64,000 nucleotides of DNA. It comes from Desulforamulus ferrireducens (GTDB lineage: Bacteria > Bacillota > Desulfotomaculia > Desulfotomaculales > Desulfotomaculaceae). The notes under the pieces are model-generated. The model was not told where the DNA came from. It did no database searches and saw only the letters and a list, made by a program, of their open reading frames with translations. Positions 1 through 64,000 of the stretch are shown here, piece after piece. The stretch lies in contig NZ_CP019698.1 of NCBI RefSeq assembly GCF_002005145.1, forward strand, positions 1,426,001 to 1,490,000, in the 5' to 3' direction. The first letter of the stretch is position 1. Each line of letters begins with the position of its first letter. The translations under genes were made by a program, and so were the position numbers.

Positions 1-369
1 AAAAGAATTAGACCGGACAAGCCAATCCAAATAAAAGCAGTTCAGGCCCACGGCGTAAAGGAATGCCGTCAAATGCTACAGGATGCTTTAGCCGGTAAAA
101 TAGTTGCCAATTTTTATGAAGGAATGGGTTGTAAGGGAGGCTGCGTTGGCGGACCCCATGTACTCATTGACCCGGCTAAGGGAACGGAATTAGTGAATAA
201 TTACGGTGAGGAAGCCAATAGCTTAACACCTGCTGATAATAAATATGTACTAGCGCTCTTAAAGAGTTTAGGGTTTGATGAGATAGATGATTTATTTGAT
301 GAAGAAAAAGCCAAAATATTTTCCCGCAGCTTCTATGAAAAAGGTGAGAATGGGGCTATTGTGCAATAG
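1..369 (+). CDS. C-terminal part of an [FeFe]-hydrogenase-like protein (5' end outside window)
   Basis: The frame is open from base 1 to a TAG at 367-369, so the gene begins upstream of the window. About 122 residues are visible. They include the third H-cluster motif in the form EGMGCKGGCVGGP, where canonical enzymes have MxCPGGCxGGGQP. The motif supplies the two cysteines that hold the H-cluster in [FeFe] hydrogenases. The GCxGGCVGGP form followed by a short helical tail is what I recall from the less studied group B-type enzymes, so activity cannot be assumed. The catalytic core and any N-terminal ferredoxin domains are not visible. A repeat-type hairpin terminator follows at 596-631. Confidence 0.75.
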   Translation, partial: KRIRPDKPIQIKAVQAHGVKECRQMLQDALAGKIVANFYEGMGCKGGCVGGPHVLIDPAKGTELVNNYGEEANSLTPADNKYVLALLKSLGFDEIDDLFDEEKAKIFSRSFYEKGENGAIVQ

Positions 370-595
370 GGATGAGGCGTCTTGTCCTTCGGCCATGGAG
401 TAAAAATATTGGCCTTAGGCTTTTGGCCTATAGCCCTTGGCCTTTTAGGGAACTCCCTATCGTGTAGGTGGGTGCGTAGCCGCCGGAGGGTGGGTAAAAA
501 CCCTGCAGAAACTCTCCTAGTCGCTTTGCGCCAAATGGCCAATCTGTTATCCTAAGGCAAAAAAGACGACGGCCGATGGCTGAAGGCCTAAAAAA

Positions 596-631
596 GGAAG
601 TGTCGCATGACCGTAGTCTAGCGACACTTCC
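596..631. terminator. GTGTCGC-family hairpin, likely bidirectional terminator (copy 1)
   Basis: Perfect 11-bp arms (596-606 GGAAGTGTCGC, 621-631 GCGACACTTCC) lie between two convergent genes. They are preceded by a short GGC-rich stretch (571-590, GGCCGATGGCTGAAGGCCTA). The same core recurs at five other sites in the window. The upstream spacer 370-570 contains several GGCCTA/TTGGCC words and no convincing gene. Confidence 0.6.
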
Positions 632-637
632 GGCATG

Positions 638-883
638 TTAGTTATTGCTTTGACTAATAAGGTAGTCCAGTAGACGTTCAAACTGCATATTAACTAATTC
701 TTGCACAGGCACACCGGTTTCTTCCGATCTTTTTTCAATGACATGTAGTTGGTTGCGCAGGAATTCGTAAATAATATATTCGGCCACATCCTCGGGTGTG
801 GAACCTTTTTGCTCTGCATATGCTTCTAACTTTTGCTGGGTGGCTTCGGATAAATTTAGTTCAAGCTCTTTATTGTCCTCCAT
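638..883 (-). CDS. Small ribbon-helix-helix-like protein
   Basis: 81 residues. The N-terminal half (about residues 6-45) has the strand-helix-helix pattern of CopG/Arc-type DNA-binding proteins: a short alternating strand (LELNLS), then a helix rich in Glu/Gln, a Ser-Thr-Pro turn, and a second helix ending at EFLRNQL. The C-terminal half is a further amphipathic helix. The start is supported by a ribosome-binding site (GAAAGGATG) upstream of the ATG at 883. No toxin partner is adjacent, so this could be a stand-alone regulator. The fold call is by pattern only and the function is unknown. Confidence 0.55.
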   Translation of the reverse strand: MEDNKELELNLSEATQQKLEAYAEQKGSTPEDVAEYIIYEFLRNQLHVIEKRSEETGVPVQELVNMQFERLLDYLISQSNN

Positions 884-1268
884 GTATGTTCATCCTTTCA
901 CTTAGTATTACTTATATATTCTCCCCTGTTACCCCTACTACCTGCCTAAAATAAAAAATAACCCTGAAAAATAAAAAAGAGCCTTAAAGCTCAAGTTTTC
1001 TGAGTAGTTCCTAAGTGGGCAAGGCCACTAGCAGACAAAGGGTGAAAATTATTCCTCTTAACATAATTTCACCCCACTCGTGAAAATGTTCACTATATTA
1101 ACTGCGCTATAGTATAAAATGCTTATGGAAACCACCGGTCTTAAGAACTTTTTAAACAATTTACTAATACTTAATCTTTAAATTCATGCAACTAAACTAT
1201 TATTTTCACAAGGTATAATCTATCCTATGTCGAAATAAGCAAGTAGTAATTTGAAGGGAGCTAGGATA
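884..1268. other. 385-bp non-coding stretch
   Basis: No convincing gene. An imperfect inverted repeat lies at 1040-1052/1063-1074 (GGGTGAAAATTAT with ATAATTTCACCC). A TATAAT at 1214-1219 could be the -10 box for the downstream gene, but no good -35 is visible. Confidence 0.4.
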
Positions 1269-2084
1269 ATGGTCTATAACTATAAACAGGAGCTATTGAA
1301 AAAACTGGATGAAGGATCACTGGCAGGTATTACTTTGGATCATGAATTCACCTTTGCCTGTAAGGCAGAGTGTATGGGTCGTTGCTGTACCAGTATTACC
1401 ATTTTATTAGACCCCTGGGATGTGGAAATAATGGCCAGACATTTGGGTATTTCCGGCCGTGAGTTTTTAGCAGAATTCTGTAAATATGATTTTAGCCAGG
1501 AACTTAAATGGCCCTATGTCAGGTTAAAACATGCGGAGGATGGTCCCTGCATTTTTATGTTGGAGGACGGCCGGTGTGAGATATACCCTGTTCGCTCTAG
1601 GAACTGCCGCACTTATCCCATTGGCCGGGCTGTCCGTTTTAAACAGGACGGTCAAAAGGTGGAACGAATTTTTGTTGTTGAGAAAATGGGTTTTTGTCTG
1701 GGACATAGCAGTCCTAAAAAATGGACGGTTCAACAGTGGTTTGACGATGCAGACTGTCAGAAGTTTTATGAGTTATCCGACCTTTACTTGGAGGTTATTA
1801 ACTATGTCAACACTCAACTGAACGGCCAGGCTTGGATGAACAGAAATGTTGCTCAAATGATCTTGCCTTTGCTTTATGGACCGGATTTATTAAGAAATAA
1901 ACTGGGCATATCAGAACAAGAGGTGGGGCACGAAGAGTTTTACCGCCGTCGTATGCGGGCTATTAAAGTGGTACTAACAGATATTGCCGCAACCTTTGGT
2001 CACGGTCCTTTGGCCGGGGAGACCCGGGATGAGGAAATAAGCATGATGGAGCGGATAAAACAGGTGCTCACGGGTAGTTGTTAG
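1269..2084 (+). CDS. YkgJ-family cysteine-cluster protein
   Basis: The protein carries the CxxCxxxxCC-type metal-binding cluster of the YkgJ/UPF0153 family: CKAECMGRCC near residues 31-40, then a GPCIFMLEDGRCEIYPVRSRNCRTYP block that supplies the remaining cysteines. The family is thought to bind zinc or an Fe-S centre; the biochemical role is not established. The open frame reaches back to a TTG at 1251, but GAAGGGAG at 1253-1260 sits about 8 nt before the ATG at 1269, so I place the start there (271 aa). The C-terminal 120 residues are helical without a recognised domain. It stands alone and is convergent with the hydrogenase operon. Confidence 0.75.
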   Translation: MVYNYKQELLKKLDEGSLAGITLDHEFTFACKAECMGRCCTSITILLDPWDVEIMARHLGISGREFLAEFCKYDFSQELKWPYVRLKHAEDGPCIFMLEDGRCEIYPVRSRNCRTYPIGRAVRFKQDGQKVERIFVVEKMGFCLGHSSPKKWTVQQWFDDADCQKFYELSDLYLEVINYVNTQLNGQAWMNRNVAQMILPLLYGPDLLRNKLGISEQEVGHEEFYRRRMRAIKVVLTDIAATFGHGPLAGETRDEEISMMERIKQVLTGSC

Positions 2085-2172
2085 CCCTCCTGTGTACCAG
2101 TACCAAGTTTAATCTAAAAAGTCGATGGCAAAGGTCTATGACCAGTTGATAGTTGAGAGCTGAAGGCAAAAC

Positions 2173-2200
2173 AAAGGAGTGTCATTTGCGACACTCCTTT
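2173..2200. terminator. GTGTCGC-family hairpin, bidirectional terminator (copy 2)
   Basis: Perfect 11-bp arms AAAGGAGTGTC (2173-2183) and GACACTCCTTT (2190-2200) with a 6-nt loop lie between the convergent YkgJ-like gene and the NrfD-like gene. The preceding bases include GCTGAAGGCAAAACAAAGG, which resembles the flank of copies 1 and 6. Confidence 0.65.
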
Positions 2201-2208
2201 GATTACTC

Positions 2209-3333
2209 TTAGGCATGGTGCTCTTCGTGTTCCAAAATCCTGAAGTTCTCCACAATGAAGCAATAGGCCAGCACACCAATGGATACCAGACCGATACTGA
2301 CGGCCCACTCCCAAATGGAGGGGAAGTAGGAGGCACCGGCCTTACCGGACATACCGGTAAATACTACGTTCATACGGTTAAGAATTACACCGCCGCTCAC
2401 CAGTAATCCATAGATAAACAGGCCGGAACGGGATTTGCTCATACCGCTGAAGACGATTAGGATGGGGATAATTACGCCGAAGCCCAGCTCCAGAAGGAAC
2501 ATGGTGGACTCCAGATTACCGGCAAAGACCAAATCCCAAACATTGCGGTTGGATAGGTCAAAGATTTTGAGAGCCAAGTAGAGAAGCATGAAATAACCAC
2601 CGATCTTGGCCAGACCCCGCAAAACTTCCACAGGTACCTTGTGGTTATAGGCCTTACCCGCCAGGGTTGACTCAACACAGATCATGGCCGGGCCAACAAA
2701 GAAGGAAGAGATTAAGAAGAAGTAAGGAATTAAAGTAGACCACCAAAGGGGATATAACTTATCAACAGCTATGAGATAGAGACCGCCCAGGGAAGATTGA
2801 TGCAGGGTAGGGAAGATGATACCAACAATTAACAGAACAGGCATAGCTTTTTTAAAGGCGTTATGCCATTTCTTACCAACACGCTCGGTAAAGATTTCAC
2901 CGAACTCGAGTATCTGTACAGTGGTGTAACAGGAAACACACCAAAAGACTTCAAACAGTACGGAGGTGTGACCCCAGGAAACAAAGGGGCGCCAGAAGTT
3001 AAACCATTGACCGATATCCAAGAAGAGGCCCGCCATTACTAATAGATAACCTAACAGCGAGGTTAACATAGCACCACGGGCAATGGCATGATATTGGTCC
3101 CTATGCAGGACGTGTACTACAATAGCCGTAAAATAGCCGCCGCCGGCTAATGCCACACCGGTCAGTACGTCAAAACCAATCCAGAGACCCCAAGGCCACT
3201 CGTCATTCAGATTAGTGACTATGCCTAAACCTGTTACCAGACGAAAGATACATACGCCCAGGCAAATGGTGGCCAGGAGAATTAGTAACTTGCGAATGGG
3301 AGTCATGCGAAAACTCCAACCTTGAGCCGTCAT
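2209..3333 (-). CDS. NrfD/HybB-type quinone-linked membrane subunit of hydrogenase complex
   Basis: 374 residues with about ten hydrophobic segments, typical of the NrfD/PsrC/HybB family, which exchanges electrons between a periplasm-facing Fe-S subunit and the menaquinone pool. The conserved early region TNLNDEWPWGLWIGFDVLTGVALAGGG and the HRDQYHAIARGA loop are family hallmarks. It is the third gene of a minus-strand operon (hydrogenase, Fe-S subunit, this gene), 54 bp after the Fe-S gene. The start is fixed by AGGGGGG a few bases before the ATG. It most likely acts as the membrane anchor and quinone site for the exported [FeFe] hydrogenase, a role that HybB fills for NiFe hydrogenase 2 in enterobacteria. 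Confidence 0.85.
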   Translation of the reverse strand: MTAQGWSFRMTPIRKLLILLATICLGVCIFRLVTGLGIVTNLNDEWPWGLWIGFDVLTGVALAGGGYFTAIVVHVLHRDQYHAIARGAMLTSLLGYLLVMAGLFLDIGQWFNFWRPFVSWGHTSVLFEVFWCVSCYTTVQILEFGEIFTERVGKKWHNAFKKAMPVLLIVGIIFPTLHQSSLGGLYLIAVDKLYPLWWSTLIPYFFLISSFFVGPAMICVESTLAGKAYNHKVPVEVLRGLAKIGGYFMLLYLALKIFDLSNRNVWDLVFAGNLESTMFLLELGFGVIIPILIVFSGMSKSRSGLFIYGLLVSGGVILNRMNVVFTGMSGKAGASYFPSIWEWAVSIGLVSIGVLAYCFIVENFRILEHEEHHA

Positions 3334-3387
3334 TGATTTCCCCCCTAAAATTAATTTTATTTATAAGACTTATAAGTTCGAATTAAA

Positions 3388-4173
3388 TTATAATTTTACG
3401 TTTTTATCTTCTTTCGCAATGGTATTGCGACGTTTGGTATAGTGGTACAAACCAGTCAAAATAATACCCCAGCTTACTGCCACAACGGGTGTGTATTTAA
3501 GGAAGTTATGTGAATAGGTAGATAACGGAATAGTACCAATGTCAGTCCTGAAACCTAGCTGCTCAAAGGGAACGTCAGAGATATACAACCAGGAAGTGCC
3601 ACCGGCTTGTTTTTCACCATAGACTTCCTGCACATAACTGCTGTTTTGAGCGATGATGGATTTTGCATTCTTAAGCAATTCCTCCCGCTCACCGTATTGG
3701 AAGACACCTGCAGGGCAGACAGAAACACAGGCAGGAGCTTCACCTTTTTCCACCTTGGTGGAGCACATCTGGCATTTGGAAACCAGCGGGAAAGTTTTAT
3801 CCCATTCATATTTAGGAATGTTAAAGGGACAGGCAATCATACAGTAACGGCAGCCAACGCATAGGTGGGGGTAGTAAATTACCGGGCCTGCTTCGGTTTT
3901 TTGCAGAGCTTTGGCAAAACATGCCGAGGCACAAGCTGGATCTTGGCAATGTAAACATTGTTTTTTGGCAAACCGCCATACTTTGCCGTCATCCTTGGCA
4001 ATTTCATAATACTGAACTACCGTCCAGTTGTTAGCTGACAGTTTTGCTATTTCCACGGGACCCATGGTGGGCTCATTATCTTGAAATTTCATGTCATTCC
4101 ATAACTTGCAGGCCACTGTACAACTGCCGCAACCAATACACTTGGTTAAGTCTACTAATACACCCTTTGCCAC
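3388..4173 (-). CDS. HybA-like four-cluster ferredoxin subunit with C-terminal membrane anchor
   Basis: 261 residues. Four cysteine groups typical of the HybA/DmsB/PsrB family are visible: CIGCGSCTVAC from residue 12, CLHCQDPACASAC, CVGCRYCMIACP and CQMCSTKVEKGEAPACVSVCP. These would hold four [4Fe-4S] clusters forming a wire between hydrogenase and membrane subunit. There is no N-terminal signal, so export would need co-transport with the Tat-signal-bearing hydrogenase. A hydrophobic helix around residues 228-246 (YTPVVAVSWGIILTGLYHY) followed by basic residues is a tail anchor, as in HybA. It lies between the hydrogenase and NrfD-like genes in one operon. Confidence 0.85.
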   Translation of the reverse strand: MAKGVLVDLTKCIGCGSCTVACKLWNDMKFQDNEPTMGPVEIAKLSANNWTVVQYYEIAKDDGKVWRFAKKQCLHCQDPACASACFAKALQKTEAGPVIYYPHLCVGCRYCMIACPFNIPKYEWDKTFPLVSKCQMCSTKVEKGEAPACVSVCPAGVFQYGEREELLKNAKSIIAQNSSYVQEVYGEKQAGGTSWLYISDVPFEQLGFRTDIGTIPLSTYSHNFLKYTPVVAVSWGIILTGLYHYTKRRNTIAKEDKNVKL

Positions 4174-4202
4174 TTTATTTCACCTCCTATAAGTTTTCAG
4201 CC

Positions 4203-5768
4203 TTAGGCCTTATTTTTAGCTGTTAGGTGTTTGCCGCGATCGGTATAGACAGTATGCAATAATTCTTCCGCCAAATGACTCATGGGATGTTCAAAGAAGT
4301 TTTTGTAAATATCCAGGACTTCCTGGTTTTCATGGCTGAGACGTTTTTTATACATTTTGGCATCCATGGTGTACAGACTGTCCAGACGGGCCTGGCGCAC
4401 AGAGTCGGACGGGGGTAGGGATGTGCGTGGTTGTCCGCCGCCGCCGATACAACCACCGGGACAGCTCATGAATTCAATAAAATGATAGCTGGGTGGATTA
4501 CCTGCTTTTAAATCTGCCCTTACTTGATCTAAGATTTTGCGGGCATTGCTTAAACCAGAGCAAACAGCGACCTTAACTGGACCCACACCAGGGATTTCCA
4601 GGGATGCTTCCTTAACGCCATTTAAACCGCGCACCGGTGTTAAACTTAGTAAAGCATCCGGCGGATTTTGTTTGGTAATTAGGAAGTAAGCGGAGCGAAC
4701 AGCAGCCTCCATAACACCACCGGTGGTACCAAAGATAACAGCGGCACCGGTGCCTTCACCTAGCATGGAATCATATTGTTCATCGGAGAGTTGAGTAAAG
4801 TCGATACCCTTTTGCTTGATCATATTGGCCAGTTCACGGGTGGTTATAACTGCGTCTACATCCATGATTTCTGGTTTGCCAATCATTTTACCGGCGCTAT
4901 TCATTTCGGGACGTTGGCACTCGTACTTTTTAGCAGTGCAAGGCATTATGGAGACGGAGAAAATCTTCTGGGGATCGATACCCTTTTGCTTAGCATAATA
5001 AGACTTTACAATGGCACCCATCATTTGCTGGGGTGATTTAGCTGAAGACATGTGTTCCAGTAGGTCCGGGTAGTAATATTCACAGAATTTCACCCAGCCA
5101 GGGCTGCAGGAGGTAAACTGCGGCAAAGGTTTTTTCAATTCGCCGGTAACCCGGGCAACCAGTTCGGAACCTTCTTCCATAATGGTCAGGTCAGCGGTAA
5201 AGTTAGTATCAAAAACTGCGTCAAAGCCTAATGCTTTCAAGGCTGCTACTTGTTTACCCTCGACGACGCTGCCTGCGGGCATGCCAAATTCTTCACCCAG
5301 GGCAACCCGGGTAGCGGGTGCAGTTTGTACCACTACATGCAGGTTCGGATCAGCCAAAGCCTTAAATACCCTTTCTGTGTGGTCCACTTCAGTTATTGCT
5401 CCGGTGGGGCACCATAAAGTACACTGCCCGCAGTTGACACAAACGATGTCATCTTTAATGGGCAGCTCGTAGTAACCCATCACTGTCTGCACCCTTTCAC
5501 AGGCCTCAATACATTGGCCGCAAAGGATGCACTTCTTGTCATCCCTGGTGATGGAAGGGTTGGCTGGATCGATGGGCACACGACCTCTCACTTGTACCGG
5601 CCAAGAACTGGCAACCTGGTACTGCTGTGGCATCCACCCTTTGCCCCCGGCCTGGTCAGTGCTGCAGCCGGTAATAGTAGCAGCTACACCCGCCAGGCCC
5701 GCTCCCCCAAGCACCTTGAGGAAGCCACGCCTTGATAATGATTGTGGTTTTGCGGAGCGGTTTTCCAT
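4203..5768 (-). CDS. hydA: Tat-exported [FeFe] hydrogenase catalytic subunit, probable lipoprotein
   Basis: 521 residues. The N-terminus has a twin-arginine signal (SRRGFLK, residues 12-18), a hydrophobic stretch, and an ITGC lipobox-like site at Cys35. Two ferredoxin-type clusters follow (CILCGQCIEAC; CVNCGQCTLWCP). The H-cluster motifs are all intact: TSCSPGW, MPCTAKKYE and MSCPGGCIGGGGQP. The last 65 residues match the iron-hydrogenase small-subunit domain, fused here rather than separate. The enzyme should oxidise or produce H2 outside the cytoplasmic membrane and pass electrons via the HybA-like and NrfD-like subunits. It heads the minus-strand operon and its ATG follows a GGAGGAATG-type site. 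A terminator-like hairpin at 5835-5871 lies in its leader. Confidence 0.92.
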   Translation of the reverse strand: MENRSAKPQSLSRRGFLKVLGGAGLAGVAATITGCSTDQAGGKGWMPQQYQVASSWPVQVRGRVPIDPANPSITRDDKKCILCGQCIEACERVQTVMGYYELPIKDDIVCVNCGQCTLWCPTGAITEVDHTERVFKALADPNLHVVVQTAPATRVALGEEFGMPAGSVVEGKQVAALKALGFDAVFDTNFTADLTIMEEGSELVARVTGELKKPLPQFTSCSPGWVKFCEYYYPDLLEHMSSAKSPQQMMGAIVKSYYAKQKGIDPQKIFSVSIMPCTAKKYECQRPEMNSAGKMIGKPEIMDVDAVITTRELANMIKQKGIDFTQLSDEQYDSMLGEGTGAAVIFGTTGGVMEAAVRSAYFLITKQNPPDALLSLTPVRGLNGVKEASLEIPGVGPVKVAVCSGLSNARKILDQVRADLKAGNPPSYHFIEFMSCPGGCIGGGGQPRTSLPPSDSVRQARLDSLYTMDAKMYKKRLSHENQEVLDIYKNFFEHPMSHLAEELLHTVYTDRGKHLTAKNKA

Positions 5769-5834
5769 TTACATTCCTCCTTTATTTGTATTTGGAACCA
5801 AAAGGTTCCTAAATTATTTATATTAGGACAGTAA

Positions 5835-5871
5835 CTAAAAAAGGTCAGGCACCTAAAAAAGATGCCTGACC
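5835..5871 (-). terminator. Hairpin with U-tract in the leader of the hydrogenase operon
   Basis: 9-bp arms (5843-5851 GGTCAGGCA, 5863-5871 TGCCTGACC). Read on the minus strand, the stem is followed by six T residues. It sits between the LysR gene and the hydrogenase operon. It is either a backup terminator for the LysR transcript or an attenuator of the operon. Confidence 0.55.
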
Positions 5872-6013
5872 CTTGCTGATCACCGCTATTAACTTGTGCT
5901 TGGGAAAACATGAACACTCCGGTCTTAGTAACTATTATTCTTCGGAATATTAAATATTCCTGCAATTGGTGTAAAATTAAGAAAAAATTATCTAATCAGA
6001 TAAATTCCCACAA

Positions 6014-6050
6014 AATATTTAAGGCCACCGCTATCGTGGCCTTAAATATT
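6014..6050 (-). terminator. Terminator hairpin of the LysR gene
   Basis: A perfect 15-bp inverted repeat (6014-6028/6036-6050, core AAGGCCAC/GTGGCCTT) with a 7-nt loop begins at the stop codon of the LysR gene and is followed by an A/T-rich tail on the minus strand. Confidence 0.7.
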
Positions 6051-6963
6051 AATTATTTTTAAATGTTTTTAGTGTTTCCTCCGAGGATATAAAGGAAATA
6101 AAGGTTTCAGCAATGGAGGACAGGGGATGGTTTTTATTAAAAATCAATGAGAAATTACGCACAATACTAACATTACTGATTTTACATGTTTTTACTGTTT
6201 TCAGTTGAGTTTCTTTACTGACGGCTAAACCAGAAAGTATGGTGGCACCAATACCAGCCTCTACAGCACCAATGACCGCCTGGGTATTTCCCAATTCCAT
6301 AACCGTCTTCAATTTTGATAAATCTATGCCGGCCTTGATTAAGGCAGATTCCATTACTACCCGGGTGCCGGAACCCTTTTCCCTTAGGACAAAGGGCAGA
6401 GAGGCTAGTTCCCTTAGGGTTAGATTTTTTTTAACGGCCAGGGGGTGATTGAAGGGTAATACCACCAATAGTTCATCTTGCATAAAGGACTTGACAACAA
6501 TGTTGTCATTATCCACCGGACCCTCAATAAGACCCACATCCAATTTGTTCTCCAGTATGTGGTCCACAATGTGCTGCGTGTTACTAACCTCCAGTTGAAT
6601 CTCTACCTCGGGATAATCATGATTAAACATACCCATGATTTTGGGGATTACATTCTCTGCGATGGTGTGGCTGGCACCTAAGGAAAGATGCCCCTTAACT
6701 TCACTGATCATAGCTTCGATATGATGCTCGGATTGTTCTATTAAATGTAAAATATCTATTATGTAGCGATGCAAAACCTCACCAAAACGGGTAAGTTTAA
6801 CTTTTTTGTTGGAGCGATCAATTAGCTTAGCCTTATAGTGCTCCTCTAAAACGTGTATGTTATGATTAATTGAGGGTTGTGAAAGGTCCAAAAGCTTAGA
6901 GGTTTTGGACAAGCTTTCTGTTTCCGCCAAGGTTTTAAATACTTTCAAATGCATCAGGTTCAT
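6049..6963 (-). CDS. LysR-family transcriptional regulator
   Basis: 304 residues. Residues 1-60 form the LysR winged helix-turn-helix (MHLKVFKTLAETESLSKTSKLL, then SQPSINHNIHVLEEHYKAKLIDR). The remainder is the periplasmic-binding-protein-like effector domain, with the usual LDVGLIEGPV and GIGATILSG blocks. The domain layout resembles the CysL/YeiE/CbbR branch, but the effector cannot be read from sequence. It is divergent from the O-methyltransferase gene at 7171 and lies upstream of the hydrogenase operon on the same strand, so either could be a target. It has its own terminator at 6014-6050. Confidence 0.9.
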   Translation of the reverse strand: MNLMHLKVFKTLAETESLSKTSKLLDLSQPSINHNIHVLEEHYKAKLIDRSNKKVKLTRFGEVLHRYIIDILHLIEQSEHHIEAMISEVKGHLSLGASHTIAENVIPKIMGMFNHDYPEVEIQLEVSNTQHIVDHILENKLDVGLIEGPVDNDNIVVKSFMQDELLVVLPFNHPLAVKKNLTLRELASLPFVLREKGSGTRVVMESALIKAGIDLSKLKTVMELGNTQAVIGAVEAGIGATILSGLAVSKETQLKTVKTCKISNVSIVRNFSLIFNKNHPLSSIAETFISFISSEETLKTFKNN

Positions 6964-6992
6964 ATAGCTAGCCCCATTTTATTTATTTTGTT

Positions 6993-7025
6993 ATATATTT
7001 TTCCATTTTAATTTAGAAAATATAT
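6993..7025. promoter_or_regulatory. A/T-rich inverted repeat between LysR and methyltransferase genes
   Basis: Near-perfect arms ATATATTTTTC (6993-7003) and GAAAATATAT (7016-7025) lie in the divergent intergenic region, where LysR regulators usually bind. A TATAAT at 7106-7111 could be the -10 box of the methyltransferase gene. Base composition alone could produce such a repeat. Confidence 0.3.
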
Positions 7026-7170
7026 ATTTTTCTGCCTTCTTGCTGACATTTAACAAGAATATGTGTAACCATTTTTTTTAAATGGGCAAGGGCTTGTTTT
7101 CGGTTTATAATGAAGCTATTGTCCTAATTAATTCTGATCATCAGCTGTGGTACGGAAGGAAGAGTGAAGA

Positions 7171-7818
7171 ATGACTAGAGAAGCGGATGTTGATGTTAAA
7201 GAATATATTAGAGAGCTGTTGCCACCGCGGGAGGCTATTTTTTTACAGATGGAGGAGGAAGCCAGGGAAAGGATCGTTCCTATTGTTGAACCGGAAGTGG
7301 GACATTTTCTCTATTGGTTGGCCCTTACCAATAATAGCAAGCGCGTCCTTGAGGTGGGAACTGCTATTGGTTATTCTACCCTGTGGTTAGCAAAGGCAGT
7401 GTTACCAAGGGGTGGCCACATTACCACCATGGAAATCAATGGTCCAAGGGCGGAAACTGCAAGAAAATATTTTCAACAGGCGGGTGTCATTGATCGCATA
7501 GAACTGATTTTTGGTGATGCCAGGGAGCTTTTATATGAGCTGGTAGGACCTTATGATTTTATTTTTTTGGATGCGGCCAAAGGTAAATATGTAGAGTTCT
7601 TGGAAAAGTGTATAGAAATGTTAGTGCCTGGAGGGATTCTGGTGGCTGAAGACGTCTTTATGAAAGGTATGGTTATTTCCGGAGAAGTGGATAAAAGAAG
7701 GAATAAAACCGCGGTTGCCAGATTAAGGAATTACCTGCAGATGGTTAGGGAACACCCCCAATTGGAGACAGTCCTGCTACCTCTGGGGGATGGCATTGCA
7801 ATTAGTACCAAAAAGTAA
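7171..7818 (+). CDS. SAM-dependent O-methyltransferase (YrrM/CCoAOMT-like family 3)
   Basis: 215 residues. The class I methyltransferase core is clear: motif I VLEVGTAIGYSTLWLA (about 60-75), the acidic end of strand 2 TMEIN, and motif IV YDFIFLDAAKGKY. The domain order matches small-molecule O-methyltransferases of family 3. The substrate is unknown; the B. subtilis relative YrrM (TrmR) modifies a tRNA wobble uridine, so tRNA is a possible target. A GGAAGGA site precedes the ATG at 7171. The gene is monocistronic and divergent from LysR. Confidence 0.85.
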   Translation: MTREADVDVKEYIRELLPPREAIFLQMEEEARERIVPIVEPEVGHFLYWLALTNNSKRVLEVGTAIGYSTLWLAKAVLPRGGHITTMEINGPRAETARKYFQQAGVIDRIELIFGDARELLYELVGPYDFIFLDAAKGKYVEFLEKCIEMLVPGGILVAEDVFMKGMVISGEVDKRRNKTAVARLRNYLQMVREHPQLETVLLPLGDGIAISTKK

Positions 7819-8185
7819 ATACAGAGACGTCTTTTTAAAATATTCTCATATTTGACACTAAAGTATCTTAGGGTTACTCTTAATATATGTTTTTTTATTG
7901 ATTGGCGAACAAGTTCGTGTAGAAACTCCAAAGGAAAACATGGTATAATTTTGTTATACTCATTAATATTTTACCATTTTCTAAAGATAATCCAGTTTTG
8001 CTGGGTTACCGGACTATTATATATTGATTAGTTAACAATAATTGTCTATAATTACCCTTGTATAACTGTCTCATTAGAAAAACAGGCCTGTTTTTTCACA
8101 TTTCTTAATAGAGACAACCTTAGAATTATTTTCACTAATCAAGGAATATTTTTATAGTTAGCAGAATTGTAATATTTTAAGGTGG
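7819..8185. other. Long A/T-rich non-coding region upstream of dsrMK
   Basis: About 370 bp with no gene. It contains a TATAAT at 7944-7949 without a good -35 box, and a short palindrome CGAAC-AA-GTTCG at 7906-7917 that resembles a LexA box but has the wrong spacing. It leads into the structured region 8186-8283. Confidence 0.4.
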
Positions 8186-8283
8186 TTTTTTGTATCTTTT
8201 CTTTGAGTTCAGGAGGGGTTACCGACAGGACGAGCTTAATGATAGCCCTTACCAGAGCTCATAAAGGGAAGAGATACTAAAAA
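8186..8283 (+). promoter_or_regulatory. Candidate structured RNA leader of dsrMK
   Basis: Nested pairing forms one long interrupted hairpin ending 13 nt before the dsrM ribosome-binding site: 8192-8204 with 8265-8277 (13 bp including three G-U pairs), 8205-8210 with 8255-8260 (6 bp, GAGTTC/GAGCTC), and 8214-8221 with 8243-8250 (8 bp). The apical loop is about 21 nt (8222-8242). A-T pairs extend the base. I do not recognise a known riboswitch class. It could be a cis-regulatory element or stabilising leader of the dsrMK mRNA. Confidence 0.5.
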
Positions 8284-8310
8284 TTATATTATACCAAGGA
8301 GGTATGCTAC

Positions 8311-9210
8311 TTGTTATTGACGGTCTTTATCTATGTTTCCATCGTGGCATTTATTGGTCTCTCACTTTACAAGGCTTATCAGTATGCCAACATGCCAATG
8401 CATGGTCGCTGGGAGCTCTATCCGGTACCAAAAGAGCCAGGTGAAAAGGGACATTACGGTGGTTCCTATTATGAAGATTTGGAGTACTGGAATAAGCCCA
8501 GACAAGTCTCCCACGCCGGAGAGATTATCGACATGTTAAAAGAAATGCTCTTTATTAAGAACCTGTTTATTAATCAGAGACGCCAGTGGTATTTATCCTA
8601 TGCACTGCATTTAGGTATTTATTTATTAGGTTTATGGACGGTATTATTAGCTGTTGGAGCGATTATGGAATTGTCCGGTACACCAGTCACTGCTACTGAG
8701 GGTGGTTTTGCTTCCCTAGTTTATTATGTTACCCTGCTTGCCGGTGGGGCCGGCGCTATTTTACTGGGCTTTGGTTCTATTGCGTTATTCTTCAAAAGAA
8801 GTTTGAATAATTCCTTTGCTAAGTACACTACCCCTCAAGAGTATTTTAACCTGTTCTTCCTGTTTGCCGTTGTGGCATCTGGTTTGGTGGTTTGGAGCGG
8901 TGACGTTGGCTTTAATTATGGTAGGGAAATCTTTAAATCTCTGTTTACTTTCTCCCCTGTTGTTGCTGACACTGCTTTAACCATTCACATCTTATTGTTG
9001 GGTGCGGTGATGATTTACATCCCTCAAACCAAGATGAGCCACTATGTGGGTAAGTATTTTGCTTTCCACAAAGTTCTTTGGGATAACGAGCCCAACTTAA
9101 GAAATTCTAAAATGGAAAGTGTTATTAGAGAGGCCATAAGTTATAAACCTAAAGCCTCCTGGTCTGCACCGCATATTAATCCTGCTGCGCAACAACAGGA
9201 CAAGAAGTAA
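8311..9210 (+). CDS. dsrM: DsrM, membrane cytochrome b-like subunit of the Dsr complex
   Basis: 299 residues with about five to six transmembrane helices, related to the gamma subunit of respiratory nitrate reductases (NarI). With DsrK it forms the minimal DsrMK module that takes electrons from menaquinone towards sulfite reduction (the DsrC trisulfide) in sulfate reducers. Gram-positive species often have only DsrMK, which fits the absence of dsrJOP here. The start is a TTG: AAGGAGG at 8296-8302 is well spaced, while the nearby ATG at 8303 is out of frame. An unusual soluble segment (about residues 28-75) lies between helix 1 and the rest. dsrK follows after 28 bp. Confidence 0.85.
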   Translation: MLLTVFIYVSIVAFIGLSLYKAYQYANMPMHGRWELYPVPKEPGEKGHYGGSYYEDLEYWNKPRQVSHAGEIIDMLKEMLFIKNLFINQRRQWYLSYALHLGIYLLGLWTVLLAVGAIMELSGTPVTATEGGFASLVYYVTLLAGGAGAILLGFGSIALFFKRSLNNSFAKYTTPQEYFNLFFLFAVVASGLVVWSGDVGFNYGREIFKSLFTFSPVVADTALTIHILLLGAVMIYIPQTKMSHYVGKYFAFHKVLWDNEPNLRNSKMESVIREAISYKPKASWSAPHINPAAQQQDKK

Positions 9211-9238
9211 ACTATAAAGATTGGAGGTAAATATACAA

Positions 9239-10867
9239 ATGGCTGATATCAGACCTCAGGATATGGGTAAACCCTCTGAGCAATTATCCAAAATAGAGAA
9301 GTTAATGCCACTACCAGCTCCCTACGACAAGCCAGGTATGGAACCGGATTTTAAACCCATTAAAGATTCCTGGAAGGACGATTATTGCACTACTCTGGAT
9401 GGCTTTGTAGGGAACGAAACCCTCGTTAGACCCAAAACCAAGGAAGAGGAAGAGGCCTTTGTCCAAGGTTTCTTACGGGGCCTGGAAAAACTATTCTCCA
9501 ACGAAACCAACAGAAACTATTTACAGCCCTTCCTACTAAGCTTTGAATATTGCGCTAAATGCAACACCTGCTCGGAAGCCTGCCACATCTTTAAGGCCAG
9601 TGGTGAACAAGAAATTTACAGACCTATTTTCCGTTCTGAAGTATTGCGGAAGATTGCCAAGAAGCATATGAAGGGCGATGGCTTCTGGACAAGATTTAAC
9701 GGCGGCGACATCGATATCAATGTAGAAACTATTTTGCGTTTAGGGGAATTAGCCTACCGCTGCAACCTCTGCCGTCGTTGTGCGCAAACCTGTCCCTTAG
9801 GTTTAGATAATGGCTTGCTGGCCAGGGAAATCAGAAAGATTTTCAGTATGGAATTAGGTATTGCTCCTAAGCCACTGCATGAAAAGGGTTCCATGCTGCA
9901 ATTAAAAACTGGTTCCAGTACCGGTATTACCAAAGAAGCCTTCCTGGATATGATTGAGTTCATGGAAGAGGATCTCTATGAAAGAACCGGTAAAAAATAC
10001 AAGATTCCTGTGGATAAAAAGGGCGCAGATATACTGTTAACCCACAACGCCGGTGAGTTTATGGCTTGGCCGGAAAACCCCGCCGCCTTTACCATTCTCT
10101 TTGAAGAGGCTGGGTTAGACTGGACCTTAAGCAGCGATATGATCGGTTATGACAACGTTAACTACGGTTTATTCTATGATGACGCTCAAGCCAGAAAGAT
10201 CGGTTTACAGCAAATAAAAGCCGGTAAAGAACTGGGCGTGAGAAGAATCGTTGTTGCGGAGTGCGGACACGCTCACAAGGCTGCCATGGTTTCCATTGAC
10301 CGCGCCATGGTTGGGGAAGACAATATTCCCAGGGAAAGCTTCCTGCCCTTACTGCTGGATGTAATGAAGAAGGGTGTTTATAAGTTAGATCCCATGAGGA
10401 ATAATTTCCCGGTTACCATGCACGATCCTTGTAACGTAGCCAGAATGATGGGTGTCATTCAGCCACAACGTGAGATCATTAAAATGGTAGCCCCTCAATT
10501 TAGGGAAATGTACCCCCACGGCGCGAAGAACTTCTGCTGTGGTGGTGGTAGTGGTTTCGCCATCATGAAATCCTTCAACTTCCCTGAGTTTAGAAATAAG
10601 GTTTCCAGCCGGATGAAGTTTAAGCAAATTCTTGAGGCCTTCCAGGGTGTCATGGAAGATGATGTGCCCAAATACGTAGCCGCACCTTGCTCCAACTGTA
10701 AAGGTGCCATCCGCGATATTCTGGAGTATTATCAAGCCACTGCTAAATTCAACGTTCATTACGGCGGCTTAGTTGAACTGGTAGTTAACGCTATGGTTCA
10801 ATTCGACAGACCATTCCTTGAATTCCTAGATGAAGAAGAATGGATTGCTCAGCACGTTAAAAAGTAA
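9239..10867 (+). CDS. dsrK: DsrK, Fe-S (HdrD-like) subunit of the Dsr complex
   Basis: 542 residues from the ATG at 9239, chosen because GGAGG at 9223-9227 is 11 nt upstream. Two [4Fe-4S] motifs (CAKCNTCSEACH near residue 108; CNLCRRCAQTCPLG near 177) precede the HdrD-type CCG domain. The CCG domain shows DPCNVARMMG, NFCCGGGSGF and APCSNCKGA, the ligands of the special cluster thought to reduce DsrC trisulfide. The strict pairing with dsrM and the CX(n)CCGX(n)CXXC pattern make the assignment firm. A terminator follows at 10882-10909. Confidence 0.92.
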   Translation: MADIRPQDMGKPSEQLSKIEKLMPLPAPYDKPGMEPDFKPIKDSWKDDYCTTLDGFVGNETLVRPKTKEEEEAFVQGFLRGLEKLFSNETNRNYLQPFLLSFEYCAKCNTCSEACHIFKASGEQEIYRPIFRSEVLRKIAKKHMKGDGFWTRFNGGDIDINVETILRLGELAYRCNLCRRCAQTCPLGLDNGLLAREIRKIFSMELGIAPKPLHEKGSMLQLKTGSSTGITKEAFLDMIEFMEEDLYERTGKKYKIPVDKKGADILLTHNAGEFMAWPENPAAFTILFEEAGLDWTLSSDMIGYDNVNYGLFYDDAQARKIGLQQIKAGKELGVRRIVVAECGHAHKAAMVSIDRAMVGEDNIPRESFLPLLLDVMKKGVYKLDPMRNNFPVTMHDPCNVARMMGVIQPQREIIKMVAPQFREMYPHGAKNFCCGGGSGFAIMKSFNFPEFRNKVSSRMKFKQILEAFQGVMEDDVPKYVAAPCSNCKGAIRDILEYYQATAKFNVHYGGLVELVVNAMVQFDRPFLEFLDEEEWIAQHVKK

Positions 10868-10881
10868 TTAATTAGTTATTT

Positions 10882-10909
10882 AATCCCGGTTCTCTGCCGG
10901 GATTTTTTT
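10882..10909 (+). terminator. Rho-independent terminator of dsrMK
   Basis: Stem AATCCCGG (10882-10889) / CCGGGATT (10897-10904) is followed by a run of T to 10909. It overlaps the stop codon of the convergent gene by two bases. Confidence 0.85.
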
Positions 10910-11705
10910 ATTGCATTACCTGCCGCCCCGGTGTTTCCACCAGAGAAGCCAGATCGTGGGAGATAATCAGTAGAGACTGGGCATGATCCATTAGTGGTGC
11001 TGCTGCTTCTTCACCAAAGGTAGTCATAATATAAGGGGTGGCAAATAAAAAAGTATCCGCTAGACGAATGATTAGCATACTACTGGCAATTATTTCTCCT
11101 TCATCTAATGCCAGTATAATAGTCTGGGTTAATTCATTTACTGCTTTCAAATAACGTTGATGCTCTTCTTTATGTAGGGCTATTTGAGGGTTCTTATCTA
11201 TGGCGTTATAGGCCTGGAGAAAATACAAAAGGTAATCGTAAAATATCATTTCTCCGGTGGCATTATGGCGGACACCTGAGCTGGCACGGGAGCCATAATG
11301 ATCCAGGGTCTGAGCTATCTTATAATAGGCAATTCTATTTTCTTTGGCATCCAGTACCTTTAAAGTTTGAGCGTATTCTATACTGGACTGTATATGGTGA
11401 TTTGCCTGTTGGGTAAGATCATCAAAGGGATCGGTGCTGTGACAACTGGTACAGCTGGAGGTGGAGCAACTAGCATGTGAAGGGGGGGATTGTTGGTGAT
11501 AGTTTCTGCTGGTTTCAAGTTTTAGGGCTTGTTCCAGTTCTTCGGGAGAACTAAATAATTGAGTGAGTCTTTTATGCAAACGCTGAAAGGATTGTTGAAA
11601 GTGAGTAAGTATAAAATCTGCTAGTTCTTTGTCAGGATCGGAAAAACTGGTAGTGGAGGATATACGATTCGTCTTTTTCTCGTAGGAACTTACTGAATCG
11701 ATCAT
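10908..11705 (-). CDS. Unrecognised protein with Ser/Cys-rich linker
   Basis: 265 residues, mostly predicted helical, with no domain I recognise and no signal peptide. The N-terminal 70 residues are polar and rich in Ser/Gln. A low-complexity stretch with the pattern CSTSSCTSCH (about residues 80-89) supplies three cysteines and a histidine, a possible metal site. The C-terminal 170 residues look like a helical bundle. A GAGGAGG site precedes the ATG. The coding frame is clean and full of ordinary codons, so I regard it as real. No functional link to dsrMK is shown. Confidence 0.6.
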   Translation of the reverse strand: MIDSVSSYEKKTNRISSTTSFSDPDKELADFILTHFQQSFQRLHKRLTQLFSSPEELEQALKLETSRNYHQQSPPSHASCSTSSCTSCHSTDPFDDLTQQANHHIQSSIEYAQTLKVLDAKENRIAYYKIAQTLDHYGSRASSGVRHNATGEMIFYDYLLYFLQAYNAIDKNPQIALHKEEHQRYLKAVNELTQTIILALDEGEIIASSMLIIRLADTFLFATPYIMTTFGEEAAAPLMDHAQSLLIISHDLASLVETPGRQVMQ

Positions 11706-11983
11706 TTTTTTACTACCTCCTCAATAAAAGCTAATAGCAACCTCAAGTACGGGTCGCTTTATCTAACTAGCTAGCAAAATATTGACAAATAATTATGTTA
11801 ATTTCATACATTTTGAAAATTAATAATATAATTAAATGGATATCTTTTCTCATAAATGTAATGGAGCCGACTATTATTAAATTTCGCTGCAACTTAAAAC
11901 AATGGTAACATGTACCATTAAAAATTTCAATAAGAATATTATAAAAATTCGGCTAATATTTTATCTGGCATAATTATTGGGAC

Positions 11984-12640
11984 TTAACCTCCTAGGGTAA
12001 TATCCTGTTCCTCGTACCATTTAAGGGCATCGTAAAAATGTTGTGGTTGAAAATCCGGCCATAACTCATCAACCACATAAAAATCAGCATAAATTGATTG
12101 TACAGGTAAAAAGCCGCTTAACCGTCTGCGACCTCCCCAACGAATAATTAAATCAATTCTCGATATTTCCCGGGAGGCAATGGAGTTAAGTAAATTACCA
12201 TTGGTGTTACTTTGGTTAAGACAGTTTTGCAAATCCCACTTCCAGCCGTAGTTGACCAAAAAATTAATTTTTATCAAGTCCCGGCCAAAGACCTGGCGAG
12301 TGGTATAGGGTTTTAGTTCTTCAGGAAATTGTGGGGATTTATCATTACCCACAACCAGGAGAGAGGCATCGCGATTAGCCAACAAATTTACTGCATTAAC
12401 GCAGGCCTTTTGGAAAGCTGCCTTCTGGGCTGCCGGTCTTTTAGTATTATCCTGGGTAAAACCATAAAAGGTTAATTCTGGGATACCCAGTTCCAGACAC
12501 AACTCGTACAGAGCAAAGCCGGGATCTATGCCGTGTTGGTAACCTTCTTCTTTAGCTAAGCCTTGCCTTTCTGCCCAGCGGCGATTTCCGTCAGGAATAA
12601 TCCCTATGTGCTTGGGCAGACGTTTATATTTTTTAGTCAT
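11984..12640 (-). CDS. Divergent cis-prenyltransferase (UppS-like)
   Basis: 218 residues of the undecaprenyl diphosphate synthase fold. The catalytic HIGIIPDGNRRWA block (Asp near residue 17) and the C-terminal DLIIRWGG...ELWPDF block are present. Two usually invariant features differ: the GGExR motif that binds Mg2+ reads GGRRR (Arg171 for Glu), and the SSENWxRP motif reads TQDNTKRP. The protein is also about 30 residues shorter than E. coli UppS (253). It is probably a paralog of the housekeeping enzyme, with altered chain length, substrate or regulatory role. Function cannot be assigned. Confidence 0.75.
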   Translation of the reverse strand: MTKKYKRLPKHIGIIPDGNRRWAERQGLAKEEGYQHGIDPGFALYELCLELGIPELTFYGFTQDNTKRPAAQKAAFQKACVNAVNLLANRDASLLVVGNDKSPQFPEELKPYTTRQVFGRDLIKINFLVNYGWKWDLQNCLNQSNTNGNLLNSIASREISRIDLIIRWGGRRRLSGFLPVQSIYADFYVVDELWPDFQPQHFYDALKWYEEQDITLGG

Positions 12641-12720
12641 TATTCACCTCAGGTAGTCCAATAATCCTAAGGTAATATCTGCATTATTTAGCCAATTTAT
12701 ACCTTAATGAAACAATTTTG

Positions 12721-13797
12721 CTATATCGTATCCTCCAATACACGAATGACAGATAAACCCGGCTCTTCCAATAAAGAAATATCCCTGGGTGTGGTTAAGG
12801 CTCTGTGCTGCTGATCAAGCAATACCCTCACCCTGGGAAAGCGGGAAAGGCCTTTCGGGGTGTCCAGCACCACAGCTATTTGTTTGTTACTTAGCTCTAC
12901 CAGAGTACCCGGTGGATAAGCAGCAATATTGTGTAAAAAAGCTTTCACAATATGATCCTTAAACCAATAGTTACCGCTAGCGGCACACATCTCATACGCC
13001 TCATGGGCTGGGTACGCTTTTCGATAAACACGGTTTGCCGTTAGGGCGTCAAATTTATCGGCTATGGCTACCACCTGTGCCAGTTCATGAAAATCCTTAT
13101 CCTTTACTCCCATGGGATAGCCTGTCCCGTCGTAGCTTTCGTGATGCTGTAAAGCAATTAATGCGTGTTCCTCACTCAATTCTTGGGATTGCATGATTAA
13201 TTCAAAACCGAAAATAGTGTGTTTTTGCATGACAATATATTCTTCTGGTGTTAAATTAGAGGGTTTATTCAAAATTGCGTCTGGTATCCGCACTTTTCCT
13301 AAATCGTGTAATAAAGCGCCCACTCCCAATACCATCAGGCGTTCCTTAGGATAACCCAGGGTAATGCCGGTCATTAAAGCCAATACGCATACATTGACTG
13401 AGTGAGCAAAGGTGTAATCGTCCTGGGAACGTAAATCCACCAGATTAATCATTAAGGATTTGTTTCCTAAGAGAGTATCTGTGAAATCACTGACCGTACC
13501 ATATAATGTAGATGGTTCGATTACCAGTTTGCCAGATTCTTTGGTTTGTAAGAGAATTTTTTTGACCTGCTCAGTGGCGGCTATTCTTGTTTCTTTGGTA
13601 ATAATTTCTTTCAGATTAATTCCAGATAAGAACCCATCGGCTACAAAGATACTTTGCACACCTGTCTTTAATAGCTTCTTAATATATGCCGGGGTCAGTA
13701 CCACACCCTTTTCCAGCAGTACTTCTCCCATACTGCTTAACACAGTTTCTCCTACAATCATACCGGGCTGAAGCAATGATGTTTTTATCAGACCCAC
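12721..13797 (-). CDS. HD-GYP domain protein, probable c-di-GMP phosphodiesterase
   Basis: 358 residues. The N-terminal 55 residues (PGMIVGETVLSSMGEVLLEKGVVLT...) are the small domain commonly found before HD-GYP. The HD-GYP core shows the metal ligands HDLGK (about 165) and KHTIFGFELI, and the signature HHESYDGTGYP, then IADKFDALTANRVYR. All residues expected for activity are present, so it likely hydrolyses c-di-GMP to GMP. It is monocistronic, minus strand, and opposite in direction to the YeiH transporter. Confidence 0.88.
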   Translation of the reverse strand: MGLIKTSLLQPGMIVGETVLSSMGEVLLEKGVVLTPAYIKKLLKTGVQSIFVADGFLSGINLKEIITKETRIAATEQVKKILLQTKESGKLVIEPSTLYGTVSDFTDTLLGNKSLMINLVDLRSQDDYTFAHSVNVCVLALMTGITLGYPKERLMVLGVGALLHDLGKVRIPDAILNKPSNLTPEEYIVMQKHTIFGFELIMQSQELSEEHALIALQHHESYDGTGYPMGVKDKDFHELAQVVAIADKFDALTANRVYRKAYPAHEAYEMCAASGNYWFKDHIVKAFLHNIAAYPPGTLVELSNKQIAVVLDTPKGLSRFPRVRVLLDQQHRALTTPRDISLLEEPGLSVIRVLEDTI

Positions 13798-14243
13798 TCT
13801 GTTAACCTCCAGCTAAATTCTGAAGTTGCTCCTTTAATTATTCCCTTTGCTAACTGAAAATCCTGTTATTCCGGTTTTATCAGATATGTTTTGACACTAA
13901 TTTTTTTCTAAAAAGGAGGATGAAGATGGGAAAGTTTTAACCTTTTTTAAATAAAAATGTTAATTCTAAGAAATATAGCAATATATGGAGGGAAATGGCG
14001 CAATTTAAAGACAAATTAAACAAATGGTTTATTTTAAGGTTGTACAGAATTAGTGAAAGTTTGTACTTTGAAGGCACAAATATTTTTTATACATAGGACA
14101 TATAAATTAAATCAAAAGAGGATTTTTAGAAGAAATAGCCAATAAAAATATCTAAAAATTCATAATATTGCAACTGTTACAAAGGGGGTGGTGATGATGT
14201 AAAATTTCATGGCGCTTAATCAAAAAGGTTAAGGAGGGATAGT
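13798..14243. other. 446-bp non-coding region upstream of the YeiH-like gene
   Basis: A/T-rich. It holds a 9-bp inverted repeat (14122-14130/14151-14159, ATTTTTAGA/TCTAAAAAT) and one possible 33-codon ORF (13995-14096), listed separately. No clear promoter was found. Confidence 0.35.
13995..14096 (+). CDS. Possible small ORF (33 aa)
   Basis: ATG at 13995 to TAG at 14094-14096; the peptide starts MAQFKDKLNKWFILRLYR and ends EGTNIFYT. GGAGGG is present but only two bases before the ATG, which is poor spacing. It may be chance or a leader peptide. Confidence 0.2.
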   Translation: MAQFKDKLNKWFILRLYRISESLYFEGTNIFYT

Positions 14244-15737
14244 ATGATTCATACGGATACCAATGCCTCTGTCTCTGGTAAGGTGCCAATGTTGAAAAAC
14301 GAAGATTGGTGGGCTGTCTGGTTAGGTTTGTTTATTTTTGCCCTGGGACTTGGGCCAATTTTTGGCGTTGATCTCATTGGTTGGGTTGTCAAGTCTGGTA
14401 CCTGGAACGATTTTTCAAAGGCAATGGCGCCAATTTCTAAGGCTTATAAGGGTATGTCCGGGTATACATCTATGTTCTTAACTTATCTTTTCCTGTTGGT
14501 GATCACTACCATTGGTGCCAAGGCTATGGGTGCCAGCATCAAGCGTTTTGCCATAGGTTTCACAGCCATATATGCCATTACCTTTACTTGTATTGTCTTA
14601 GGTAATAATGCTTATATAGCTGCAACCCCTGATAAACAAGAGAGTCTAGGCATTTCCTGGTCTTTGGGATTGGGGGAAATGGGCTTTATCTTAGCTATGA
14701 TTGTTGGTTTGATTATCGGTAACTTTATGCCCAGTGTAGCTAAGTATTTAGAAGAAGCGGCTAAGCCGGAGTGGTTTATTAAAACCGGTATCGTAATTCT
14801 AGGCGCCGCCATTGGTATTAAAACCCTGGGCGCTATGGGCTTAGCCAGTACTGTAATTATTCGGGGACTCTGCGCTGTGGTGGAGGCCTATTTGATATAT
14901 TGGCCGGTGGTCTACTTTATTTCCCGTAAATATTTTAAATTTACCCCTGAGTGGGCAGCACCCCTGGCATCTGGTATTTCCATCTGCGGTGTGTCCGCTG
15001 CCATTGCTACCGGTGGTGCCATTCGTTCCCGTCCCATCGTACCGGTTATCCTTTCAGCAGTTATTATTGTTTTTGTCGCCATTGAAATGTTGATCCTGCC
15101 CTGGTTGGCCCAAACCTTCCTGTATCAAGAGCCCATGGTAGCAGGTGCTTGGATGGGACTGGCAGTTAAGAGTGATGGAGGAGCAGTGGCCAGTGGTGCC
15201 ATTACTGACTCACTAATTAGAGCCAAAGCCTTAAAGGAAACCGGCATTCAATATGAAGAGGGCTGGATGTTGATGGCAGCCACCACAACCAAGGTCTTTA
15301 TTGATGTGTTTATTGGTGTGTGGGCCTTTATCTTAGCCATCATTTGGTCCATGTTTAATTTAAATAAAAAGGGTGGCGGGGCTACCTCCGAGAAAAGCAA
15401 TGTCTCCGCCAGGGAAATCTGGGATAGATTCCCGAAATTTGTCATTGGTTTTGTGTTGACCTTCTTAGTGCTGTTTCTTTGGGGTTTGGCAGACCCACAA
15501 ATCGTTGACGGAGCTAAACTGGGTAGTGATGAAGCCAATGGCTTTAGAACAATCTTGTTTGGTCTATGCTTCTTTTCCATTGGGTTAATAACCAATGTTC
15601 GTAAACTGTGGGAAGCCGGCATGGGACGTATAGTAGCAGTTTACACCATCTGTCTGTTTGCCTTCATCCTCTGGGTAGGTCTCTTTATATCCTGGCTCTT
15701 CTATCACGGCATTATGCCACCCATTGTTGGCGGTTAG
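14244..15737 (+). CDS. YeiH-family (UPF0324) membrane transporter, putative sulfate exporter
   Basis: 497 residues with at least eleven hydrophobic helices. The conserved blocks GLIIGNF(M)PSVAKYLEEAAKPEWFIKTGIVILGAAIG and SGISICGVSAAIATGGAIRSRP are characteristic of the YeiH/Cons_hypoth698 family, annotated as putative sulfate exporters on limited evidence. This copy is longer than the usual 330-350 residues, with extra N-terminal helices and an inserted polar loop. In a sulfate reducer it may move a sulfur oxyanion or other anion. GGAGGG precedes the ATG. A small membrane protein follows 40 bp downstream, probably co-transcribed. Confidence 0.8.
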   Translation: MIHTDTNASVSGKVPMLKNEDWWAVWLGLFIFALGLGPIFGVDLIGWVVKSGTWNDFSKAMAPISKAYKGMSGYTSMFLTYLFLLVITTIGAKAMGASIKRFAIGFTAIYAITFTCIVLGNNAYIAATPDKQESLGISWSLGLGEMGFILAMIVGLIIGNFMPSVAKYLEEAAKPEWFIKTGIVILGAAIGIKTLGAMGLASTVIIRGLCAVVEAYLIYWPVVYFISRKYFKFTPEWAAPLASGISICGVSAAIATGGAIRSRPIVPVILSAVIIVFVAIEMLILPWLAQTFLYQEPMVAGAWMGLAVKSDGGAVASGAITDSLIRAKALKETGIQYEEGWMLMAATTTKVFIDVFIGVWAFILAIIWSMFNLNKKGGGATSEKSNVSAREIWDRFPKFVIGFVLTFLVLFLWGLADPQIVDGAKLGSDEANGFRTILFGLCFFSIGLITNVRKLWEAGMGRIVAVYTICLFAFILWVGLFISWLFYHGIMPPIVGG

Positions 15738-15777
15738 GGCAGCCTTGATAAATGAGCAGTAAGGGAGGTTGAAATTT

Positions 15778-15951
15778 ATGCCGGAAGTTAAAATAAGGGA
15801 AGCTAATCAAGTTATCAGGCAGGCTGAGCAGCTAGATTACGAAGACGAATGGTTTGAACTGCAGCCTGTGGAAAAAAAGCTAGTTGGTTATTCACTGGGT
15901 TTGGGAATTGCTCTGTTGATTGTCTTTATCTTCATCTTTGAAGTATTCTAG
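15778..15951 (+). CDS. Small single-pass membrane protein, likely transporter partner
   Basis: 57 residues from the ATG at 15778, placed by GGGAGG at 15763-15768 about 9 nt upstream. A charged N-terminal helix (rich in Glu/Asp, residues 1-32) precedes one transmembrane helix (about 36-56, SLGLGIALLIVFIFIFEVF). Its position directly after the YeiH-like gene and before a shared terminator suggests it is a subunit or regulator of that transporter. No known family recognised. Confidence 0.6.
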   Translation: MPEVKIREANQVIRQAEQLDYEDEWFELQPVEKKLVGYSLGLGIALLIVFIFIFEVF

Positions 15952-15968
15952 ACCTACAGTTTGTCATT

Positions 15969-16008
15969 AGAACCCGTAGCTCGCAAGGTCTACGGGTTCT
16001 TATTTTTT
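15969..16008 (+). terminator. Rho-independent terminator of the YeiH operon
   Basis: 11-bp perfect stem AGAACCCGTAG (15969-15979) / CTACGGGTTCT (15990-16000) followed by TATTTTTT. Confidence 0.9.
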
Positions 16009-16095
16009 AACTGGAAAATAAAGGAATTTGCAAGCTAAAGAGAGAATGTTACAGGAAATATTTTACATCTAATTGGACGGGAAAGAGAGAGTTTC

Positions 16096-18003
16096 ATGTT
16101 TCACCAAATAAGTCAAGAGGATGTTTATCTGTTTCACGAGGGTAGAAATTATCAAAGTTACCGCCTGCTAGGAGCTCATCTGAGCCAAGAAAATGGGATA
16201 GCCGGTGTAAGATTTTGTGTTTGGGCACCGGAGGCGCGAGAGATTTGTGTGGTTGGGGATTTTAACCGCTGGCAGGGTGCCGAGCATAGGATGAAAAAAA
16301 TTCCCCAATCGGGATTATGGGTGCTTTTTGTACCAGGTCTCAGGGAATGGGAGCTATACAAATACGAGATCCACACAAAGTCCGGTGAGGTGTTGCTAAA
16401 GGCTGATCCCTATGCTTTTTATTCAGAGTTAAGACCCGGTACTGCTTCCCGGGTGTACTCCTTAGAGGGGTACCCCTGGCAGGATCACGCTTACAGAGAA
16501 AATAAGCAGAGACATTCGCATTACAAGTCTCCTATGTTGATATATGAGGTACATCTTGGTTCTTGGTGTAAGAAAGAAAATGGCTATTTATCCTATAGGG
16601 AAATAGCAGACCAACTGGTCAATTATGTGGTGGAGATGGGTTATACCCATGTGGAACTACTACCAATTATGGAGCATCCCTTCGATGGTTCCTGGGGTTA
16701 TCAAATAACCGGCTATTATGCGGCTACCAGTCGTTATGGGACACCAAAGGATTTGATGTATCTGGTGGACTGTCTGCATCGGCATAATATCGGAGTAATT
16801 TTAGATTGGGTACCGGCGCATTTTTGCCGGGATGAGCATGGCTTGGGTTGCTTTGACGGAAGTACCCTTTATGAAAGTGCTAACTCCTTACAATCTGAGA
16901 ATGAGCAGTGGGGCACTCTGAATTTTGATTTGTCTAAGCCGGAGGTGCATAGTTTTCTTATTTCCAATGCCATTTTTTGGTTTAAGTACTTTCATGTGGA
17001 TGGCCTGAGGATAGATGCTGTGGCCTCTATGCTCTATCTGGATTTTGGCAAACAGCCAGGTCAATGGCAACCCAACCAATATGGTGGCAATGAAAATCTG
17101 GCGGCAGTGGACTTTATGAAAAAATTAAATGAAGCGGTCTTTCATTATTTTCCCACAGCTTTAATGATTGCCGAAGAATCCACCGCCTGGCCCATGGTGA
17201 CGCGACCTACCTATCTTGGTGGTTTGGGCTACAACTATAAATGGAATATGGGCTGGATGAATGACTTGCTGCGCTATATGCAGATGGACCCGATACACCG
17301 CAAGTGGCATCACAACCTGCTGACCTTTTCCTTTATGTATGCCTTTTCGGAAAATTATGTACTGCCCCTTTCCCATGATGAGGTGGTACACGGTAAAAAA
17401 TCATTGTTAGACAAAATGCCCGGGGATTACTGGCAGAAGTTTGCGAATTTACGCACCCTCTATGGTTTCATGATGGCTCACCCCGGTAAGAAACTGCTCT
17501 TTATGGGTGGGGAGTTTGGTCAGTTTATTGAATGGAACTACCAACAAAGCTTGGATTGGCAGTTGCTGGATTACGAGATGCATCATAGGTTGCAGGACTA
17601 TGTCAAAGCACTTAATCATTTTTATCTATCCGAAAAGTGCCTGTGGGAACTGGATCACCAGGAGGATGGTTTCCAATGGATTGATCCCCACGACTATAAC
17701 CAAAGTGTTATTACCTTTATGCGAAAATCCCAGGGGAATCAAGATTTCATTATTTTTGTGGGCAACTTTGCACCGGTGGTCAGGGAGGGTTACCGCATTG
17801 GGGTTCCCTGCTTAGGTGAGTATTTTGAAGTGTTTAACAGTGACAACCGTATCTTTGGAGGTTCAGGACAAGCCAATGGGCTTATGGTAGCCCAGATGAA
17901 GCCCTGGCATAACCAACCCTATTCCATTGAACTTCGGTTGCCGCCCTTGGCCGTGCTTTTTATCAAAGCAGTTAACCGACAGTACAATTTGACTTATTTA
18001 TGA
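16096..18003 (+). CDS. glgB: 1,4-alpha-glucan branching enzyme
   Basis: 635 residues, the usual length for GlgB. An N-terminal CBM48-like domain (about 25-110, FCVWAPEAREICVVGDFNRW) precedes the GH13 barrel. Active-site motifs are visible: DWVPAHF, DGLRIDAVASMLY (nucleophile Asp), AEEST (acid/base Glu), LSHDEVVHGKKSL and FMGGEFGQ. It introduces alpha-1,6 branches into glycogen. It is the first gene of a six-gene glycogen operon running to 25234; a GAGAGAG site precedes the ATG. Confidence 0.95.
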   Translation: MFHQISQEDVYLFHEGRNYQSYRLLGAHLSQENGIAGVRFCVWAPEAREICVVGDFNRWQGAEHRMKKIPQSGLWVLFVPGLREWELYKYEIHTKSGEVLLKADPYAFYSELRPGTASRVYSLEGYPWQDHAYRENKQRHSHYKSPMLIYEVHLGSWCKKENGYLSYREIADQLVNYVVEMGYTHVELLPIMEHPFDGSWGYQITGYYAATSRYGTPKDLMYLVDCLHRHNIGVILDWVPAHFCRDEHGLGCFDGSTLYESANSLQSENEQWGTLNFDLSKPEVHSFLISNAIFWFKYFHVDGLRIDAVASMLYLDFGKQPGQWQPNQYGGNENLAAVDFMKKLNEAVFHYFPTALMIAEESTAWPMVTRPTYLGGLGYNYKWNMGWMNDLLRYMQMDPIHRKWHHNLLTFSFMYAFSENYVLPLSHDEVVHGKKSLLDKMPGDYWQKFANLRTLYGFMMAHPGKKLLFMGGEFGQFIEWNYQQSLDWQLLDYEMHHRLQDYVKALNHFYLSEKCLWELDHQEDGFQWIDPHDYNQSVITFMRKSQGNQDFIIFVGNFAPVVREGYRIGVPCLGEYFEVFNSDNRIFGGSGQANGLMVAQMKPWHNQPYSIELRLPPLAVLFIKAVNRQYNLTYL

Positions 18004-18045
18004 TCATCCACACTTGATAAAAACTGATACTACGGGGGTGAGACC

Positions 18046-19218
18046 ATGTATAAGAAGGAATGTGTAGCTATGCTACTGGCCGGTGGGCAGGGGAGTAGGC
18101 TTGGCGTATTAACCAAAAAATTGGCCAAACCTGCCGTACCCTTCGGAGGTAAGTATCGAATTATCGATTTTACCCTTAGCAATTGCAATAATTCTGGTAT
18201 TAATACAGTGGGGGTGTTGACCCAGTACCAGCCCTTGGCTTTAAACTCCTATATCGGTATTGGTAGTCATTGGGATTTAGATTGCAGGAACGGTGGCGTT
18301 ACCGTTCTACCCCCCTTTGTTAAGGAATTGGGGGGGGAGTGGTATAAAGGTACCGCCAATGCCATCTATCAAAATATTGAATTTGTTGATCAGTACAGTC
18401 CTAAATACCTGTTGGTTCTTTCCGGTGATCACATTTACAAGATGGATTACTCCCTAATGCTGGATTTTCATAAAGAAAAGCAGGCTGATGCCACCATCGC
18501 GGTAATTCAGGTACCCTGGGAAGAAGCCAGCGGCTTTGGGATTATGAATACTGCCCCCGATGCTAAAATTATTGAATTTGAAGAAAAGCCGGCAGTACCT
18601 AAAAGTAACTTGGCCTCCATGGGGGTTTATATTTTCAATTGGGATTTATTAAAAGAATACTTGGAAGAGGATGAGAAAAATCCCCGTTCCAGCAATGACT
18701 TTGGTAAAAATATTATTCCCATGATGCTGAGGACAGGTCGACGCCTCTATGCCTACCCCTTTAAGGGTTACTGGCGTGATGTGGGTACCATCGAAAGTCT
18801 CTGGCAGGCCAATATGGATCTGTTGTCGGAAAAGCCAGGCTTAAATCTCAATGACCCGCACTGGCGTATTTATTCTGTCAATCCTAACCACCCGCCCCAG
18901 TATATTGCTGCCACGGCCACGGTTCGTAACTCTCTGATCAATGAGGGTTGCCTGGTTTATGGTAAAGTGGAGCATTCCATCATTTTCCCCGGGGTTACCA
19001 TTGAGGAGGGGGCAGAAATTTATTACTCAGTGATTATGCCAAATGTCAAGATTGGCCGAAAAACCATCATTAACAAAGCTATTATAGGTGTGGAGGCAGT
19101 TATCGAAGACCGTTGCCAGATAGGTCTGCAATGCCCGGAGATTACTGTGATTGAAGGTCAGACCACAGTAAAAAGCGGTACAACAATCGGTAAAAAATAT
19201 TACGAGGTGATAGCATGA
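18046..19218 (+). CDS. glgC: Glucose-1-phosphate adenylyltransferase, catalytic subunit
   Basis: 390 residues. The nucleotide-binding signature [26 protein letters not shown] (from residue 10), the [11 protein letters not shown] active-site block and the C-terminal left-handed beta-helix repeats are intact. It makes ADP-glucose, the glucose donor for GlgA. A GGGGGTG site precedes the ATG. The stop overlaps the start of the next gene by 4 bp, so it is translated together with GlgD. Confidence 0.95.
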
Positions 19219-20330
19219 AAGATGTCATGGCAATTATCAATCTAATGGAAGATGACAACTTTCTCAAAGAAATTAGCTATCATCGCCCTCAGGCGGCTGT
19301 CCCCTTTGGCGGGCGCTACCGCTTGGTTGATTTTATTCTTTCCAATATTGTCAACTCGGGCATTAAAAATGTTGGTATTCTTGTTCAGCATAAATATAGA
19401 TCATTAATGGATCACCTGGGCAGGGGCAAGGAGTGGGATTTGGATAGAAAAAGAGACGGACTGTTCTTTTTACCACCAGCAGATTTCACTGCACCGGTTA
19501 CTAATAAATGGGATTTACAATACTTCCACAGCCATTTGGATTATATCAATAACAGCAGGCAAAAGTATGTACTCATTGCCGGCTACCATATGGTTTGTAA
19601 CATTGATTTTAATGAGGCCTTTCTCTTTCATAAAACAATGAATGCAGACATCACCATCATCTACAAAGAAGTAGACCCTACCAAAACCGATTTAACCCAG
19701 TGTTACACACTGGAAACTTCACAGGACGGACGTATCACAGATTTTGAGGTCAAACCCCAAAAAACCCAAAGCACTAAGATAGCCCTGGAAATATGCTTAA
19801 TGGAAAAATCTCTGTTGGTGGATTTAATTAATCGCGGTTACTCCCGGGGGGATAGTGACTTGGTGAGGGATGGTTTTATTAAGAATTTAAATCGCTTACG
19901 AATTTACGGCTACCCACATCAAGGGTATCTGGCTAATATTAATTCCGTTCAAAGTTACTACCAACATCACATGGATTTGTTACAACCTAATATTTCACGG
20001 GAATTGTTTTTTGCTAAAGGTTTAATTTATACCAAAGGAAAGGACGGGCCACCCACCAAGTACACAGGCTCGGCAAAGGTAAAAAATTCATTGATTGCCA
20101 ATGGCTGTATTATTGAAGGACAAGTGGAAAACAGTATAATTTTTCGTGGCGTTAAAGTGGGAAAGGGTGCTATGGTCAAAAACAGCATCATTATGCAACA
20201 ATGTACCCTTGAGTCTGATATTTATCTAGAACATGTTATTACGGATAAAAAGGTAGTTATCACTAAGGGTAAACATTTAAAGGGCGATAAACATTATCCA
20301 TTGGTAATTCGTAAACATGCGGTTATTTAA
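19215..20330 (+). CDS. glgD: GlgD, regulatory paralog of ADP-glucose pyrophosphorylase
   Basis: 371 residues, homologous to GlgC, but the N-terminal GGxGxRL nucleotide-binding loop is missing: the protein begins [15 protein letters not shown] and joins the common sequence at [18 protein letters not shown]. This is the known character of Firmicute GlgD, which forms a heterotetramer with GlgC and boosts its activity without being a good catalyst itself. The 4-bp overlap with glgC fits equal synthesis of both subunits. Confidence 0.92.
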
Positions 20331-20348
20331 TCCATTGAGGTGAATGAT

Positions 20349-21779
20349 ATGAGCATCTTGTTTGTGGCTGCGGAAGGGGTTCCCTTTATAAAATCCGGCG
20401 GTTTAGCTGATGTAATTGGTTCGCTGCCACGGGAGCTAAGAAAATTAGGGATAGATGTGCGGGTGATGCTGCCTAAATATAGAGATATACCGGAGCATTT
20501 TAAAGAGGCCATGGAGCATTGTTGTAATTTAACCGTTCCCCTGAGCTGGCGTCAGTTATATGGTGGTGTGCAAAGATTGGATTATGAGGGGGTACCCTTT
20601 TATTTTATTGATAATGAATACTACTTTAAACGGTCGGGCATCTACTGTTTTGACGATGAGGCAGAACGCTTTGCTTTTTTTTGCCGGGCAGCTTTGGAAG
20701 CTCTACCTCACCTGGACTTCAGACCCCGGATTATCCATTGCCACGACTGGCATACCGGCATGATCTCTGTTTTTTTGCAAGCATTCTACCGGCAGCACCC
20801 CTTTTATCAAGATATACGAACCGTTTTTACCATTCATAATTTAGAGTACCAGGGCTTGTTTCCCCGTGATATCTTAGGTGATGTTCTTGGTTTACCCGAC
20901 CATTACTTTACCCTGGATGGCCTTGAATTTTACGGTCAGGTCAGTTTTATCAAAGGTGGTCTAAATTTCTCGGATTTGCTGACCACTGTTAGTGAGAGTT
21001 ATGCCCAGGAAATTCAGCATCCTTACTTTGGCGCCAGGCTGGATGGACTGCTGAGGCATAAAAAAAATGTCCTCTTTGGCATTTTAAACGGTATTGACAC
21101 CGACATCTATAATCCCGCTGCCGATCCACTAATTCATACTAAGTACAATTGGCAAACGCCTGAACTAAAGGGGCAGAATAAAAAACAACTGCAAGCCAGT
21201 CTATCCTTACCGGTGCGTGAGGACGTGCCATTAATTGGCTTGGTATCCAGGTTAGTAAGTCAAAAGGGTATGGATTTAATTGCCCATATTTGGCAAGACA
21301 TTATGCAAATGGATGTGCAAATGGTGGTGTTGGGAACAGGCGAACCCCGCTATGAAGAGCTTTTCCGTTACGCAGCCCGGCAGTATCCAACTAAAATGTC
21401 GGCCAACATTTTTTTTGGGGACCAACTGGCGCATAATATTTATGCTGCTTCAGATCTCTTTTTAATGCCCTCCCTTTACGAACCCTGCGGTTTGGGACAG
21501 CTTATTGCCTTGCGCTATGGCGCCTTACCCCTGGTCCGGGAAACAGGGGGGTTAAAGGATACGGTCACTCCTTATAACCAATATACCGGGGAAGGAAATG
21601 GCTTTAGTTTTACCAACTACAACGCCCATGACCTTTTACATACCTTAAGGATGGCCCTTTCCCTTTACCCGCAGCGGCAAATTTGGTCTAAACTGGTAGT
21701 CAAGGCCATGCAAGCCGATTTTAGTTGGTATAAATCAGCACAAAAATATCAAAACTTGTATAAGAGATTAGGTTTTTAA
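20349..21779 (+). CDS. glgA: Glycogen synthase (ADP-glucose)
   Basis: A GT5 glycosyltransferase. The N-terminal KSGGLADVIGSLPREL motif (ADP-glucose binding), the HCHDWHTG block, VSRLVSQKG, and the C-terminal MPSLYEPCGLGQLIALRYG with following RETGGLKDTV are all intact. I place the start at ATG 20349 because GAGGTG at 20337-20342 is 6 nt before it; a GTG at 20340 in the same frame would have no usable site. It elongates alpha-1,4-glucan from ADP-glucose. Fourth gene of the operon. Confidence 0.94.
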   Translation: MSILFVAAEGVPFIKSGGLADVIGSLPRELRKLGIDVRVMLPKYRDIPEHFKEAMEHCCNLTVPLSWRQLYGGVQRLDYEGVPFYFIDNEYYFKRSGIYCFDDEAERFAFFCRAALEALPHLDFRPRIIHCHDWHTGMISVFLQAFYRQHPFYQDIRTVFTIHNLEYQGLFPRDILGDVLGLPDHYFTLDGLEFYGQVSFIKGGLNFSDLLTTVSESYAQEIQHPYFGARLDGLLRHKKNVLFGILNGIDTDIYNPAADPLIHTKYNWQTPELKGQNKKQLQASLSLPVREDVPLIGLVSRLVSQKGMDLIAHIWQDIMQMDVQMVVLGTGEPRYEELFRYAARQYPTKMSANIFFGDQLAHNIYAASDLFLMPSLYEPCGLGQLIALRYGALPLVRETGGLKDTVTPYNQYTGEGNGFSFTNYNAHDLLHTLRMALSLYPQRQIWSKLVVKAMQADFSWYKSAQKYQNLYKRLGF

Positions 21780-21792
21780 AGGAATGATTGCC

Positions 21793-23745
21793 TTGACAGA
21801 GGTTTTTCATGATTCACATAACCGGTTATTTCGCAGTCCCTTCGGGGCTGTTCCCTGTGGTCAAAAAATAGACCTGGCCTTAGAGGTAAACAGTGTTAAC
21901 CAGCCGGAACAGGTTGTCCTGCGACTTTGGAAATATGGTCGGCAGGAAGAAAAAATTCCCATGCAGTTAACGGAAGTCAGGGAGCAGCGTCGGCTTTATC
22001 GTGCCAGTATTGTGGCACCGGAAAGGCATGGTTTGCTGTGGTATTACTTTTTGGTGGTGGAAGGGGGATGTACCCTTTACTATGGCAACAATACCAGGCA
22101 ATGGGGAGGTATAGGACAGCTTTATGACCATGAACCACCCTCCTACCAGATAACTGTCTATCAACCCACTGCCGCTACACCCCACTGGTTTAAGGATGCA
22201 GTAATGTATCAAATTTTTGTGGATCGTTTTTGTAACGGTTATCAAGAGGGGAAAGTTCTTAATCCCAAACAGCACTGTGTGATTTATCCGTATTGGCAAG
22301 CCACCCCACGCTATGGACAAGATGCAACAGGTAAGACCGTGTGCTACGACTGTTTTGGCGGTAATTTGTATGGAGTAATGAAAAAGCTGCCTTATTTAAA
22401 GGAACTGGGTATCACAGTCATTTATCTGAACCCAATTTTTGAAGCCAGCAGTAATCATAAATACGATACAGGGGATTATAAAAAGATCGACCCCATGTAT
22501 GGCGACAATGATTTATTTCGGGAACTATGTAGCAAAGCCAGGGACTTGGGTATCTCCATTATCCTGGACGGTGTGTTTAGCCACACCGGTAGCAATAGTA
22601 TCTATTTTAACCGGGACGGTAATTATCCCTCCGTGGGGGCTTATCAGTCCAAGGATTCACCCTATTATGAGTGGTATCGGTTTAGCGAATGGCCAGACAA
22701 ATATGATTGCTGGTGGGGTATCGACACTTTACCCAATGTTAATGAAGATAATCCTTCCTATCAAGAATTTATTATCACCGGGGAAGACAGTGTCATCAAA
22801 TATTGGATGAAGCTGGGTGCCAAGGGCTGGCGTTTGGATGTGGTGGACGAGCTACCTGCAGCCTTTGTGAAGAAAATAAGAACGACAATGAAGCAAATGG
22901 ATCCCGACTCTGTGCTTATTGGGGAAGTATGGGAGGATGCCTCCAATAAGGTTAGCTATGGCGAAATGCGGGAATATTTGTTGGGGGAAGAACTGGATTC
23001 AGTAATGAATTATCCTTTCCGCAACATTTGGTTGGATTTTTTCCTTGGCCGCAGCGATGCTCTGGCTACCCATCATCAGCTAATGAAACTGTATGAAAAT
23101 TATCCCCGGGAGCATTTTTACTCCACCATGAATTTGCTTGGCAGCCATGATGTGGAGCGAGTTCTTACCCTACTCAGTGGAGCTCCCCCGGCGGATTCCC
23201 TCAGTAGGGAAGAACAGGAGGTATATGAGCCAACACCCGAGCAATTAAGAGTTGGTCTGGCCCGGCTAAAACTACTTTCCTTAATCCAGATGACCTTTCC
23301 CGGGGTTCCTTGCATTTACTATGGTGACGAAGTAGGGCTACAGGGCTATAAAGACCCTTTAAATCGGAGAACCTACCCCTGGGGACAGGAAAATCAAGAG
23401 TTGTTAGATTGGTATAAAAGTATTATTGCCCTCAGGCATCAGCATGCTGCTTTAAGAACAGGTCAGTGGATACCGGTACTGGTGCAAGGACAGTTATATG
23501 GCTATATTAGGAAGATTGCCGGAGGCAAGGATGTCTTTGGCAGGGATCAAGAGAATGGAACTGTGCTTGTCATCATCAATGGAGCTTTGCGCGAACAGAC
23601 TAACCTATCTATCAATATTGGTAACTGGTGCCAGGGTGCCCTGGTAAATCCATTGATGGAGGGCGAGCGTTATCAGGTAAGGGATGGCTTTCTGCACCTT
23701 TCCCTAGGGGCGCTGGATGGTAAAATATTAATAGAAGAGGGATAA
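21793..23745 (+). CDS. GH13 alpha-amylase/neopullulanase-type glycosidase
   Basis: About 650 residues. An N-terminal beta-sandwich (1-120) precedes a GH13 barrel with intact motifs: YLNPIFEASSNHKYDTGDY, ILDGVFSHTG, GWRLDVVDELP (nucleophile Asp), IGEVWEDAS (acid/base Glu) and LLGSHDVERVL. This is the pattern of cytoplasmic neopullulanase/maltodextrin hydrolases; there is no signal peptide. The role is probably trimming of glycogen or maltodextrins. The frame opens with ATG at 21784, but AAAGGA is only 1-2 nt before it, so the TTG at 21793 with normal spacing is a likely start. Confidence 0.88.
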   Translation: MTEVFHDSHNRLFRSPFGAVPCGQKIDLALEVNSVNQPEQVVLRLWKYGRQEEKIPMQLTEVREQRRLYRASIVAPERHGLLWYYFLVVEGGCTLYYGNNTRQWGGIGQLYDHEPPSYQITVYQPTAATPHWFKDAVMYQIFVDRFCNGYQEGKVLNPKQHCVIYPYWQATPRYGQDATGKTVCYDCFGGNLYGVMKKLPYLKELGITVIYLNPIFEASSNHKYDTGDYKKIDPMYGDNDLFRELCSKARDLGISIILDGVFSHTGSNSIYFNRDGNYPSVGAYQSKDSPYYEWYRFSEWPDKYDCWWGIDTLPNVNEDNPSYQEFIITGEDSVIKYWMKLGAKGWRLDVVDELPAAFVKKIRTTMKQMDPDSVLIGEVWEDASNKVSYGEMREYLLGEELDSVMNYPFRNIWLDFFLGRSDALATHHQLMKLYENYPREHFYSTMNLLGSHDVERVLTLLSGAPPADSLSREEQEVYEPTPEQLRVGLARLKLLSLIQMTFPGVPCIYYGDEVGLQGYKDPLNRRTYPWGQENQELLDWYKSIIALRHQHAALRTGQWIPVLVQGQLYGYIRKIAGGKDVFGRDQENGTVLVIINGALREQTNLSINIGNWCQGALVNPLMEGERYQVRDGFLHLSLGALDGKILIEEG

Positions 23746-23746
23746 T

Positions 23747-25234
23747 ATGATTTTCGACAGGGCCAGCGGCATACTACTACATCCAACCTCACTGCCCTCC
23801 CGCTACGGCATTGGGGATTTAGGGCCGGAAGCCTATGCCTTTGTGGATTTTTTAACAAGCAGTGGCCAAAAACTTTGGCAAGTACTGCCCCTTAATCCAC
23901 CGGGTTATGGCGATTCACCCTTTCAATGCTACTCTGCCTTTGCGGGTAATCCGTTACTCATTAGTCCGGATAAACTTGTGGAACAAGGCCTGCTAACCAG
24001 GGAAGAGTTAATGCCTGTACCGCCCTTCCCGGAGGATATGGTTGAGTTTGAGCAAGTACAGCAGTATAAGGACAGACTTTTTCGTCGAGCCTTCCAGAGG
24101 TGGCAAACTTGCCCAGCCGGCAAAGAAATCCAGTCCTTGCTGGCAAATAGCCATTGGTTACCCGATTATGCTTTATTTATGGCCTTAAAACAACATTTTC
24201 AGGGTTTGCCTTGGAATGAGTGGGATACTGCCCTGGCCTTAAGGGATGAAAGGGCTTTGGACCAGTACCGCCATTTATTGAAGGAAGAAATAGCCTACCA
24301 AACTTTTCTGCAGGAGACTTTCTTTCAGCAATGGTTAGCACTAAAAAGCTATGCCAACCATAGAGGCATTAAGATTATCGGTGATTTGCCAATTTTTGTT
24401 TCTTATGACAGCAGTGATGCCTGGGCTAACCCTCATTTGTTTGAGCTGGATGAACAGGGAAAGCCAGCAAAAGTGGCGGGGGTACCGCCGGACTACTTTA
24501 GTGAAACTGGACAACTATGGGGCAACCCCCATTACAAATGGCAGGAGATGGCCAAGGATAACTACAGCTGGTGGCGAAAACGTTTTCAAGTCCTGCTACA
24601 AACGGTGGATATTGTTCGTATCGACCACTTCCGAGGCTTTGAGGCCTACTGGGAAATTCCCGCAGGGGAATCAACAGCCATTAACGGTCGCTGGGTCAAG
24701 GGACCAGGTGAAAAGTTTTTTGCTGCTATTATACAGGCTTTGGGAGACATCCCGGTGATTGCCGAGGACCTGGGGATTATCACACCGCAAGTGGTGGCTC
24801 TGAAGGAGAAATTTAAGTTCCCCGGTATGAAAATTCTTCATTTTAACTTACACCGGGGTGAAAAAGAGGAGTTCCTGCCGGAAAACTACGAAACTAACGC
24901 GGTGGTCTATACCGGCACCCATGATAACGATACTACTGTAGGCTGGTATAAAAAACTGCTGCCGGCGGATAAGGAATTTTTAGCCTCTTACCTCAGACTT
25001 AAGCCAGCAACAGAGGTAGAGGAGATTTGTTGGCGGCTCATCGAGGTGGCCATGCAAAGCAAAGCCAACACAGCCATCATTCCTTTGCAGGATGTGCTTT
25101 GTTTGGACAGCGAGGCACGGATGAATTACCCCGGCACCGTGGGTGGCAATTGGCAGTGGCGATTTCGCAAGGGCATGCTGACCAAGGACATTGAGCAGAA
25201 ACTTTTGGCTTTAACCAAAGCCGCCGGAAGATAA
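23747..25234 (+). CDS. malQ: 4-alpha-glucanotransferase (amylomaltase)
   Basis: 495 residues, GH77. Typical blocks: GILLHPTSLPSRYGIGDLG at the N-terminus, SPFQCYSAFAGNPLLIS, KIIGDLPIFVSYDSSDAW, VRIDHFRGFEAYWEIP (nucleophile Asp), VIAEDLG (acid/base Glu) and YTGTHDNDTT. It redistributes glucan chains and is the last gene of the glycogen operon, starting one base after the stop of the GH13 gene. A strong hairpin terminator begins at its stop codon. Confidence 0.95.
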   Translation: MIFDRASGILLHPTSLPSRYGIGDLGPEAYAFVDFLTSSGQKLWQVLPLNPPGYGDSPFQCYSAFAGNPLLISPDKLVEQGLLTREELMPVPPFPEDMVEFEQVQQYKDRLFRRAFQRWQTCPAGKEIQSLLANSHWLPDYALFMALKQHFQGLPWNEWDTALALRDERALDQYRHLLKEEIAYQTFLQETFFQQWLALKSYANHRGIKIIGDLPIFVSYDSSDAWANPHLFELDEQGKPAKVAGVPPDYFSETGQLWGNPHYKWQEMAKDNYSWWRKRFQVLLQTVDIVRIDHFRGFEAYWEIPAGESTAINGRWVKGPGEKFFAAIIQALGDIPVIAEDLGIITPQVVALKEKFKFPGMKILHFNLHRGEKEEFLPENYETNAVVYTGTHDNDTTVGWYKKLLPADKEFLASYLRLKPATEVEEICWRLIEVAMQSKANTAIIPLQDVLCLDSEARMNYPGTVGGNWQWRFRKGMLTKDIEQKLLALTKAAGR

Positions 25235-25277
25235 AGGGAAGTGTCGTAGAACTACGGTTCTGCGACGCTTCCCTTTT
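25232..25277 (+). terminator. GTGTCGC-family hairpin terminator of the glycogen operon (copy 3)
   Basis: A 19-bp stem (25233-25251 with 25258-25276) has two G-U positions, closed by a C(TACG)G tetraloop and followed by TTTT. This is the longest member of the repeat family. Confidence 0.85.
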
Positions 25278-25288
25278 AAACTAACAGT

Positions 25289-25403
25289 AAGCAGGTAGAC
25301 TGGCTATTCCATAAGCGAAGTGGAGCGTTCGGATGCGTTGCTTAGCCCGAACGGGACCACAAAGGAATGCAGTCTGAGGGCGTAACTATTGGATTATCTG
25401 CTT
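25289..25403. ncRNA. Candidate structured RNA element of unknown class
   Basis: Nested helices cover about 115 nt between malQ and nadE: AAGCAG (25289-25294)/CTGCTT (25398-25403); AGACTG (25297-25302)/CAGTCT (25370-25375); ATTCC (25306-25310)/GGAAT (25364-25368); GTGG (25320-25323)/CCAC (25357-25360); CGTTCGG (25326-25332)/CCGAACG (25347-25353). All are in nested order, which is hard to get by chance. Further short hairpins follow to about 25480 (CTGCT/AGCAG, CGCT/AGCG). Strand and function are unknown and no protein frame fits. It could be a small RNA, or a fold-back mobile element. Confidence 0.45.
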
Positions 25404-25503
25404 GTTTTGCGCGGTAACAAGACCCTGCTCTGTAGACCAGCAGTAAAGTCGCTGGAACGTAGCGTTGGAATTGCCAGGCTGCCGGCGTGCATTTTATCAA
25501 TAC

Positions 25504-27417
25504 CTACTCCGAACATTTTTGCAGCAGTTGTTCCTTAAGTTCTCGATATTTTTTGGTGTAATAGACTCCATTCTGGGCTTCCCGATGGTCAAAACCATAG
25601 GCCCGGCGACTGACGGCCAAAATGGGTGGGGCCTGGATTCTTTTTGCCACACCAATGCCGCAAAATTGATTCCACCAACGTTCCAAATCCTTAATAAAAT
25701 CGGCGTCTGTGGCAAAATATTGTTTAACCAAACCGGGGGCACAGCCTATTTTTTCCTCCAGGGTACCCTCTACATACCAGTGCAGGATATCCTCCGGGGT
25801 AGCTTTATTCCACCACTGGACAAAGGAGCGAAAGAGATAATCGTGATAGGGGTATTTAATGGGGTCACCCTTACCCTCGTCCACCGCCTGGTCAAAACTA
25901 AGTTCCGCACTGGGGACAATATCTATAATGCCCTGGGGAATGACCTCACGACCATAGATTTCCTCATTGAGGTAGTGGGCTAGCTGGTATACCTGGTACT
26001 TCCAAAGGTCGGCAATGGCAGCCAGAAAACCGGCTTGGTCTCCGTATAAAGTAGAATAACCCACGGTGGTTTCTGCCTTATTGGCATTGCAGGTAAAACC
26101 GCCGCCGAAGGCTGCCGCCACTGCCGCTAACACGCGGGAGGAACGATCCCGGGCTTGGATATTTTCTGTCATAAAGGGAGTGAGTTGCAGCTGAAACTTT
26201 TCTCCGCTGCTGGGATTTTCCACCGGTGTACCTTCAATTTGTTGAATGGTGAAGTCCACCGCTTGTTGAATGGGTAGCACCATATAGGAACAGCCCAAAT
26301 TTTTGGCCAATTGGTAGGCTAAGCTCTTGGTTGTTTCAGAGTTATAGCGGCTGGGCATATTTACCAGCAGCAAATTATTCGGACCCAGGGCTTGGGCGTA
26401 TAAACAGGCGGAGACAGCAGAATCAATTCCTCCGGAGATGCCAATGACAACCTTTCTCATACCAATGGCAGAAGTGAATTTTTGAATGCCGTAAACCAGG
26501 GCCTGGTAGATATAATCTATACCGTTATCAGGGTAGACTTCCTGGGGAGGCAGCTCGGTGCCACCGGTAGCTAAATCCAGTTCCAGAATGTCCAGGGTCT
26601 CCCGAAAGGCTGGGCTGCAATAATAAATGATTTCTCCCTTTTTATTATAGACCGTGCTTGCGCCGTCAAAGGTATAGATGGTCTTGCCGTTATTTTGGAG
26701 ACCGACATTATTCACATAGATCAGGGGTGTTTGTGCTTGGCGGGCTTGTTTAGCAAAGACCCTGTTGCGTTTATCATTCTTACCCAGGGTAAAGGGAGAG
26801 CTGGAAATATTAACAAATAGCTGCACACCCTTTTGTTGCAGGGAGGTTATTGGCTTGGTGGAGTAATCTTCTCCCCAGCCATCTTCACAGAGTAGGCACC
26901 CCAGGCTAAGGGGTTGTCCATTGATGGAGATAATTACCGGACTTAATAAATCTTCGGGGGTTTGTCCCAATTCCTGAGCCAGTTTACGCAGACTAAAGAA
27001 GTGACGGTCATCATCGAATTCACGGTAATTGGGCAGGAGAGTTTTGATGCGGAAAGGATAAGGGAAGTTATCTCCACCTACTAATCTACCCTGCTGTGCC
27101 ACAAAGAAAGCGTTGTATTTACGAACCCTGCCATCGTCGCCTTTCTTCTGCCAGTCCATAGCTACATTACCGAAGAGTACAACAATATCCTGGGCGGCAG
27201 CAATGATATCCTGACCATAGGCTTCACAATCTCTCAGGAAAGAAGTCTGTTCCCAGGTATCACCAAGCAGATAGCCGGGAATGGCCATTTCCGGAAAGAT
27301 AATCATCTGACAGGCTGCTGCACGAGCCTGATCAATCATTTGCAACATAGTTTGACTGTTTATATCTGGCCTGCCAGGGATGATATCCATTTGACCCAGA
27401 GCAATTTTCAGCTTCAT
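25504..27417 (-). CDS. nadE: Glutamine-dependent NAD+ synthetase
   Basis: 637 residues in two domains. The N-terminal nitrilase/glutaminase domain shows its Glu (IIFPEMAIPGY), Lys (IKTLLPNYREFDDDRHF) and Cys (CLLCEDGWGED) catalytic residues. The C-terminal synthetase domain (from about residue 310) has the ATP-binding loop GISGGIDSAVSACLYAQ. It converts nicotinate adenine dinucleotide to NAD+ with ammonia channelled from glutamine. Single gene, minus strand, downstream of the BglII-like gene. Confidence 0.94.
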   Translation of the reverse strand: MKLKIALGQMDIIPGRPDINSQTMLQMIDQARAAACQMIIFPEMAIPGYLLGDTWEQTSFLRDCEAYGQDIIAAAQDIVVLFGNVAMDWQKKGDDGRVRKYNAFFVAQQGRLVGGDNFPYPFRIKTLLPNYREFDDDRHFFSLRKLAQELGQTPEDLLSPVIISINGQPLSLGCLLCEDGWGEDYSTKPITSLQQKGVQLFVNISSSPFTLGKNDKRNRVFAKQARQAQTPLIYVNNVGLQNNGKTIYTFDGASTVYNKKGEIIYYCSPAFRETLDILELDLATGGTELPPQEVYPDNGIDYIYQALVYGIQKFTSAIGMRKVVIGISGGIDSAVSACLYAQALGPNNLLLVNMPSRYNSETTKSLAYQLAKNLGCSYMVLPIQQAVDFTIQQIEGTPVENPSSGEKFQLQLTPFMTENIQARDRSSRVLAAVAAAFGGGFTCNANKAETTVGYSTLYGDQAGFLAAIADLWKYQVYQLAHYLNEEIYGREVIPQGIIDIVPSAELSFDQAVDEGKGDPIKYPYHDYLFRSFVQWWNKATPEDILHWYVEGTLEEKIGCAPGLVKQYFATDADFIKDLERWWNQFCGIGVAKRIQAPPILAVSRRAYGFDHREAQNGVYYTKKYRELKEQLLQKCSE

Positions 27418-27456
27418 CCAAATCGCCTCTTTTTATTAAGCTAATACTAAATATAG

Positions 27457-27481
27457 AATGCCCGGTTGTTGTCCGGGCATT
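27457..27481. terminator. Hairpin between the BglII-like gene and nadE
   Basis: 9-bp perfect stem AATGCCCGG (27457-27465) / CCGGGCATT (27473-27481). It lacks a clear T-run on either strand, so terminator function is uncertain. Confidence 0.45.
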
Positions 27482-27501
27482 GCAAATTCAAATTTCTTCT
27501 T

Positions 27502-28017
27502 TTAGGCTACGTCGATACCTATTAAACAAATTGGCATCACAAAAGTGCGTTTAAAGTTGCGCAGATAGCGCTCCACTTTTTCGTAATTCATGGAGCCTGA
27601 CCAGTTTTGATTAAACTGCATTTTCATTTGTTTCTGGAAGTTAGTGGTGGTTACTACAAAAATGCCCACCTTGATTGTATCCGAATTATGGGCGGCGGAC
27701 AACTGGAATTTTAGCAGATTATGGCCAATATGTGAGGCATGGCGAAAGCCAATCTCCAAACCTATATCTTCTTTAATAAGTTCAATTTTGGCAAAGGGGT
27801 TGACTGGTTCATGAAATAGTGAGGGATAGCTTTGCCAACCACTTTCTTTAAACCTATTCATTAATATGTGGTTAAATTGAACACGGGATAAACTGGACAA
27901 GTCTGTATCGGGGTGCAATAAAATCTGGTTGATTTCATTCCTTAGGGCAGTATCGTCTAAAAACTCGCTGGCCGATCGGTAGGAAATTTCTCTTAAAGTT
28001 AATCTCATATCCCTCAC
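27502..28017 (-). CDS. BglII/BstYI-fold-like protein of unknown role
   Basis: 171 residues. The C-terminal half resembles the BglII/BstYI restriction endonuclease family as I recall it: an acidic strand (KIELIKEDIGLEIGF), a helix ending LLKFQLSAAH, a strand VGIFVVTTTNF, and the closing ERYLRNFKRTFVMPICLIGID. The Glu of GLEIGF could match the catalytic Glu, and a Glu nine residues earlier could stand for the first acidic residue. The usual Gln two residues after the catalytic Glu is Gly here. No DNA methyltransferase lies nearby. The start is GTG at 28017 with GAGGGG upstream. It follows the spore operon on the same strand. Confidence 0.5.
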   Translation of the reverse strand: MRDMRLTLREISYRSASEFLDDTALRNEINQILLHPDTDLSSLSRVQFNHILMNRFKESGWQSYPSLFHEPVNPFAKIELIKEDIGLEIGFRHASHIGHNLLKFQLSAAHNSDTIKVGIFVVTTTNFQKQMKMQFNQNWSGSMNYEKVERYLRNFKRTFVMPICLIGIDVA

Positions 28018-28125
28018 CCAACCCCTCTATTATTTTTCCTTAATACTTCCACAAGTTTTTAGATTATCCTGCATGATAGCGAAAAAAAACTATAGCAAAA
28101 TTAAAATAATACAAATTATTCTCCA

Positions 28126-28578
28126 TTAGCCTTTCATAGCGTCATTTATTTTCTCCACCTGTTGTTTTAGGGATTGCTCATCCTTGATATTATTTTCTTC
28201 AATTTGCTTTTCAATCTCTTGGAGCTGTTTGAAAAGTTTCTTATCCGCAGTCACATAAACTTTGTAGTCTCCCTCGGGGTCCAGCAAAGAGATTCTTTTA
28301 TCCACCTCTCTTTTGATGGCGCCCAATTGTAATCTTTTAAAACCGGTTACTTTAATAGCGGCGGAGATATTATGGTCGACAACCACGGCGGTAACTTCCT
28401 CCACACCTTCCACCGATTTGGCTGCTTCTTTCGCTTGAGCTGCTAAATCCCTTTCGATGACCACAGGCTTAGGCTTGCCGCGTTGCTCTTGCTGTGGTTT
28501 CTTTTGCGGTTGGCAACCAACGCTGAGGGCTAAGATAAATATAAGCATGATGGCTACCATAGATTTGCACAATTTCAT
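28126..28578 (-). CDS. YhcN/YlaJ-family spore lipoprotein
   Basis: 150 residues from the ATG at 28578, chosen because AAGGTGAT is 6 nt upstream; a GTG at 28587 is less likely. A signal peptide ends in the lipobox LSVGC (Cys about residue 22). A Pro/Gln/Lys-rich linker leads into the YhcN/YlaJ domain (about 45-115: LAAQAKEAAKSVEGVEEVTAVVVDHNISAAIKVTG), then a helical tail. Family members sit in the inner spore membrane and affect germination. Last gene of the SpoVA operon. Confidence 0.85.
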   Translation of the reverse strand: MKLCKSMVAIMLIFILALSVGCQPQKKPQQEQRGKPKPVVIERDLAAQAKEAAKSVEGVEEVTAVVVDHNISAAIKVTGFKRLQLGAIKREVDKRISLLDPEGDYKVYVTADKKLFKQLQEIEKQIEENNIKDEQSLKQQVEKINDAMKG

Positions 28579-28595
28579 CTGTATCACCTTTTCAA

Positions 28596-28949
28596 TTACC
28601 CTTTGGGCTTTGCTATTAAAGAGGCAAAAAAGCCAAAGATAATGGCGGCAGAAATACCGGCACTGGTCACTTCAAATATGCCTGTTATAATACCCACCAG
28701 GCCGGTGCTTTGGGCCTCTGCCATGGCACCATGAACCAGAGCGTTGCCAAAACTGGTGATTGGTACTGTGGCGCCGGCACCGGCAAAATCAATGAGTGGT
28801 TCGTATAAACCCAGCCCGTCTAAAACAGCTCCCGCCACCACTAACAAACTCATGGTATGGGCAGGGGTTAGCTTCCCCACATCCATTAGTAATTGCCCAA
28901 TCACACAGATGAGTCCCCCCACCACAAAAGCCCAAAAATATCCTTCCAT
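28596..28949 (-). CDS. spoVAE: Stage V sporulation protein AE (SpoVAE/AEb)
   Basis: 117 residues with three to four membrane helices and the family pattern [47 protein letters not shown]. Part of the spore channel that takes up and releases dipicolinic acid. The start is ATG 28949, preceded by GGGGTGAT; the open frame extends further but into the end of spoVAD. Lies 10 bp after spoVAD. Confidence 0.9.
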
Positions 28950-28959
28950 AATATCACCC

Positions 28960-29967
28960 CTATTGTATGTGCTCAATGGCCACCGCATGTGCGATGCAAG
29001 GAATACTTTCCTTTTGTTGATAGGAAAGGGGAGACAGCAGTGCTCCGGTGGCTATCAGTAAAACCTTTTTTAGCTCACCCTTTTTCATTCTATTGAAAAT
29101 GTGGCCAAAACTCACTACCGCAGAACAGCCACAGCCACTGCCACCGGCCTGTACAGGTTGGTCGGGATGATAAATCAGCATACCACAATCGGTAAAGATA
29201 TTTTCAGGAATTGCCAGGTTATGCTTAATTAATAGATCACTGGCAATTTTATGACCTACCCTACCCAAGTCTCCGGTGGCAATCAAATCATAATCCTGGG
29301 CAGAGACACCTAAATCACGAAAATGAGCGGTGATGGTATCCACTGCCGCAGGTGCCATGGCGGCACCCATGTTAAAAGGATCGCTAATACCCATATCAAC
29401 AACTCTGCCAATGGTGGCTGAGGTCACCCGAGGACCCTTACCTTTGGTTCCCAACAAAGCAATGCCCGCACCGGTAACAGTCCATTGGGCGGTGGGGGGC
29501 TTTTGAGAACCGTACTCGGTGGGGTAGCGAAATTGTTTTTCCACCGCTGCATTATGACTGGCAGTGCCACAGAGGAGGTAACGAGCCGCTTTATTCTCCA
29601 ACATTAGTGCTCCCAGTGCCAACCCCTCCATAGAAGTGGAGCATGCCCCAAAGAGACCAAGGTAGGGAATGGCCAAGGTTCTGGCGGCAAAACTGGCGGA
29701 AATAATTTGGTTTAATAAATCACCACCGAGGAAAAACTGAATATCTTGTTTCTGCAAGCCCGCCTTACGAATGGCAATTTCGCAGGCTTCTTCCAGCATC
29801 TTTTGCTCAGCCTTCTCAAAACTATCCTGACCCATCCAGAGGTCGCCGTGGATGAGATCAAAGTCTTCTGCCAGGGGGCCCTTGCCTTCGAAGGGTCCCA
29901 CCACCGTGCCGGTGGCTAGGATGGTGGGTTTAGAGGGGAAGACCCAGGTTTGATGGCCTTTAAGCAT
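28960..29967 (-). CDS. spoVAD: Stage V sporulation protein AD
   Basis: 335 residues with the thiolase/ketoacyl-synthase-like fold of SpoVAD. Blocks [39 protein letters not shown] and the C-terminal [18 protein letters not shown] match the family. SpoVAD is the dipicolinic-acid-binding subunit on the spore inner membrane. Its start overlaps the end of spoVAC by 8 bp, so the two are translationally coupled. Confidence 0.93.
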
Positions 29968-30439
29968 GTAAGGTGCCTCCTAAAAGGGTCTTGATCAAAG
30001 CTATCACAAAGGCAGCCACTGTACCAAAGACAATGACCGAGCCCGCCAGTTTAAACATATTACCACCTACGCCTAACACATACCCTTCGGTACGATGTTC
30101 AATGGCTGCAGAGGCCAGAGAGTTGGCAAAGCCTGTTACCGGTACGGCTGTACCTGCCCCCGCCCACTGAGCAATGTGATCGTAAACTCCCAAGGAGGTT
30201 AGTACTACGGAAATAAAAATCAATACTGCCACAGTGGGACTGCCTGCGGTTTTTTCGGTAAAGTCAAAATTCCAGATAAAAAAATCAGAAATTCCCTGGC
30301 CGATGAGACAAATAAAACCACCTACTAAAAAAGCTCGCAGTACATTGGTAAGCACCGGACGTTTGGGTTCCCGGGCTTTAGCAAAGGCCTGGTATTCCTG
30401 CTGAACCGGTGACAGTTTTTTCTTCTTTTTATTAGACAT
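29960..30439 (-). CDS. spoVAC: Stage V sporulation protein AC
   Basis: 159 residues from ATG 30439 (AAAGGTGGG upstream). A Lys-rich N-terminus precedes membrane helices with the family pattern FLVGGFICLIGQGISDFF and SLGVYDHIAQWAGAGTAVPVTGFANSLASAAIEHRTEGYVLG. In B. subtilis SpoVAC acts as a mechanosensitive channel for dipicolinate. It directly follows the DUF421 gene. Confidence 0.92.
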   Translation of the reverse strand: MSNKKKKKLSPVQQEYQAFAKAREPKRPVLTNVLRAFLVGGFICLIGQGISDFFIWNFDFTEKTAGSPTVAVLIFISVVLTSLGVYDHIAQWAGAGTAVPVTGFANSLASAAIEHRTEGYVLGVGGNMFKLAGSVIVFGTVAAFVIALIKTLLGGTLHA

Positions 30440-30440
30440 G

Positions 30441-31307
30441 TTATAACCCACCTTTAAGCAAAGGTTTTAAGTCAGTTATTATTTCATCCAGTTCTTTAGC
30501 ACAGTTGGCATACATTTTCCGAGCAGCTGTCTGCTTGGTTCCTAAGGCATACAGCTCACAATCTGCCTGGCATTTTTTTAGGGTAGCATAGGCCAGCTCT
30601 TTGGTTTTGGGTTGGGGTATGGTCAAAGCATCGTTAAAGGTGTCCAGATATAATTGCCCCAAGGAATCCACCTGGGCAATAAAGACGTTCTCCGGTGCTA
30701 CGCCGACCTTTTCTAATTCAGTGTGCAGCCAATGGCGGTTTAAGCCCATGGCGGTGAGGGGTTCGTCCATTATTACCCCGTCTAACATGACCGTTTGGGG
30801 TACGCTTTCCTGGCTTACTTGAAGACCCAAGGTGTTGGCTGAAACCGGTTGCTTATCTTTTTTTAGCAGGACACTTAAATCCCCATTGGGCTCTAACATG
30901 GCAAATTCCACGTCTGCCACTTGAAAAACACTTTTCCGCCGTAATTGACTTAATAAATCCTCCGGGGTAAAGCGGGCTTCCATAAGTTTGTCTTCCAGAA
31001 CTTTACCATGATTGATGAGTACAGTTTCCTTGCCCTGCAGAATATCCCGCAGGGTCTTGTATTTGAGAGCCAGTAAGGACAATAAAATGGGCAAAACCGT
31101 CCAAACCGCCAGAGCAGCCACTCCGTTTGCCAGGTTGTCCAGCAGGTTCAGGGAAATAGCTGCTGCTGTTACCCCCACAACCACCGCCGTAATTAAATCA
31201 AAAAGAGTAAGTTGGGATGTCTGACGTTTACCCAGCAGTCGCACCAGTAGAAGGGTAAGGACAAAAATCCCTAAGGAGCGAAGTATAGTAAAATACCATT
31301 CCGGCAT
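30441..31307 (-). CDS. DUF421 (YetF-like) membrane protein with C-terminal extension
   Basis: 288 residues. Three N-terminal helices (residues 5-85) and the soluble DUF421 domain (LINHGKVLEDKLMEARFTPEDLLSQLRRKSVFQVADVEFAMLEPNGDLSVLLKK) are as in YetF. An extra C-terminal helical extension of about 70 residues with three Cys (CQADCELYALGTKQ, NCAKEL) is added. Its place between DUF1657 and spoVAC matches the gene order of spoVA-2mob operons, where a YetF protein contributes to spore heat resistance. Likely spore inner-membrane protein. Confidence 0.85.
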   Translation of the reverse strand: MPEWYFTILRSLGIFVLTLLLVRLLGKRQTSQLTLFDLITAVVVGVTAAAISLNLLDNLANGVAALAVWTVLPILLSLLALKYKTLRDILQGKETVLINHGKVLEDKLMEARFTPEDLLSQLRRKSVFQVADVEFAMLEPNGDLSVLLKKDKQPVSANTLGLQVSQESVPQTVMLDGVIMDEPLTAMGLNRHWLHTELEKVGVAPENVFIAQVDSLGQLYLDTFNDALTIPQPKTKELAYATLKKCQADCELYALGTKQTAARKMYANCAKELDEIITDLKPLLKGGL

Positions 31308-31331
31308 TAGGATTACCCCTTTAAAAGGACT

Positions 31332-31538
31332 TTATAGGCCTTTATATTGTGGTTCTTCAAATTCTAAGGTTTTAACCCTCTGTTCCAATTGAACAATGAT
31401 GTTGCTGAGTTTGGCAGTGTTTTTAATTAACAACTCCCGATTTGCTTGTTCTTGCGTAATATTAGAGAAGATTTCCAGGGTAGCTTTGGTTCCCTTAAGG
31501 CTGGCTATGGTTTGTTTAACTTGAGCTGCCACTGTCAA
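31332..31538 (-). CDS. DUF1657 protein (copy 1)
   Basis: 68 residues, one helical bundle: MTVAAQVKQTIASLKGTKATLE at the start and EEPQYKGL at the end are the family's conserved termini. DUF1657 proteins are found almost only in spore-formers next to SpoVA/YetF genes; function unknown. It shares both termini with the copy at 31661, so the two are tandem paralogs separated by a repeat hairpin. Confidence 0.88.
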   Translation of the reverse strand: MTVAAQVKQTIASLKGTKATLEIFSNITQEQANRELLIKNTAKLSNIIVQLEQRVKTLEFEEPQYKGL

Positions 31539-31575
31539 AGTGCATCACCCTGCCTTTTATTTTTAGAGGGGACAA

Positions 31576-31613
31576 GGGAGTGTCGCCCAAAAAAACTATT
31601 GCGCGACACTCCC
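31576..31613. repeat. GTGTCGC-family hairpin between the two DUF1657 genes (copy 4)
   Basis: 11-bp arms GGGAGTGTCGC (31576-31586) and GCGACACTCCC (31603-31613) with a 16-nt loop. Being inside the operon, it may limit read-through or stabilise an mRNA end rather than stop all transcription. Confidence 0.6.
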
Positions 31614-31660
31614 CTTTGGCCGTCATCCGGGGACAGAAAAGGCCATCATTGGTAAATTTT

Positions 31661-31867
31661 TTAGAAACCTCGGTACTGGGGTTCTTCTTTTTCTATCTGT
31701 TGGATCCTGGGTTCCAGACTGTCAATAATAGATTGGGTTTGCTGAGCAGCCTGGCTAAAGAGCTCCTTAGCCTGCTGATTTTGTGTTTGCAGAGCAAAAA
31801 GTTCCAAGCTGGACTGGGCACTTTTTAAGCCTGCCAGGGTTTGTTTAACTTGAGAAGCAACTGTCAT
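31661..31867 (-). CDS. DUF1657 protein (copy 2)
   Basis: 68 residues beginning MTVASQVKQTLAGLKSAQSSLE and ending EKEEPQYRGF, the same plan as the neighbour at 31332. It is the first gene of the minus-strand spore operon; a GGAGTGAT site precedes its ATG. Expected to be forespore-expressed by analogy with spoVA operons, but I could not identify a convincing sigma-G promoter. Confidence 0.88.
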   Translation of the reverse strand: MTVASQVKQTLAGLKSAQSSLELFALQTQNQQAKELFSQAAQQTQSIIDSLEPRIQQIEKEEPQYRGF

Positions 31868-32042
31868 TTATATCACTCCTAAACCTATTTTTTTGTGCAA
31901 AGCTATCTTACCCTTTAAATGGCATTAATAGTCACAGTTAAAAATAAAAACTGAGGTGATATCTTAAGGGTGTTAAGGGGTTGTGCATAATCTTGCAATA
32001 ATTAGAAATAATGGAAATAACTATGTGCTTGGGGTGAAAGTA

Positions 32043-32723
32043 ATGATTTTAAATTTAATTCGTACTCTAGTGGTTTTTCTGCTGGTGGTAGTAGCCCTAA
32101 GGCTGATGGGAAAAAGGCAAATCGGCAAATTACAGCCCTATGAATTGGTAATTATTATCTTAATTGCAGACCTGGCATCAATTCCCATGGATGACATTAG
32201 CATACCCCTTTTAAGTGGTGTGATACCAATTCTTACCCTGGTTTTTATAGAAGTGACCATTTCCTATTTTGCTTTAAAGAGTGAACGTGTACGGGGGCTT
32301 ATCTGCAGTACCCCCAGCATACTGATCAAAAACGGCAAAATTGTGGAAGAGGAGCTAACCAGGTTAAGGTACAATATCAATGATTTGTTGGAACAGTTAA
32401 GGGTGAAGAATGTTCCCAATATTGCCGATGTGGAATTTGCCATCATGGAAACCAGCGGCGAGATAACTGTAATTCCCAAGTCCCAAAAGCGTCCCATTTG
32501 CCCGGCGGATTTAAACATTCCCACCAAATATGAGGGAATACCCGTGACTTTAATTATCGATGGTTATGTTTTTGAACAAAATCTTAGCAAAATTAACTTA
32601 AGCAAAGAGTGGCTGAAGAATGAGTTGAGTAAATTTGGTGTTCAGGATATGAAGCAAGTATTATTGGCCAGTTTAGATACCGAAGGAAATTTATTTTACC
32701 AGCTGAAAACACAGACTGTTTAA
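32043..32723 (+). CDS. Second DUF421 (YetF-like) membrane protein
   Basis: 226 residues from the ATG at 32043 (GGGGTG six bases upstream; the frame also opens earlier at 31983). Three N-terminal helices and the DUF421 domain (LICSTPSILIKNGKIVEEELTRLRYNINDLLEQLRVKNVPNIADVEFAI) are complete; it lacks the C-terminal extension of the copy at 30441. It is divergent from the spore operon and its stop codon abuts the next frame, pairing it with the DUF4363 gene. Confidence 0.88.
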   Translation: MILNLIRTLVVFLLVVVALRLMGKRQIGKLQPYELVIIILIADLASIPMDDISIPLLSGVIPILTLVFIEVTISYFALKSERVRGLICSTPSILIKNGKIVEEELTRLRYNINDLLEQLRVKNVPNIADVEFAIMETSGEITVIPKSQKRPICPADLNIPTKYEGIPVTLIIDGYVFEQNLSKINLSKEWLKNELSKFGVQDMKQVLLASLDTEGNLFYQLKTQTV

Positions 32724-32752
32724 TGCATGACAGGAATAGTCAGGAGGACAAT

Positions 32753-33133
32753 ATGCGTTTACTGCTAGGTCTATTTATAGCAATGGTTTTAGCTATAACC
32801 TTTGGCCTGTGGGTAAATCATGCCTTAGACCAGGCCGCCCAGGAACTTAACGTCAATATAAAACAGGTAAGTGAGAAAATACACCAGGCCAATTGGTCGG
32901 AGGCTAAGCAAGCGGTACAGCAGTTGGAAGAGGAGTGGCAAGAAATTGCTTCCTGGTGGCCGTTGGTGCTGGATCATCAAGAAATAGACAACATTGAATT
33001 TGCCCTGGCTAAGTTAAAGGAATATGTTGCCGCCGAAGATAGCATGATGTCCCAGGCCCAATTAGCCGAACTAAAATTAATGATCCTGCACTTACCGGAA
33101 AAGGAAGCCCTAACTATAAAAAATATTCTCTAA
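32753..33133 (+). CDS. DUF4363 protein
   Basis: 126 residues from ATG 32753 (AGGAGG upstream). One N-terminal transmembrane helix (LLLGLFIAMVLAITFGLWV) is followed by a helical extracytoplasmic domain rich in Glu/Gln with WSEAKQAVQQLEEEWQ and WWPLVLDHQEIDNIEFALAKLKEYV, the DUF4363 pattern. This family is repeatedly adjacent to DUF421 genes in Clostridia, suggesting a two-protein complex. Function unknown. Confidence 0.8.
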   Translation: MRLLLGLFIAMVLAITFGLWVNHALDQAAQELNVNIKQVSEKIHQANWSEAKQAVQQLEEEWQEIASWWPLVLDHQEIDNIEFALAKLKEYVAAEDSMMSQAQLAELKLMILHLPEKEALTIKNIL

Positions 33134-33220
33134 AATTAGATAATTTTGGCACTATGGCAGGTATCAAAGGTCCCCGCCTAGTAAATTTACAATAAAGTAT
33201 AACTAGGGGGGACAACTCCT

Positions 33221-33646
33221 TTGCCAAATGAACCGGTCCAAAATATCAAGTTTTCCATTCGTGTAATGATAGAGAATAAACTGGGACAAGTATTGTTAGG
33301 TTTAAAAAGAAAGGGCTACCATGCCAACCACTGGATTTTTCCCGGCGGCCAATTGGATTATGGGGAGACCGTGGCCCAGTGCGGCACACGGGAGGTGTGG
33401 GAGGAAACCAACCTGCGGGTAAAAGTGGAAGGGTTAATTGATATTGTTTCTGAAACCACAGCCAATAAGCACGTAGTGTTCATTAATTTGTTAGCTAAAG
33501 GAGAAGGACAACCGGTAATAACAGAACCCCATGAAATAGTTGAATGGAGATGGATAGATATTAACCAACTACCTGACAATACCTCTTTATCGGTGCGCAG
33601 TGTCATCCATAAGTATCAGAGGGGACAACTGGTTATTCCTTTATAG
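33221..33646 (+). CDS. Nudix hydrolase
   Basis: 141 residues. The Nudix box is complete: G-x5-E-x7-REVWEET(N)L (GGQLDYGETVAQCGTREVWEET, about residues 43-64). The substrate is likely a nucleoside diphosphate derivative but cannot be specified. The start appears to be TTG 33221 with GGGGGG about 10 nt upstream; no in-frame ATG precedes the conserved fold. Confidence 0.85.
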   Translation: MPNEPVQNIKFSIRVMIENKLGQVLLGLKRKGYHANHWIFPGGQLDYGETVAQCGTREVWEETNLRVKVEGLIDIVSETTANKHVVFINLLAKGEGQPVITEPHEIVEWRWIDINQLPDNTSLSVRSVIHKYQRGQLVIPL

Positions 33647-33686
33647 TAAGCGCAGCTCATAGGGCAACCTCCTAAATTGGCGAATA

Positions 33687-33715
33687 TTGACAAGGATAAT
33701 TCCCCTAATTATATT
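33687..33715 (+). promoter_or_regulatory. Sigma-A type promoter of htpG
   Basis: TTGACA (33687-33692), 17-bp spacer, TATATT (33710-33715). Transcription would start near 33722, which also rules out the earlier in-frame TTG at 33687 as the htpG start. No CIRCE element is visible. Confidence 0.75.
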
Positions 33716-33755
33716 AATTAATGGAAAGATTTCACTATCAGTAGGAGGTATATGC

Positions 33756-35603
33756 ATGACAGAGCAAACGAATCTGGAACATTTGGAATTTCAGGCTGAG
33801 GTAAAGCAACTACTGAACATTGTCATTCACTCCCTTTATACTGACAGGGAAATATTTCTCAGGGAATTAATTTCTAACTCCGCGGATGCCCTGGAAAAAC
33901 TGCGCTATAAAAAACTGACCCAAACAGAAGTAATAGATGAAGACCTACCTCTGGAGATTACTATTGAATTGGATGATAAAGAACATACCCTGACCATTAC
34001 AGACACCGGTATCGGTATGACCAAAGAAGAACTGGTGGAAAACCTTGGTACCATTGCCCATTCCGGGACTAAGGCTTTTCTTAAATATTTGGCCGAATCC
34101 GATAAGAAAGATGTTAATGTCATCGGACAATTCGGCGTGGGCTTTTACTCTGCCTTTATGGTGGCCGATAAGGTGACCGTGGAAACCAGATCCTTTGCTC
34201 CGGAAGCCAGCGGGTGCGTCTGGACCTCAGAAGGAAGTGGCAGTTATAGCATTGGCGAGACCGGGCCATTAAAAAGGGGTACCAAAATAACCCTTAAATT
34301 AAAGGAAGACGCCCGGGAATTTGCCAAGCCCGATGTTATTAAAAGGATTATCAAACAATATTCCGGTTTTGTACCCTTCCCCATTTTAGTTAATGGTGAG
34401 AGGGTAAATACGGTACAGGCCATTTGGACCAAGAACAAAAATGAAGTTACCGAAGAAGAGTACAACGAGTTTTATAAATATATAGCCAATGCCTATGACG
34501 AACCTCTGTTACGCCTGCATTTTTCCGCAGATGCTCCCATCAACGTCAACGCATTGCTCTATGTGTCCAAGCATAATATAGAGAAATTTGGTTTTGGCAG
34601 GTTAGAACCAGGGGTTAATTTATATTGCAAAAAAGTTTTAATACAGCCCCAAGCCAAGGATATTTTACCTGAATGGCTGCGCTTTGTGCGGGGAGCGGTG
34701 GATAGTGAAGAACTGCCCTTAAACATCTCCCGGGAAACAATGCAGGACAGTGCGCTTATGGCCAAGCTGCGTAAGGTTATCACTGGCAGATTTCTTAAGT
34801 TTTTGAACGAAACTGCTAAGTCTGATCCTGAAAAGTACAAGGAGTTTTGGACTAACTTTGGTATGTTCATTAAGGAAGGGGCTGCCACCGATTTTACCCA
34901 CCGGAAGGAATTGGTCAAGCTGCTTCGTTTCTCTTCCTCCCGGGCCGAGGAGGGACAACTGGTCTCCCTCAAGGATTATCTGGACAGGATGCCAGAGGGA
35001 CAAAAGGAAATCTACTTTATCAATGCTCCTACCAAAGAAGCCGTCGAAGCCAGTCCCTATTTGGAGGCTTTCCGTGGTCAGGACATAGAAGTGTTATACA
35101 CTCAAGAAGCGGTGGATGATTATATCCTCAGTCAGGTGGGCGAGTACGAGGGTAAAAAGCTTGTTTCCATTGATCGGGCAAATTTGGAAATTCCCGAGCA
35201 ACAACAACCGGAGGGAGAGGCCCTGGCCGGTGAGGAACTGGCAGGTTTAATGAAGTGGTTGAAGGAAGTGCTAGGGGACAAGGTATCGGAAGTAAAGGAA
35301 TCCAAGCGGTTATCGGACAGCCCTGTGCTTGTAGTAAATCCCGATGATATGACCGGTAGCCTGCAGCGGATGATGCAAATGATTAATAAAGATATCAATG
35401 CCATTGGTCCTAAGGTATTAGAAATTAACCCCTATCACCCAATTATTAAACGACTGGCCCAGTTGTCTAAGCAAAATGATTCCTTTGCCAAAATTGTGGT
35501 GGAGCAGCTATTTGATAATGCGTTAATTGCTGCCGGTTTAATTGTCGATCCGAGGAATATCGTGCAGCGGATGAATATGATTTTAGAAAAGGCAATTCAA
35601 TAG
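33756..35603 (+). CDS. htpG: Hsp90-family chaperone HtpG
   Basis: 615 residues from ATG 33756 (AGGAGG upstream). The N-terminal GHKL ATPase domain shows REIFLRELISNSADALEKLRY, ITDTGIGMTKEEL and GQFGVGFYSAF; the middle domain has LPLNISRETMQ; the C-terminal dimerisation domain ends KAIQ. A cytosolic ATP-driven chaperone. Single gene with its own promoter and terminator. Confidence 0.96.
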   Translation: MTEQTNLEHLEFQAEVKQLLNIVIHSLYTDREIFLRELISNSADALEKLRYKKLTQTEVIDEDLPLEITIELDDKEHTLTITDTGIGMTKEELVENLGTIAHSGTKAFLKYLAESDKKDVNVIGQFGVGFYSAFMVADKVTVETRSFAPEASGCVWTSEGSGSYSIGETGPLKRGTKITLKLKEDAREFAKPDVIKRIIKQYSGFVPFPILVNGERVNTVQAIWTKNKNEVTEEEYNEFYKYIANAYDEPLLRLHFSADAPINVNALLYVSKHNIEKFGFGRLEPGVNLYCKKVLIQPQAKDILPEWLRFVRGAVDSEELPLNISRETMQDSALMAKLRKVITGRFLKFLNETAKSDPEKYKEFWTNFGMFIKEGAATDFTHRKELVKLLRFSSSRAEEGQLVSLKDYLDRMPEGQKEIYFINAPTKEAVEASPYLEAFRGQDIEVLYTQEAVDDYILSQVGEYEGKKLVSIDRANLEIPEQQQPEGEALAGEELAGLMKWLKEVLGDKVSEVKESKRLSDSPVLVVNPDDMTGSLQRMMQMINKDINAIGPKVLEINPYHPIIKRLAQLSKQNDSFAKIVVEQLFDNALIAAGLIVDPRNIVQRMNMILEKAIQ

Positions 35604-35613
35604 TGATAAATGT

Positions 35614-35646
35614 ACCCCTGTACATGGATAACGTACAGGGGTTTTT
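35614..35646 (+). terminator. Rho-independent terminator of htpG
   Basis: 10-bp perfect stem ACCCCTGTAC (35614-35623) / GTACAGGGGT (35633-35642) followed by TTTT. Confidence 0.85.
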
Positions 35647-35726
35647 GTATATAAACCCATTCAGGAAAACCAAGACATAGAGGTAATTAAAGTGAAGGCT
35701 ATGGGACTCATTGTTGAAGAACTGGG

Positions 35727-37049
35727 TTATTGTCCGCCTCCGCCGCTTTGTTGACTCTCTCCTTGTTGACTCTGTTCGCCGCCATCAGCCTGTTCAATTT
35801 TTTGAATCTCTCCTGGTATTTCCACTTCCATTACTTTACCGTCCTGGGTGACTATTTTTAATTTTGTTTTCTTACCTTGCTTACCTTGGGATTTATCCTG
35901 TCCGCCACCTTCACCACCGCCGGATTGTTCCTCTGAGCCACTCTGTTCTTGCTCATGTTCCTGTTGCTCTCCTTGACCCTCTTGCTCCTGTTGTTTTTTA
36001 TCCCCTTCCTTGTCACCCTTTTCCCAGCGGGCTTCCAGCAGGTGAACTTGTTCTTTGGTTATTAGCCGAACTGGAATAATCTTGGCAGGTATATCAAAAT
36101 TACCGTTTTTAATTCTGGTGTCAAAATTCCAGTTGCCCTTTTCTGCTAAATCCATAGCTGCATCCAGGGCAAAGTTGGCCAATTGCTCAGGCATGATATC
36201 AATTTCTGCATCGTGTGCGCCGCTGGCAAGTGCCTTGGTTGTTTTTTGGTCACCACCCACGGCTACAGTTAAAACTTTGCTTTCTAAAAAGCCCTGCTGC
36301 AGTACTTTAATAGCAGCATCGGCCAGACGGTCATCGGTGGCTAAAATGGCATCGGGAGGTCCTTGTTGTAATATTTGCTGCACAGTCATTTGCGCCATCA
36401 GGGGATTACCCTGGGGGTGTTCCACCACTTGCACCTTTGCCACCTTGTCACTTTGTTTTAAGGTAGAACTGGCTGCTGTGGCAATTAATTCGGAAACTGG
36501 ATCTGCCGGATCGCCCCGTAGTATCAAAACATTGACATTACTTTGGGCAATTGGTACTTGTGGGGACGGGTTGTTTATTTGATTAAGAACATACTGTCCC
36601 ATTAATTCTCCGGCTCTGGTATGATCTGCTGCCACATACCCGTCCAGCGGGGCATTAGAGGGGAGGGTTTCCAAGCCTATTACTTTAATATTGGCCTGGG
36701 TAATTCTCTCCACCAGTTTAGCGCCTTCCAGCGGGTCTACCGTTTGTAAAATAATGACCTTGACCTTTTCTTGGATTAATTTATCGATATCCTTTTCCTG
36801 CTGGGAGGCTTCCATTTTGGCATCCAGCCAAGTAATTTTTATTTTTTCCTTTTTAGCCCGCTCCTCCATAACCTTTTTAAGCATAACATTGCCATCAAAC
36901 TCCATAGAGGCAAGGCTAACACCAATTTTTACCTTTTCCTTGGTTTCTGGTTTTGGCTGGGGCTCCTGTTTTCCTGGGCAACCTATTATTAAAGTTGTGA
37001 GTAATAAGATTAATAGTATGCTGATTAACCTAAATAATTTACAGCCCAT
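35727..37049 (-). CDS. Sugar-binding-type lipoprotein with low-complexity C-terminal tail
   Basis: 440 residues. A signal peptide ends in lipobox LIIGC (Cys about 24). Residues 40-330 match the periplasmic-binding-protein family of ribose/xylose-type ABC systems: KIGVSLASMEFDGNVMLKKVMEERAKKEKIK, DIDKLIQEKVKVIILQTVDP, DGYVAADHTRAGELMGQYVL, DAILATDDRLADAAIKVL. After this the protein runs into about 100 residues rich in Gln, Glu, Gly and Ser, interrupted by a short conserved-looking piece (KLKIVTQDGKVMEVEIPGE). No permease or ATPase gene is nearby. It may be a sensor or scaffold rather than an importer component. Confidence 0.8.
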   Translation of the reverse strand: MGCKLFRLISILLILLLTTLIIGCPGKQEPQPKPETKEKVKIGVSLASMEFDGNVMLKKVMEERAKKEKIKITWLDAKMEASQQEKDIDKLIQEKVKVIILQTVDPLEGAKLVERITQANIKVIGLETLPSNAPLDGYVAADHTRAGELMGQYVLNQINNPSPQVPIAQSNVNVLILRGDPADPVSELIATAASSTLKQSDKVAKVQVVEHPQGNPLMAQMTVQQILQQGPPDAILATDDRLADAAIKVLQQGFLESKVLTVAVGGDQKTTKALASGAHDAEIDIMPEQLANFALDAAMDLAEKGNWNFDTRIKNGNFDIPAKIIPVRLITKEQVHLLEARWEKGDKEGDKKQQEQEGQGEQQEHEQEQSGSEEQSGGGEGGGQDKSQGKQGKKTKLKIVTQDGKVMEVEIPGEIQKIEQADGGEQSQQGESQQSGGGGQ

Positions 37050-37242
37050 GATATCACCTCAATTGTTTGCACTCTTACATCTAGTATTACTGAAAACAGT
37101 AGAAATATTAAAAATGTGTACCAATCCTTAACTCCTTGGCTAAACAGCTTGTATATCACTTTGTATAACAAATTAAACAAATTTCGTGATAGAATGACAT
37201 TAAGAAGCACTGTAAAATATTACATTCGACGGGGGCGATAAT

Positions 37243-39177
37243 TTGTTAAAGGGTATTGTCTATACAGACAAAGAAAGATGTAAAGAGTGTTCGGCTTGTT
37301 TGCAAGTTTGTGGGACCAAATCTATCCGGATGCAAGATGGGAAGGCGGAAGTTATTCAGGAAAGCTGTTTAAACTGTGGTTTATGTATTGGTGTTTGCAG
37401 TAAGCAGGCCAAACAATACAAAAGCAGTATCGACAGTGTGAGAAAGCTGCTGGCTGGCCAAAATTGTGCGGCAGTGCTGGCTCCGTCCTATGTTATTGTG
37501 GCGAAAAAGAAATATAATTGCACTCCGGAACAATTTTGCGCAGCCTTAAAGAAATTAGGTTTTAAGCAGGTGTATGAGTCCAGCTTTGGTGCGGATGTGG
37601 TAACAAAGGTTTACCTGGATTATGTTGAACAACTGGTTAAAACCAAAGGTAAAGAACAGACCCACGTTATTGCCAGTCCTTGTCCCTCTTTAATGAATTT
37701 CGTTGAAAAACATACTCCCGAACTTATTGATGAATTTGCCCCTGTACTCAGTCCAATGGCAGCCCAGGCTGTCTTGGTAAAACATTGGAATAAAGAAAAG
37801 ATCAATATTATTGGCGCTAGTCCCTGTGTAGCTAAGAAATCTGAACTACTGGATGAAAAGCTTGGCTTATTTGAAGAGGTAGTGACATTTGAAGAACTGA
37901 TAGAATTAATAGATCAGGCAGGCATAAAACCGGGAAGTTTGGGAGAAGGAGAATTTGACGGTATACAGGCCATGTACGGGGCAGGTTTTCCTATCTCCGG
38001 GGGGTTAACCAAAACACTGGAACAGTTTTCAGGTCAGTTGGAACTGAACCCCATCGGGAATGATATCCTGATTTTGGAGGGAGAAGATAGAAGCCTGGAA
38101 TTTTTAAGACATATGGCCGAGGACAAGAAAAAAGACAAAAATCTCAGGGATTATCCCACCCTGATCGATATCCTCTATTGCGAGGGTTGTATTGTTGGTA
38201 AAGCCATGGGGGTCAAGGGCAGCTTACTGGAGCACAAGAAAATTGTCTCGGACTATACCCAGCGTCGCTTTGCAAAAGTGCAGCGGGAAGGACTGTTTAA
38301 AAAATACAAGGGATACCGGTTTCTCACCAAGAATACCGTGGAAGCTCCTGAGTTCAAACGCTGGATTGATATTGTTGAACAATTGATTAAGCAAAATAAA
38401 TTTACCAGAACCTGGGATAATAAGTATTATCATAAAAATATGCCCAGCGAAGCGGAATTAAAAGCAATTTTACAACAGGATGGTAAATATAGTAAGGAAG
38501 ATGAACTAAACTGTCGTGCCTGTGGCTATAGAACCTGCCGTGAACGGGCGGTGGCAGTTTTTAATGGTGAAAACAAGCCCGGTGGCTGTATTGTCCACCA
38601 GAGAGATATCGCAGAAAGTTTACATAATGATGCGAAACGAATAAACATCCTGGTGAGGGAAAACACCGAAGCGCTGATTGCCACCACCAACGAAATCGTC
38701 AAGGGGAACCAAAGCAATGCTGAAATGTCCAGTCGGTTATTAGAAAATATTGAGAAGCATGCTGAGGAAATAAAAGATCTGCAGCAATTGGTTTTACAAG
38801 TGATTAGAACCTTTGGCTATTTTTCTGAAATGGCAGAAAATATTTCCGACATTGCCGATCAAACCAAGATGTTAAGCTTAAATGCACAAATCGAAGCAGC
38901 CAGGGCGGGTGAGCATGGCAGAGGCTTTGCCGTAGTGGCAGGGGAGGTAATGAAGCTCTCTAACGATACCCATGACAAACTAAAATCAGTAAATCAATAT
39001 AAATCAGAAGTTAGCGGCAGCCAACAGGAACTGGATGAGTTGATTCAAAAACTAATTAATGAATCCAGGCAAGTACAGGAACTGGCCACAGCTTCCGCAG
39101 CTGTATCCCAGCAAATTGCCGCCGCCTCCGAGGAACTATTTGCCGCTACCGAAAACCTAAAATCTATCATTAAATAA
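37243..39177 (+). CDS. Hydrogenase-like Fe-S sensor fused to a methyl-accepting signalling domain
   Basis: 644 residues. Order: two [4Fe-4S] motifs ([11 protein letters not shown] at 13-23; [11 protein letters not shown] at 43-53), an iron-hydrogenase-like domain (about 70-360), an extra Fe-S domain (CRACGYRTC...GGC, about 426-448), then a soluble MCP signalling domain with its hairpin tip around residues 530-570 ([32 protein letters not shown]). The H-cluster motifs are altered: [16 protein letters not shown] and [10 protein letters not shown]. No membrane helices. This suggests a cytoplasmic redox or H2 sensor feeding a chemotaxis-type pathway. The start is TTG 37243 with GGGGGCGAT upstream. 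Single gene. Confidence 0.85.
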
Positions 39178-39180
39178 ATA

Positions 39181-39204
39181 AGGTGTCGTGCGAGCACGAC
39201 ACCT
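39181..39204. terminator. GTGTCGC-family hairpin, bidirectional terminator (copy 5)
   Basis: Perfect arms AGGTGTCGTG (39181-39190) and CACGACACCT (39195-39204), between two convergent genes; TTTAG follows on the plus strand. Confidence 0.7.
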
Positions 39205-39636
39205 TTAGTCCTTCTTAAGCTCCCGTAAAAATCTAGCCCAATCCCCATCGGGAATAACAATACCATGTTCCTTTAACCACTCTGTCTTGGAACGGGGCCA
39301 CAGGTACATATGGGCCTTGACCACTTCGCCGGTTTCTACCAATTCTACATCTCTGATTTCTCGAATTAAATGACTTTGGCTGTCCACCCCGGTATATTTT
39401 TGGATCTCATCAATTTGGGGCAGGATTACAGGAAGTTCCCTGGTAACAAACATAACCCCTTTAATTTCACCGTCACCATCGGTTGTGACAACGGGATAAC
39501 CATCCTCGGGCAGGTAATACATGGTGCCCGTGGTGCGTGCTACATGAACCTCTGGTTTATAAGCCTCCACAAAACGCCGGTAGTTTTCTAAACCGGGAAG
39601 TAAGGTGCCAAAAACAAATAGATTATTTAAATACAT
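39205..39636 (-). CDS. Gamma-glutamylcyclotransferase (AIG2)-like protein
   Basis: 143 residues from the ATG at 39636, supported by AAAGGGTG. Starts YLNNLFVFGTLLPGLENYRRFVE, the FGTL-type signature of the GGCT/AIG2 beta-barrel, and includes GEIKGVMFVT and an acidic segment LPQIDEIQKYTG where the family has its catalytic Glu. Could be a cyclotransferase acting on gamma-glutamyl compounds; many members remain uncharacterised. The open frame continues 120 bp upstream but without support. Confidence 0.7.
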   Translation of the reverse strand: MYLNNLFVFGTLLPGLENYRRFVEAYKPEVHVARTTGTMYYLPEDGYPVVTTDGDGEIKGVMFVTRELPVILPQIDEIQKYTGVDSQSHLIREIRDVELVETGEVVKAHMYLWPRSKTEWLKEHGIVIPDGDWARFLRELKKD

Positions 39637-39825
39637 CAACAACACCCTTTCAGTTTTTAAAAGCTGAAGCATTCCCACGTTATATATGTTCTCATTATAT
39701 GTTATTTTTCCTGTCACAGGAAAGTTTTGTTTATTGGTTAAGGTAAATATTTTCATCTGGTAATTGTAAGAATAAGTATAACACCTAGAGAGGGAAAGAC
39801 TGTTTTGGAAAAGGAGATCTGATTG

Positions 39826-40221
39826 ATGGCTGTATTAGGACAACCCCTAGGTTTACAACTGTTGGCAGAAATATGGGAATGTGATGAGAATAAATTAAAC
39901 GATATCAAGTATATTCAAGAAATGATGATCAAAGCCGCCAAAAAAGCCAACGCCAATATCCGAGAGGTGGCTTTTCACCATTTCGATCCCCAGGGAGTAA
40001 GCGGCGTAGTGGTTATTGCAGAATCTCATCTAACCATCCATACCTGGCCAGAACTGGCCTATGCTGCTGTGGACATATTTACCTGTGGAGAACACGTAGA
40101 CCCCTGGGTGGCTTTGGAAAGCATTACTCAAGATCTCAACGCCGAGGATGCCAATGTGATGGAGATTAGTCGGGGTATGAAAAACCTAAAAAGACTAAAA
40201 AAGAAAAAGCCGGTAACTTAG
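39826..40221 (+). CDS. speH: S-adenosylmethionine decarboxylase proenzyme
   Basis: 131 residues, the small bacterial class. The self-cleavage site is in ESHLTIHTWPE (Ser near residue 67 becomes the pyruvoyl cofactor); the HHFDPQGVSGVVVI and DIFTCGEHVDP blocks carry the other active-site residues. It makes decarboxylated SAM for spermidine synthesis; no spermidine synthase is adjacent. Start ATG 39826, with AAGGAG about 8 nt upstream. The 3' end overlaps the convergent crcB gene by 4 bp. Confidence 0.93.
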   Translation: MAVLGQPLGLQLLAEIWECDENKLNDIKYIQEMMIKAAKKANANIREVAFHHFDPQGVSGVVVIAESHLTIHTWPELAYAAVDIFTCGEHVDPWVALESITQDLNAEDANVMEISRGMKNLKRLKKKKPVT

Positions 40222-40583
40222 AGGGTCTTACCTAACCAATATCCCAGGGCAGCCAAAGCTAAACCCAGTAGAACACTGGCTGCCAGATAAAAAAGAGCTA
40301 ATTTCACTAATCCCTTACGAAAAAGTTCCACTGCCTCTAGTTCGAAGGTAGAAAAGGTGGTAAAGGCCCCCAAAAACCCGGTGGCCAGAAAAGAATAAGT
40401 AGGGGAGTTTATACTTAACCCTAGAAGTAATCCTAGGAGAAAAGACCCCAGCAGGTTAATGGCCAAGGTGCCCAGTGGCAAGGGAAGGGTATGTTTGGTT
40501 TGTAGATAGCCCGAGAGGTAATAGCGGCTGATTGCCCCTAAAAAACCACCGGCAGCTATAAAGATACAGGTATTCATAAACAT
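40218..40583 (-). CDS. crcB: CrcB/Fluc fluoride channel subunit (second of pair)
   Basis: 121 residues, four membrane helices, with family motifs GGFLGAISRYYLSGYL, GTLAINLLGSFLLG and GFLGAFTTFSTFELE. Fluc proteins are fluoride channels formed of two antiparallel subunits; many Gram-positives encode two paralogs that pair. It follows the other crcB with 5 bp between them, so they are co-translated. Confidence 0.92.
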   Translation of the reverse strand: MFMNTCIFIAAGGFLGAISRYYLSGYLQTKHTLPLPLGTLAINLLGSFLLGLLLGLSINSPTYSFLATGFLGAFTTFSTFELEAVELFRKGLVKLALFYLAASVLLGLALAALGYWLGKTL

Positions 40584-40588
40584 GCTCC

Positions 40589-40987
40589 TTATTTGGCGGC
40601 AGAATCAGATGCCTGATATAATTTGGCAGCCAGATAAATACCTAGCCCAGCCAAGCCTAAGCCAGCTATGGTACTGATGAGGACGTACAACAGGGCTAAA
40701 CCGGCCTGACCATCCAGTAGCAAATTTAGTACTTCCACTGAAAAGGTAGAGAAGGTAGTAAATGATCCCATAAAGCCCGTGGTTACTGCCAGTAAAAGCG
40801 GGCGAGGCAATTGCCACTTGAGCATACTACCGTAAACCAAAAAGCTAAGACACAGGCTACCTATAAGATTTACAGCAAGGGTACCATAGGGGAAAAAGTC
40901 TCCCCAGTAGCCAGTGAGGGCTAACCCAAGCAGATAGCGACTCAGGGAACCCAGGATACCCCCGATACCCACCGCCCAAAAATTCAT
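40589..40987 (-). CDS. crcB: CrcB/Fluc fluoride channel subunit (first of pair)
   Basis: 132 residues from ATG 40987 (AAAGGTGATT upstream; the open frame begins 24 bp earlier). Motifs GGILGSLSRYLLGLAL, GTLAVNLIGSLCLSF and GFMGSFTTFSTFSVE parallel those of its neighbour. First gene of the two-gene fluoride-export unit. I looked for the fluoride riboswitch consensus upstream and did not find it; a simple hairpin lies at 41006-41034. Confidence 0.92.
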   Translation of the reverse strand: MNFWAVGIGGILGSLSRYLLGLALTGYWGDFFPYGTLAVNLIGSLCLSFLVYGSMLKWQLPRPLLLAVTTGFMGSFTTFSTFSVEVLNLLLDGQAGLALLYVLISTIAGLGLAGLGIYLAAKLYQASDSAAK

Positions 40988-41005
40988 AGAAATCACCTTT
41001 TGCGG

Positions 41006-41034
41006 AGTCACAGATCCCTTGTTGATTTGTGACT
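41006..41034 (-). promoter_or_regulatory. Hairpin in the crcB leader
   Basis: Arms AGTCACAGATC (41006-41016) and GATTTGTGACT (41024-41034), one mismatch, 7-nt loop, ending about 18 nt before the crcB start on the minus strand. Possible translational or transcriptional control element; no known riboswitch motif. Confidence 0.4.
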
Positions 41035-41154
41035 GTTTTGATTATATTTCCAATTTCGCCGGAGATATTAAGATTTTATCTCATATTTTTAGGCCTGGAA
41101 AGTTGTCTGAGGAAAAAGTTAGAGGAAGGAAAGAGAGGTAAGCTCTAAAAATTG

Positions 41155-41220
41155 GCCTATGGCTTAAGGCTGATGGCCAAAACAAATAAGTGTCGCATTA
41201 TCTCATTTGCGACACTTCCT
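41155..41220. repeat. GTGTCGC-family composite repeat (copy 6)
   Basis: A GGC-rich part (41155-41178, GGCCTATGGCTTAAGGCTGATGGCC with internal symmetry) is followed by AAAACAAAT and the hairpin AAGTGTCGCA (41188-41197) / TGCGACACTT (41208-41217). Same arrangement as copies 1 and 2. It lies between crcB and the DUF1904 gene, where it could terminate the latter. Confidence 0.55.
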
Positions 41221-41249
41221 TTATAATGTTCTCGTATTACAACGAAAAT

Positions 41250-41576
41250 TTAATAATGCTGTCCGTTTTCGTAATACCTTGTCTTAGCCAGGGGAGTAAA
41301 CATAATATCCACACTCTCGTAGCCTGCCCTTTGCAGGGCTTGGGTTACGGCTAAGGCCACTTGGTCTTGCATTTCTTGTCCCCGGTCAAACCAGGCAATT
41401 TCCACAAAGGGATACCCAGGGGATATTTGACCATCTGCAATAAAGGTAGATGACAGGCATTCTAAGGTTAAGTCACCCCTGGGACAGCCAATGATTTTTT
41501 GTAGATCATCCAACATTTCCGAGCTGATGGCTAATATTTTTTGGGGATCCACACCTCTTAGGATAAGTTGGGGCAT
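41250..41576 (-). CDS. DUF1904 protein
   Basis: 108 residues from ATG 41576, set by AAGGAGATG upstream; the longer frame to 41783 lies across the truA start region and is not supported. The sequence (MPQLILRGVDPQKILAISSEML..., CLSSTFIADGQISPGYPFVEIAWFDRGQEMQDQVALAVTQAL) is that of the small DUF1904 family, which looks like a tautomerase-type alpha/beta fold. Function unknown. Divergent from truA. Confidence 0.8.
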   Translation of the reverse strand: MPQLILRGVDPQKILAISSEMLDDLQKIIGCPRGDLTLECLSSTFIADGQISPGYPFVEIAWFDRGQEMQDQVALAVTQALQRAGYESVDIMFTPLAKTRYYENGQHY

Positions 41577-41653
41577 TGCTTCATCTCCTTGTGCTATAAT
41601 ATCCACATATTCATTGATAATAATATTTTCCAGAGGAAGGAAACTATACATAT

Positions 41654-42391
41654 ATGCGCAATCTAAAACTAACCATTCAGTATGATGGCACCAGATACAA
41701 AGGTTGGCAGCGCCTGGGTAATACAGAAAACACCTTGCAGGGTAAAATCGAACAAGTGCTGTCCAGGATGACCGGAGAAACAATAGAGATAATCGGTTCC
41801 GGTCGTACAGATATGGGTGTACACGCCCAAGGACAAGTGGCCAACTTTAAAACCTCCTGCACAAAGAGCGTTGACGAAATCCAACAGTACCTTTACCAAT
41901 ACCTCCCGGAAGATATCGTAGTCAGCCAGATAGAGGAAGTGGATGAGCGCTTTCATGCCCGTTACCATGCTGTGGCGAAGGAATATGTCTATAAAATATG
42001 GAATGCCCCATACCACAACCCCTTTCTGAGAAAATACGTTGTGCATATACCACAGCCGTTAAACCTGGAGGCTATGCAAAGGGCAGTTCCGTATCTGTTA
42101 GGAGAACATGATTATTCTGCCTTTGTAAGTTCCCGTTCCAAGAAAAAATCAAACGTTAGGGAACTGTACAGTATTGATATAACAAAGCAGGATAGTCTTA
42201 TAGAGTTAACCTTCCGTGGTAACGGATTTTTACATAACATGGTTCGTATCATTACCGGTACGCTTCTGGAAGTTGGTCATGGCCGAATGAAACCAGCGTA
42301 CCTGAAGGAGATTTTGGAACGGCGGGACAGAACTCTGGCCGGTCCCACAGCACCGGCCAAGGGACTACATCTGGTTAAGGTATACTACTGA
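41654..42391 (+). CDS. truA: tRNA pseudouridine(38-40) synthase TruA
   Basis: 245 residues. The catalytic Asp is in GSGRTDMGVHAQGQVANF (about residue 52); KEYVYKIWNAP, FRGNGFLHNMVRIITGTLLEVG and the C-terminal GPTAPAKGLHLVKVYY are family blocks. It isomerises uridines 38-40 in the tRNA anticodon arm. Confidence 0.95.
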   Translation: MRNLKLTIQYDGTRYKGWQRLGNTENTLQGKIEQVLSRMTGETIEIIGSGRTDMGVHAQGQVANFKTSCTKSVDEIQQYLYQYLPEDIVVSQIEEVDERFHARYHAVAKEYVYKIWNAPYHNPFLRKYVVHIPQPLNLEAMQRAVPYLLGEHDYSAFVSSRSKKKSNVRELYSIDITKQDSLIELTFRGNGFLHNMVRIITGTLLEVGHGRMKPAYLKEILERRDRTLAGPTAPAKGLHLVKVYY

Positions 42392-42404
42392 GCATCCTGC
42401 CCAA

Positions 42405-42674
42405 TCAGCTTTGAACTTTAACGTCCACGTATTCAGTGTTGGCGTACCCTTCAGGATCACATTGAAAGGCGTAACGAAGAAAATCCTCAACATTGTCAAA
42501 GGTCTTGCCGTCGGGCTGCCGGGTAACTATCTGTTCAACACCGTCATAGTGGAAACTTTCCGGCTCTCCTGCAATGGGATAAGCGGTGAAATCCAACTGT
42601 CCTTTTCCCAGGTTCTCCAGATATTGGGCAAACTCATCCAAAGTTGTAAAACGAATACTCTCTTGATGTTGCAA
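42405..42674 (-). CDS. Small acidic protein of unknown function
   Basis: About 89 residues if started at TTG 42674, which has AGGAGG 8 nt upstream; a GTG at 42692 would lie before that site. The sequence is acidic and has a compact alpha/beta look (SIRFTTLDEFAQYLENLGKGQ, then VEDFLRYAFQCDPEGYANTEYVDVKV). I do not recognise a family. No operon partner. Confidence 0.6.
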   Translation of the reverse strand: MQHQESIRFTTLDEFAQYLENLGKGQLDFTAYPIAGEPESFHYDGVEQIVTRQPDGKTFDNVEDFLRYAFQCDPEGYANTEYVDVKVQS

Positions 42675-42931
42675 TCCTATTCCTCCTGTCACCTAAGTTT
42701 CATCTATAAATTGACCATGATTATCAGAAAAAATTCAAGACAACGCGATGGTAGCACCTGATAAGCATAAAGCGAGATGGGTAGTCTGCCCATCTCTTTT
42801 AACACCTATTTTGCTCTGATATATTTAGCAAGGAGAATATTTATATATTATTTTCAGTAAATAGCAGATATGGTAAAATGGTTGTGTAATTTTATAAAAG
42901 TATAATCGAAAATATTTAAAGAGGTGTTACC

Positions 42932-43489
42932 ATGCAGAAATACTTTGGTATGGCCTTCTTAAGTATAATACCGCTGATGATACTTGCCCATAGTTTACCC
43001 TCCCAGCCAAACTACCAAAACTATATCTGTGCCACAATTCTTTTATTACCTATCCTATTTTTTTTCCATTTCAATTTTATTTTATTTCCTGAAGCAGTGA
43101 AAAAAAGTGACTCTCTCTTTATTGTGGTAAAGATCATTTATTCCTCATTAGAAGAGACAATATTAGATAAAGAACTAAAAAGCACCGTTAAAACGAAAAT
43201 AAACAATTCACTACTCACCCTGGGAGCAACCATGGATGAAAGGAGAAAGTACCTGACAAACCCTCAAATGTTTAGACCAACTAAAATAATAGCCTTAGAT
43301 AATGCCTGGCGTAATTTTTTTATTGAGGCCTTTTCGATCATTGAAAAGGATCTAAAAGACGAAACATTAGCAACCTGGACATTTAACAAGATACAGCATA
43401 AAATGAATGATCATGTACAAGGGCAAAGGATTAGAAATATTTTAAAGGAAATGTTAGGTGATAGCAGGTATTCCTTTATATGTAAGTAA
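42932..43489 (+). CDS. Unrecognised protein with two N-terminal membrane helices
   Basis: 185 residues; two hydrophobic helices (about 7-22 and 33-53, the second being ATILLLPILFFFHFNFILF) followed by a charged cytoplasmic domain of about 130 residues, Lys/Asn-rich and helical. A GAGGTG site precedes the ATG. Base composition is lower in G+C than its neighbours, and it sits beside the tRNA-CRISPR patch, so it may be accessory. No family recognised. Confidence 0.6.
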   Translation: MQKYFGMAFLSIIPLMILAHSLPSQPNYQNYICATILLLPILFFFHFNFILFPEAVKKSDSLFIVVKIIYSSLEETILDKELKSTVKTKINNSLLTLGATMDERRKYLTNPQMFRPTKIIALDNAWRNFFIEAFSIIEKDLKDETLATWTFNKIQHKMNDHVQGQRIRNILKEMLGDSRYSFICK

Positions 43490-43535
43490 GACCTAAAAAA
43501 TTTAACAATAGCACACATTTCTTAAGCAAAACTTC

Positions 43536-43564
43536 TTGCCTCATAAAACCTACCATGCTATAAT
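43536..43564 (+). promoter_or_regulatory. Promoter of the tRNA-Leu gene
   Basis: TTGCCT (43536-43541), 17-bp spacer, TATAAT (43559-43564), placing transcription start about 14 nt before the tRNA. Confidence 0.75.
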
Positions 43565-43584
43565 ATCACTTGTGACTGAGACAT

Positions 43585-43667
43585 GTCGGAGTGGCGGAAT
43601 TGGCAGACGCGCACGTTTGAGGGGCGTGTGGGAGACCGTGCGGGTTCAAGTCCCGCCTTCGACACCA
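43585..43667 (+). tRNA. tRNA-Leu (anticodon GAG)
   Basis: Acceptor stem GTCGGAG/CTTCGAC, D-arm GGCGGAATTGGCAGACGC, anticodon stem CACGT/GCGTG with loop TTGAGGG giving GAG, a long variable arm as in class II tRNAs, T-arm CGGGTTCAAGTCCCG, discriminator A and an encoded CCA. A protein frame across it is spurious. Confidence 0.95.
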
Positions 43668-43676
43668 TTTGAAATG

Positions 43677-43712
43677 AAGCGTGGAACATTGTTTCCGCGC
43701 TTTTTGTTTTTT
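43677..43712 (+). terminator. Terminator after tRNA-Leu
   Basis: Stem AAGCGTGGAAC with GTTTCCGCGCTT (43691-43702), followed by TTTGTTTTTT. Confidence 0.8.
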
Positions 43713-44160
43713 AGGAAGAAATATGGATAAAACACGACTTCCACATTACCCTGGGAATCTAGCTAATTATTTTGAATGATGCCACCACCTGCAGATTATA
43801 GAAAAAATGTGGCAAATAGGCAGGAAATTAGAGAGAAAGAAATAATAACTTTATCGACTAATAAAGTTTTATCGGGGAAAAAGGAATTCATGGGGCGTTG
43901 ATGGGTGATTTGAGTGTGTAATTAAAACTTTAAACAGTACAACTGATTGATGGAGACACAATGATTTCTGGTGTCAGAAATGAAGACGTAAAAAGTCGTC
44001 GATCTACTATGGTGTAATAACCCCAGGGGATCGACGACAATGTTTAAAATCCCCAGATGCTTATAAAATGCGGTGTGAGGGATTCTACCCTTACCCTCCA
44101 TGGTGGATATAATAACAGGTCTGTCAAACGGCAGACCGCATATTTACTGCATTATGACGG
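43713..44160 (+). promoter_or_regulatory. CRISPR leader-like region
   Basis: About 450 bp without a gene, directly upstream of the first repeat. It has a 10-bp perfect inverted repeat GTCGTCGATC (43995-44004) / GATCGACGAC (44029-44038), a second hairpin GGTCTG (44118-44123) / CAGACC (44132-44137), and a TATAAT at 44108-44113 that could start array transcription. The GTCGTCGATC...GATCGACGAC pair resembles elements I recall from clostridial type I/III leaders. Confidence 0.6.
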
Positions 44161-45586
44161 GTTATTAGACTACCTATGAGGAATTGAAACCAGCCAAAGA
44201 AGCATTGGAGAGAGCTGCAGATTGGGTTATTAGACTACCTATGAGGAATTGAAACACTTTGAACCTTTAAAGGTTGCTGGTGCTAATTTTAGTTATTAGA
44301 CTACCTATGAGGAATTGAAACTTGTAAACAGCAACGGTGAGTCCCAGCTTTGTGCTCAGGTTATTAGACTACCTATGAGGAATTGAAACCCCAATCACCG
44401 AAGACATAATAATAATCAACTACGACGTTATTAGACTACCTATGAGGAATTGAAACCCGGCAGAGGGGCAACTATCGCCCGGTCCACTGCAGTTATTAGA
44501 CTACCTATGAGGAATTGAAACTAAAGCTATTGCAAAGATTTCAGATGGTGTTTTCCAAGTTATTAGACTACCTATGAGGAATTGAAACATAAATGGCAAG
44601 AACTATGACTGGGAGGATATCAGGTTATTAGACTACCTATGAGGAATTGAAACTCCCAATCCGCAGCAGTATAGCCAGCTTCCTTTAAGTTATTAGACTA
44701 CCTATGAGGAATTGAAACAAACTGCATGATACCACGGTTTTTCATCCTCACCTTCGGGTTATTAGACTACCTATGAGGAATTGAAACCTATCACCGACCC
44801 GGGCACATCTAGCCAGCAATTGAGTTATTAGACTACCTATGAGGAATTGAAACCAATTCATACCAACTCCACACAACCGGCATTTTCTGCGTTATTAGAC
44901 TACCTATGAGGAATTGAAACCTATCACCGACCCGGGCACATCTAGCCAGCAATTGAGTTATTAGACTACCTATGAGGAATTGAAACCAATTCATACCAAC
45001 TCCACACAACCGGCATTTTCTGCGTTATTAGACTACCTATGAGGAATTGAAACGAGGATGCTAGACGTTTTTTGGTTCGCTGCTGGCAGGGTTATTAGAC
45101 TACCTATGAGGAATTGAAACTCTATACCAGCTAGTTTTCTTCGCTTCTAGGGCCATTGTTATTAGACTACCTATGAGGAATTGAAACATGGTATCTCGTA
45201 CATCTCGGATACCAGCTCAATAAGTTATTAGACTACCTATGAGGAATTGAAACCATCCGGTGCAGGGGCTGGGGATGCGTGTCTTTCTGCGTTATTAGAC
45301 TACCTATGAGGAATTGAAACCGTAATGTGTGGCAGCCAATGTTTTCTAGGCCAAATCGTTATTAGACTACCTATGAGGAATTGAAACAGGATGCCGCCGG
45401 CGAATACCGCAAATGGGCACTGGAGTTATTAGACTACCTATGAGGAATTGAAACTTTGCTGGCGACCTAAAGAAAAAGGCAATTGACCCCGTTATTAGAC
45501 TACCTATGAGGAATTGAAACCCGTAGAGTTTAACGGAAAAATGTGGGATGTACTAGGTTATTAGACTACCTATGAGGAATTGAAAC
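44161..45586 (+). CRISPR. CRISPR array, 22 repeats and 21 spacers (19 distinct)
   Basis: The 30-bp repeat begins GTTATTAGACTACC and ends GGAATTGAAAC; I see no variation among the 22 copies. Spacers are 35-39 bp. The 3' end ATTGAAAC is the 8-nt handle left by Cas6 in type I-B and III systems, which sets transcription on the plus strand with the leader at 43.7-44.16 kb. Spacers 10 and 11 (44788-44823, 44854-44890) recur exactly as spacers 12 and 13 (44921-44956, 44987-45023), a tandem duplication of 133 bp. Both ends of the array have intact repeats. No cas gene lies in the window. Confidence 0.97.
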
Positions 45587-45614
45587 ACAAACTGGGGGCA
45601 GGGTTTGCTAAGCC

Positions 45615-46240
45615 CATAATTGTTTTGTTTTCGGATGCTTTACAGTTGTATTATTTATTTTGCAACTAGTCTGCCTGCGAACCTGGGGCATGGATATGAC
45701 TTTAAAAATTTATCCGCTGCTTTCCCATTTGCCGGTTGCTGTTTTTATCATCCTGTACTTAAAGCGCCCGTGGCTGATCTCAGTAACCAGCGTGTTTACC
45801 TCCTTTTTGTGCTGCCAGCCTCCCCGTTGGATCGGCAGTGTGGCAGGCGACCTTTTTGACAGTGTTACCATAAACCATATCGGCTTTATCATGGCTGTGT
45901 TTCCGATGTACTATTTGCTGCAAAAATATGTGGTGACATCAGTTCGGCATCTGATGGAACGTTCTGTTAAATCCTGCCTGCTGTTTGGAGCCATGCCGGC
46001 ATTTCCGACAGCAATCAACGTCATATCAAATTGCGTGTGTATACCAAGAATAATAAGCTGTGCCTTGATATCCGCAACAGCTACCAGACAGAACCGGCAT
46101 TCCATCAGGGCATTCCTGTGGCAGAGGAACAAGGGCATGGTTTTGGCATTAAAAGCATGGTTCATATCGTGGAAAAGTATGGTGGAGTCTACCAGTTTTC
46201 AGTCAAGGATGGCTGGTTTATTTTTCAGGCCACTGCATAA
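45615..46240 (+). pseudogene. Remnant of a GHKL (AgrC-like) sensor histidine kinase
   Basis: The first part (about 45615-46000, plus strand) encodes a hydrophobic N-terminal sensor region (CLRTWGMDMTLKIYPLLSHLPVAVFII, PWLISVTSVFTSFLCCQPPRWIG, then YYLLQKYVVTSVRHLMERSVKSCLLFG) as in clostridial GHKL kinases. In a different frame from about 46010 to 46240 the C-terminal ATPase end follows (IKLRVYTKNNKLCLDIRNS, GIPVAEEQGHGFGIKSM). The dimerisation and N-box part between them is missing, so an internal deletion with frame change has occurred. The N-terminus also lacks a start. Non-functional. Confidence 0.7.
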
Positions 46241-46308
46241 ATGACTTTTTCCTTGCTCTGGCTAGCCATGACAAAACTTTTCTCATTAGGGGAATAGAGG
46301 TAATAAAA

Positions 46309-46407
46309 ATGCCCTACAAAATTGAGGGCGTGTGGGATAATTTGGGTACATATGAAATTACCATTCCTCTACCTATTATGACAATAAAAACAAAGGGTGT
46401 CAGCTGA
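46309..46407 (+). CDS. Possible small ORF (32 aa)
   Basis: ATG 46309 to TGA 46405-46407, preceded by GAGG eight bases upstream. The peptide starts MPYKIEGVWDNLGTYEIT. No cysteine, so it is not an obvious AgrD pheromone despite lying after an AgrC-like remnant. May be chance or a fragment of a lost gene. Confidence 0.25.
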   Translation: MPYKIEGVWDNLGTYEITIPLPIMTIKTKGVS

Positions 46408-46553
46408 GATAGGATGTTGGTTTGAAAATAAAGTTGCCTTTACATAACCATAGTTATAAAACGGGCAACGACTATAGTAATGACAAAAAAATTTGGCATA
46501 TCGTTCAAATATTGATTATTTTTCAATTATTTCATGATATTTTCAATTCTTTC

Positions 46554-46582
46554 TAGACAAACATTAAACTATCTGTTAAAAT
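46554..46582 (+). promoter_or_regulatory. Probable promoter of nhaB
   Basis: TAGACA (46554-46559), 17-bp spacer, TAAAAT (46577-46582). Start near 46589, giving a leader of about 260 nt. The stretch 46408-46553 shows nothing else. Confidence 0.6.
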
Positions 46583-46593
46583 AATACCATCTT

Positions 46594-46684
46594 TAAACTG
46601 CCACACTACGTGTTGCGCCAAGTTGGCGTAAGGAATTGGGACTACTGGGGGGGGTAGACTTTAATTAGCCTATTCCTCTTTTTG
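46594..46684 (+). promoter_or_regulatory. Structured leader of nhaB with terminator-like end
   Basis: Successive helices: ACAC/GTGT (46603-46606/46610-46613), CGCCA/TGGCG (46616-46620/46624-46628, extended by two pairs), CTAC/GTAG (46642-46645/46654-46657) inside AGGAAT/ATTCCT (46631-46636/46672-46677), then CTTTTTTG. The last stem with its T-run looks like an intrinsic terminator before the coding region, suggesting attenuation. About 165 nt of unstructured leader follow to the start codon. Confidence 0.45.
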
Positions 46685-46850
46685 TGTCCTTTTTTATATG
46701 TCTTCATAGGGGGTGAATATTTTACCAATTATATGTTAAGTTCAAGAAAAGTTCTTTACAAGGTCTGGTAGCGATATTGAACAGTGAGACGACCTGTTGA
46801 ATAAAGTTGTTAGACCATGTAAAAATATCTAATTTTTTGGAGGTGAACAT

Positions 46851-48380
46851 ATGGCTCAGAAGGGGTTAGGAAAAGCGAAACAGATGAGCTTTGGCCAAGC
46901 ATTCAAAGCAAATTTTCTTGGTAAAGCCCCGGATTGGTACAAGACAACAATTCTCGCTTTTCTGGTGTTAAACCCTATTTTGATGTTTACTGTCGGCAAG
47001 TACGTTACCGGTTGGGTTTTGATTGCTGAATTTATTTTTACTCTGGCTATGGCGTTAAAATGTTATCCACTCCCTGCGGGTGGTCTGCTGGCCATTGAAG
47101 CAGTGGTGATCGGGCTTACTAACCCACATTCGATCTATTACGAAGTTGAAATGAACCTGCCGGTTATTTTGCTGCTGATGTTTATGGTGGCAGGTATTTA
47201 TTTTATGAAAGAAGGCCTCGTATACCTGTTTTCCAGGATACTGATTAAAGTACGCTCTAAAGTTGCCCTGGCCTTTATGTTTTCATTTCTAGGTGCATTT
47301 CTATCTGCTTTTTTGGATGCGCTAACCGTAACAGCGGTGATAATTGCTGTGGCATATGGATTTTACAACATCTTCCATAAATTTGCTTCCAGCGAAAAAA
47401 TATACGAAAAATATGACATTAATAACGATCATATTGTAGATGAAAAATATCAAGAGGATCTAGAGCAGTTCCGCGGCTTTCTGCGCAATCTAATGATGCA
47501 TGGCGCTGTGGGTACTGCACTGGGCGGTGCGACAACACTGGTTGGTGAGCCGCAGAACCTGTTGATTGGTACCATTATGAAATGGGACTTTGTTGATTTC
47601 TTTGTCAACTGTGCACCAGTGTCTATACCGGTACTATTCGCTGGTCTTCTAACTTGCATTGCCCTTGAGGTTACCAAGTTCTGGGGATATGGCTACCAAC
47701 TTCCTGAGTCGGTGCGCAAGGTTATGGAAGAAGATGTTAAAGCCAAGGATGCCGCTATGGGTACCCGCGATCGTGTACGTCTGATTATTATGGCTGTCTG
47801 CGGTGTGCTGCTAATTTTCTCTCTGGCATTGCATTTGGCAGAGGTCGGTATCATTGGTCTGATGATTATCATTCTGCTTACCGCTTTTAACGGGGTTATT
47901 GAAGAAGGACGTATTGGTCATGCCTTTGAAGAAGCACTGCCCTTTACCGCACTGCTAGTGGTATTTTTTGCCGTAGTGGCAGTAATACATGACCAGCATC
48001 TGTTTGCCCCTGTTATTCAATGGGTATTGAACCAGGAAGGACAGAATCAGTTGGTGGCTTTCTTTGCGGCAAACGGTGTCCTTTCTGCTATCAGTGACAA
48101 CGTTTTTGTGGCTACCGTGTATATGACAGAAACCCAGAAAGCCTTTGAAGCTGGCGGTATTGCTTTAGATCATTACAACAAGATGGCTGTTTCCATCAAT
48201 ATGGGTACAAACATTCCTTCCGTTGCCACACCCAACGGTCAAGCGGCCTTCCTGTTCCTGTTAACTTCTGCCCTTGCTCCGCTAATTCGCCTGTCTTACA
48301 TGGAAATGGTGAAGCTGGCTCTGCCTTACACCATCATTATGTCTACTGTAGGTGTGCTGGCAACAATGTACCTGCTGTAA
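46851..48380 (+). CDS. nhaB: NhaB-type Na+/H+ antiporter
   Basis: 509 residues, close to the 513 of E. coli NhaB, with about twelve helices. Shared blocks include [86 protein letters not shown] and [19 protein letters not shown]. It exchanges cytoplasmic Na+ for H+. NhaB is best known from gamma-proteobacteria, and the similarity is high over the whole length, so transfer is likely. GGAGGTGA precedes the ATG. Single gene with a promoter, a structured leader and a terminator. Confidence 0.93.
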
Positions 48381-48384
48381 GTTT

Positions 48385-48421
48385 AAAGACTGTAGGATTA
48401 TTCCTATGGTCTTTTCTTTTT
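48385..48421 (+). terminator. Rho-independent terminator of nhaB
   Basis: Stem AAAGACTGTAGGA (48385-48397) / TCCTATGGTCTTT with G-U pairs, loop TTAT, followed by TCTTTTT. Confidence 0.8.
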
Positions 48422-48492
48422 CCGCATAATTAATAGCAAATTAGTTCTTTCAAAGAATGTGTCAGTACTTTCTTTGAAAAAAGGTAGTAAAA

Positions 48493-48527
48493 AAGATGGT
48501 GACTCAAAAAGTATGAGCCACCATCTT
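48493..48527. terminator. Second hairpin downstream of nhaB
   Basis: 14-bp arms (48493-48506/48514-48527, AAGATGGTGACTCA and TGAGCCACCATCTT, one mismatch) preceded by A and followed by GCTTTTTAC. Strong stem; it may be a transposed terminator or relic. The remaining bases to 48663 are A/T-rich with a short TATCA repeat. Confidence 0.55.
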
Positions 48528-48663
48528 GCTTTTTACTGTTAGCAATGTTACAATAAAATTTAGCATAAATAATAATAGATAATATCCCAATTTTATCATA
48601 TCATATCATATTTTATTCTGTGTGTCAACTGTTTTTAAAAATTTTTTGCCAGGGGGTGGGCGC

Positions 48664-49152
48664 ATGTCCTTTCAAATAATTGCTATTTCTTCTGACCTAT
48701 TGCAAAAACAAGCTGCGGCTGACTTGCTGAAATGTAACGAATTTACCGCTCCATACGGTTTAGTATTATCCTATCGAGAGGCAGCTGAATTAGTGGAAAC
48801 CCGTACCTTGGCTTTAATAAACAATGGACGCATAGAATTGGGGGGAGGAGCGATGGAGCGTATTATCCGCCAATTTTGCGACTCGCCTTATCTTAACAAG
48901 AATAATTACGTAGAAACACTGCATGATTTAACGGAGATATTTTATTATTACAAAAATGAGACCCTGGATTTAATTAGCGATGAAGACTTAATTAAATTTA
49001 TGAGGAACAGTTTTAACGGGGTATGTCAGGGCTCCTTGGATTTACTGGCAGGACGGGAATTGGCAAATCTGGCCAAAAATTTGCGCTTTGGCTACGGAGC
49101 AGCAGCTGTGAGTGATTTAAATGAATGGGAGGACGAAGATGGCGCATATTGA
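48664..49152 (+). CDS. DUF6323-like protein
   Basis: 162 residues from ATG 48664 (AGGGGGTGGG upstream). Features: LTLSYREAAELVETRTLALINNGRIELGGGAMERIIRQFCDSPYL (about 35-80) and SDEDLIKFMRNSFNGVCQGSLDLL near the C-terminus. From memory this matches the DUF6323 family, a partner of DUF6179 in Firmicutes. No catalytic motif or signal peptide. It overlaps the next gene by 14 bp, so the two are co-translated. Confidence 0.65.
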   Translation: MSFQIIAISSDLLQKQAAADLLKCNEFTAPYGLVLSYREAAELVETRTLALINNGRIELGGGAMERIIRQFCDSPYLNKNNYVETLHDLTEIFYYYKNETLDLISDEDLIKFMRNSFNGVCQGSLDLLAGRELANLAKNLRFGYGAAAVSDLNEWEDEDGAY

Positions 49153-50497
49153 AAAGCGATACAGAATTAATAGTAATAAATTAAGCGGTGAGTACTACTT
49201 CACCTCAATTTTACAAGAGGCTTATGCCGACGGTCTGCTTAGTAGACACGATATGGAAAATATTCAATTACAATGCATGAAGTTACTAACTCAGAAATGT
49301 GCAAAATATGCTGGCTATGACAGTAGTTCGCTAAGGGTGGAAACTGCCGAAAACATTATGAAATCCAACCTTTATACAGTGGGTCTTTATTTAAAATCAC
49401 TACCCGACACTGATAGTGCGGTGGATATACTCATAACCACCCCAATTCTGCATATGTACCAAAAGGGAAGGGCCATCATTGATGATAAATGGTCTAACGC
49501 CAAGGTTCTTTATGCAAGGGTGAAAGCCAACAAAATAAATACGTCCAACTACACATATAACGCAACCCTTAGTGAGAGTGGAATAGGTAGCTTCTTCCGG
49601 CAATACGATGCCGATTATGCAGCCCATGATATTCCAGCATCAATTGATTATCAACTCTGTCATCCGGTTACGGAACTAACAGGTATTGAGTATATAGAAA
49701 AATACTTAGAGCAGCTTCTCCAGGAAAATGAATTTTGCCAGTGTTTTCAGGCCGAAGCTATACATCATTTGCTTTATGGATTTGACGAAGGATATGAAGA
49801 TTTACTGATCAACATTTTTGAACAGGTAATTACACAAGCGCTAGGTTGTCTGATGGCCCAACGCAATATTAGGGATTTAGAGCTGACGGGAGCAGAAATA
49901 GGATATCTCAATAATGTACTGGCTCAGGAGGATGAACAGTGGATAGCTATGAAAATCCGTCAGGTAGCTTTGCAAGTGCTTCAAGAGTTGCAACTTGCCA
50001 GTTTACCTCAACGCAGTTACCTGGAAACATGTCTGCCGCGCATCACATTAAATATTGTCCGGGGGTTAAGGGGAAATACATTGGACAAGGTTTTTATCAC
50101 ACCCGTTAATCCAGAATTAAAACCTAAAACTCTGTTTCTGCCCGGTGAAAAAATGAGTAATAAGGACTATCGAAGGCTCATAGAGGAGTTGTTGATGTGC
50201 CGACATTCATCGGATAAACTAGCCCTTATCAAAGAAAAGGTCAAATCCTTTGCTGATATTGAAGATGTGCTGTTAGATGCCATGCTCAGTGAAACTGAAG
50301 TGTTCTCTGTTTTGCATCTGCTGGACAATACAGAAATCGCTGCCCTCCTGCAAAGACACCCGTACCGTGATACTGAGGATTTATCAGAATCTGAAGGGGT
50401 ATTTCGGGTATGTTTAAAAGATTATATTAATAAACTACCCAGTGATCGGAAAGACCAAATTTATAAAATGATGAACCATCTTGTGACAGAAGTTTAA
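49139..50497 (+). CDS. DUF6179-like protein
   Basis: 452 residues from ATG 49139 (GGGAGG 7 nt upstream). All-helical, soluble; begins with a segment on bacterial development-like helices (YYFTSILQEAYADGLLSRHDMENIQLQCMKLLTQKCAKYAGYDSSSLR), and ends with a region of repeated helical units (LAL..KEKVKSFADIEDVLLDAMLSETEVFSVL). From memory this is DUF6179. Function unknown; strict pairing with the preceding gene suggests a two-protein complex. Confidence 0.65.
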   Translation: MAHIEKRYRINSNKLSGEYYFTSILQEAYADGLLSRHDMENIQLQCMKLLTQKCAKYAGYDSSSLRVETAENIMKSNLYTVGLYLKSLPDTDSAVDILITTPILHMYQKGRAIIDDKWSNAKVLYARVKANKINTSNYTYNATLSESGIGSFFRQYDADYAAHDIPASIDYQLCHPVTELTGIEYIEKYLEQLLQENEFCQCFQAEAIHHLLYGFDEGYEDLLINIFEQVITQALGCLMAQRNIRDLELTGAEIGYLNNVLAQEDEQWIAMKIRQVALQVLQELQLASLPQRSYLETCLPRITLNIVRGLRGNTLDKVFITPVNPELKPKTLFLPGEKMSNKDYRRLIEELLMCRHSSDKLALIKEKVKSFADIEDVLLDAMLSETEVFSVLHLLDNTEIAALLQRHPYRDTEDLSESEGVFRVCLKDYINKLPSDRKDQIYKMMNHLVTEV

Positions 50498-50627
50498 AAA
50501 ATACCAAAAGCTTATAAGTAAGTAGGAGAAAAAAGCCTAGCCAAGGGTTAAGCAATGAGCCTAATAAAATGCGTAAAATGCACCTAGAAATATGAATAAC
50601 TTTCAGTGCTCAGACTTTTCCAGGGAA

Positions 50628-52091
50628 TTAATTGACTTTAAACTTTACACGAAAGGTAGTGCCGGTATTTCCCGTGGTCACTTCGATTTTTGCCTGATGA
50701 CGTTCTGCAATGTTATAACAAATAGTCAAACCTAGGCCATTGCCCTGCGGCTTAGTGGTGAAAAAAGGGCTACCCAATTTCTTTAAGACTTCCGGTTTGA
50801 TACCAGTTCCTTGATCCTGTATGGCTAAGATTGCAAAATCATCTTCCCGATAGGTTTTGATTTTCAGGCACTTTCCCCGGGGCATAGCCTCCAGTCCATT
50901 GCGGCATAGATTAAGGATAATCTGACGTATTTCTTTACTGTTTAAAAGTAACTCCGGCAGATCTTGCAGGTCTGTTTCCAGGTATTTATCCTGGCCCAGG
51001 GCATCGGCCTGAATTAGAGGGATAAGGGCCCGGACAATGGTATTTAAATCCTGTTTAGTTAATTCTGAGGGCTCATTTCTACCCAGGGACAGATATTCAG
51101 TAATTATGGCATTGGCTCGGTCCAGTTCCTCAATCATTAAAGTAAAATAGTTGCAGTAGGCCAGACATTCCTCTTTCTCACTAAGCATTTGCAAAAAGCC
51201 TCGCACTGTAGTCATGGGGTTCCTAACTTCGTGGCTGATACTGGCTGCCATTTGACCGATTAAATCGAGGCCGGCCAGCCGGCTCATTTCTTTTTCATAT
51301 TTCACCTTATCTGTGATATCCTTGGCAAGAACAGCAACACCATCGTCATGGGGGTAAAAGCGGAATTGCCAGTAGTTCTTGTTCGAGTACACATCAAAAT
51401 CTTGAACAGCTTGTTCCGTTCCAGCCAGCAACTGATGATAAAACCCTGAATCCTTAACCTCGGGAAAAACTTCCCAGAGGTATTTACCCAATAATTCTTC
51501 TTGTGGGTATCTTTTTTGGAGCTGATTATTGACATAGGTGAAACGGAACTCCTTGTCCAGGGTAAAGAAACAATCCTGAATACTTTCCAGCAGGCTGTTA
51601 AGTTGATTATTGGCTTCTGTCAGTTTTTTTGTTCGTTCCTTAACTAATACCTCAAGGCTTTGCCGTTGCTTTTCCAGAATCCTATTCTTGTTTGATAGTT
51701 CCTCGATTAATTGATCTCTTTCCTTTTCTAACATTTTTTGCTTTGTAATATCCTGGATGATAATAATTTTACCCATGGAACTTTGTTCTTCAGCAGAGAT
51801 AGGGCTAGAAATGACTGCAGTAATTAATTCTTTGTTACCACTGGGTATTGCTACTTCTACTTTCCTCTGATTTTTTTCCCTTTGCAATATATCCAGTAGT
51901 TTTTTAGGCTGCTGGTATTTATCAAAGATACACTCGGCAAAGTTATTAGTCATGGTTATGTTCCCAGTATTATCGGTAACAACCAAACCGATGGGTATCA
52001 TTTGGAATAGCTGCTGTAATTTATCATAGGCAAGGCCTAGCTCTTTTATTTTGGAAATTAATTGTGCTTTGGTTTTAGCTTCATACCTCAT
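50628..52091 (-). CDS. PAS-domain sensor histidine kinase
   Basis: 487 residues, no membrane helices. PAS 1 (about 28-115), a coiled coil (115-165), PAS 2 (165-265), HisKA with the phosphorylation site SISHEVRNPMTTVRGFLQML, and a HATPase domain with N-box NLCRNGLEAM, G1 DQGTGI, and G2 GNGLGL. Soluble PAS kinases of this type in spore-formers often feed the Spo0A phosphorelay; here no response regulator is adjacent. The C-terminus is closely related to the truncated copy at 55905. Confidence 0.9.
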   Translation of the reverse strand: MRYEAKTKAQLISKIKELGLAYDKLQQLFQMIPIGLVVTDNTGNITMTNNFAECIFDKYQQPKKLLDILQREKNQRKVEVAIPSGNKELITAVISSPISAEEQSSMGKIIIIQDITKQKMLEKERDQLIEELSNKNRILEKQRQSLEVLVKERTKKLTEANNQLNSLLESIQDCFFTLDKEFRFTYVNNQLQKRYPQEELLGKYLWEVFPEVKDSGFYHQLLAGTEQAVQDFDVYSNKNYWQFRFYPHDDGVAVLAKDITDKVKYEKEMSRLAGLDLIGQMAASISHEVRNPMTTVRGFLQMLSEKEECLAYCNYFTLMIEELDRANAIITEYLSLGRNEPSELTKQDLNTIVRALIPLIQADALGQDKYLETDLQDLPELLLNSKEIRQIILNLCRNGLEAMPRGKCLKIKTYREDDFAILAIQDQGTGIKPEVLKKLGSPFFTTKPQGNGLGLTICYNIAERHQAKIEVTTGNTGTTFRVKFKVN

Positions 52092-52278
52092 GGTATCCTC
52101 CTACAGGTTTAAAAAATAAACTGAATATTTATAAAAGCCCATTCGAAATGAATTTTCGTTCATAGGTTGCAAAAACCTTTTATCTAAAAGATTAAATATT
52201 TATTACAAATTTCTAACTGGGATGAGAGTGGAAAATATGTTCAGGTGCTATTGACTTCCATTTAAAGTCAATTTACTA

Positions 52279-52312
52279 TATGATAAAATGAATCGATATT
52301 CATTTTATCATA
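52279..52312. promoter_or_regulatory. 34-bp perfect inverted repeat before the MenA-like gene
   Basis: 15-bp arms (52279-52293 TATGATAAAATGAAT, 52298-52312 ATTCATTTTATCATA) around CGAT. It runs into the AAGGAGG ribosome-binding site at 52312-52318. An ATG inside it (52288) is in frame but lacks a binding site. Could be an operator or an mRNA hairpin next to the ribosome-binding site. Confidence 0.6.
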
Positions 52313-52326
52313 AGGAGGGGGGAGTG

Positions 52327-53217
52327 GTGATTAAGACCTGGTTTTTAGCCCTAAGGCCTTGGTCTTTTACAGCCGCGGTAGTGCCGGTAACTCTGGGGTC
52401 AGTGTTGGCATGGCATCATGGTTATGGCGATTTTTCATTATTTGTTCTTACTCTTATTGGGGGTATATTATTGCAAGCCGGAACAAATCTAATCAATACC
52501 TATGGGGATTATATTGCCGGAGTTGATACTCCGGAGTCTGCCTTAACCTGTCCTCAACTGGTTAAAAATCAACTAAAACCTCACCAGATGAAAATGGCTG
52601 GCATTGGGGCTTTTTTGGGGGCAGCTTTGTTTGGTAGTTATTTAGTGTATTTACGGGGTTGGCCCATATTATTATTGGGTAGTATTGGCATTATTTTTGG
52701 CTATACCTATACTTTAGGACCAAAACCATATAAATATGCTGGCTTAGGTTCTATCATGGTTTTCTTTTTAATGGGGCCATTAATGGTTAGCGGGGCATAT
52801 TATGTGCAGACTGGATTTTTCGATTGGCTAGCCTTTTGGGTTTCTTTACCCATTGGTTTTCTGGTAGCCGGTATTTTACACGCCAATGATTTGCGAGATG
52901 TTAACTTTGATTATCGGGCAGGGATTAAGACCTTAGCTCTGATTTTGGGCTGGGATAAAGGTTTCCTACTACACTACTTATTAAATATTGGTGCTTTTTT
53001 GTCGCTTTTAATTTTGTTAGGTACTAATAAATTACCTTTTACAGCCATCCTACCTTTGCTACTTATTCCGCAGTTAGTTAGTATTATTAAAAAGACACGG
53101 GCATCCTGGCAGGGTAATCAGGAGTGTTTAATTATGCTTGAAGCCAATGCCGCAAAGCTTCATATGCAGTTTGGTTTATTATTTATTGGGGGTTTTTTGT
53201 TGGAATTTATCTTTTAG
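52327..53217 (+). CDS. MenA/UbiA-family prenyltransferase
   Basis: About 296 residues with eight to nine membrane helices. The two Asp-rich motifs are present: NLINTYGDYIAGVD (about 60-73) and NDLRDVNFDYRAG (about 188-200). This is the pattern of 1,4-dihydroxy-2-naphthoate prenyltransferase (menaquinone synthesis), fitting the menaquinone-linked hydrogenase and DsrMK. No other men genes are near, so a different aromatic substrate is possible. Starts at GTG 52324 or 52327; AAGGAGG at 52312-52318 gives best spacing to 52327. Confidence 0.8.
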   Translation: MIKTWFLALRPWSFTAAVVPVTLGSVLAWHHGYGDFSLFVLTLIGGILLQAGTNLINTYGDYIAGVDTPESALTCPQLVKNQLKPHQMKMAGIGAFLGAALFGSYLVYLRGWPILLLGSIGIIFGYTYTLGPKPYKYAGLGSIMVFFLMGPLMVSGAYYVQTGFFDWLAFWVSLPIGFLVAGILHANDLRDVNFDYRAGIKTLALILGWDKGFLLHYLLNIGAFLSLLILLGTNKLPFTAILPLLLIPQLVSIIKKTRASWQGNQECLIMLEANAAKLHMQFGLLFIGGFLLEFIF

Positions 53218-53228
53218 GGGGATAGTAT

Positions 53229-53855
53229 GTGCAACACAGTAGAATAAGGAACGGTCATATTCTTATTACCATTGCCCTAGCCGTTGTATTCTGGTATATA
53301 ACCTTCTCGGCCAAGCTATTTAACTTTTGGCTTTCCATGGGGGTAGCGGCTACCACCTTGGCTATCCTGGCCATAATCTGGGGAGGTTTTCCATATCATA
53401 GAGAACAACTTAATCTGAGATGCATTGTCATAGGAGTGGGTTCCGCTCTCCTGTTATATTTGATTTTTTTTGTGGGGAATTACTTGTCTCAATTAATGTT
53501 TAACTTCGCTCAGCCGCAAATTTCATCCATCTATCAAATCCGCTCCCAGGCAGAAGCTATTGTGATTACCTTAGTCTTACTTTTTATTACCAGTCCGGGC
53601 GAAGAAATTTTTTGGCGGAACTTTTTACAAAGATGGTCAATGCAAAGATTTGGTGGATTTATTGGTTGGCTAATGGCAGCGGGGATTTATGCCGGTGTAC
53701 ATATAGCTTCTGGCAACTTTATGCTGACCATGGCTGCTCTCACAGCCGGCTTGTTTTGGGGATATATCTACTGGAAAGAAAGAAATACTCTCATGGTAAC
53801 CATATCCCATGCTATTTGGACAACCAGCATATTTGTCTTTTATCCCCTAATGTAG
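53229..53855 (+). CDS. CPBP-family intramembrane protease
   Basis: 208 residues, about six helices. The CAAX-protease/bacteriocin-processing (Abi) motifs are present: SPGEEIFWRNFLQRW (EExxxR), GVHI and ISHAIW. Start GTG 53229, preceded by AGGGGG, 11 bp after the prenyltransferase stop, so likely one operon. Substrate unknown. Confidence 0.85.
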   Translation: MQHSRIRNGHILITIALAVVFWYITFSAKLFNFWLSMGVAATTLAILAIIWGGFPYHREQLNLRCIVIGVGSALLLYLIFFVGNYLSQLMFNFAQPQISSIYQIRSQAEAIVITLVLLFITSPGEEIFWRNFLQRWSMQRFGGFIGWLMAAGIYAGVHIASGNFMLTMAALTAGLFWGYIYWKERNTLMVTISHAIWTTSIFVFYPLM

Positions 53856-53870
53856 ATTTCCTATGTAGCG

Positions 53871-53909
53871 CAGGCAATTTCCCTTTGGCAATTGCCTGTT
53901 TGTTTTTTA
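53871..53909 (+). terminator. Terminator after the prenyltransferase-CPBP operon
   Basis: 9-bp perfect stem CAGGCAATT (53871-53879) / AATTGCCTG (53890-53898), then TTTGTTTTTT. Confidence 0.85.
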
Positions 53910-54014
53910 TGCCTTTTTTAGCTAAAAATTGCCCATTGGATAAATAATAAGATATAATTGAAACATTCTATGAAAGCAAAATTATGGCAAGTGCGACCCA
54001 ATGGAGGTGTAACT

Positions 54015-55688
54015 ATGAAAAAAGAACTTTTTATAGAAGTAATACCCCTGGGAGGACTGGGTGAAATTGGTAAAAACATGACGGCAGTTAAGTACCAGGA
54101 TGAGATAATTCTTATTGATTGTGGGATGGCCTTTCCTGAAGATGAACTGATGGGTATAGATCTTGTATTGCCGGATTATACCTATCTGCTGGACAATCGG
54201 GACAAGGTGTTGGCAGTGCTGTTAACCCATGGCCATGAAGACCACATTGGTGGCTTACCCTATTTCCTAAAGCAAATTAATGTGCCGGTGTACGGCTCCC
54301 GACTGGCCCTGGGCTTGGTGGGACATAAATTAAAAGAACACCATATGGAAAAGGATGCACAACTTAAAACAGTTAAACCCCGGGACATTGTATCTATTGG
54401 CTCCTTTAAAGTGGAATTTATCCGGGTCTCCCACAGTATCCCGGATGCCATGGCTTTGGCTATTCATACTCCCCAGGGTGTTGTGGTGCACACCGGGGAT
54501 TTTAAAATAGATCATACACCGGTGGACGGGGATGTTATAGATTTACATAGATTTGCCTCTCTGGGCGAACAAGGGGTACTGCTTTTGATGTCCGATAGCA
54601 CCAATGTGGAGCGGGAAGGTTACACCTTTTCCGAACGACTGGTGGGCAAATCTTTTGAAGAGTATTTTGCGGCAGCAGAAGAAAGAATTATCATAGCTTC
54701 CTTTGCTTCTAACATTCATCGCTTACAGCAGGTAATTTATGCGGCAGAGAAGTATGGACGGCAGTTGGCAGTAGCTGGCCGCAGTATGGTAACTGTGTTA
54801 ACCGTAGCCAGTGAGTTGGGCTACCTGAAGATTCCGGAAGGTATGTTAATTGACTTGGATGAGGTAGACAAGCTACCTAATAATAAAGTGGTTATTCTTA
54901 CCACCGGTAGCCAGGGGGAACCAATGTCGGCCTTAACCCGCATGGCCTTTGGCGACCACAGACAGTTGGCTGTGATGCCCGGTGATACAGTAATTATTTC
55001 GGCAACACCCATTCCTGGTAATGAAAAATCCGTTTCTCGGAATATCAATCAGCTCTTTAAAATGGGGGCGAAAGTAATCTATGAAGGAAATTCTGATATT
55101 CATGTTTCTGGACACCCCAGCCAGGAAGAACTGAAACTTATTATTAACCTTTTACGTCCCCAATATTTTCTGCCGGTACATGGGGAATATCGTATGTTAA
55201 AGAAACATGCTGAGTTGGCTCAACAACTAGGTATTCCGGCGGAGAACACCTTTGTGGGGGAAATTGGTCAAGTCTTTGCCTTTAACCGTCGTCATGGCAG
55301 AATGGTAGGGCGTGTGCCGGCCGGGAGGGTGCTGGTGGATGGCTTAGGAGTTGGGGACGTTGGTAATATTGTTCTGCGTGATCGTCGGGACATGGCTCAG
55401 GATGGCATTTTAATTGTGGTGGTGACCATGGACAAAAATACTCACCAGGTGTTGGCAGGGCCAGACATTGTATCCAGGGGCTTTGTTTATGTGCGAGAGG
55501 CGGAAGCCTTAATGGGAGAGGCCCGCCAGAAAGTGATTGCTGCCCTGCAGAAATGCAGCGATCAGGGGAAAAGCGGCTGGAGCTATATTAAACAGGAGAT
55601 TAAAAGTGCCCTGGGTAAGTTCCTCTTTGATCATACCCATCGCCGCCCAATCATTTTGCCCATTATTATGGAAGTAGATAAAAGCTAA
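54015..55688 (+). CDS. rnj: Ribonuclease J
   Basis: 557 residues from ATG 54015 (GGAGGTG upstream). Metallo-beta-lactamase/beta-CASP enzyme: IPLGGLGEIGKNMTAVKY at the start, metal site LTHGHEDHIGG, SDSTNVEREG, the beta-CASP block with SGHPSQEELKLIINLLRPQYFLPVHGEYR, and the C-terminal domain. It carries out 5'-3' exo- and endonucleolytic RNA decay and processing in Firmicutes. A single gene; the frame's extra upstream 57 bp lacks a start signal. Confidence 0.94.
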   Translation: MKKELFIEVIPLGGLGEIGKNMTAVKYQDEIILIDCGMAFPEDELMGIDLVLPDYTYLLDNRDKVLAVLLTHGHEDHIGGLPYFLKQINVPVYGSRLALGLVGHKLKEHHMEKDAQLKTVKPRDIVSIGSFKVEFIRVSHSIPDAMALAIHTPQGVVVHTGDFKIDHTPVDGDVIDLHRFASLGEQGVLLLMSDSTNVEREGYTFSERLVGKSFEEYFAAAEERIIIASFASNIHRLQQVIYAAEKYGRQLAVAGRSMVTVLTVASELGYLKIPEGMLIDLDEVDKLPNNKVVILTTGSQGEPMSALTRMAFGDHRQLAVMPGDTVIISATPIPGNEKSVSRNINQLFKMGAKVIYEGNSDIHVSGHPSQEELKLIINLLRPQYFLPVHGEYRMLKKHAELAQQLGIPAENTFVGEIGQVFAFNRRHGRMVGRVPAGRVLVDGLGVGDVGNIVLRDRRDMAQDGILIVVVTMDKNTHQVLAGPDIVSRGFVYVREAEALMGEARQKVIAALQKCSDQGKSGWSYIKQEIKSALGKFLFDHTHRRPIILPIIMEVDKS

Positions 55689-55706
55689 GGGTTGATAAAT
55701 ATTAGA

Positions 55707-55736
55707 GCTGCCTGCTTAGGCGGCTTTATTCTTTTT
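55707..55736 (+). terminator. Terminator of the RNase J gene
   Basis: Stem GCTGCCT (55707-55713) / AGGCGGC (55718-55724) with GCTT loop, followed by TTTATTCTTTTT. Confidence 0.8.
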
Positions 55737-55904
55737 CTTGCTGATGCTCCTGCCTTTGCCTTTACTTTATTATGTAATTATCTCTTTATTTATAGAAGGA
55801 ATTAGGTCGGCTTGAACGAACAGATTATTTTAGAAAAAGATATTAACCTTCCTATAAGGAGATTGATACCTTGGTTACCACATCAGCCAACAGCTCTACC
55901 CTAA

Positions 55905-56423
55905 TCGAAAAAATTTTCAATAACACCCACCTCCAATTCAATCATTACGGAATTTTTATCCCTGGCCAGAAACAAACCCAGCGATTTAGAAATAAACAAC
56001 TTGAACTTAATCATCGAGGAAATGTACCCTTTAATTCAGGCAGATGCCCTTAATTCAAATATTAACCTGTCATTAAAGGTAAATACGGTTCCCGATATCT
56101 TTCTTAACAAAAGAGAAATACGGCAACTAATACTGAATTTAGTCAAGAATGGTATGGAAGCCATGCCAAAGGGAGGTACTGTTTTAATCAAGACATTTAC
56201 CACAGAAGAGCAGGTAGTACTGGCAATCTGCGATGAGGGACCTGGTATAGACAATGCTATACTTGATAAACTGGGTACTCCCTTTTTTACCACCAAGGAA
56301 AACGGTACCGGCCTAGGCTTAGCAACTTGTTATAACATAGCGGAACGAAATAATGCCAAAATAGATGTAGAAACCGGTCCATCAGGGACCACCTTTTATG
56401 TTAAATTTAATAAACTAAATTAG
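55905..56423 (+). pseudogene. Truncated sensor histidine kinase (C-terminal half)
   Basis: The frame opens after a stop at 55902-55904 and reads IITEFLSLARNKPSDLEINNLNLIIEEMYPLIQADAL, the second half of a HisKA helix pair, then a complete HATPase domain (N-box NLVKNGMEAM, DEGPGI, GTGLGL). The sensor part and phosphorylated His are absent and no start with a ribosome-binding site is visible. The sequence is strongly similar to the C-terminus of the kinase at 50628-52091. A decayed duplicate or recombination relic. Confidence 0.75.
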
Positions 56424-56482
56424 AGGAATGGCAGGCTTGGATATGGTTTACTCTTTTCAAGACTGCCGTTCCTCTAATTATT
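56420..56482 (+). terminator. Terminator of the truncated kinase
   Basis: 15-bp stem, two mismatches at most (56420-56434 TTAGAGGAATGGCAG; 56463-56477 CTGCCGTTCCTCTAA), then TTATTTTC. Confidence 0.75.
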
Positions 56483-56568
56483 TTCTGGCATTAATTTAGA
56501 CTACAAAAAATTAAGTTATTATAACTTATACTTGATATGATTCAAAAAAAGTTATAAGGGGTAATCAA

Positions 56569-57225
56569 ATGGAATGGGATATTTTAAATATCATCGCCAT
56601 TGTTGCCTTTGCTTTCAGCGGGGCTATCGTAGCTTTAGAGGAAAAGTATGATATTTTTGGTGTCTATGTCTTAGGCTTAGCTGCCTCCTTTGGGGGAGGT
56701 ATTATCCGTAATGTTCTAATTGGTGTTCCCGTAATTCCCCTATGGGAACAGGGGTTTTTACTAAAAACCGCTTTGTTTGCCATTACTATAATTTACCTAC
56801 TGCCAAAGAGATGGTTAAAATCTTGGAACCGCTGGAATGATTTCTTCGATGCCATTGGTTTAGGAGCCTTTACCATTCAAGGTGCTCTCTATGGTATTGC
56901 TTTGCAGCTTCCCCCAGGGGGTATCATACTTTGTTCTGTGGCGACTGGTGCCGGTGGTGGCCTGCTTAGGGATATCCTGGCCCGGCGCAGACCTATGATT
57001 TTGCACCAGGGGATTTATGCCCTATGGGCGTTGTTGGCGGGTTTGCTGTTGGGTTTTGGCTTTATTCAAAGCAATAATCCAGTTCAATTGTATCTGCTAT
57101 TTTTGGTCATTATCCTCCTGCGTATTTTCTCAATCATCTACCAATGGCATTTAAGAATTCGTAACCTTGAAAATACCACCAGTCTTCCTATTGTACAAGA
57201 TAGTATAAAGAAAGCTGAATATTAA
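56569..57225 (+). CDS. TRIC-type (UPF0126/YicG) cation channel-like membrane protein
   Basis: 218 residues, seven helices with internal two-fold repeat: AFAFSGAIVALEEKYDIFGVYVLGLAASFGGGIIRNVLIG, and FFDAIGLGAFTIQGALYGI...VATGAGGGLLRDILARRRP. The glycine-rich GGGxxRD/N elements are the hallmark of bacterial TRIC channels. Probably a monovalent cation channel. Single gene with a strong terminator. Confidence 0.88.
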   Translation: MEWDILNIIAIVAFAFSGAIVALEEKYDIFGVYVLGLAASFGGGIIRNVLIGVPVIPLWEQGFLLKTALFAITIIYLLPKRWLKSWNRWNDFFDAIGLGAFTIQGALYGIALQLPPGGIILCSVATGAGGGLLRDILARRRPMILHQGIYALWALLAGLLLGFGFIQSNNPVQLYLLFLVIILLRIFSIIYQWHLRIRNLENTTSLPIVQDSIKKAEY

Positions 57226-57264
57226 CCTAGAAGCGGGCCTCTCTAAGCAAGGCCCGCTTCTAGG
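57226..57264. terminator. Hairpin terminator after the TRIC gene
   Basis: 15-bp perfect stem (57226-57240 CCTAGAAGCGGGCCT; 57250-57264 AGGCCCGCTTCTAGG) one base after the stop codon. Confidence 0.75.
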
Positions 57265-57393
57265 TATCCTGACAGGTAAATTTAACTGACTTACCCTTGT
57301 TTAAGGACCATTGTGTACCACAATGGTAAAGGATATTCAGTAACTTTTGTTGAACAATTAAATACTACCTATTATTTTCAGGGGGAGTCAACA

Positions 57394-58494
57394 ATGATTT
57401 CCAAGGCAGCGTTTTGTAAACCCTCGGGACTGGAAAGCTGGCGAAATTTCCTTAATGGTCTACAGGAAGAAAGCACCCATGGTATTTTTTTAATGGTAGC
57501 GGAAAACACCTTTTTTGATTATACAATACTACAGCCATTGTTCAAAGAATATAAGACGTTAATTTTTGGTGGAATTTTTCCCGGTGTTATTTTTGAGGAT
57601 GATTATTATATAGAGGGAGTCATCGGTTGTAGTATAGGGCAGCCAATTCACTTGGAGGCAATACAATCCTTGGAGCAGTTTGTACCCAGTAATGACACCC
57701 AAGGCTCAATGCTAATCTTAGTTGACGGACGTACCTACCACATAGCCAACTTTTTATACAAAATCTTTGAAACCTCGGGCAATGGTCGGGGATTTATAGG
57801 TGGTGGAGCAGGGAGCCTCCACAATCAACAACAGCCTGTTTTGTTTTCCCAGGAAGGATGGCTGGAGCAGGGTGCTATCATTGTCAGGACAACTAGCTTT
57901 ATTGGAGTGGGAGTCGGCCATGGTTGGCAACCGATGTTTGGTCCTTTGGTAGTGAACAGTTCTGAAGGTAATGAGATAAAGGAGATTAATTGGCAGAAGG
58001 CCTTTCCCTATTATCAGCAGCTTCTCTGGGAGAAAGAAAAGGTGCGGGTAGAACAGGCTAATTTCTTTGCAGTGGCGAAAAATTATCCCTTTGGGATGGT
58101 TAAGATGGATGGGAGTATCATCGTGCGTGACCCTATCCGGGTTGAAGAAAACGGTTCCATAATTCTCGTAGGGGAGATGCCACAAAATTCCATCATCATG
58201 CTTTTGCATGGTGATAAAAAACATTTAATTAGTGCTGCGGGTGAAGCCGTTGAGCAGGCTTTGACCAGATATTTTGAACTTACCAATAATAAAGGTAAAT
58301 ATGTTTTGATGGTGGATTGTATTTCCAGGGCACTTTTTCTAGGAGAGGATTTTCAAAAAGAACTAAGGCTTATTCGACAGCGTATTCCAAAGGGCATACC
58401 TTTAATTGGTTTTTTAAGTTTTGGCGAGATAGGTTCCAACGGCGACAAGTACCTGGAGTTTTATAATAAGACTACTGTGGTGGGAGTCCTATAA
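57394..58494 (+). CDS. FIST-domain sensor protein
   Basis: 366 residues from ATG 57394 (GGGGGAG upstream). FIST N domain (about 20-220; the block GNGRGFIGGGAGSL and IVRTTSFIGVGVGHGWQPMFGP are typical) and FIST C domain (about 235-355; GKYVLMVDCISRALFLG, GIPLIGFLSFGEIG). FIST domains are thought to bind small ligands such as amino acids and pass signals to partner enzymes. It overlaps the following gene at TAATG, so it was probably the input partner of the GGDEF-EAL protein. Confidence 0.88.
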   Translation: MISKAAFCKPSGLESWRNFLNGLQEESTHGIFLMVAENTFFDYTILQPLFKEYKTLIFGGIFPGVIFEDDYYIEGVIGCSIGQPIHLEAIQSLEQFVPSNDTQGSMLILVDGRTYHIANFLYKIFETSGNGRGFIGGGAGSLHNQQQPVLFSQEGWLEQGAIIVRTTSFIGVGVGHGWQPMFGPLVVNSSEGNEIKEINWQKAFPYYQQLLWEKEKVRVEQANFFAVAKNYPFGMVKMDGSIIVRDPIRVEENGSIILVGEMPQNSIIMLLHGDKKHLISAAGEAVEQALTRYFELTNNKGKYVLMVDCISRALFLGEDFQKELRLIRQRIPKGIPLIGFLSFGEIGSNGDKYLEFYNKTTVVGVL

Positions 58495-59884
58495 TGATGA
58501 ATGCGCACATACTGGATATGACAAGAAAATTATCCCTTTCTTATGAAATAGCTCTCTCCATAGGTGGTAGCTTAGATCTTGGGGAGATGATGAAAAGGTT
58601 TTTAAAAACTGTGGTTCGTAAGGGGGAAGCCTACCGGGGATTGGTCTGGTTGTTAGACGGGGAAGAGCCAACATTGGTGAGTGCGGTGGGCTCTTGACCG
58701 TGGAAAAAGCCAAGGAGGGGCATCAAAGCGCCCTATTGCTGATGGATCTTGATAATTTTAAGCTGGTTAACGATACCCTGGGGCATACTGCCGGTGATGA
58801 AGTATTAGTGCAATTTGCCAGGATTCTCAAGAAAAACATTAGGGATTGGGATTTCCTAGCTCGTATTGGTGGTGATGAATTTGCCGTCATTATTGAAGAC
58901 ATCGGGCAGGATGAAGTTCTTCAACTGGCGGATAGAATTAGGAAAGCGGTCTATGAAAATGAAGTGATAATTGCCGACACTACTAAGCTTAACCTATCCA
59001 TCAGTATCGGTATTGTTTTAATAAATGGTGCTTTGGATTATCAAAAAATTCTTTCCAAAGCGGATACTGCACTTTATAAAGCCAAGGAAGAAGGCCGCAA
59101 TAAGGTTGCCTTTCTGGATTATCATGACGATGATTCGCTGGAATTTATTCAGATAAATCGCCGTATTAAGGAAATTAAACAGGCCCTGCGGGAAGAACGG
59201 TTAATTTTACACTATCAACCCGTAGTTAGCCTGCGTGAGGGGGAAATTATACATTATGAAGCCTTAGTGCGGTTGAAGGATGAAAACAATGAATTATTAT
59301 ATCCCGATGAATTTATTCCTGTGGCCGAACGTTTTGGCTTGATGGTGGAGATTGACCATTGGGTGGTCAAAGCTGCATTAAGGAAGTTGGTGGAATTTCC
59401 CAATATTAAGGTATTTGTTAATTTATCAGCAGTGACCTTATTGAACTCCCAATTATTGCTAAATATTGAGAAAGATATAATACATAGCGGTATTGATCCC
59501 AGCAGATTGGGGTTTGAAATCACAGAGACCTCTGCTATGAAAGATTTAGCTGTTACCGAGAGATGGCTACGTAGGCTTAAGGAAATTGGTTGCCAGTTTG
59601 CTTTGGATGATTTTGGCACCGGCTTCTCTTCCTTTTCCTACCTAATGAACCTCTCGGTGGACTATATTAAAATTGACGGGTCCTTTGTCAAAAACATAAA
59701 TGACAACCCGGCGCATTTTACTCTGGTATATGCCATGACTAAAGTGGCTCATGCCTTTGGGAAACAAACCATTGCCGAGTATGTGGAAAATGAAGATATT
59801 GCCAACACCCTGCGAGAACTAAAGATAACCTGTGGTCAAGGGTATTATTTTGGGAAACCGGCTGAAATCCTTGAGTTTGACTGA
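58494..59884 (+). pseudogene. GAF-GGDEF-EAL c-di-GMP enzyme gene broken by internal deletion
   Basis: The gene starts at ATG 58494 and reads about 67 residues of a GAF-like N-terminus (LSLSYEIALSIGGSLDLGEMMKRFLKTVVRKGEAYRGLVWLL) before a stop at 58695-58697. In another frame from 58694 the sequence resumes inside a GGDEF domain (EKAKEGHQSALLLMDLDNFKLVNDTLGH) with RIGGDEF and a full EAL domain (YEALVRL, DDFGTGFSS). The rest of GAF and the first part of GGDEF (the LTGLxNR segment) are missing. There is no ribosome-binding site for the second part. Once a bifunctional cyclase/phosphodiesterase coupled to FIST. Confidence 0.75.
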
Positions 59885-59913
59885 CTAAGCATGGCCTAGC
59901 AATACTTTCTTTT

Positions 59914-59944
59914 AGGAGCAGTTACAAACGCTGCTCCTTTTTTT
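59914..59944 (+). terminator. Terminator after the GGDEF-EAL gene
   Basis: Stem GGAGCAG (59915-59921) / CTGCTCC (59931-59937) followed by seven T. Confidence 0.85.
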
Positions 59945-59995
59945 ATTTATAATACTGGTTATTAAGGACAAAATAATCCTTACGAGGTGATGTAT

Positions 59996-60664
59996 TTGCT
60001 TTGGAGGGTTCTTTTAATTGTGGTTATTTTGGCTTGTCCAAGGCTTGGTTGGGCGGAGGAAAGCTTAGGTCGCATTGTGATAGATCCTGGACACGGTGGT
60101 TATGATCCCGGTGCCATGCGCAAGGGGATTACAGAAAAACAAATCAATCTAGAAATTGCCCAGGAAATTAAAAAAATACTGGTGGAGAATAATGTTGAGG
60201 TTCTGTTAACCAGGGAAGGGGATTATAACCATGCCATTATTGGACTGCATGGCAAGGAGGCTAAAAAATACGATTTTGAACGAAGAATTCAAATGGCTAA
60301 AAGTTTTAATGCCGATGCCATGATTAGTATTCATGTTAATGTGGGCCGTCAAAAATGCTCCGGTCCCGAAGCATTTTACTATCCCAAATCTGCTCCAGGC
60401 AAATTATTGGCCCAAAAAATTCAGGAGCAATTGCATCAAATCCCCAATATTAATCGGCGACAGGTAAAAACAGGAAGATACTATTTGTTAACCCATACGG
60501 ATATGCCCTGCGTGATTGTGGAAACAGGTTTTATCGACAACCCTGAGGAGAGGGAAAGGCTGTTAGAGCCCAGATATCGTCAAATGCTCGCGGCAGCTAT
60601 TGCCCAGGGTATTATTGAATATCTGCAAACAAAGGATGAAGAGCCACAGGACAATGTTAGTTAA
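59996..60664 (+). CDS. cwlD: N-acetylmuramoyl-L-alanine amidase CwlD
   Basis: About 222 residues. A signal peptide (LLIVVILACPRLGWAEE) precedes an Amidase_3 domain with zinc ligands in IDPGHGGYDPGA, E in the KQINLEIA helix, and ISIHVN, and the catalytic Glu in VIVETGFIDNPEE. CwlD makes muramic-delta-lactam in spore cortex peptidoglycan. The SD-like GAGG at 59984-59987 is directly against the ATG at 59990, so the TTG at 59996 (8 nt spacing) is the likelier start. Confidence 0.88.
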   Translation: MLWRVLLIVVILACPRLGWAEESLGRIVIDPGHGGYDPGAMRKGITEKQINLEIAQEIKKILVENNVEVLLTREGDYNHAIIGLHGKEAKKYDFERRIQMAKSFNADAMISIHVNVGRQKCSGPEAFYYPKSAPGKLLAQKIQEQLHQIPNINRRQVKTGRYYLLTHTDMPCVIVETGFIDNPEERERLLEPRYRQMLAAAIAQGIIEYLQTKDEEPQDNVS

Positions 60665-60678
60665 ATGGGGGAGATTAC

Positions 60679-61596
60679 GTGAAAGAGACCCAGCAAATCT
60701 CAGAAAGGCTTTTTGCAGAAATATTAGAAAAGATGGCAAATTCCCCTCACAATATATATTCTCTCCTGATAGAATTGGCTAACAATATCAATGAAGTGTT
60801 ATGGATTTGGGGACGAGGCAAGGTAATATATGTTAGTCCTGCCTATGAAAGAATTTGGGGGCGCAGTTCCCAGGAACTTTATCAAACTATTGAACCTCTT
60901 TTGTCCTCCATTCATGACGAGGATCGGGATAGAATAATTGAATCCTTTTCAAGGGTTGGCGATCAAAACATAGGCTATATTAGCGAAGAATTTCGTATTA
61001 TTAGAGCCGATGGGAGTCTGCGCTGGATTTTAACGAAAGCATTCCCTGTTTACGGTGAAAAGGGAGAGTTGCTGTTTTCCACAGGTATCGCCGAGGACAT
61101 TACTGAACGAAAGAGGATGGAAGAGTCATTAAAGTATCAAAGTATGCATGATGCTCTAACCGGTCTTTATAACCGGGCTTATTTTCAGGAAGAAATGCAG
61201 CGCATGGACAACATGCGTGACAATCCTGTGGGACTTTTAATCATAGATATGGATGGGCTGAAAACCGTCAATGATCGCCTGGGGCACCTCCAGGGGGATC
61301 AATTGATTAAAGATGCTGCCCAATTACTAAAATCATGCTTTAGAAAAAACGATGTAGTAGCTCGTATAGGGGGAGACGAATTTGCCGTCATATTACCTCG
61401 TACCACCCCTGAAGCCTTACTTGACTCGGTAAAAAGAATTCAAAATAAGGTGGCAGAATATAATAGGCAAAATGAAATACACATGGGTTTATCCATTGGC
61501 CAAGCTATCCGTTTGGACGCATCGAAAGGGATGTTAGAATTATATAAGGAGGCAGACGATATCATGTATGCCAATAAGCCTAAGATTCGCCGTTAG
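60679..61596 (+). CDS. PAS-GGDEF diguanylate cyclase
   Basis: 305 residues. PAS fold (about 30-145, VIYVSPAYERIWGRSSQELY and a PAC segment ending GIAEDITERKRMEE), then a complete GGDEF domain: HDALTGLYNRAYFQEEM, DMDGLKTVNDRLGHLQGD, RIGGDEFAVILPR. The active site is intact, so it should make c-di-GMP. Starts with GTG, GGGGAG upstream, 14 bp after cwlD, so possibly one transcript. Confidence 0.9.
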   Translation: MKETQQISERLFAEILEKMANSPHNIYSLLIELANNINEVLWIWGRGKVIYVSPAYERIWGRSSQELYQTIEPLLSSIHDEDRDRIIESFSRVGDQNIGYISEEFRIIRADGSLRWILTKAFPVYGEKGELLFSTGIAEDITERKRMEESLKYQSMHDALTGLYNRAYFQEEMQRMDNMRDNPVGLLIIDMDGLKTVNDRLGHLQGDQLIKDAAQLLKSCFRKNDVVARIGGDEFAVILPRTTPEALLDSVKRIQNKVAEYNRQNEIHMGLSIGQAIRLDASKGMLELYKEADDIMYANKPKIRR

Positions 61597-61637
61597 GTAA
61601 GGGCTAATAAACAGACTAACTGTTTTTTCGTCAAACT

Positions 61638-61663
61638 GGCATCATTTTTTGGTGCCTTTTTTT
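61638..61663 (+). terminator. Terminator of the diguanylate cyclase gene
   Basis: Stem GGCA/TGCC extended by wobble pairs (61638-61656), followed by seven T. It overlaps the 3' end of the convergent gene. Confidence 0.75.
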
Positions 61664-62217
61664 CGTAGCAGAAGAAACAGCAAGACAATGATAATTGAAA
61701 CCAGGATAGTGATGACCTCAAAGTAGTTTTCCAGAAATGACTTGGCGGTTTCGCCTAAATAAAAGATAATTAGACCTTCTAAGAAAAATCTAGCACCGCG
61801 ACTGAGAGCAGAAGCAATGATAAATACCTTCAAGTTGATGCCGAAGACGCCGGCACTGATGGTAAATATTTTATAGGGAATGGGTGTAAAACCGGCAATA
61901 CCCACTGCCCACCCGCCATATCTATGAAAAAGCTGGTTAATTTTTTCAATGCGTTGGTGTGATACCAGCCTTTGCAAGAGGGGTCTACCCGCCTTTGCCC
62001 CGATGACATAACCTAATATACCCCCAAGCAAAGAAGCTATGGTTGTAATCCCGGCATACCACAGGGACATAGCTGGATTACTTAAGGACATGGCTATGAG
62101 TAAGACATCCGGTGGTACGGGAAAAAAGGATGATTCAATGAAGGACCAGATAAACAGGCCGATTTCACCATACTGGTTGAAGAATTCATAGCCGTTTTGT
62201 ACAAGACCATCGCCCAT
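61642..62217 (-). CDS. DedA/YqaA-family (VTT domain) membrane protein
   Basis: 191 residues, about five helices. The motifs SFIESSFFPVPPDVLLIAMSLSNP, GGILGYVIGAKAGRPLL and FTPIPYKIFTISAGVFGINLKVFIIASALSRGARFFLEG fit the YqaA-like branch of the DedA/SNARE-associated superfamily, linked to lipid flipping and membrane homeostasis. Single gene on the minus strand. Confidence 0.88.
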   Translation of the reverse strand: MGDGLVQNGYEFFNQYGEIGLFIWSFIESSFFPVPPDVLLIAMSLSNPAMSLWYAGITTIASLLGGILGYVIGAKAGRPLLQRLVSHQRIEKINQLFHRYGGWAVGIAGFTPIPYKIFTISAGVFGINLKVFIIASALSRGARFFLEGLIIFYLGETAKSFLENYFEVITILVSIIIVLLFLLLRKKGTKK

Positions 62218-62465
62218 TACCCAGCCCCCTTTCCATTGATAAATTGAACCTTTAACATAACCATCTGTTCAAGAAAGCCATGTCAAAGGTCCTGCCACTC
62301 TTTGAATTATATGAGAGAAGCTTCTGGCTGTCAATTAATTATCAGGCATTAGGGCCTTCTTTCAAAACGGGTTAGAAAGCGGTAAAATATTGTTGTCCTA
62401 TGTCATTATCTGATAAATTTAGACTATCCAGGTTTGTTAACAAAAATAACCAGAAGGAGCTTTTA

Positions 62466-63257
62466 ATGAATAGATTGGTTGTGGTAAAGGGTGCTGGGGA
62501 TATGGCTACCGGTATTGCCCATCGCTTACATCGCAGTGGATTTCGAGTAATTACTACAGAATTAGCCAAGCCAACTGTTATTCGCCGCACGGTGGCCTTT
62601 GCTGAAGCCATCTATGAAGGCAAAGTAGTGGTGGAGCAAGTTACGGCAGTAAAAACAGCACTGGCAAATGCAAGGAAGGTGGCGGAGGAGGGTTACGTGC
62701 CGGTGGTGGTTGATCCCGAAGGGGTAGTGATTAAGGAGTTAAGGCCCTGGGCGGTGGTGGATGCCATTTTGGCTAAACGCAACACTGGTACCAAGATAAG
62801 CGACGCCCCGGTGGTGGTAGCTGTGGGTCCAGGTTTTACTGCCGGTGAGGATGTCCATGCAGTGATAGAGAGTATGCGGGGACATTTTTTGGGTCGGGTT
62901 ATATATAGTGGGCAGGCGTTGCCCAATACAGGTTGTCCTGGTGAGATAGGAGGCTATACCAAGGAAAGAATTTTACGGGCTCCCTGTGCGGGAGTATTTC
63001 AGGCCAAGCGACAAATTTGCGAACCGGTTACCGCTGGGGAAACCGTGGCCTGGGTTAACCAAGTGCCCGTGGTGGCAGCTGTTTCCGGGGTGTTGCGGGG
63101 GCTATTAAAGGATGGTTTGACAGTGGAAAGGGGTATGAAGATTGGTGATATTGACCCCCGCTGTGAGCCCGAGCATTGTTTCACCATTTCGGATAAAGCC
63201 AGAGCTATAGGTGGCGGTGTATTGGAAGCACTACTCTACTACGCCGCCAGGGAATAA
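62466..63257 (+). CDS. yqeB: YqeB, selenium-dependent molybdenum hydroxylase accessory protein
   Basis: 263 residues from ATG 62466 (AAGGAG upstream; the frame opens at 62400). N-terminal Rossmann-type loop VVKGAGDMATGIAHRLHRSGF, then DAILAKRNTGTKISDAPVVVAVGPGFTAGEDVHAVIES and GEIGGYTKERILRAPCAGVF, the EF2563/YqeB family pattern. These proteins occur with selenium-dependent molybdenum hydroxylases (purine/xanthine dehydrogenase type) and are thought to help insert the labile selenium. Followed 21 bp later by yqeC. Confidence 0.88.
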   Translation: MNRLVVVKGAGDMATGIAHRLHRSGFRVITTELAKPTVIRRTVAFAEAIYEGKVVVEQVTAVKTALANARKVAEEGYVPVVVDPEGVVIKELRPWAVVDAILAKRNTGTKISDAPVVVAVGPGFTAGEDVHAVIESMRGHFLGRVIYSGQALPNTGCPGEIGGYTKERILRAPCAGVFQAKRQICEPVTAGETVAWVNQVPVVAAVSGVLRGLLKDGLTVERGMKIGDIDPRCEPEHCFTISDKARAIGGGVLEALLYYAARE

Positions 63258-63278
63258 AAAAGAGGGGTGAAGACTTTT

Positions 63279-64000
63279 TTGCCAACTCTCACACCATTTA
63301 ATTGGCAGAAATTCCTAAGGAATCTGCCCTTTCCCAGGGTAGTGACCCTGATTGGCGGAGGAGGTAAAACAGGACTCCTCTATTTCCTGTTGAACCATTT
63401 ACAAGCTTTGGGAATGGAAGCAGTGGCAGCTACCACCACCAAAATGTCCGGTTTACGAAGCCAGAGCGGTTTTGTCGAGGTCAAGAACCTTACAGAAGCT
63501 GCTGAGCTGTTACAGCAGCGGAGACAGAGGCCAGAACCGTTGACGCTGGTTGGCGGCAGAGATAGCCAGCAGCCAGATAAAATGGTGGGCATACCCGGGG
63601 CTTGGCTGGATCAACTGGCTACGGAGTTTCCCAACACCTTTTTTCTCATTGAGGGAGATGGCTCCGCTGGCCGCTCCCTCAAGGGTCACTTAGCCCATGA
63701 ACCGGTAATTCCCCAAAGCACTGGATTGGTGGTGCCTGTCATTGGCTTTGATGTGCTGGGAGCATCACTAAATAGCAACAATGTACATCGTCCCGAGAGA
63801 GTAACGCAAATGACTGGCCAGCCGCCGGAAAGTACCGTCACCATCGAGTTGGTTTTACGGTTGTTGTTACATCCTGAGGGTTATTTGAGGCGTTGCCCTC
63901 CCCATAGTCAAATTTTGCCCTTCATTAATAAAGTGGAAAGGGCAGCGGCTTTAGGCCAGGCTCAGCAGCTGGCCGCAGGTATCCTGGCCAGCCAACAGGC
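63279..64000 (+). CDS. yqeC: YqeC, putative selenium-cofactor biosynthesis protein (3' end outside window)
   Basis: 240 codons are visible with no stop before base 64000. Translation begins at TTG 63279 (GAGGGGTG about 10 nt upstream) with MPTLTPFNW, a P-loop VTLIGGGGKTGLLYFL (about residues 27-42), AATTTKM, and FLIEGDGSAGRSLKGHLAHEPVIP, the signature of YqeC proteins that pair with YqeB. An ATP-binding accessory protein for selenium-dependent molybdenum hydroxylases. Same operon as yqeB. Confidence 0.85.
   Translation, partial: MPTLTPFNWQKFLRNLPFPRVVTLIGGGGKTGLLYFLLNHLQALGMEAVAATTTKMSGLRSQSGFVEVKNLTEAAELLQQRRQRPEPLTLVGGRDSQQPDKMVGIPGAWLDQLATEFPNTFFLIEGDGSAGRSLKGHLAHEPVIPQSTGLVVPVIGFDVLGASLNSNNVHRPERVTQMTGQPPESTVTIELVLRLLLHPEGYLRRCPPHSQILPFINKVERAAALGQAQQLAAGILASQQ

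Follow-up and report, generated by a model that had tools for sequence, protein, structure and literature searches.

Chemotactic [FeFe] H2 sensors have been proposed before. In HydDB, group C2 of the [FeFe] hydrogenases is labelled "Chemotactic (putative)", with H2 sensed through methyl-accepting chemotaxis proteins, or MCPs (PMC5037454). The receptor described here resembles that group in having a sensory H-domain and a proposed role in sensing H2 via MCPs. It must be noted that group C2 is a sequence-clustering class to which we liken the receptor by description, and that the parts of the HydDB paper describing it contain neither a single-chain fusion nor a CxxC form of the third H-cluster motif (L3). 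In a survey of acetogenic Clostridium, the group C2 matches were discarded after validation checks (PMC9431212).

Two characterized sensory hydrogenases are also useful for comparison. TmHydS (group C/M2f) shares with the receptor two [4Fe-4S] clusters, an H-domain, the C-terminal motif C-x2-C-x4-C-x16-C and the loss of the proton-relay cysteine (PMC8163306). The C-terminal motif is reported for sensory [FeFe] hydrogenases of groups C and D in general (PMC8163306). Proteins of the TmHydS type are PAS-linked. They differ from the receptor in their PAS output, in the CxxxC of their L3 and in forming their own clade (PAS-HydS rows, 100/100). TamHydS (group D/M2e) has the same three Fe-S regions as the receptor and no PAS domain. 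The likely group D representatives in our trees, recognized by motif (L216-L223), are unlike the receptor in having ITPC or similar in L2, CxxxC in L3 and no output domain. The C-terminal cluster of TamHydS is not reduced by H2 (PMC13104023), so even this best-studied relative leaves the signal path unsettled. On the output side, cytoplasmic soluble MCPs share the conserved hairpin tip and the lack of a membrane span, but the input of the receptor is a hydrogenase-like Fe-S domain. We found no description in the open-licence literature of a CxxC class with exchangeable outputs or of a single-chain MCP fusion.

We argue that this locus encodes a soluble cytoplasmic chemoreceptor with a non-catalytic, HydS-like [FeFe]-hydrogenase input, through which CheA and swimming would follow intracellular H2 or low-potential redox. 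We hold this to be reasonably probable.

The receptor gene and its domains

The window is the whole 64,000-nucleotide stretch of Desulforamulus ferrireducens DNA that was analysed, and it comes from a closed genome of 3.24 Mb. The features of the receptor gene, in window coordinates, are as follows.

37231-37235, plus strand: GGGGG, a likely ribosome-binding site about 8 bases before the TTG start (read from the sequence)
37243-39177, plus strand: the whole gene, a 644-aa hydrogenase-like/MCP chemoreceptor (open reading frame, Pfam domains, codon-position pattern against an ortholog)
37279-37398, plus strand: two 4Fe-4S ferredoxin motifs, C13/16/19/23 and C42/45/48/52 (Pfam Fer4; the eight cysteines are invariant in 8 orthologs)
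37465-38199, plus strand: Fe_hyd_lg_C, the H-domain, aa 75-319 (Pfam 1e-36; FeFe-hydrogenase fold with Z 36-39)
37672-37689, plus strand: L1 motif ASPCPS, with C147 kept (sequence and alignments)
37819-37839, plus strand: L2 motif SPCVAKK, with C195 and K198 (invariant in an alignment of 76 relatives)
38173-38199, plus strand: L3 motif LYCEGCIVG, a CxxC (C313, C316) (sequence; one-gap column in the alignment against CxxxC relatives)
38512-38589, plus strand: C-terminal Fe-S motif C-x2-C-x4-C-x16-C, with C424, C427, C432 and C449 (PF04060; invariant in orthologs)
38590-39171, plus strand: cytoplasmic MCP hairpin, helix 450-554, turn, helix 556-643 (PF00015 1e-20; predicted helices)
38851-38967, plus strand: MCP tip, the CheA/CheW-contact region (alignment with the other MCPs of the host genome)
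39097-39147, plus strand: two overlapping methylation-consensus sites, 7 residues apart (consensus scan; MCP orthologs)

The start codon is TTG. Over the 643 codons shared with one ortholog (L013) there are 77, 56 and 287 differences at codon positions 1, 2 and 3, a pattern that indicates a real protein under purifying selection. The sequence-only reading put two ferredoxin motifs, a hydrogenase-like domain, another Fe-S domain and an MCP domain in one chain, and Pfam agrees. It finds a Fer4 pair at aa 6-56, Fe_hyd_lg_C at aa 75-319 (1e-36, 127 bits against a cut-off of 22), the FeS domain PF04060 at aa 422-450 (2e-8) and MCPsignal (PF00015) at aa 490-638 (1e-20, 75 bits against a cut-off of 34.6). 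The Pfam scan found no PAS domain in the receptor, and its output match is MCPsignal. The chain was also said to be soluble, and a Kyte-Doolittle scan bears this out. The highest 19-residue mean is only 1.52, at residue 69. This residue belongs to the soluble hydrogenase part, and the protein therefore has no membrane span.

Iron-sulfur sites and predicted structure

The argument for a sensor depends on the ligand cysteines being conserved. All 16 cluster-ligand cysteines are invariant in 8/8 aligned orthologs. The four H-site cysteines and K198 are invariant in 76 diverse relatives as well, and the SP and GG of the pocket are also kept. There are two departures from a catalytic site. In L1 a proline replaces the proton-relay cysteine, which is C299 in CpI and starts proton transfer in group A. 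L3 reads CEGC and is one residue shorter than the usual CxxxC, just as had been read from the DNA. The shortened L3 may lose the bridging geometry for the 2Fe subcluster.

An AlphaFold2 model was built from a 76-row alignment and has a pLDDT of 87.7 (with 8 close orthologs only, the pLDDT was 42.6). Structure comparison of this model shows a full [FeFe]-hydrogenase fold in residues 1-394. The match has a Z of 39.1 to CbA5H and 35.9 to CpI (4xdc), with 361-363 residues aligned at about 20% identity. The MCP helix of the model begins at residue 450, immediately after the last Fe-S ligand, C449. It runs as one continuous helix from 450 to 554, turns at 554-556 and returns as a helix from 556 to 643. 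If the model is right, a change at the C-terminal cluster could be passed mechanically straight to the receptor tip.

The MCP half

The host genome has 26 MCPs over the cut-off, the receptor and 25 others. It also has three CheW-domain matches, one of them within a 704-aa, CheA-sized frame. A working receptor has to keep the residues that contact CheA and CheW, and the tip proves to be nearly intact with few changes. Nearly all positions common to the other MCPs of the genome are retained, EV included. The deviations are QTK for QTN (N to K) and an M for R near the tip end. The hairpin is short, with 94 residues from tip to end. In 7/7 MCP orthologs examined, as in the host protein, the two methylation-consensus sites lie 68 and 75 residues past the tip glutamate. 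Judged by their conservation, they would allow adaptation.

Orthologs and exchange of the output domain

Among 113 genomes of the host's class, 17 match at E <= 1e-60 and 16 hold clear members of the receptor family. Named carriers are Desulforamulus aeronauticus, D. aquiferis, Desulforadius tongensis, Desulfocucumis palustris, Desulfotruncus arcticus and a Desulfosporosinus MAG. The MCP is not a constant partner, as several close orthologs carry a histidine kinase with receivers. The MCP output is found in the host's genus, Desulforadius and relatives, and the remaining orthologs have HisKA-HATPase-receiver-receiver. Most genes of the kinase type have a lone receiver gene next to them, or a GAF/HD-GYP gene, or one of each. 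The presence of the same sensor on HisKA-HATPase-receivers in sister orthologs shows that it is a signalling input. The MCP-bearing rows form one clade, with 99/91 when the L3 columns are in and 98/88 when they are out. This implies that the output domain of the sensor has been exchanged, and the tree fixes no direction.

No catalytic hydrogenase gene was seen in 14 ortholog neighbourhoods with flanks up to 6 kb, some of them shorter at contig ends. In Desulforadius tongensis the ortholog follows immediately after a conventional transmembrane-type MCP gene, and both are on one strand. In another locus (L077:1232-5620) the MCP-fused ortholog is immediately preceded by a CNDGC sensor whose output is GGDEF and HD-GYP. 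Both genes have the same orientation, and their open frames are only a few bases apart.

Two orthologs look damaged. One (L018, G027:C22) lacks aa 29-141 in frame, and the D. aquiferis ortholog (G008; L017 and L086) is split by a stop or frameshift. Either may be an assembly error. Taken at face value, they imply that the receptor is dispensable in places.

A wider class with CxxC in L3

The altered L3 is not a one-off. CxxC is common to a broad set of sensory hydrogenase-like proteins. At E <= 1e-40, which lets in some group B matches as well, 235 of the 356 good-quality Bacillota genomes in a phylum sample encode a sensory-type protein. Among the proteins read out, L3 is CxxxC in the PAS-only HydS proteins, apart from one divergent row (L232) from which it has been lost. 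Nearly all sensors with a directly fused output carry CxGC. The outputs of the CxGC proteins, assigned by motif only save those confirmed by Pfam scan, are a sigma-54 activator, PAS plus kinase or sigma-54, GGDEF/HD-GYP, HK-receiver, MCP and a plain coiled coil. L3 is variable in the GGDEF/HD sensors, which have CNDGC, CCDGC or CDGC. CxxxC is the L3 of all tree rows from groups A, B, D and PAS-linked C in which L3 is readable.

Placed in an [FeFe] hydrogenase tree, the receptor falls with HydS and apart from groups A, B and D. The sensory clade of receptor and HydS is separated from groups A and B with 100/100, and with group D rows added it has 99/98 and 99/95. The group D-type rows (L216-L223) branch apart from the receptor. 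They were assigned by motif (L2 ITPC or similar, GLDC...TDC), and the trees contain no TmHydS or TamHydS reference sequences. With the L3 columns removed, the PAS-HydS rows form a clade apart from the receptor with 100/100. The receptor is thus separate from the PAS-linked sensory hydrogenases, as was first proposed from its sequence.

The CxxC proteins form a clade with 91/91 when the L3 columns are included, and this clade is not recovered without them. An AU test nonetheless does not reject one CxxC clade (p = 0.38). On the 80-row tree with the L3 columns removed, L3 type changes three times. We considered CxxC as a single evolutionary event, and dropped strict monophyly since the clade is lost without the L3 columns. 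Our claim is that CxxC in L3 is conserved across the sensor class, and strict monophyly lies outside it. We propose tentatively, at somewhat less than even confidence, that the CxGC proteins are sensors derived from hydrogenases, forming a class that is widespread and distinct and whose H-site is modified or lacks the 2Fe part. They would be a plug-in H2/redox input that anaerobic Bacillota attach to sigma-54 activation, phosphorelays, c-di-GMP and, in the family of the receptor, chemotaxis.

Two further proteins were noticed. The host genus has a paralog (L008, L129; G000:C1:2440158-2440832) with CEGC and a conserved coiled-coil tail ending in IGAAMANIGRNYT. We considered whether it is a decayed MCP and ruled this out, as the tail matches no MCPsignal or other Pfam output domain. 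The other (L126, G036:C19) is a distant sensory hydrogenase-like protein with CAHGC in L3, a different C-terminal Fe-S context and a very long branch.

Hydrogenases and maturases

The host genome holds HydF, a PAS-linked HydS and group A and group B hydrogenases. The window itself, some 30 kb away from the receptor, contains a group A [FeFe] hydrogenase at 4203-5768 on the minus strand, whose twin-arginine-type signal reads RRGFLK, and opens with the end of a group B hydrogenase (L004 and L006 cover the group A and B genes). Two adjacent small genes at 40218-41011 on the minus strand look by eye like CrcB/fluoride-channel subunits.

We dropped maturase co-occurrence as a test for an H-cluster, because genomes without HydF also carry intact group A genes. 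HydF over the cut-off is absent in 35 genomes with strong sensory proteins, and HydG is absent too in 34/35 of these. Group A-type matches (E below 1e-90) are nonetheless present in 33 of the 35, and all but one of these 33 lack HydG as well as HydF. Carriers include G201, which is a closed genome, as well as G123, G132, G154 and G393 (loci L236-L255). Of 20 group A-type genes from HydF-less genomes, 17 could be parsed, and L1, L2 and L3 are intact in all 17. With group A genes intact in maturase-less genomes, the absence of maturases says nothing about the sensors. The group A carriers without HydF and HydG have either an unrecognised maturation route or very divergent maturases.

Alternative explanations and proposed mechanism

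It is worth considering what else the receptor could be. C147, C195, C313 and C316 could hold an ordinary [4Fe-4S] cluster with no 2Fe subcluster, making this a pure redox receptor, for ferredoxin or low potential, that does not sense H2. We put this just short of an even chance. CxxC is the usual spacing for [4Fe-4S] sites, unlike the L3 of groups A, B, D and PAS-linked C. The proline at the proton-relay position points the same way, as does the lack of adjacent hydrogenase genes in the ortholog neighbourhoods that we read. However, apart from the deletion the landmarks of the pocket are kept (four cysteines, K198, SP and GG). In addition, 8/16 loci listed for related CxGC sensors have a group A hydrogenase no more than about 7 kb away on the contig of the sensor, where we estimate that chance would give a few percent. 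H2 sensing at a modified H-site and pure [4Fe-4S] redox sensing seem to us about equally probable.

One can also imagine a catalytic [FeFe] hydrogenase whose attachment to the chemoreceptor array is incidental, since the hydrogenase fold is complete and the two-cluster ferredoxin domain is intact for electron delivery. We find this very hard to credit. The C299 equivalent is missing and L3 is altered, so that ASPCP and CEGC depart from the motifs that define groups A and B. The receptor scores about 130 bits against the hydrogenase family and five group A enzymes in the same genome score 319-344. Sister proteins also carry kinase outputs. A different scenario keeps the sensor and gives up swimming: the MCP part would be a relic or serve a non-motility, Che-like pathway, leaving a redox-responsive scaffold. 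The short hairpin, some unusual tip residues and the broken copies in two relatives speak for it. It remains improbable in our view, as the tip and both methylation sites are kept across orthologs at 67-83% identity, and the Desulforadius tongensis gene sits directly behind a transmembrane-type MCP.

We therefore return to a chemoreceptor with a non-catalytic hydrogenase input. Electrons or H2 would change the state of its Fe-S clusters or H-site. The change would be relayed via the C-terminal [4Fe-4S] domain, where C449 comes directly before helix residue 450. This would alter the packing of the MCP hairpin, and CheA activity and swimming would respond to intracellular H2 or low-potential redox. 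What we infer here is the cluster content, the signal sensed, the direction of the response and the coupling to CheA, together with the effect on motility.

Implications

If this is true, one recurring hydrogenase-derived module reads H2 or low-potential redox, and swapping its output would direct that signal to motility, gene expression or c-di-GMP. The split between CxxxC in PAS-linked sensors and CxxC in directly fused ones makes it testable whether canonical L3 spacing is needed to hold an H-cluster. It also raises the question of whether an H-domain can sense without one. The single-chain receptor would be a convenient test object for both, because CheA activity is an easy read-out.
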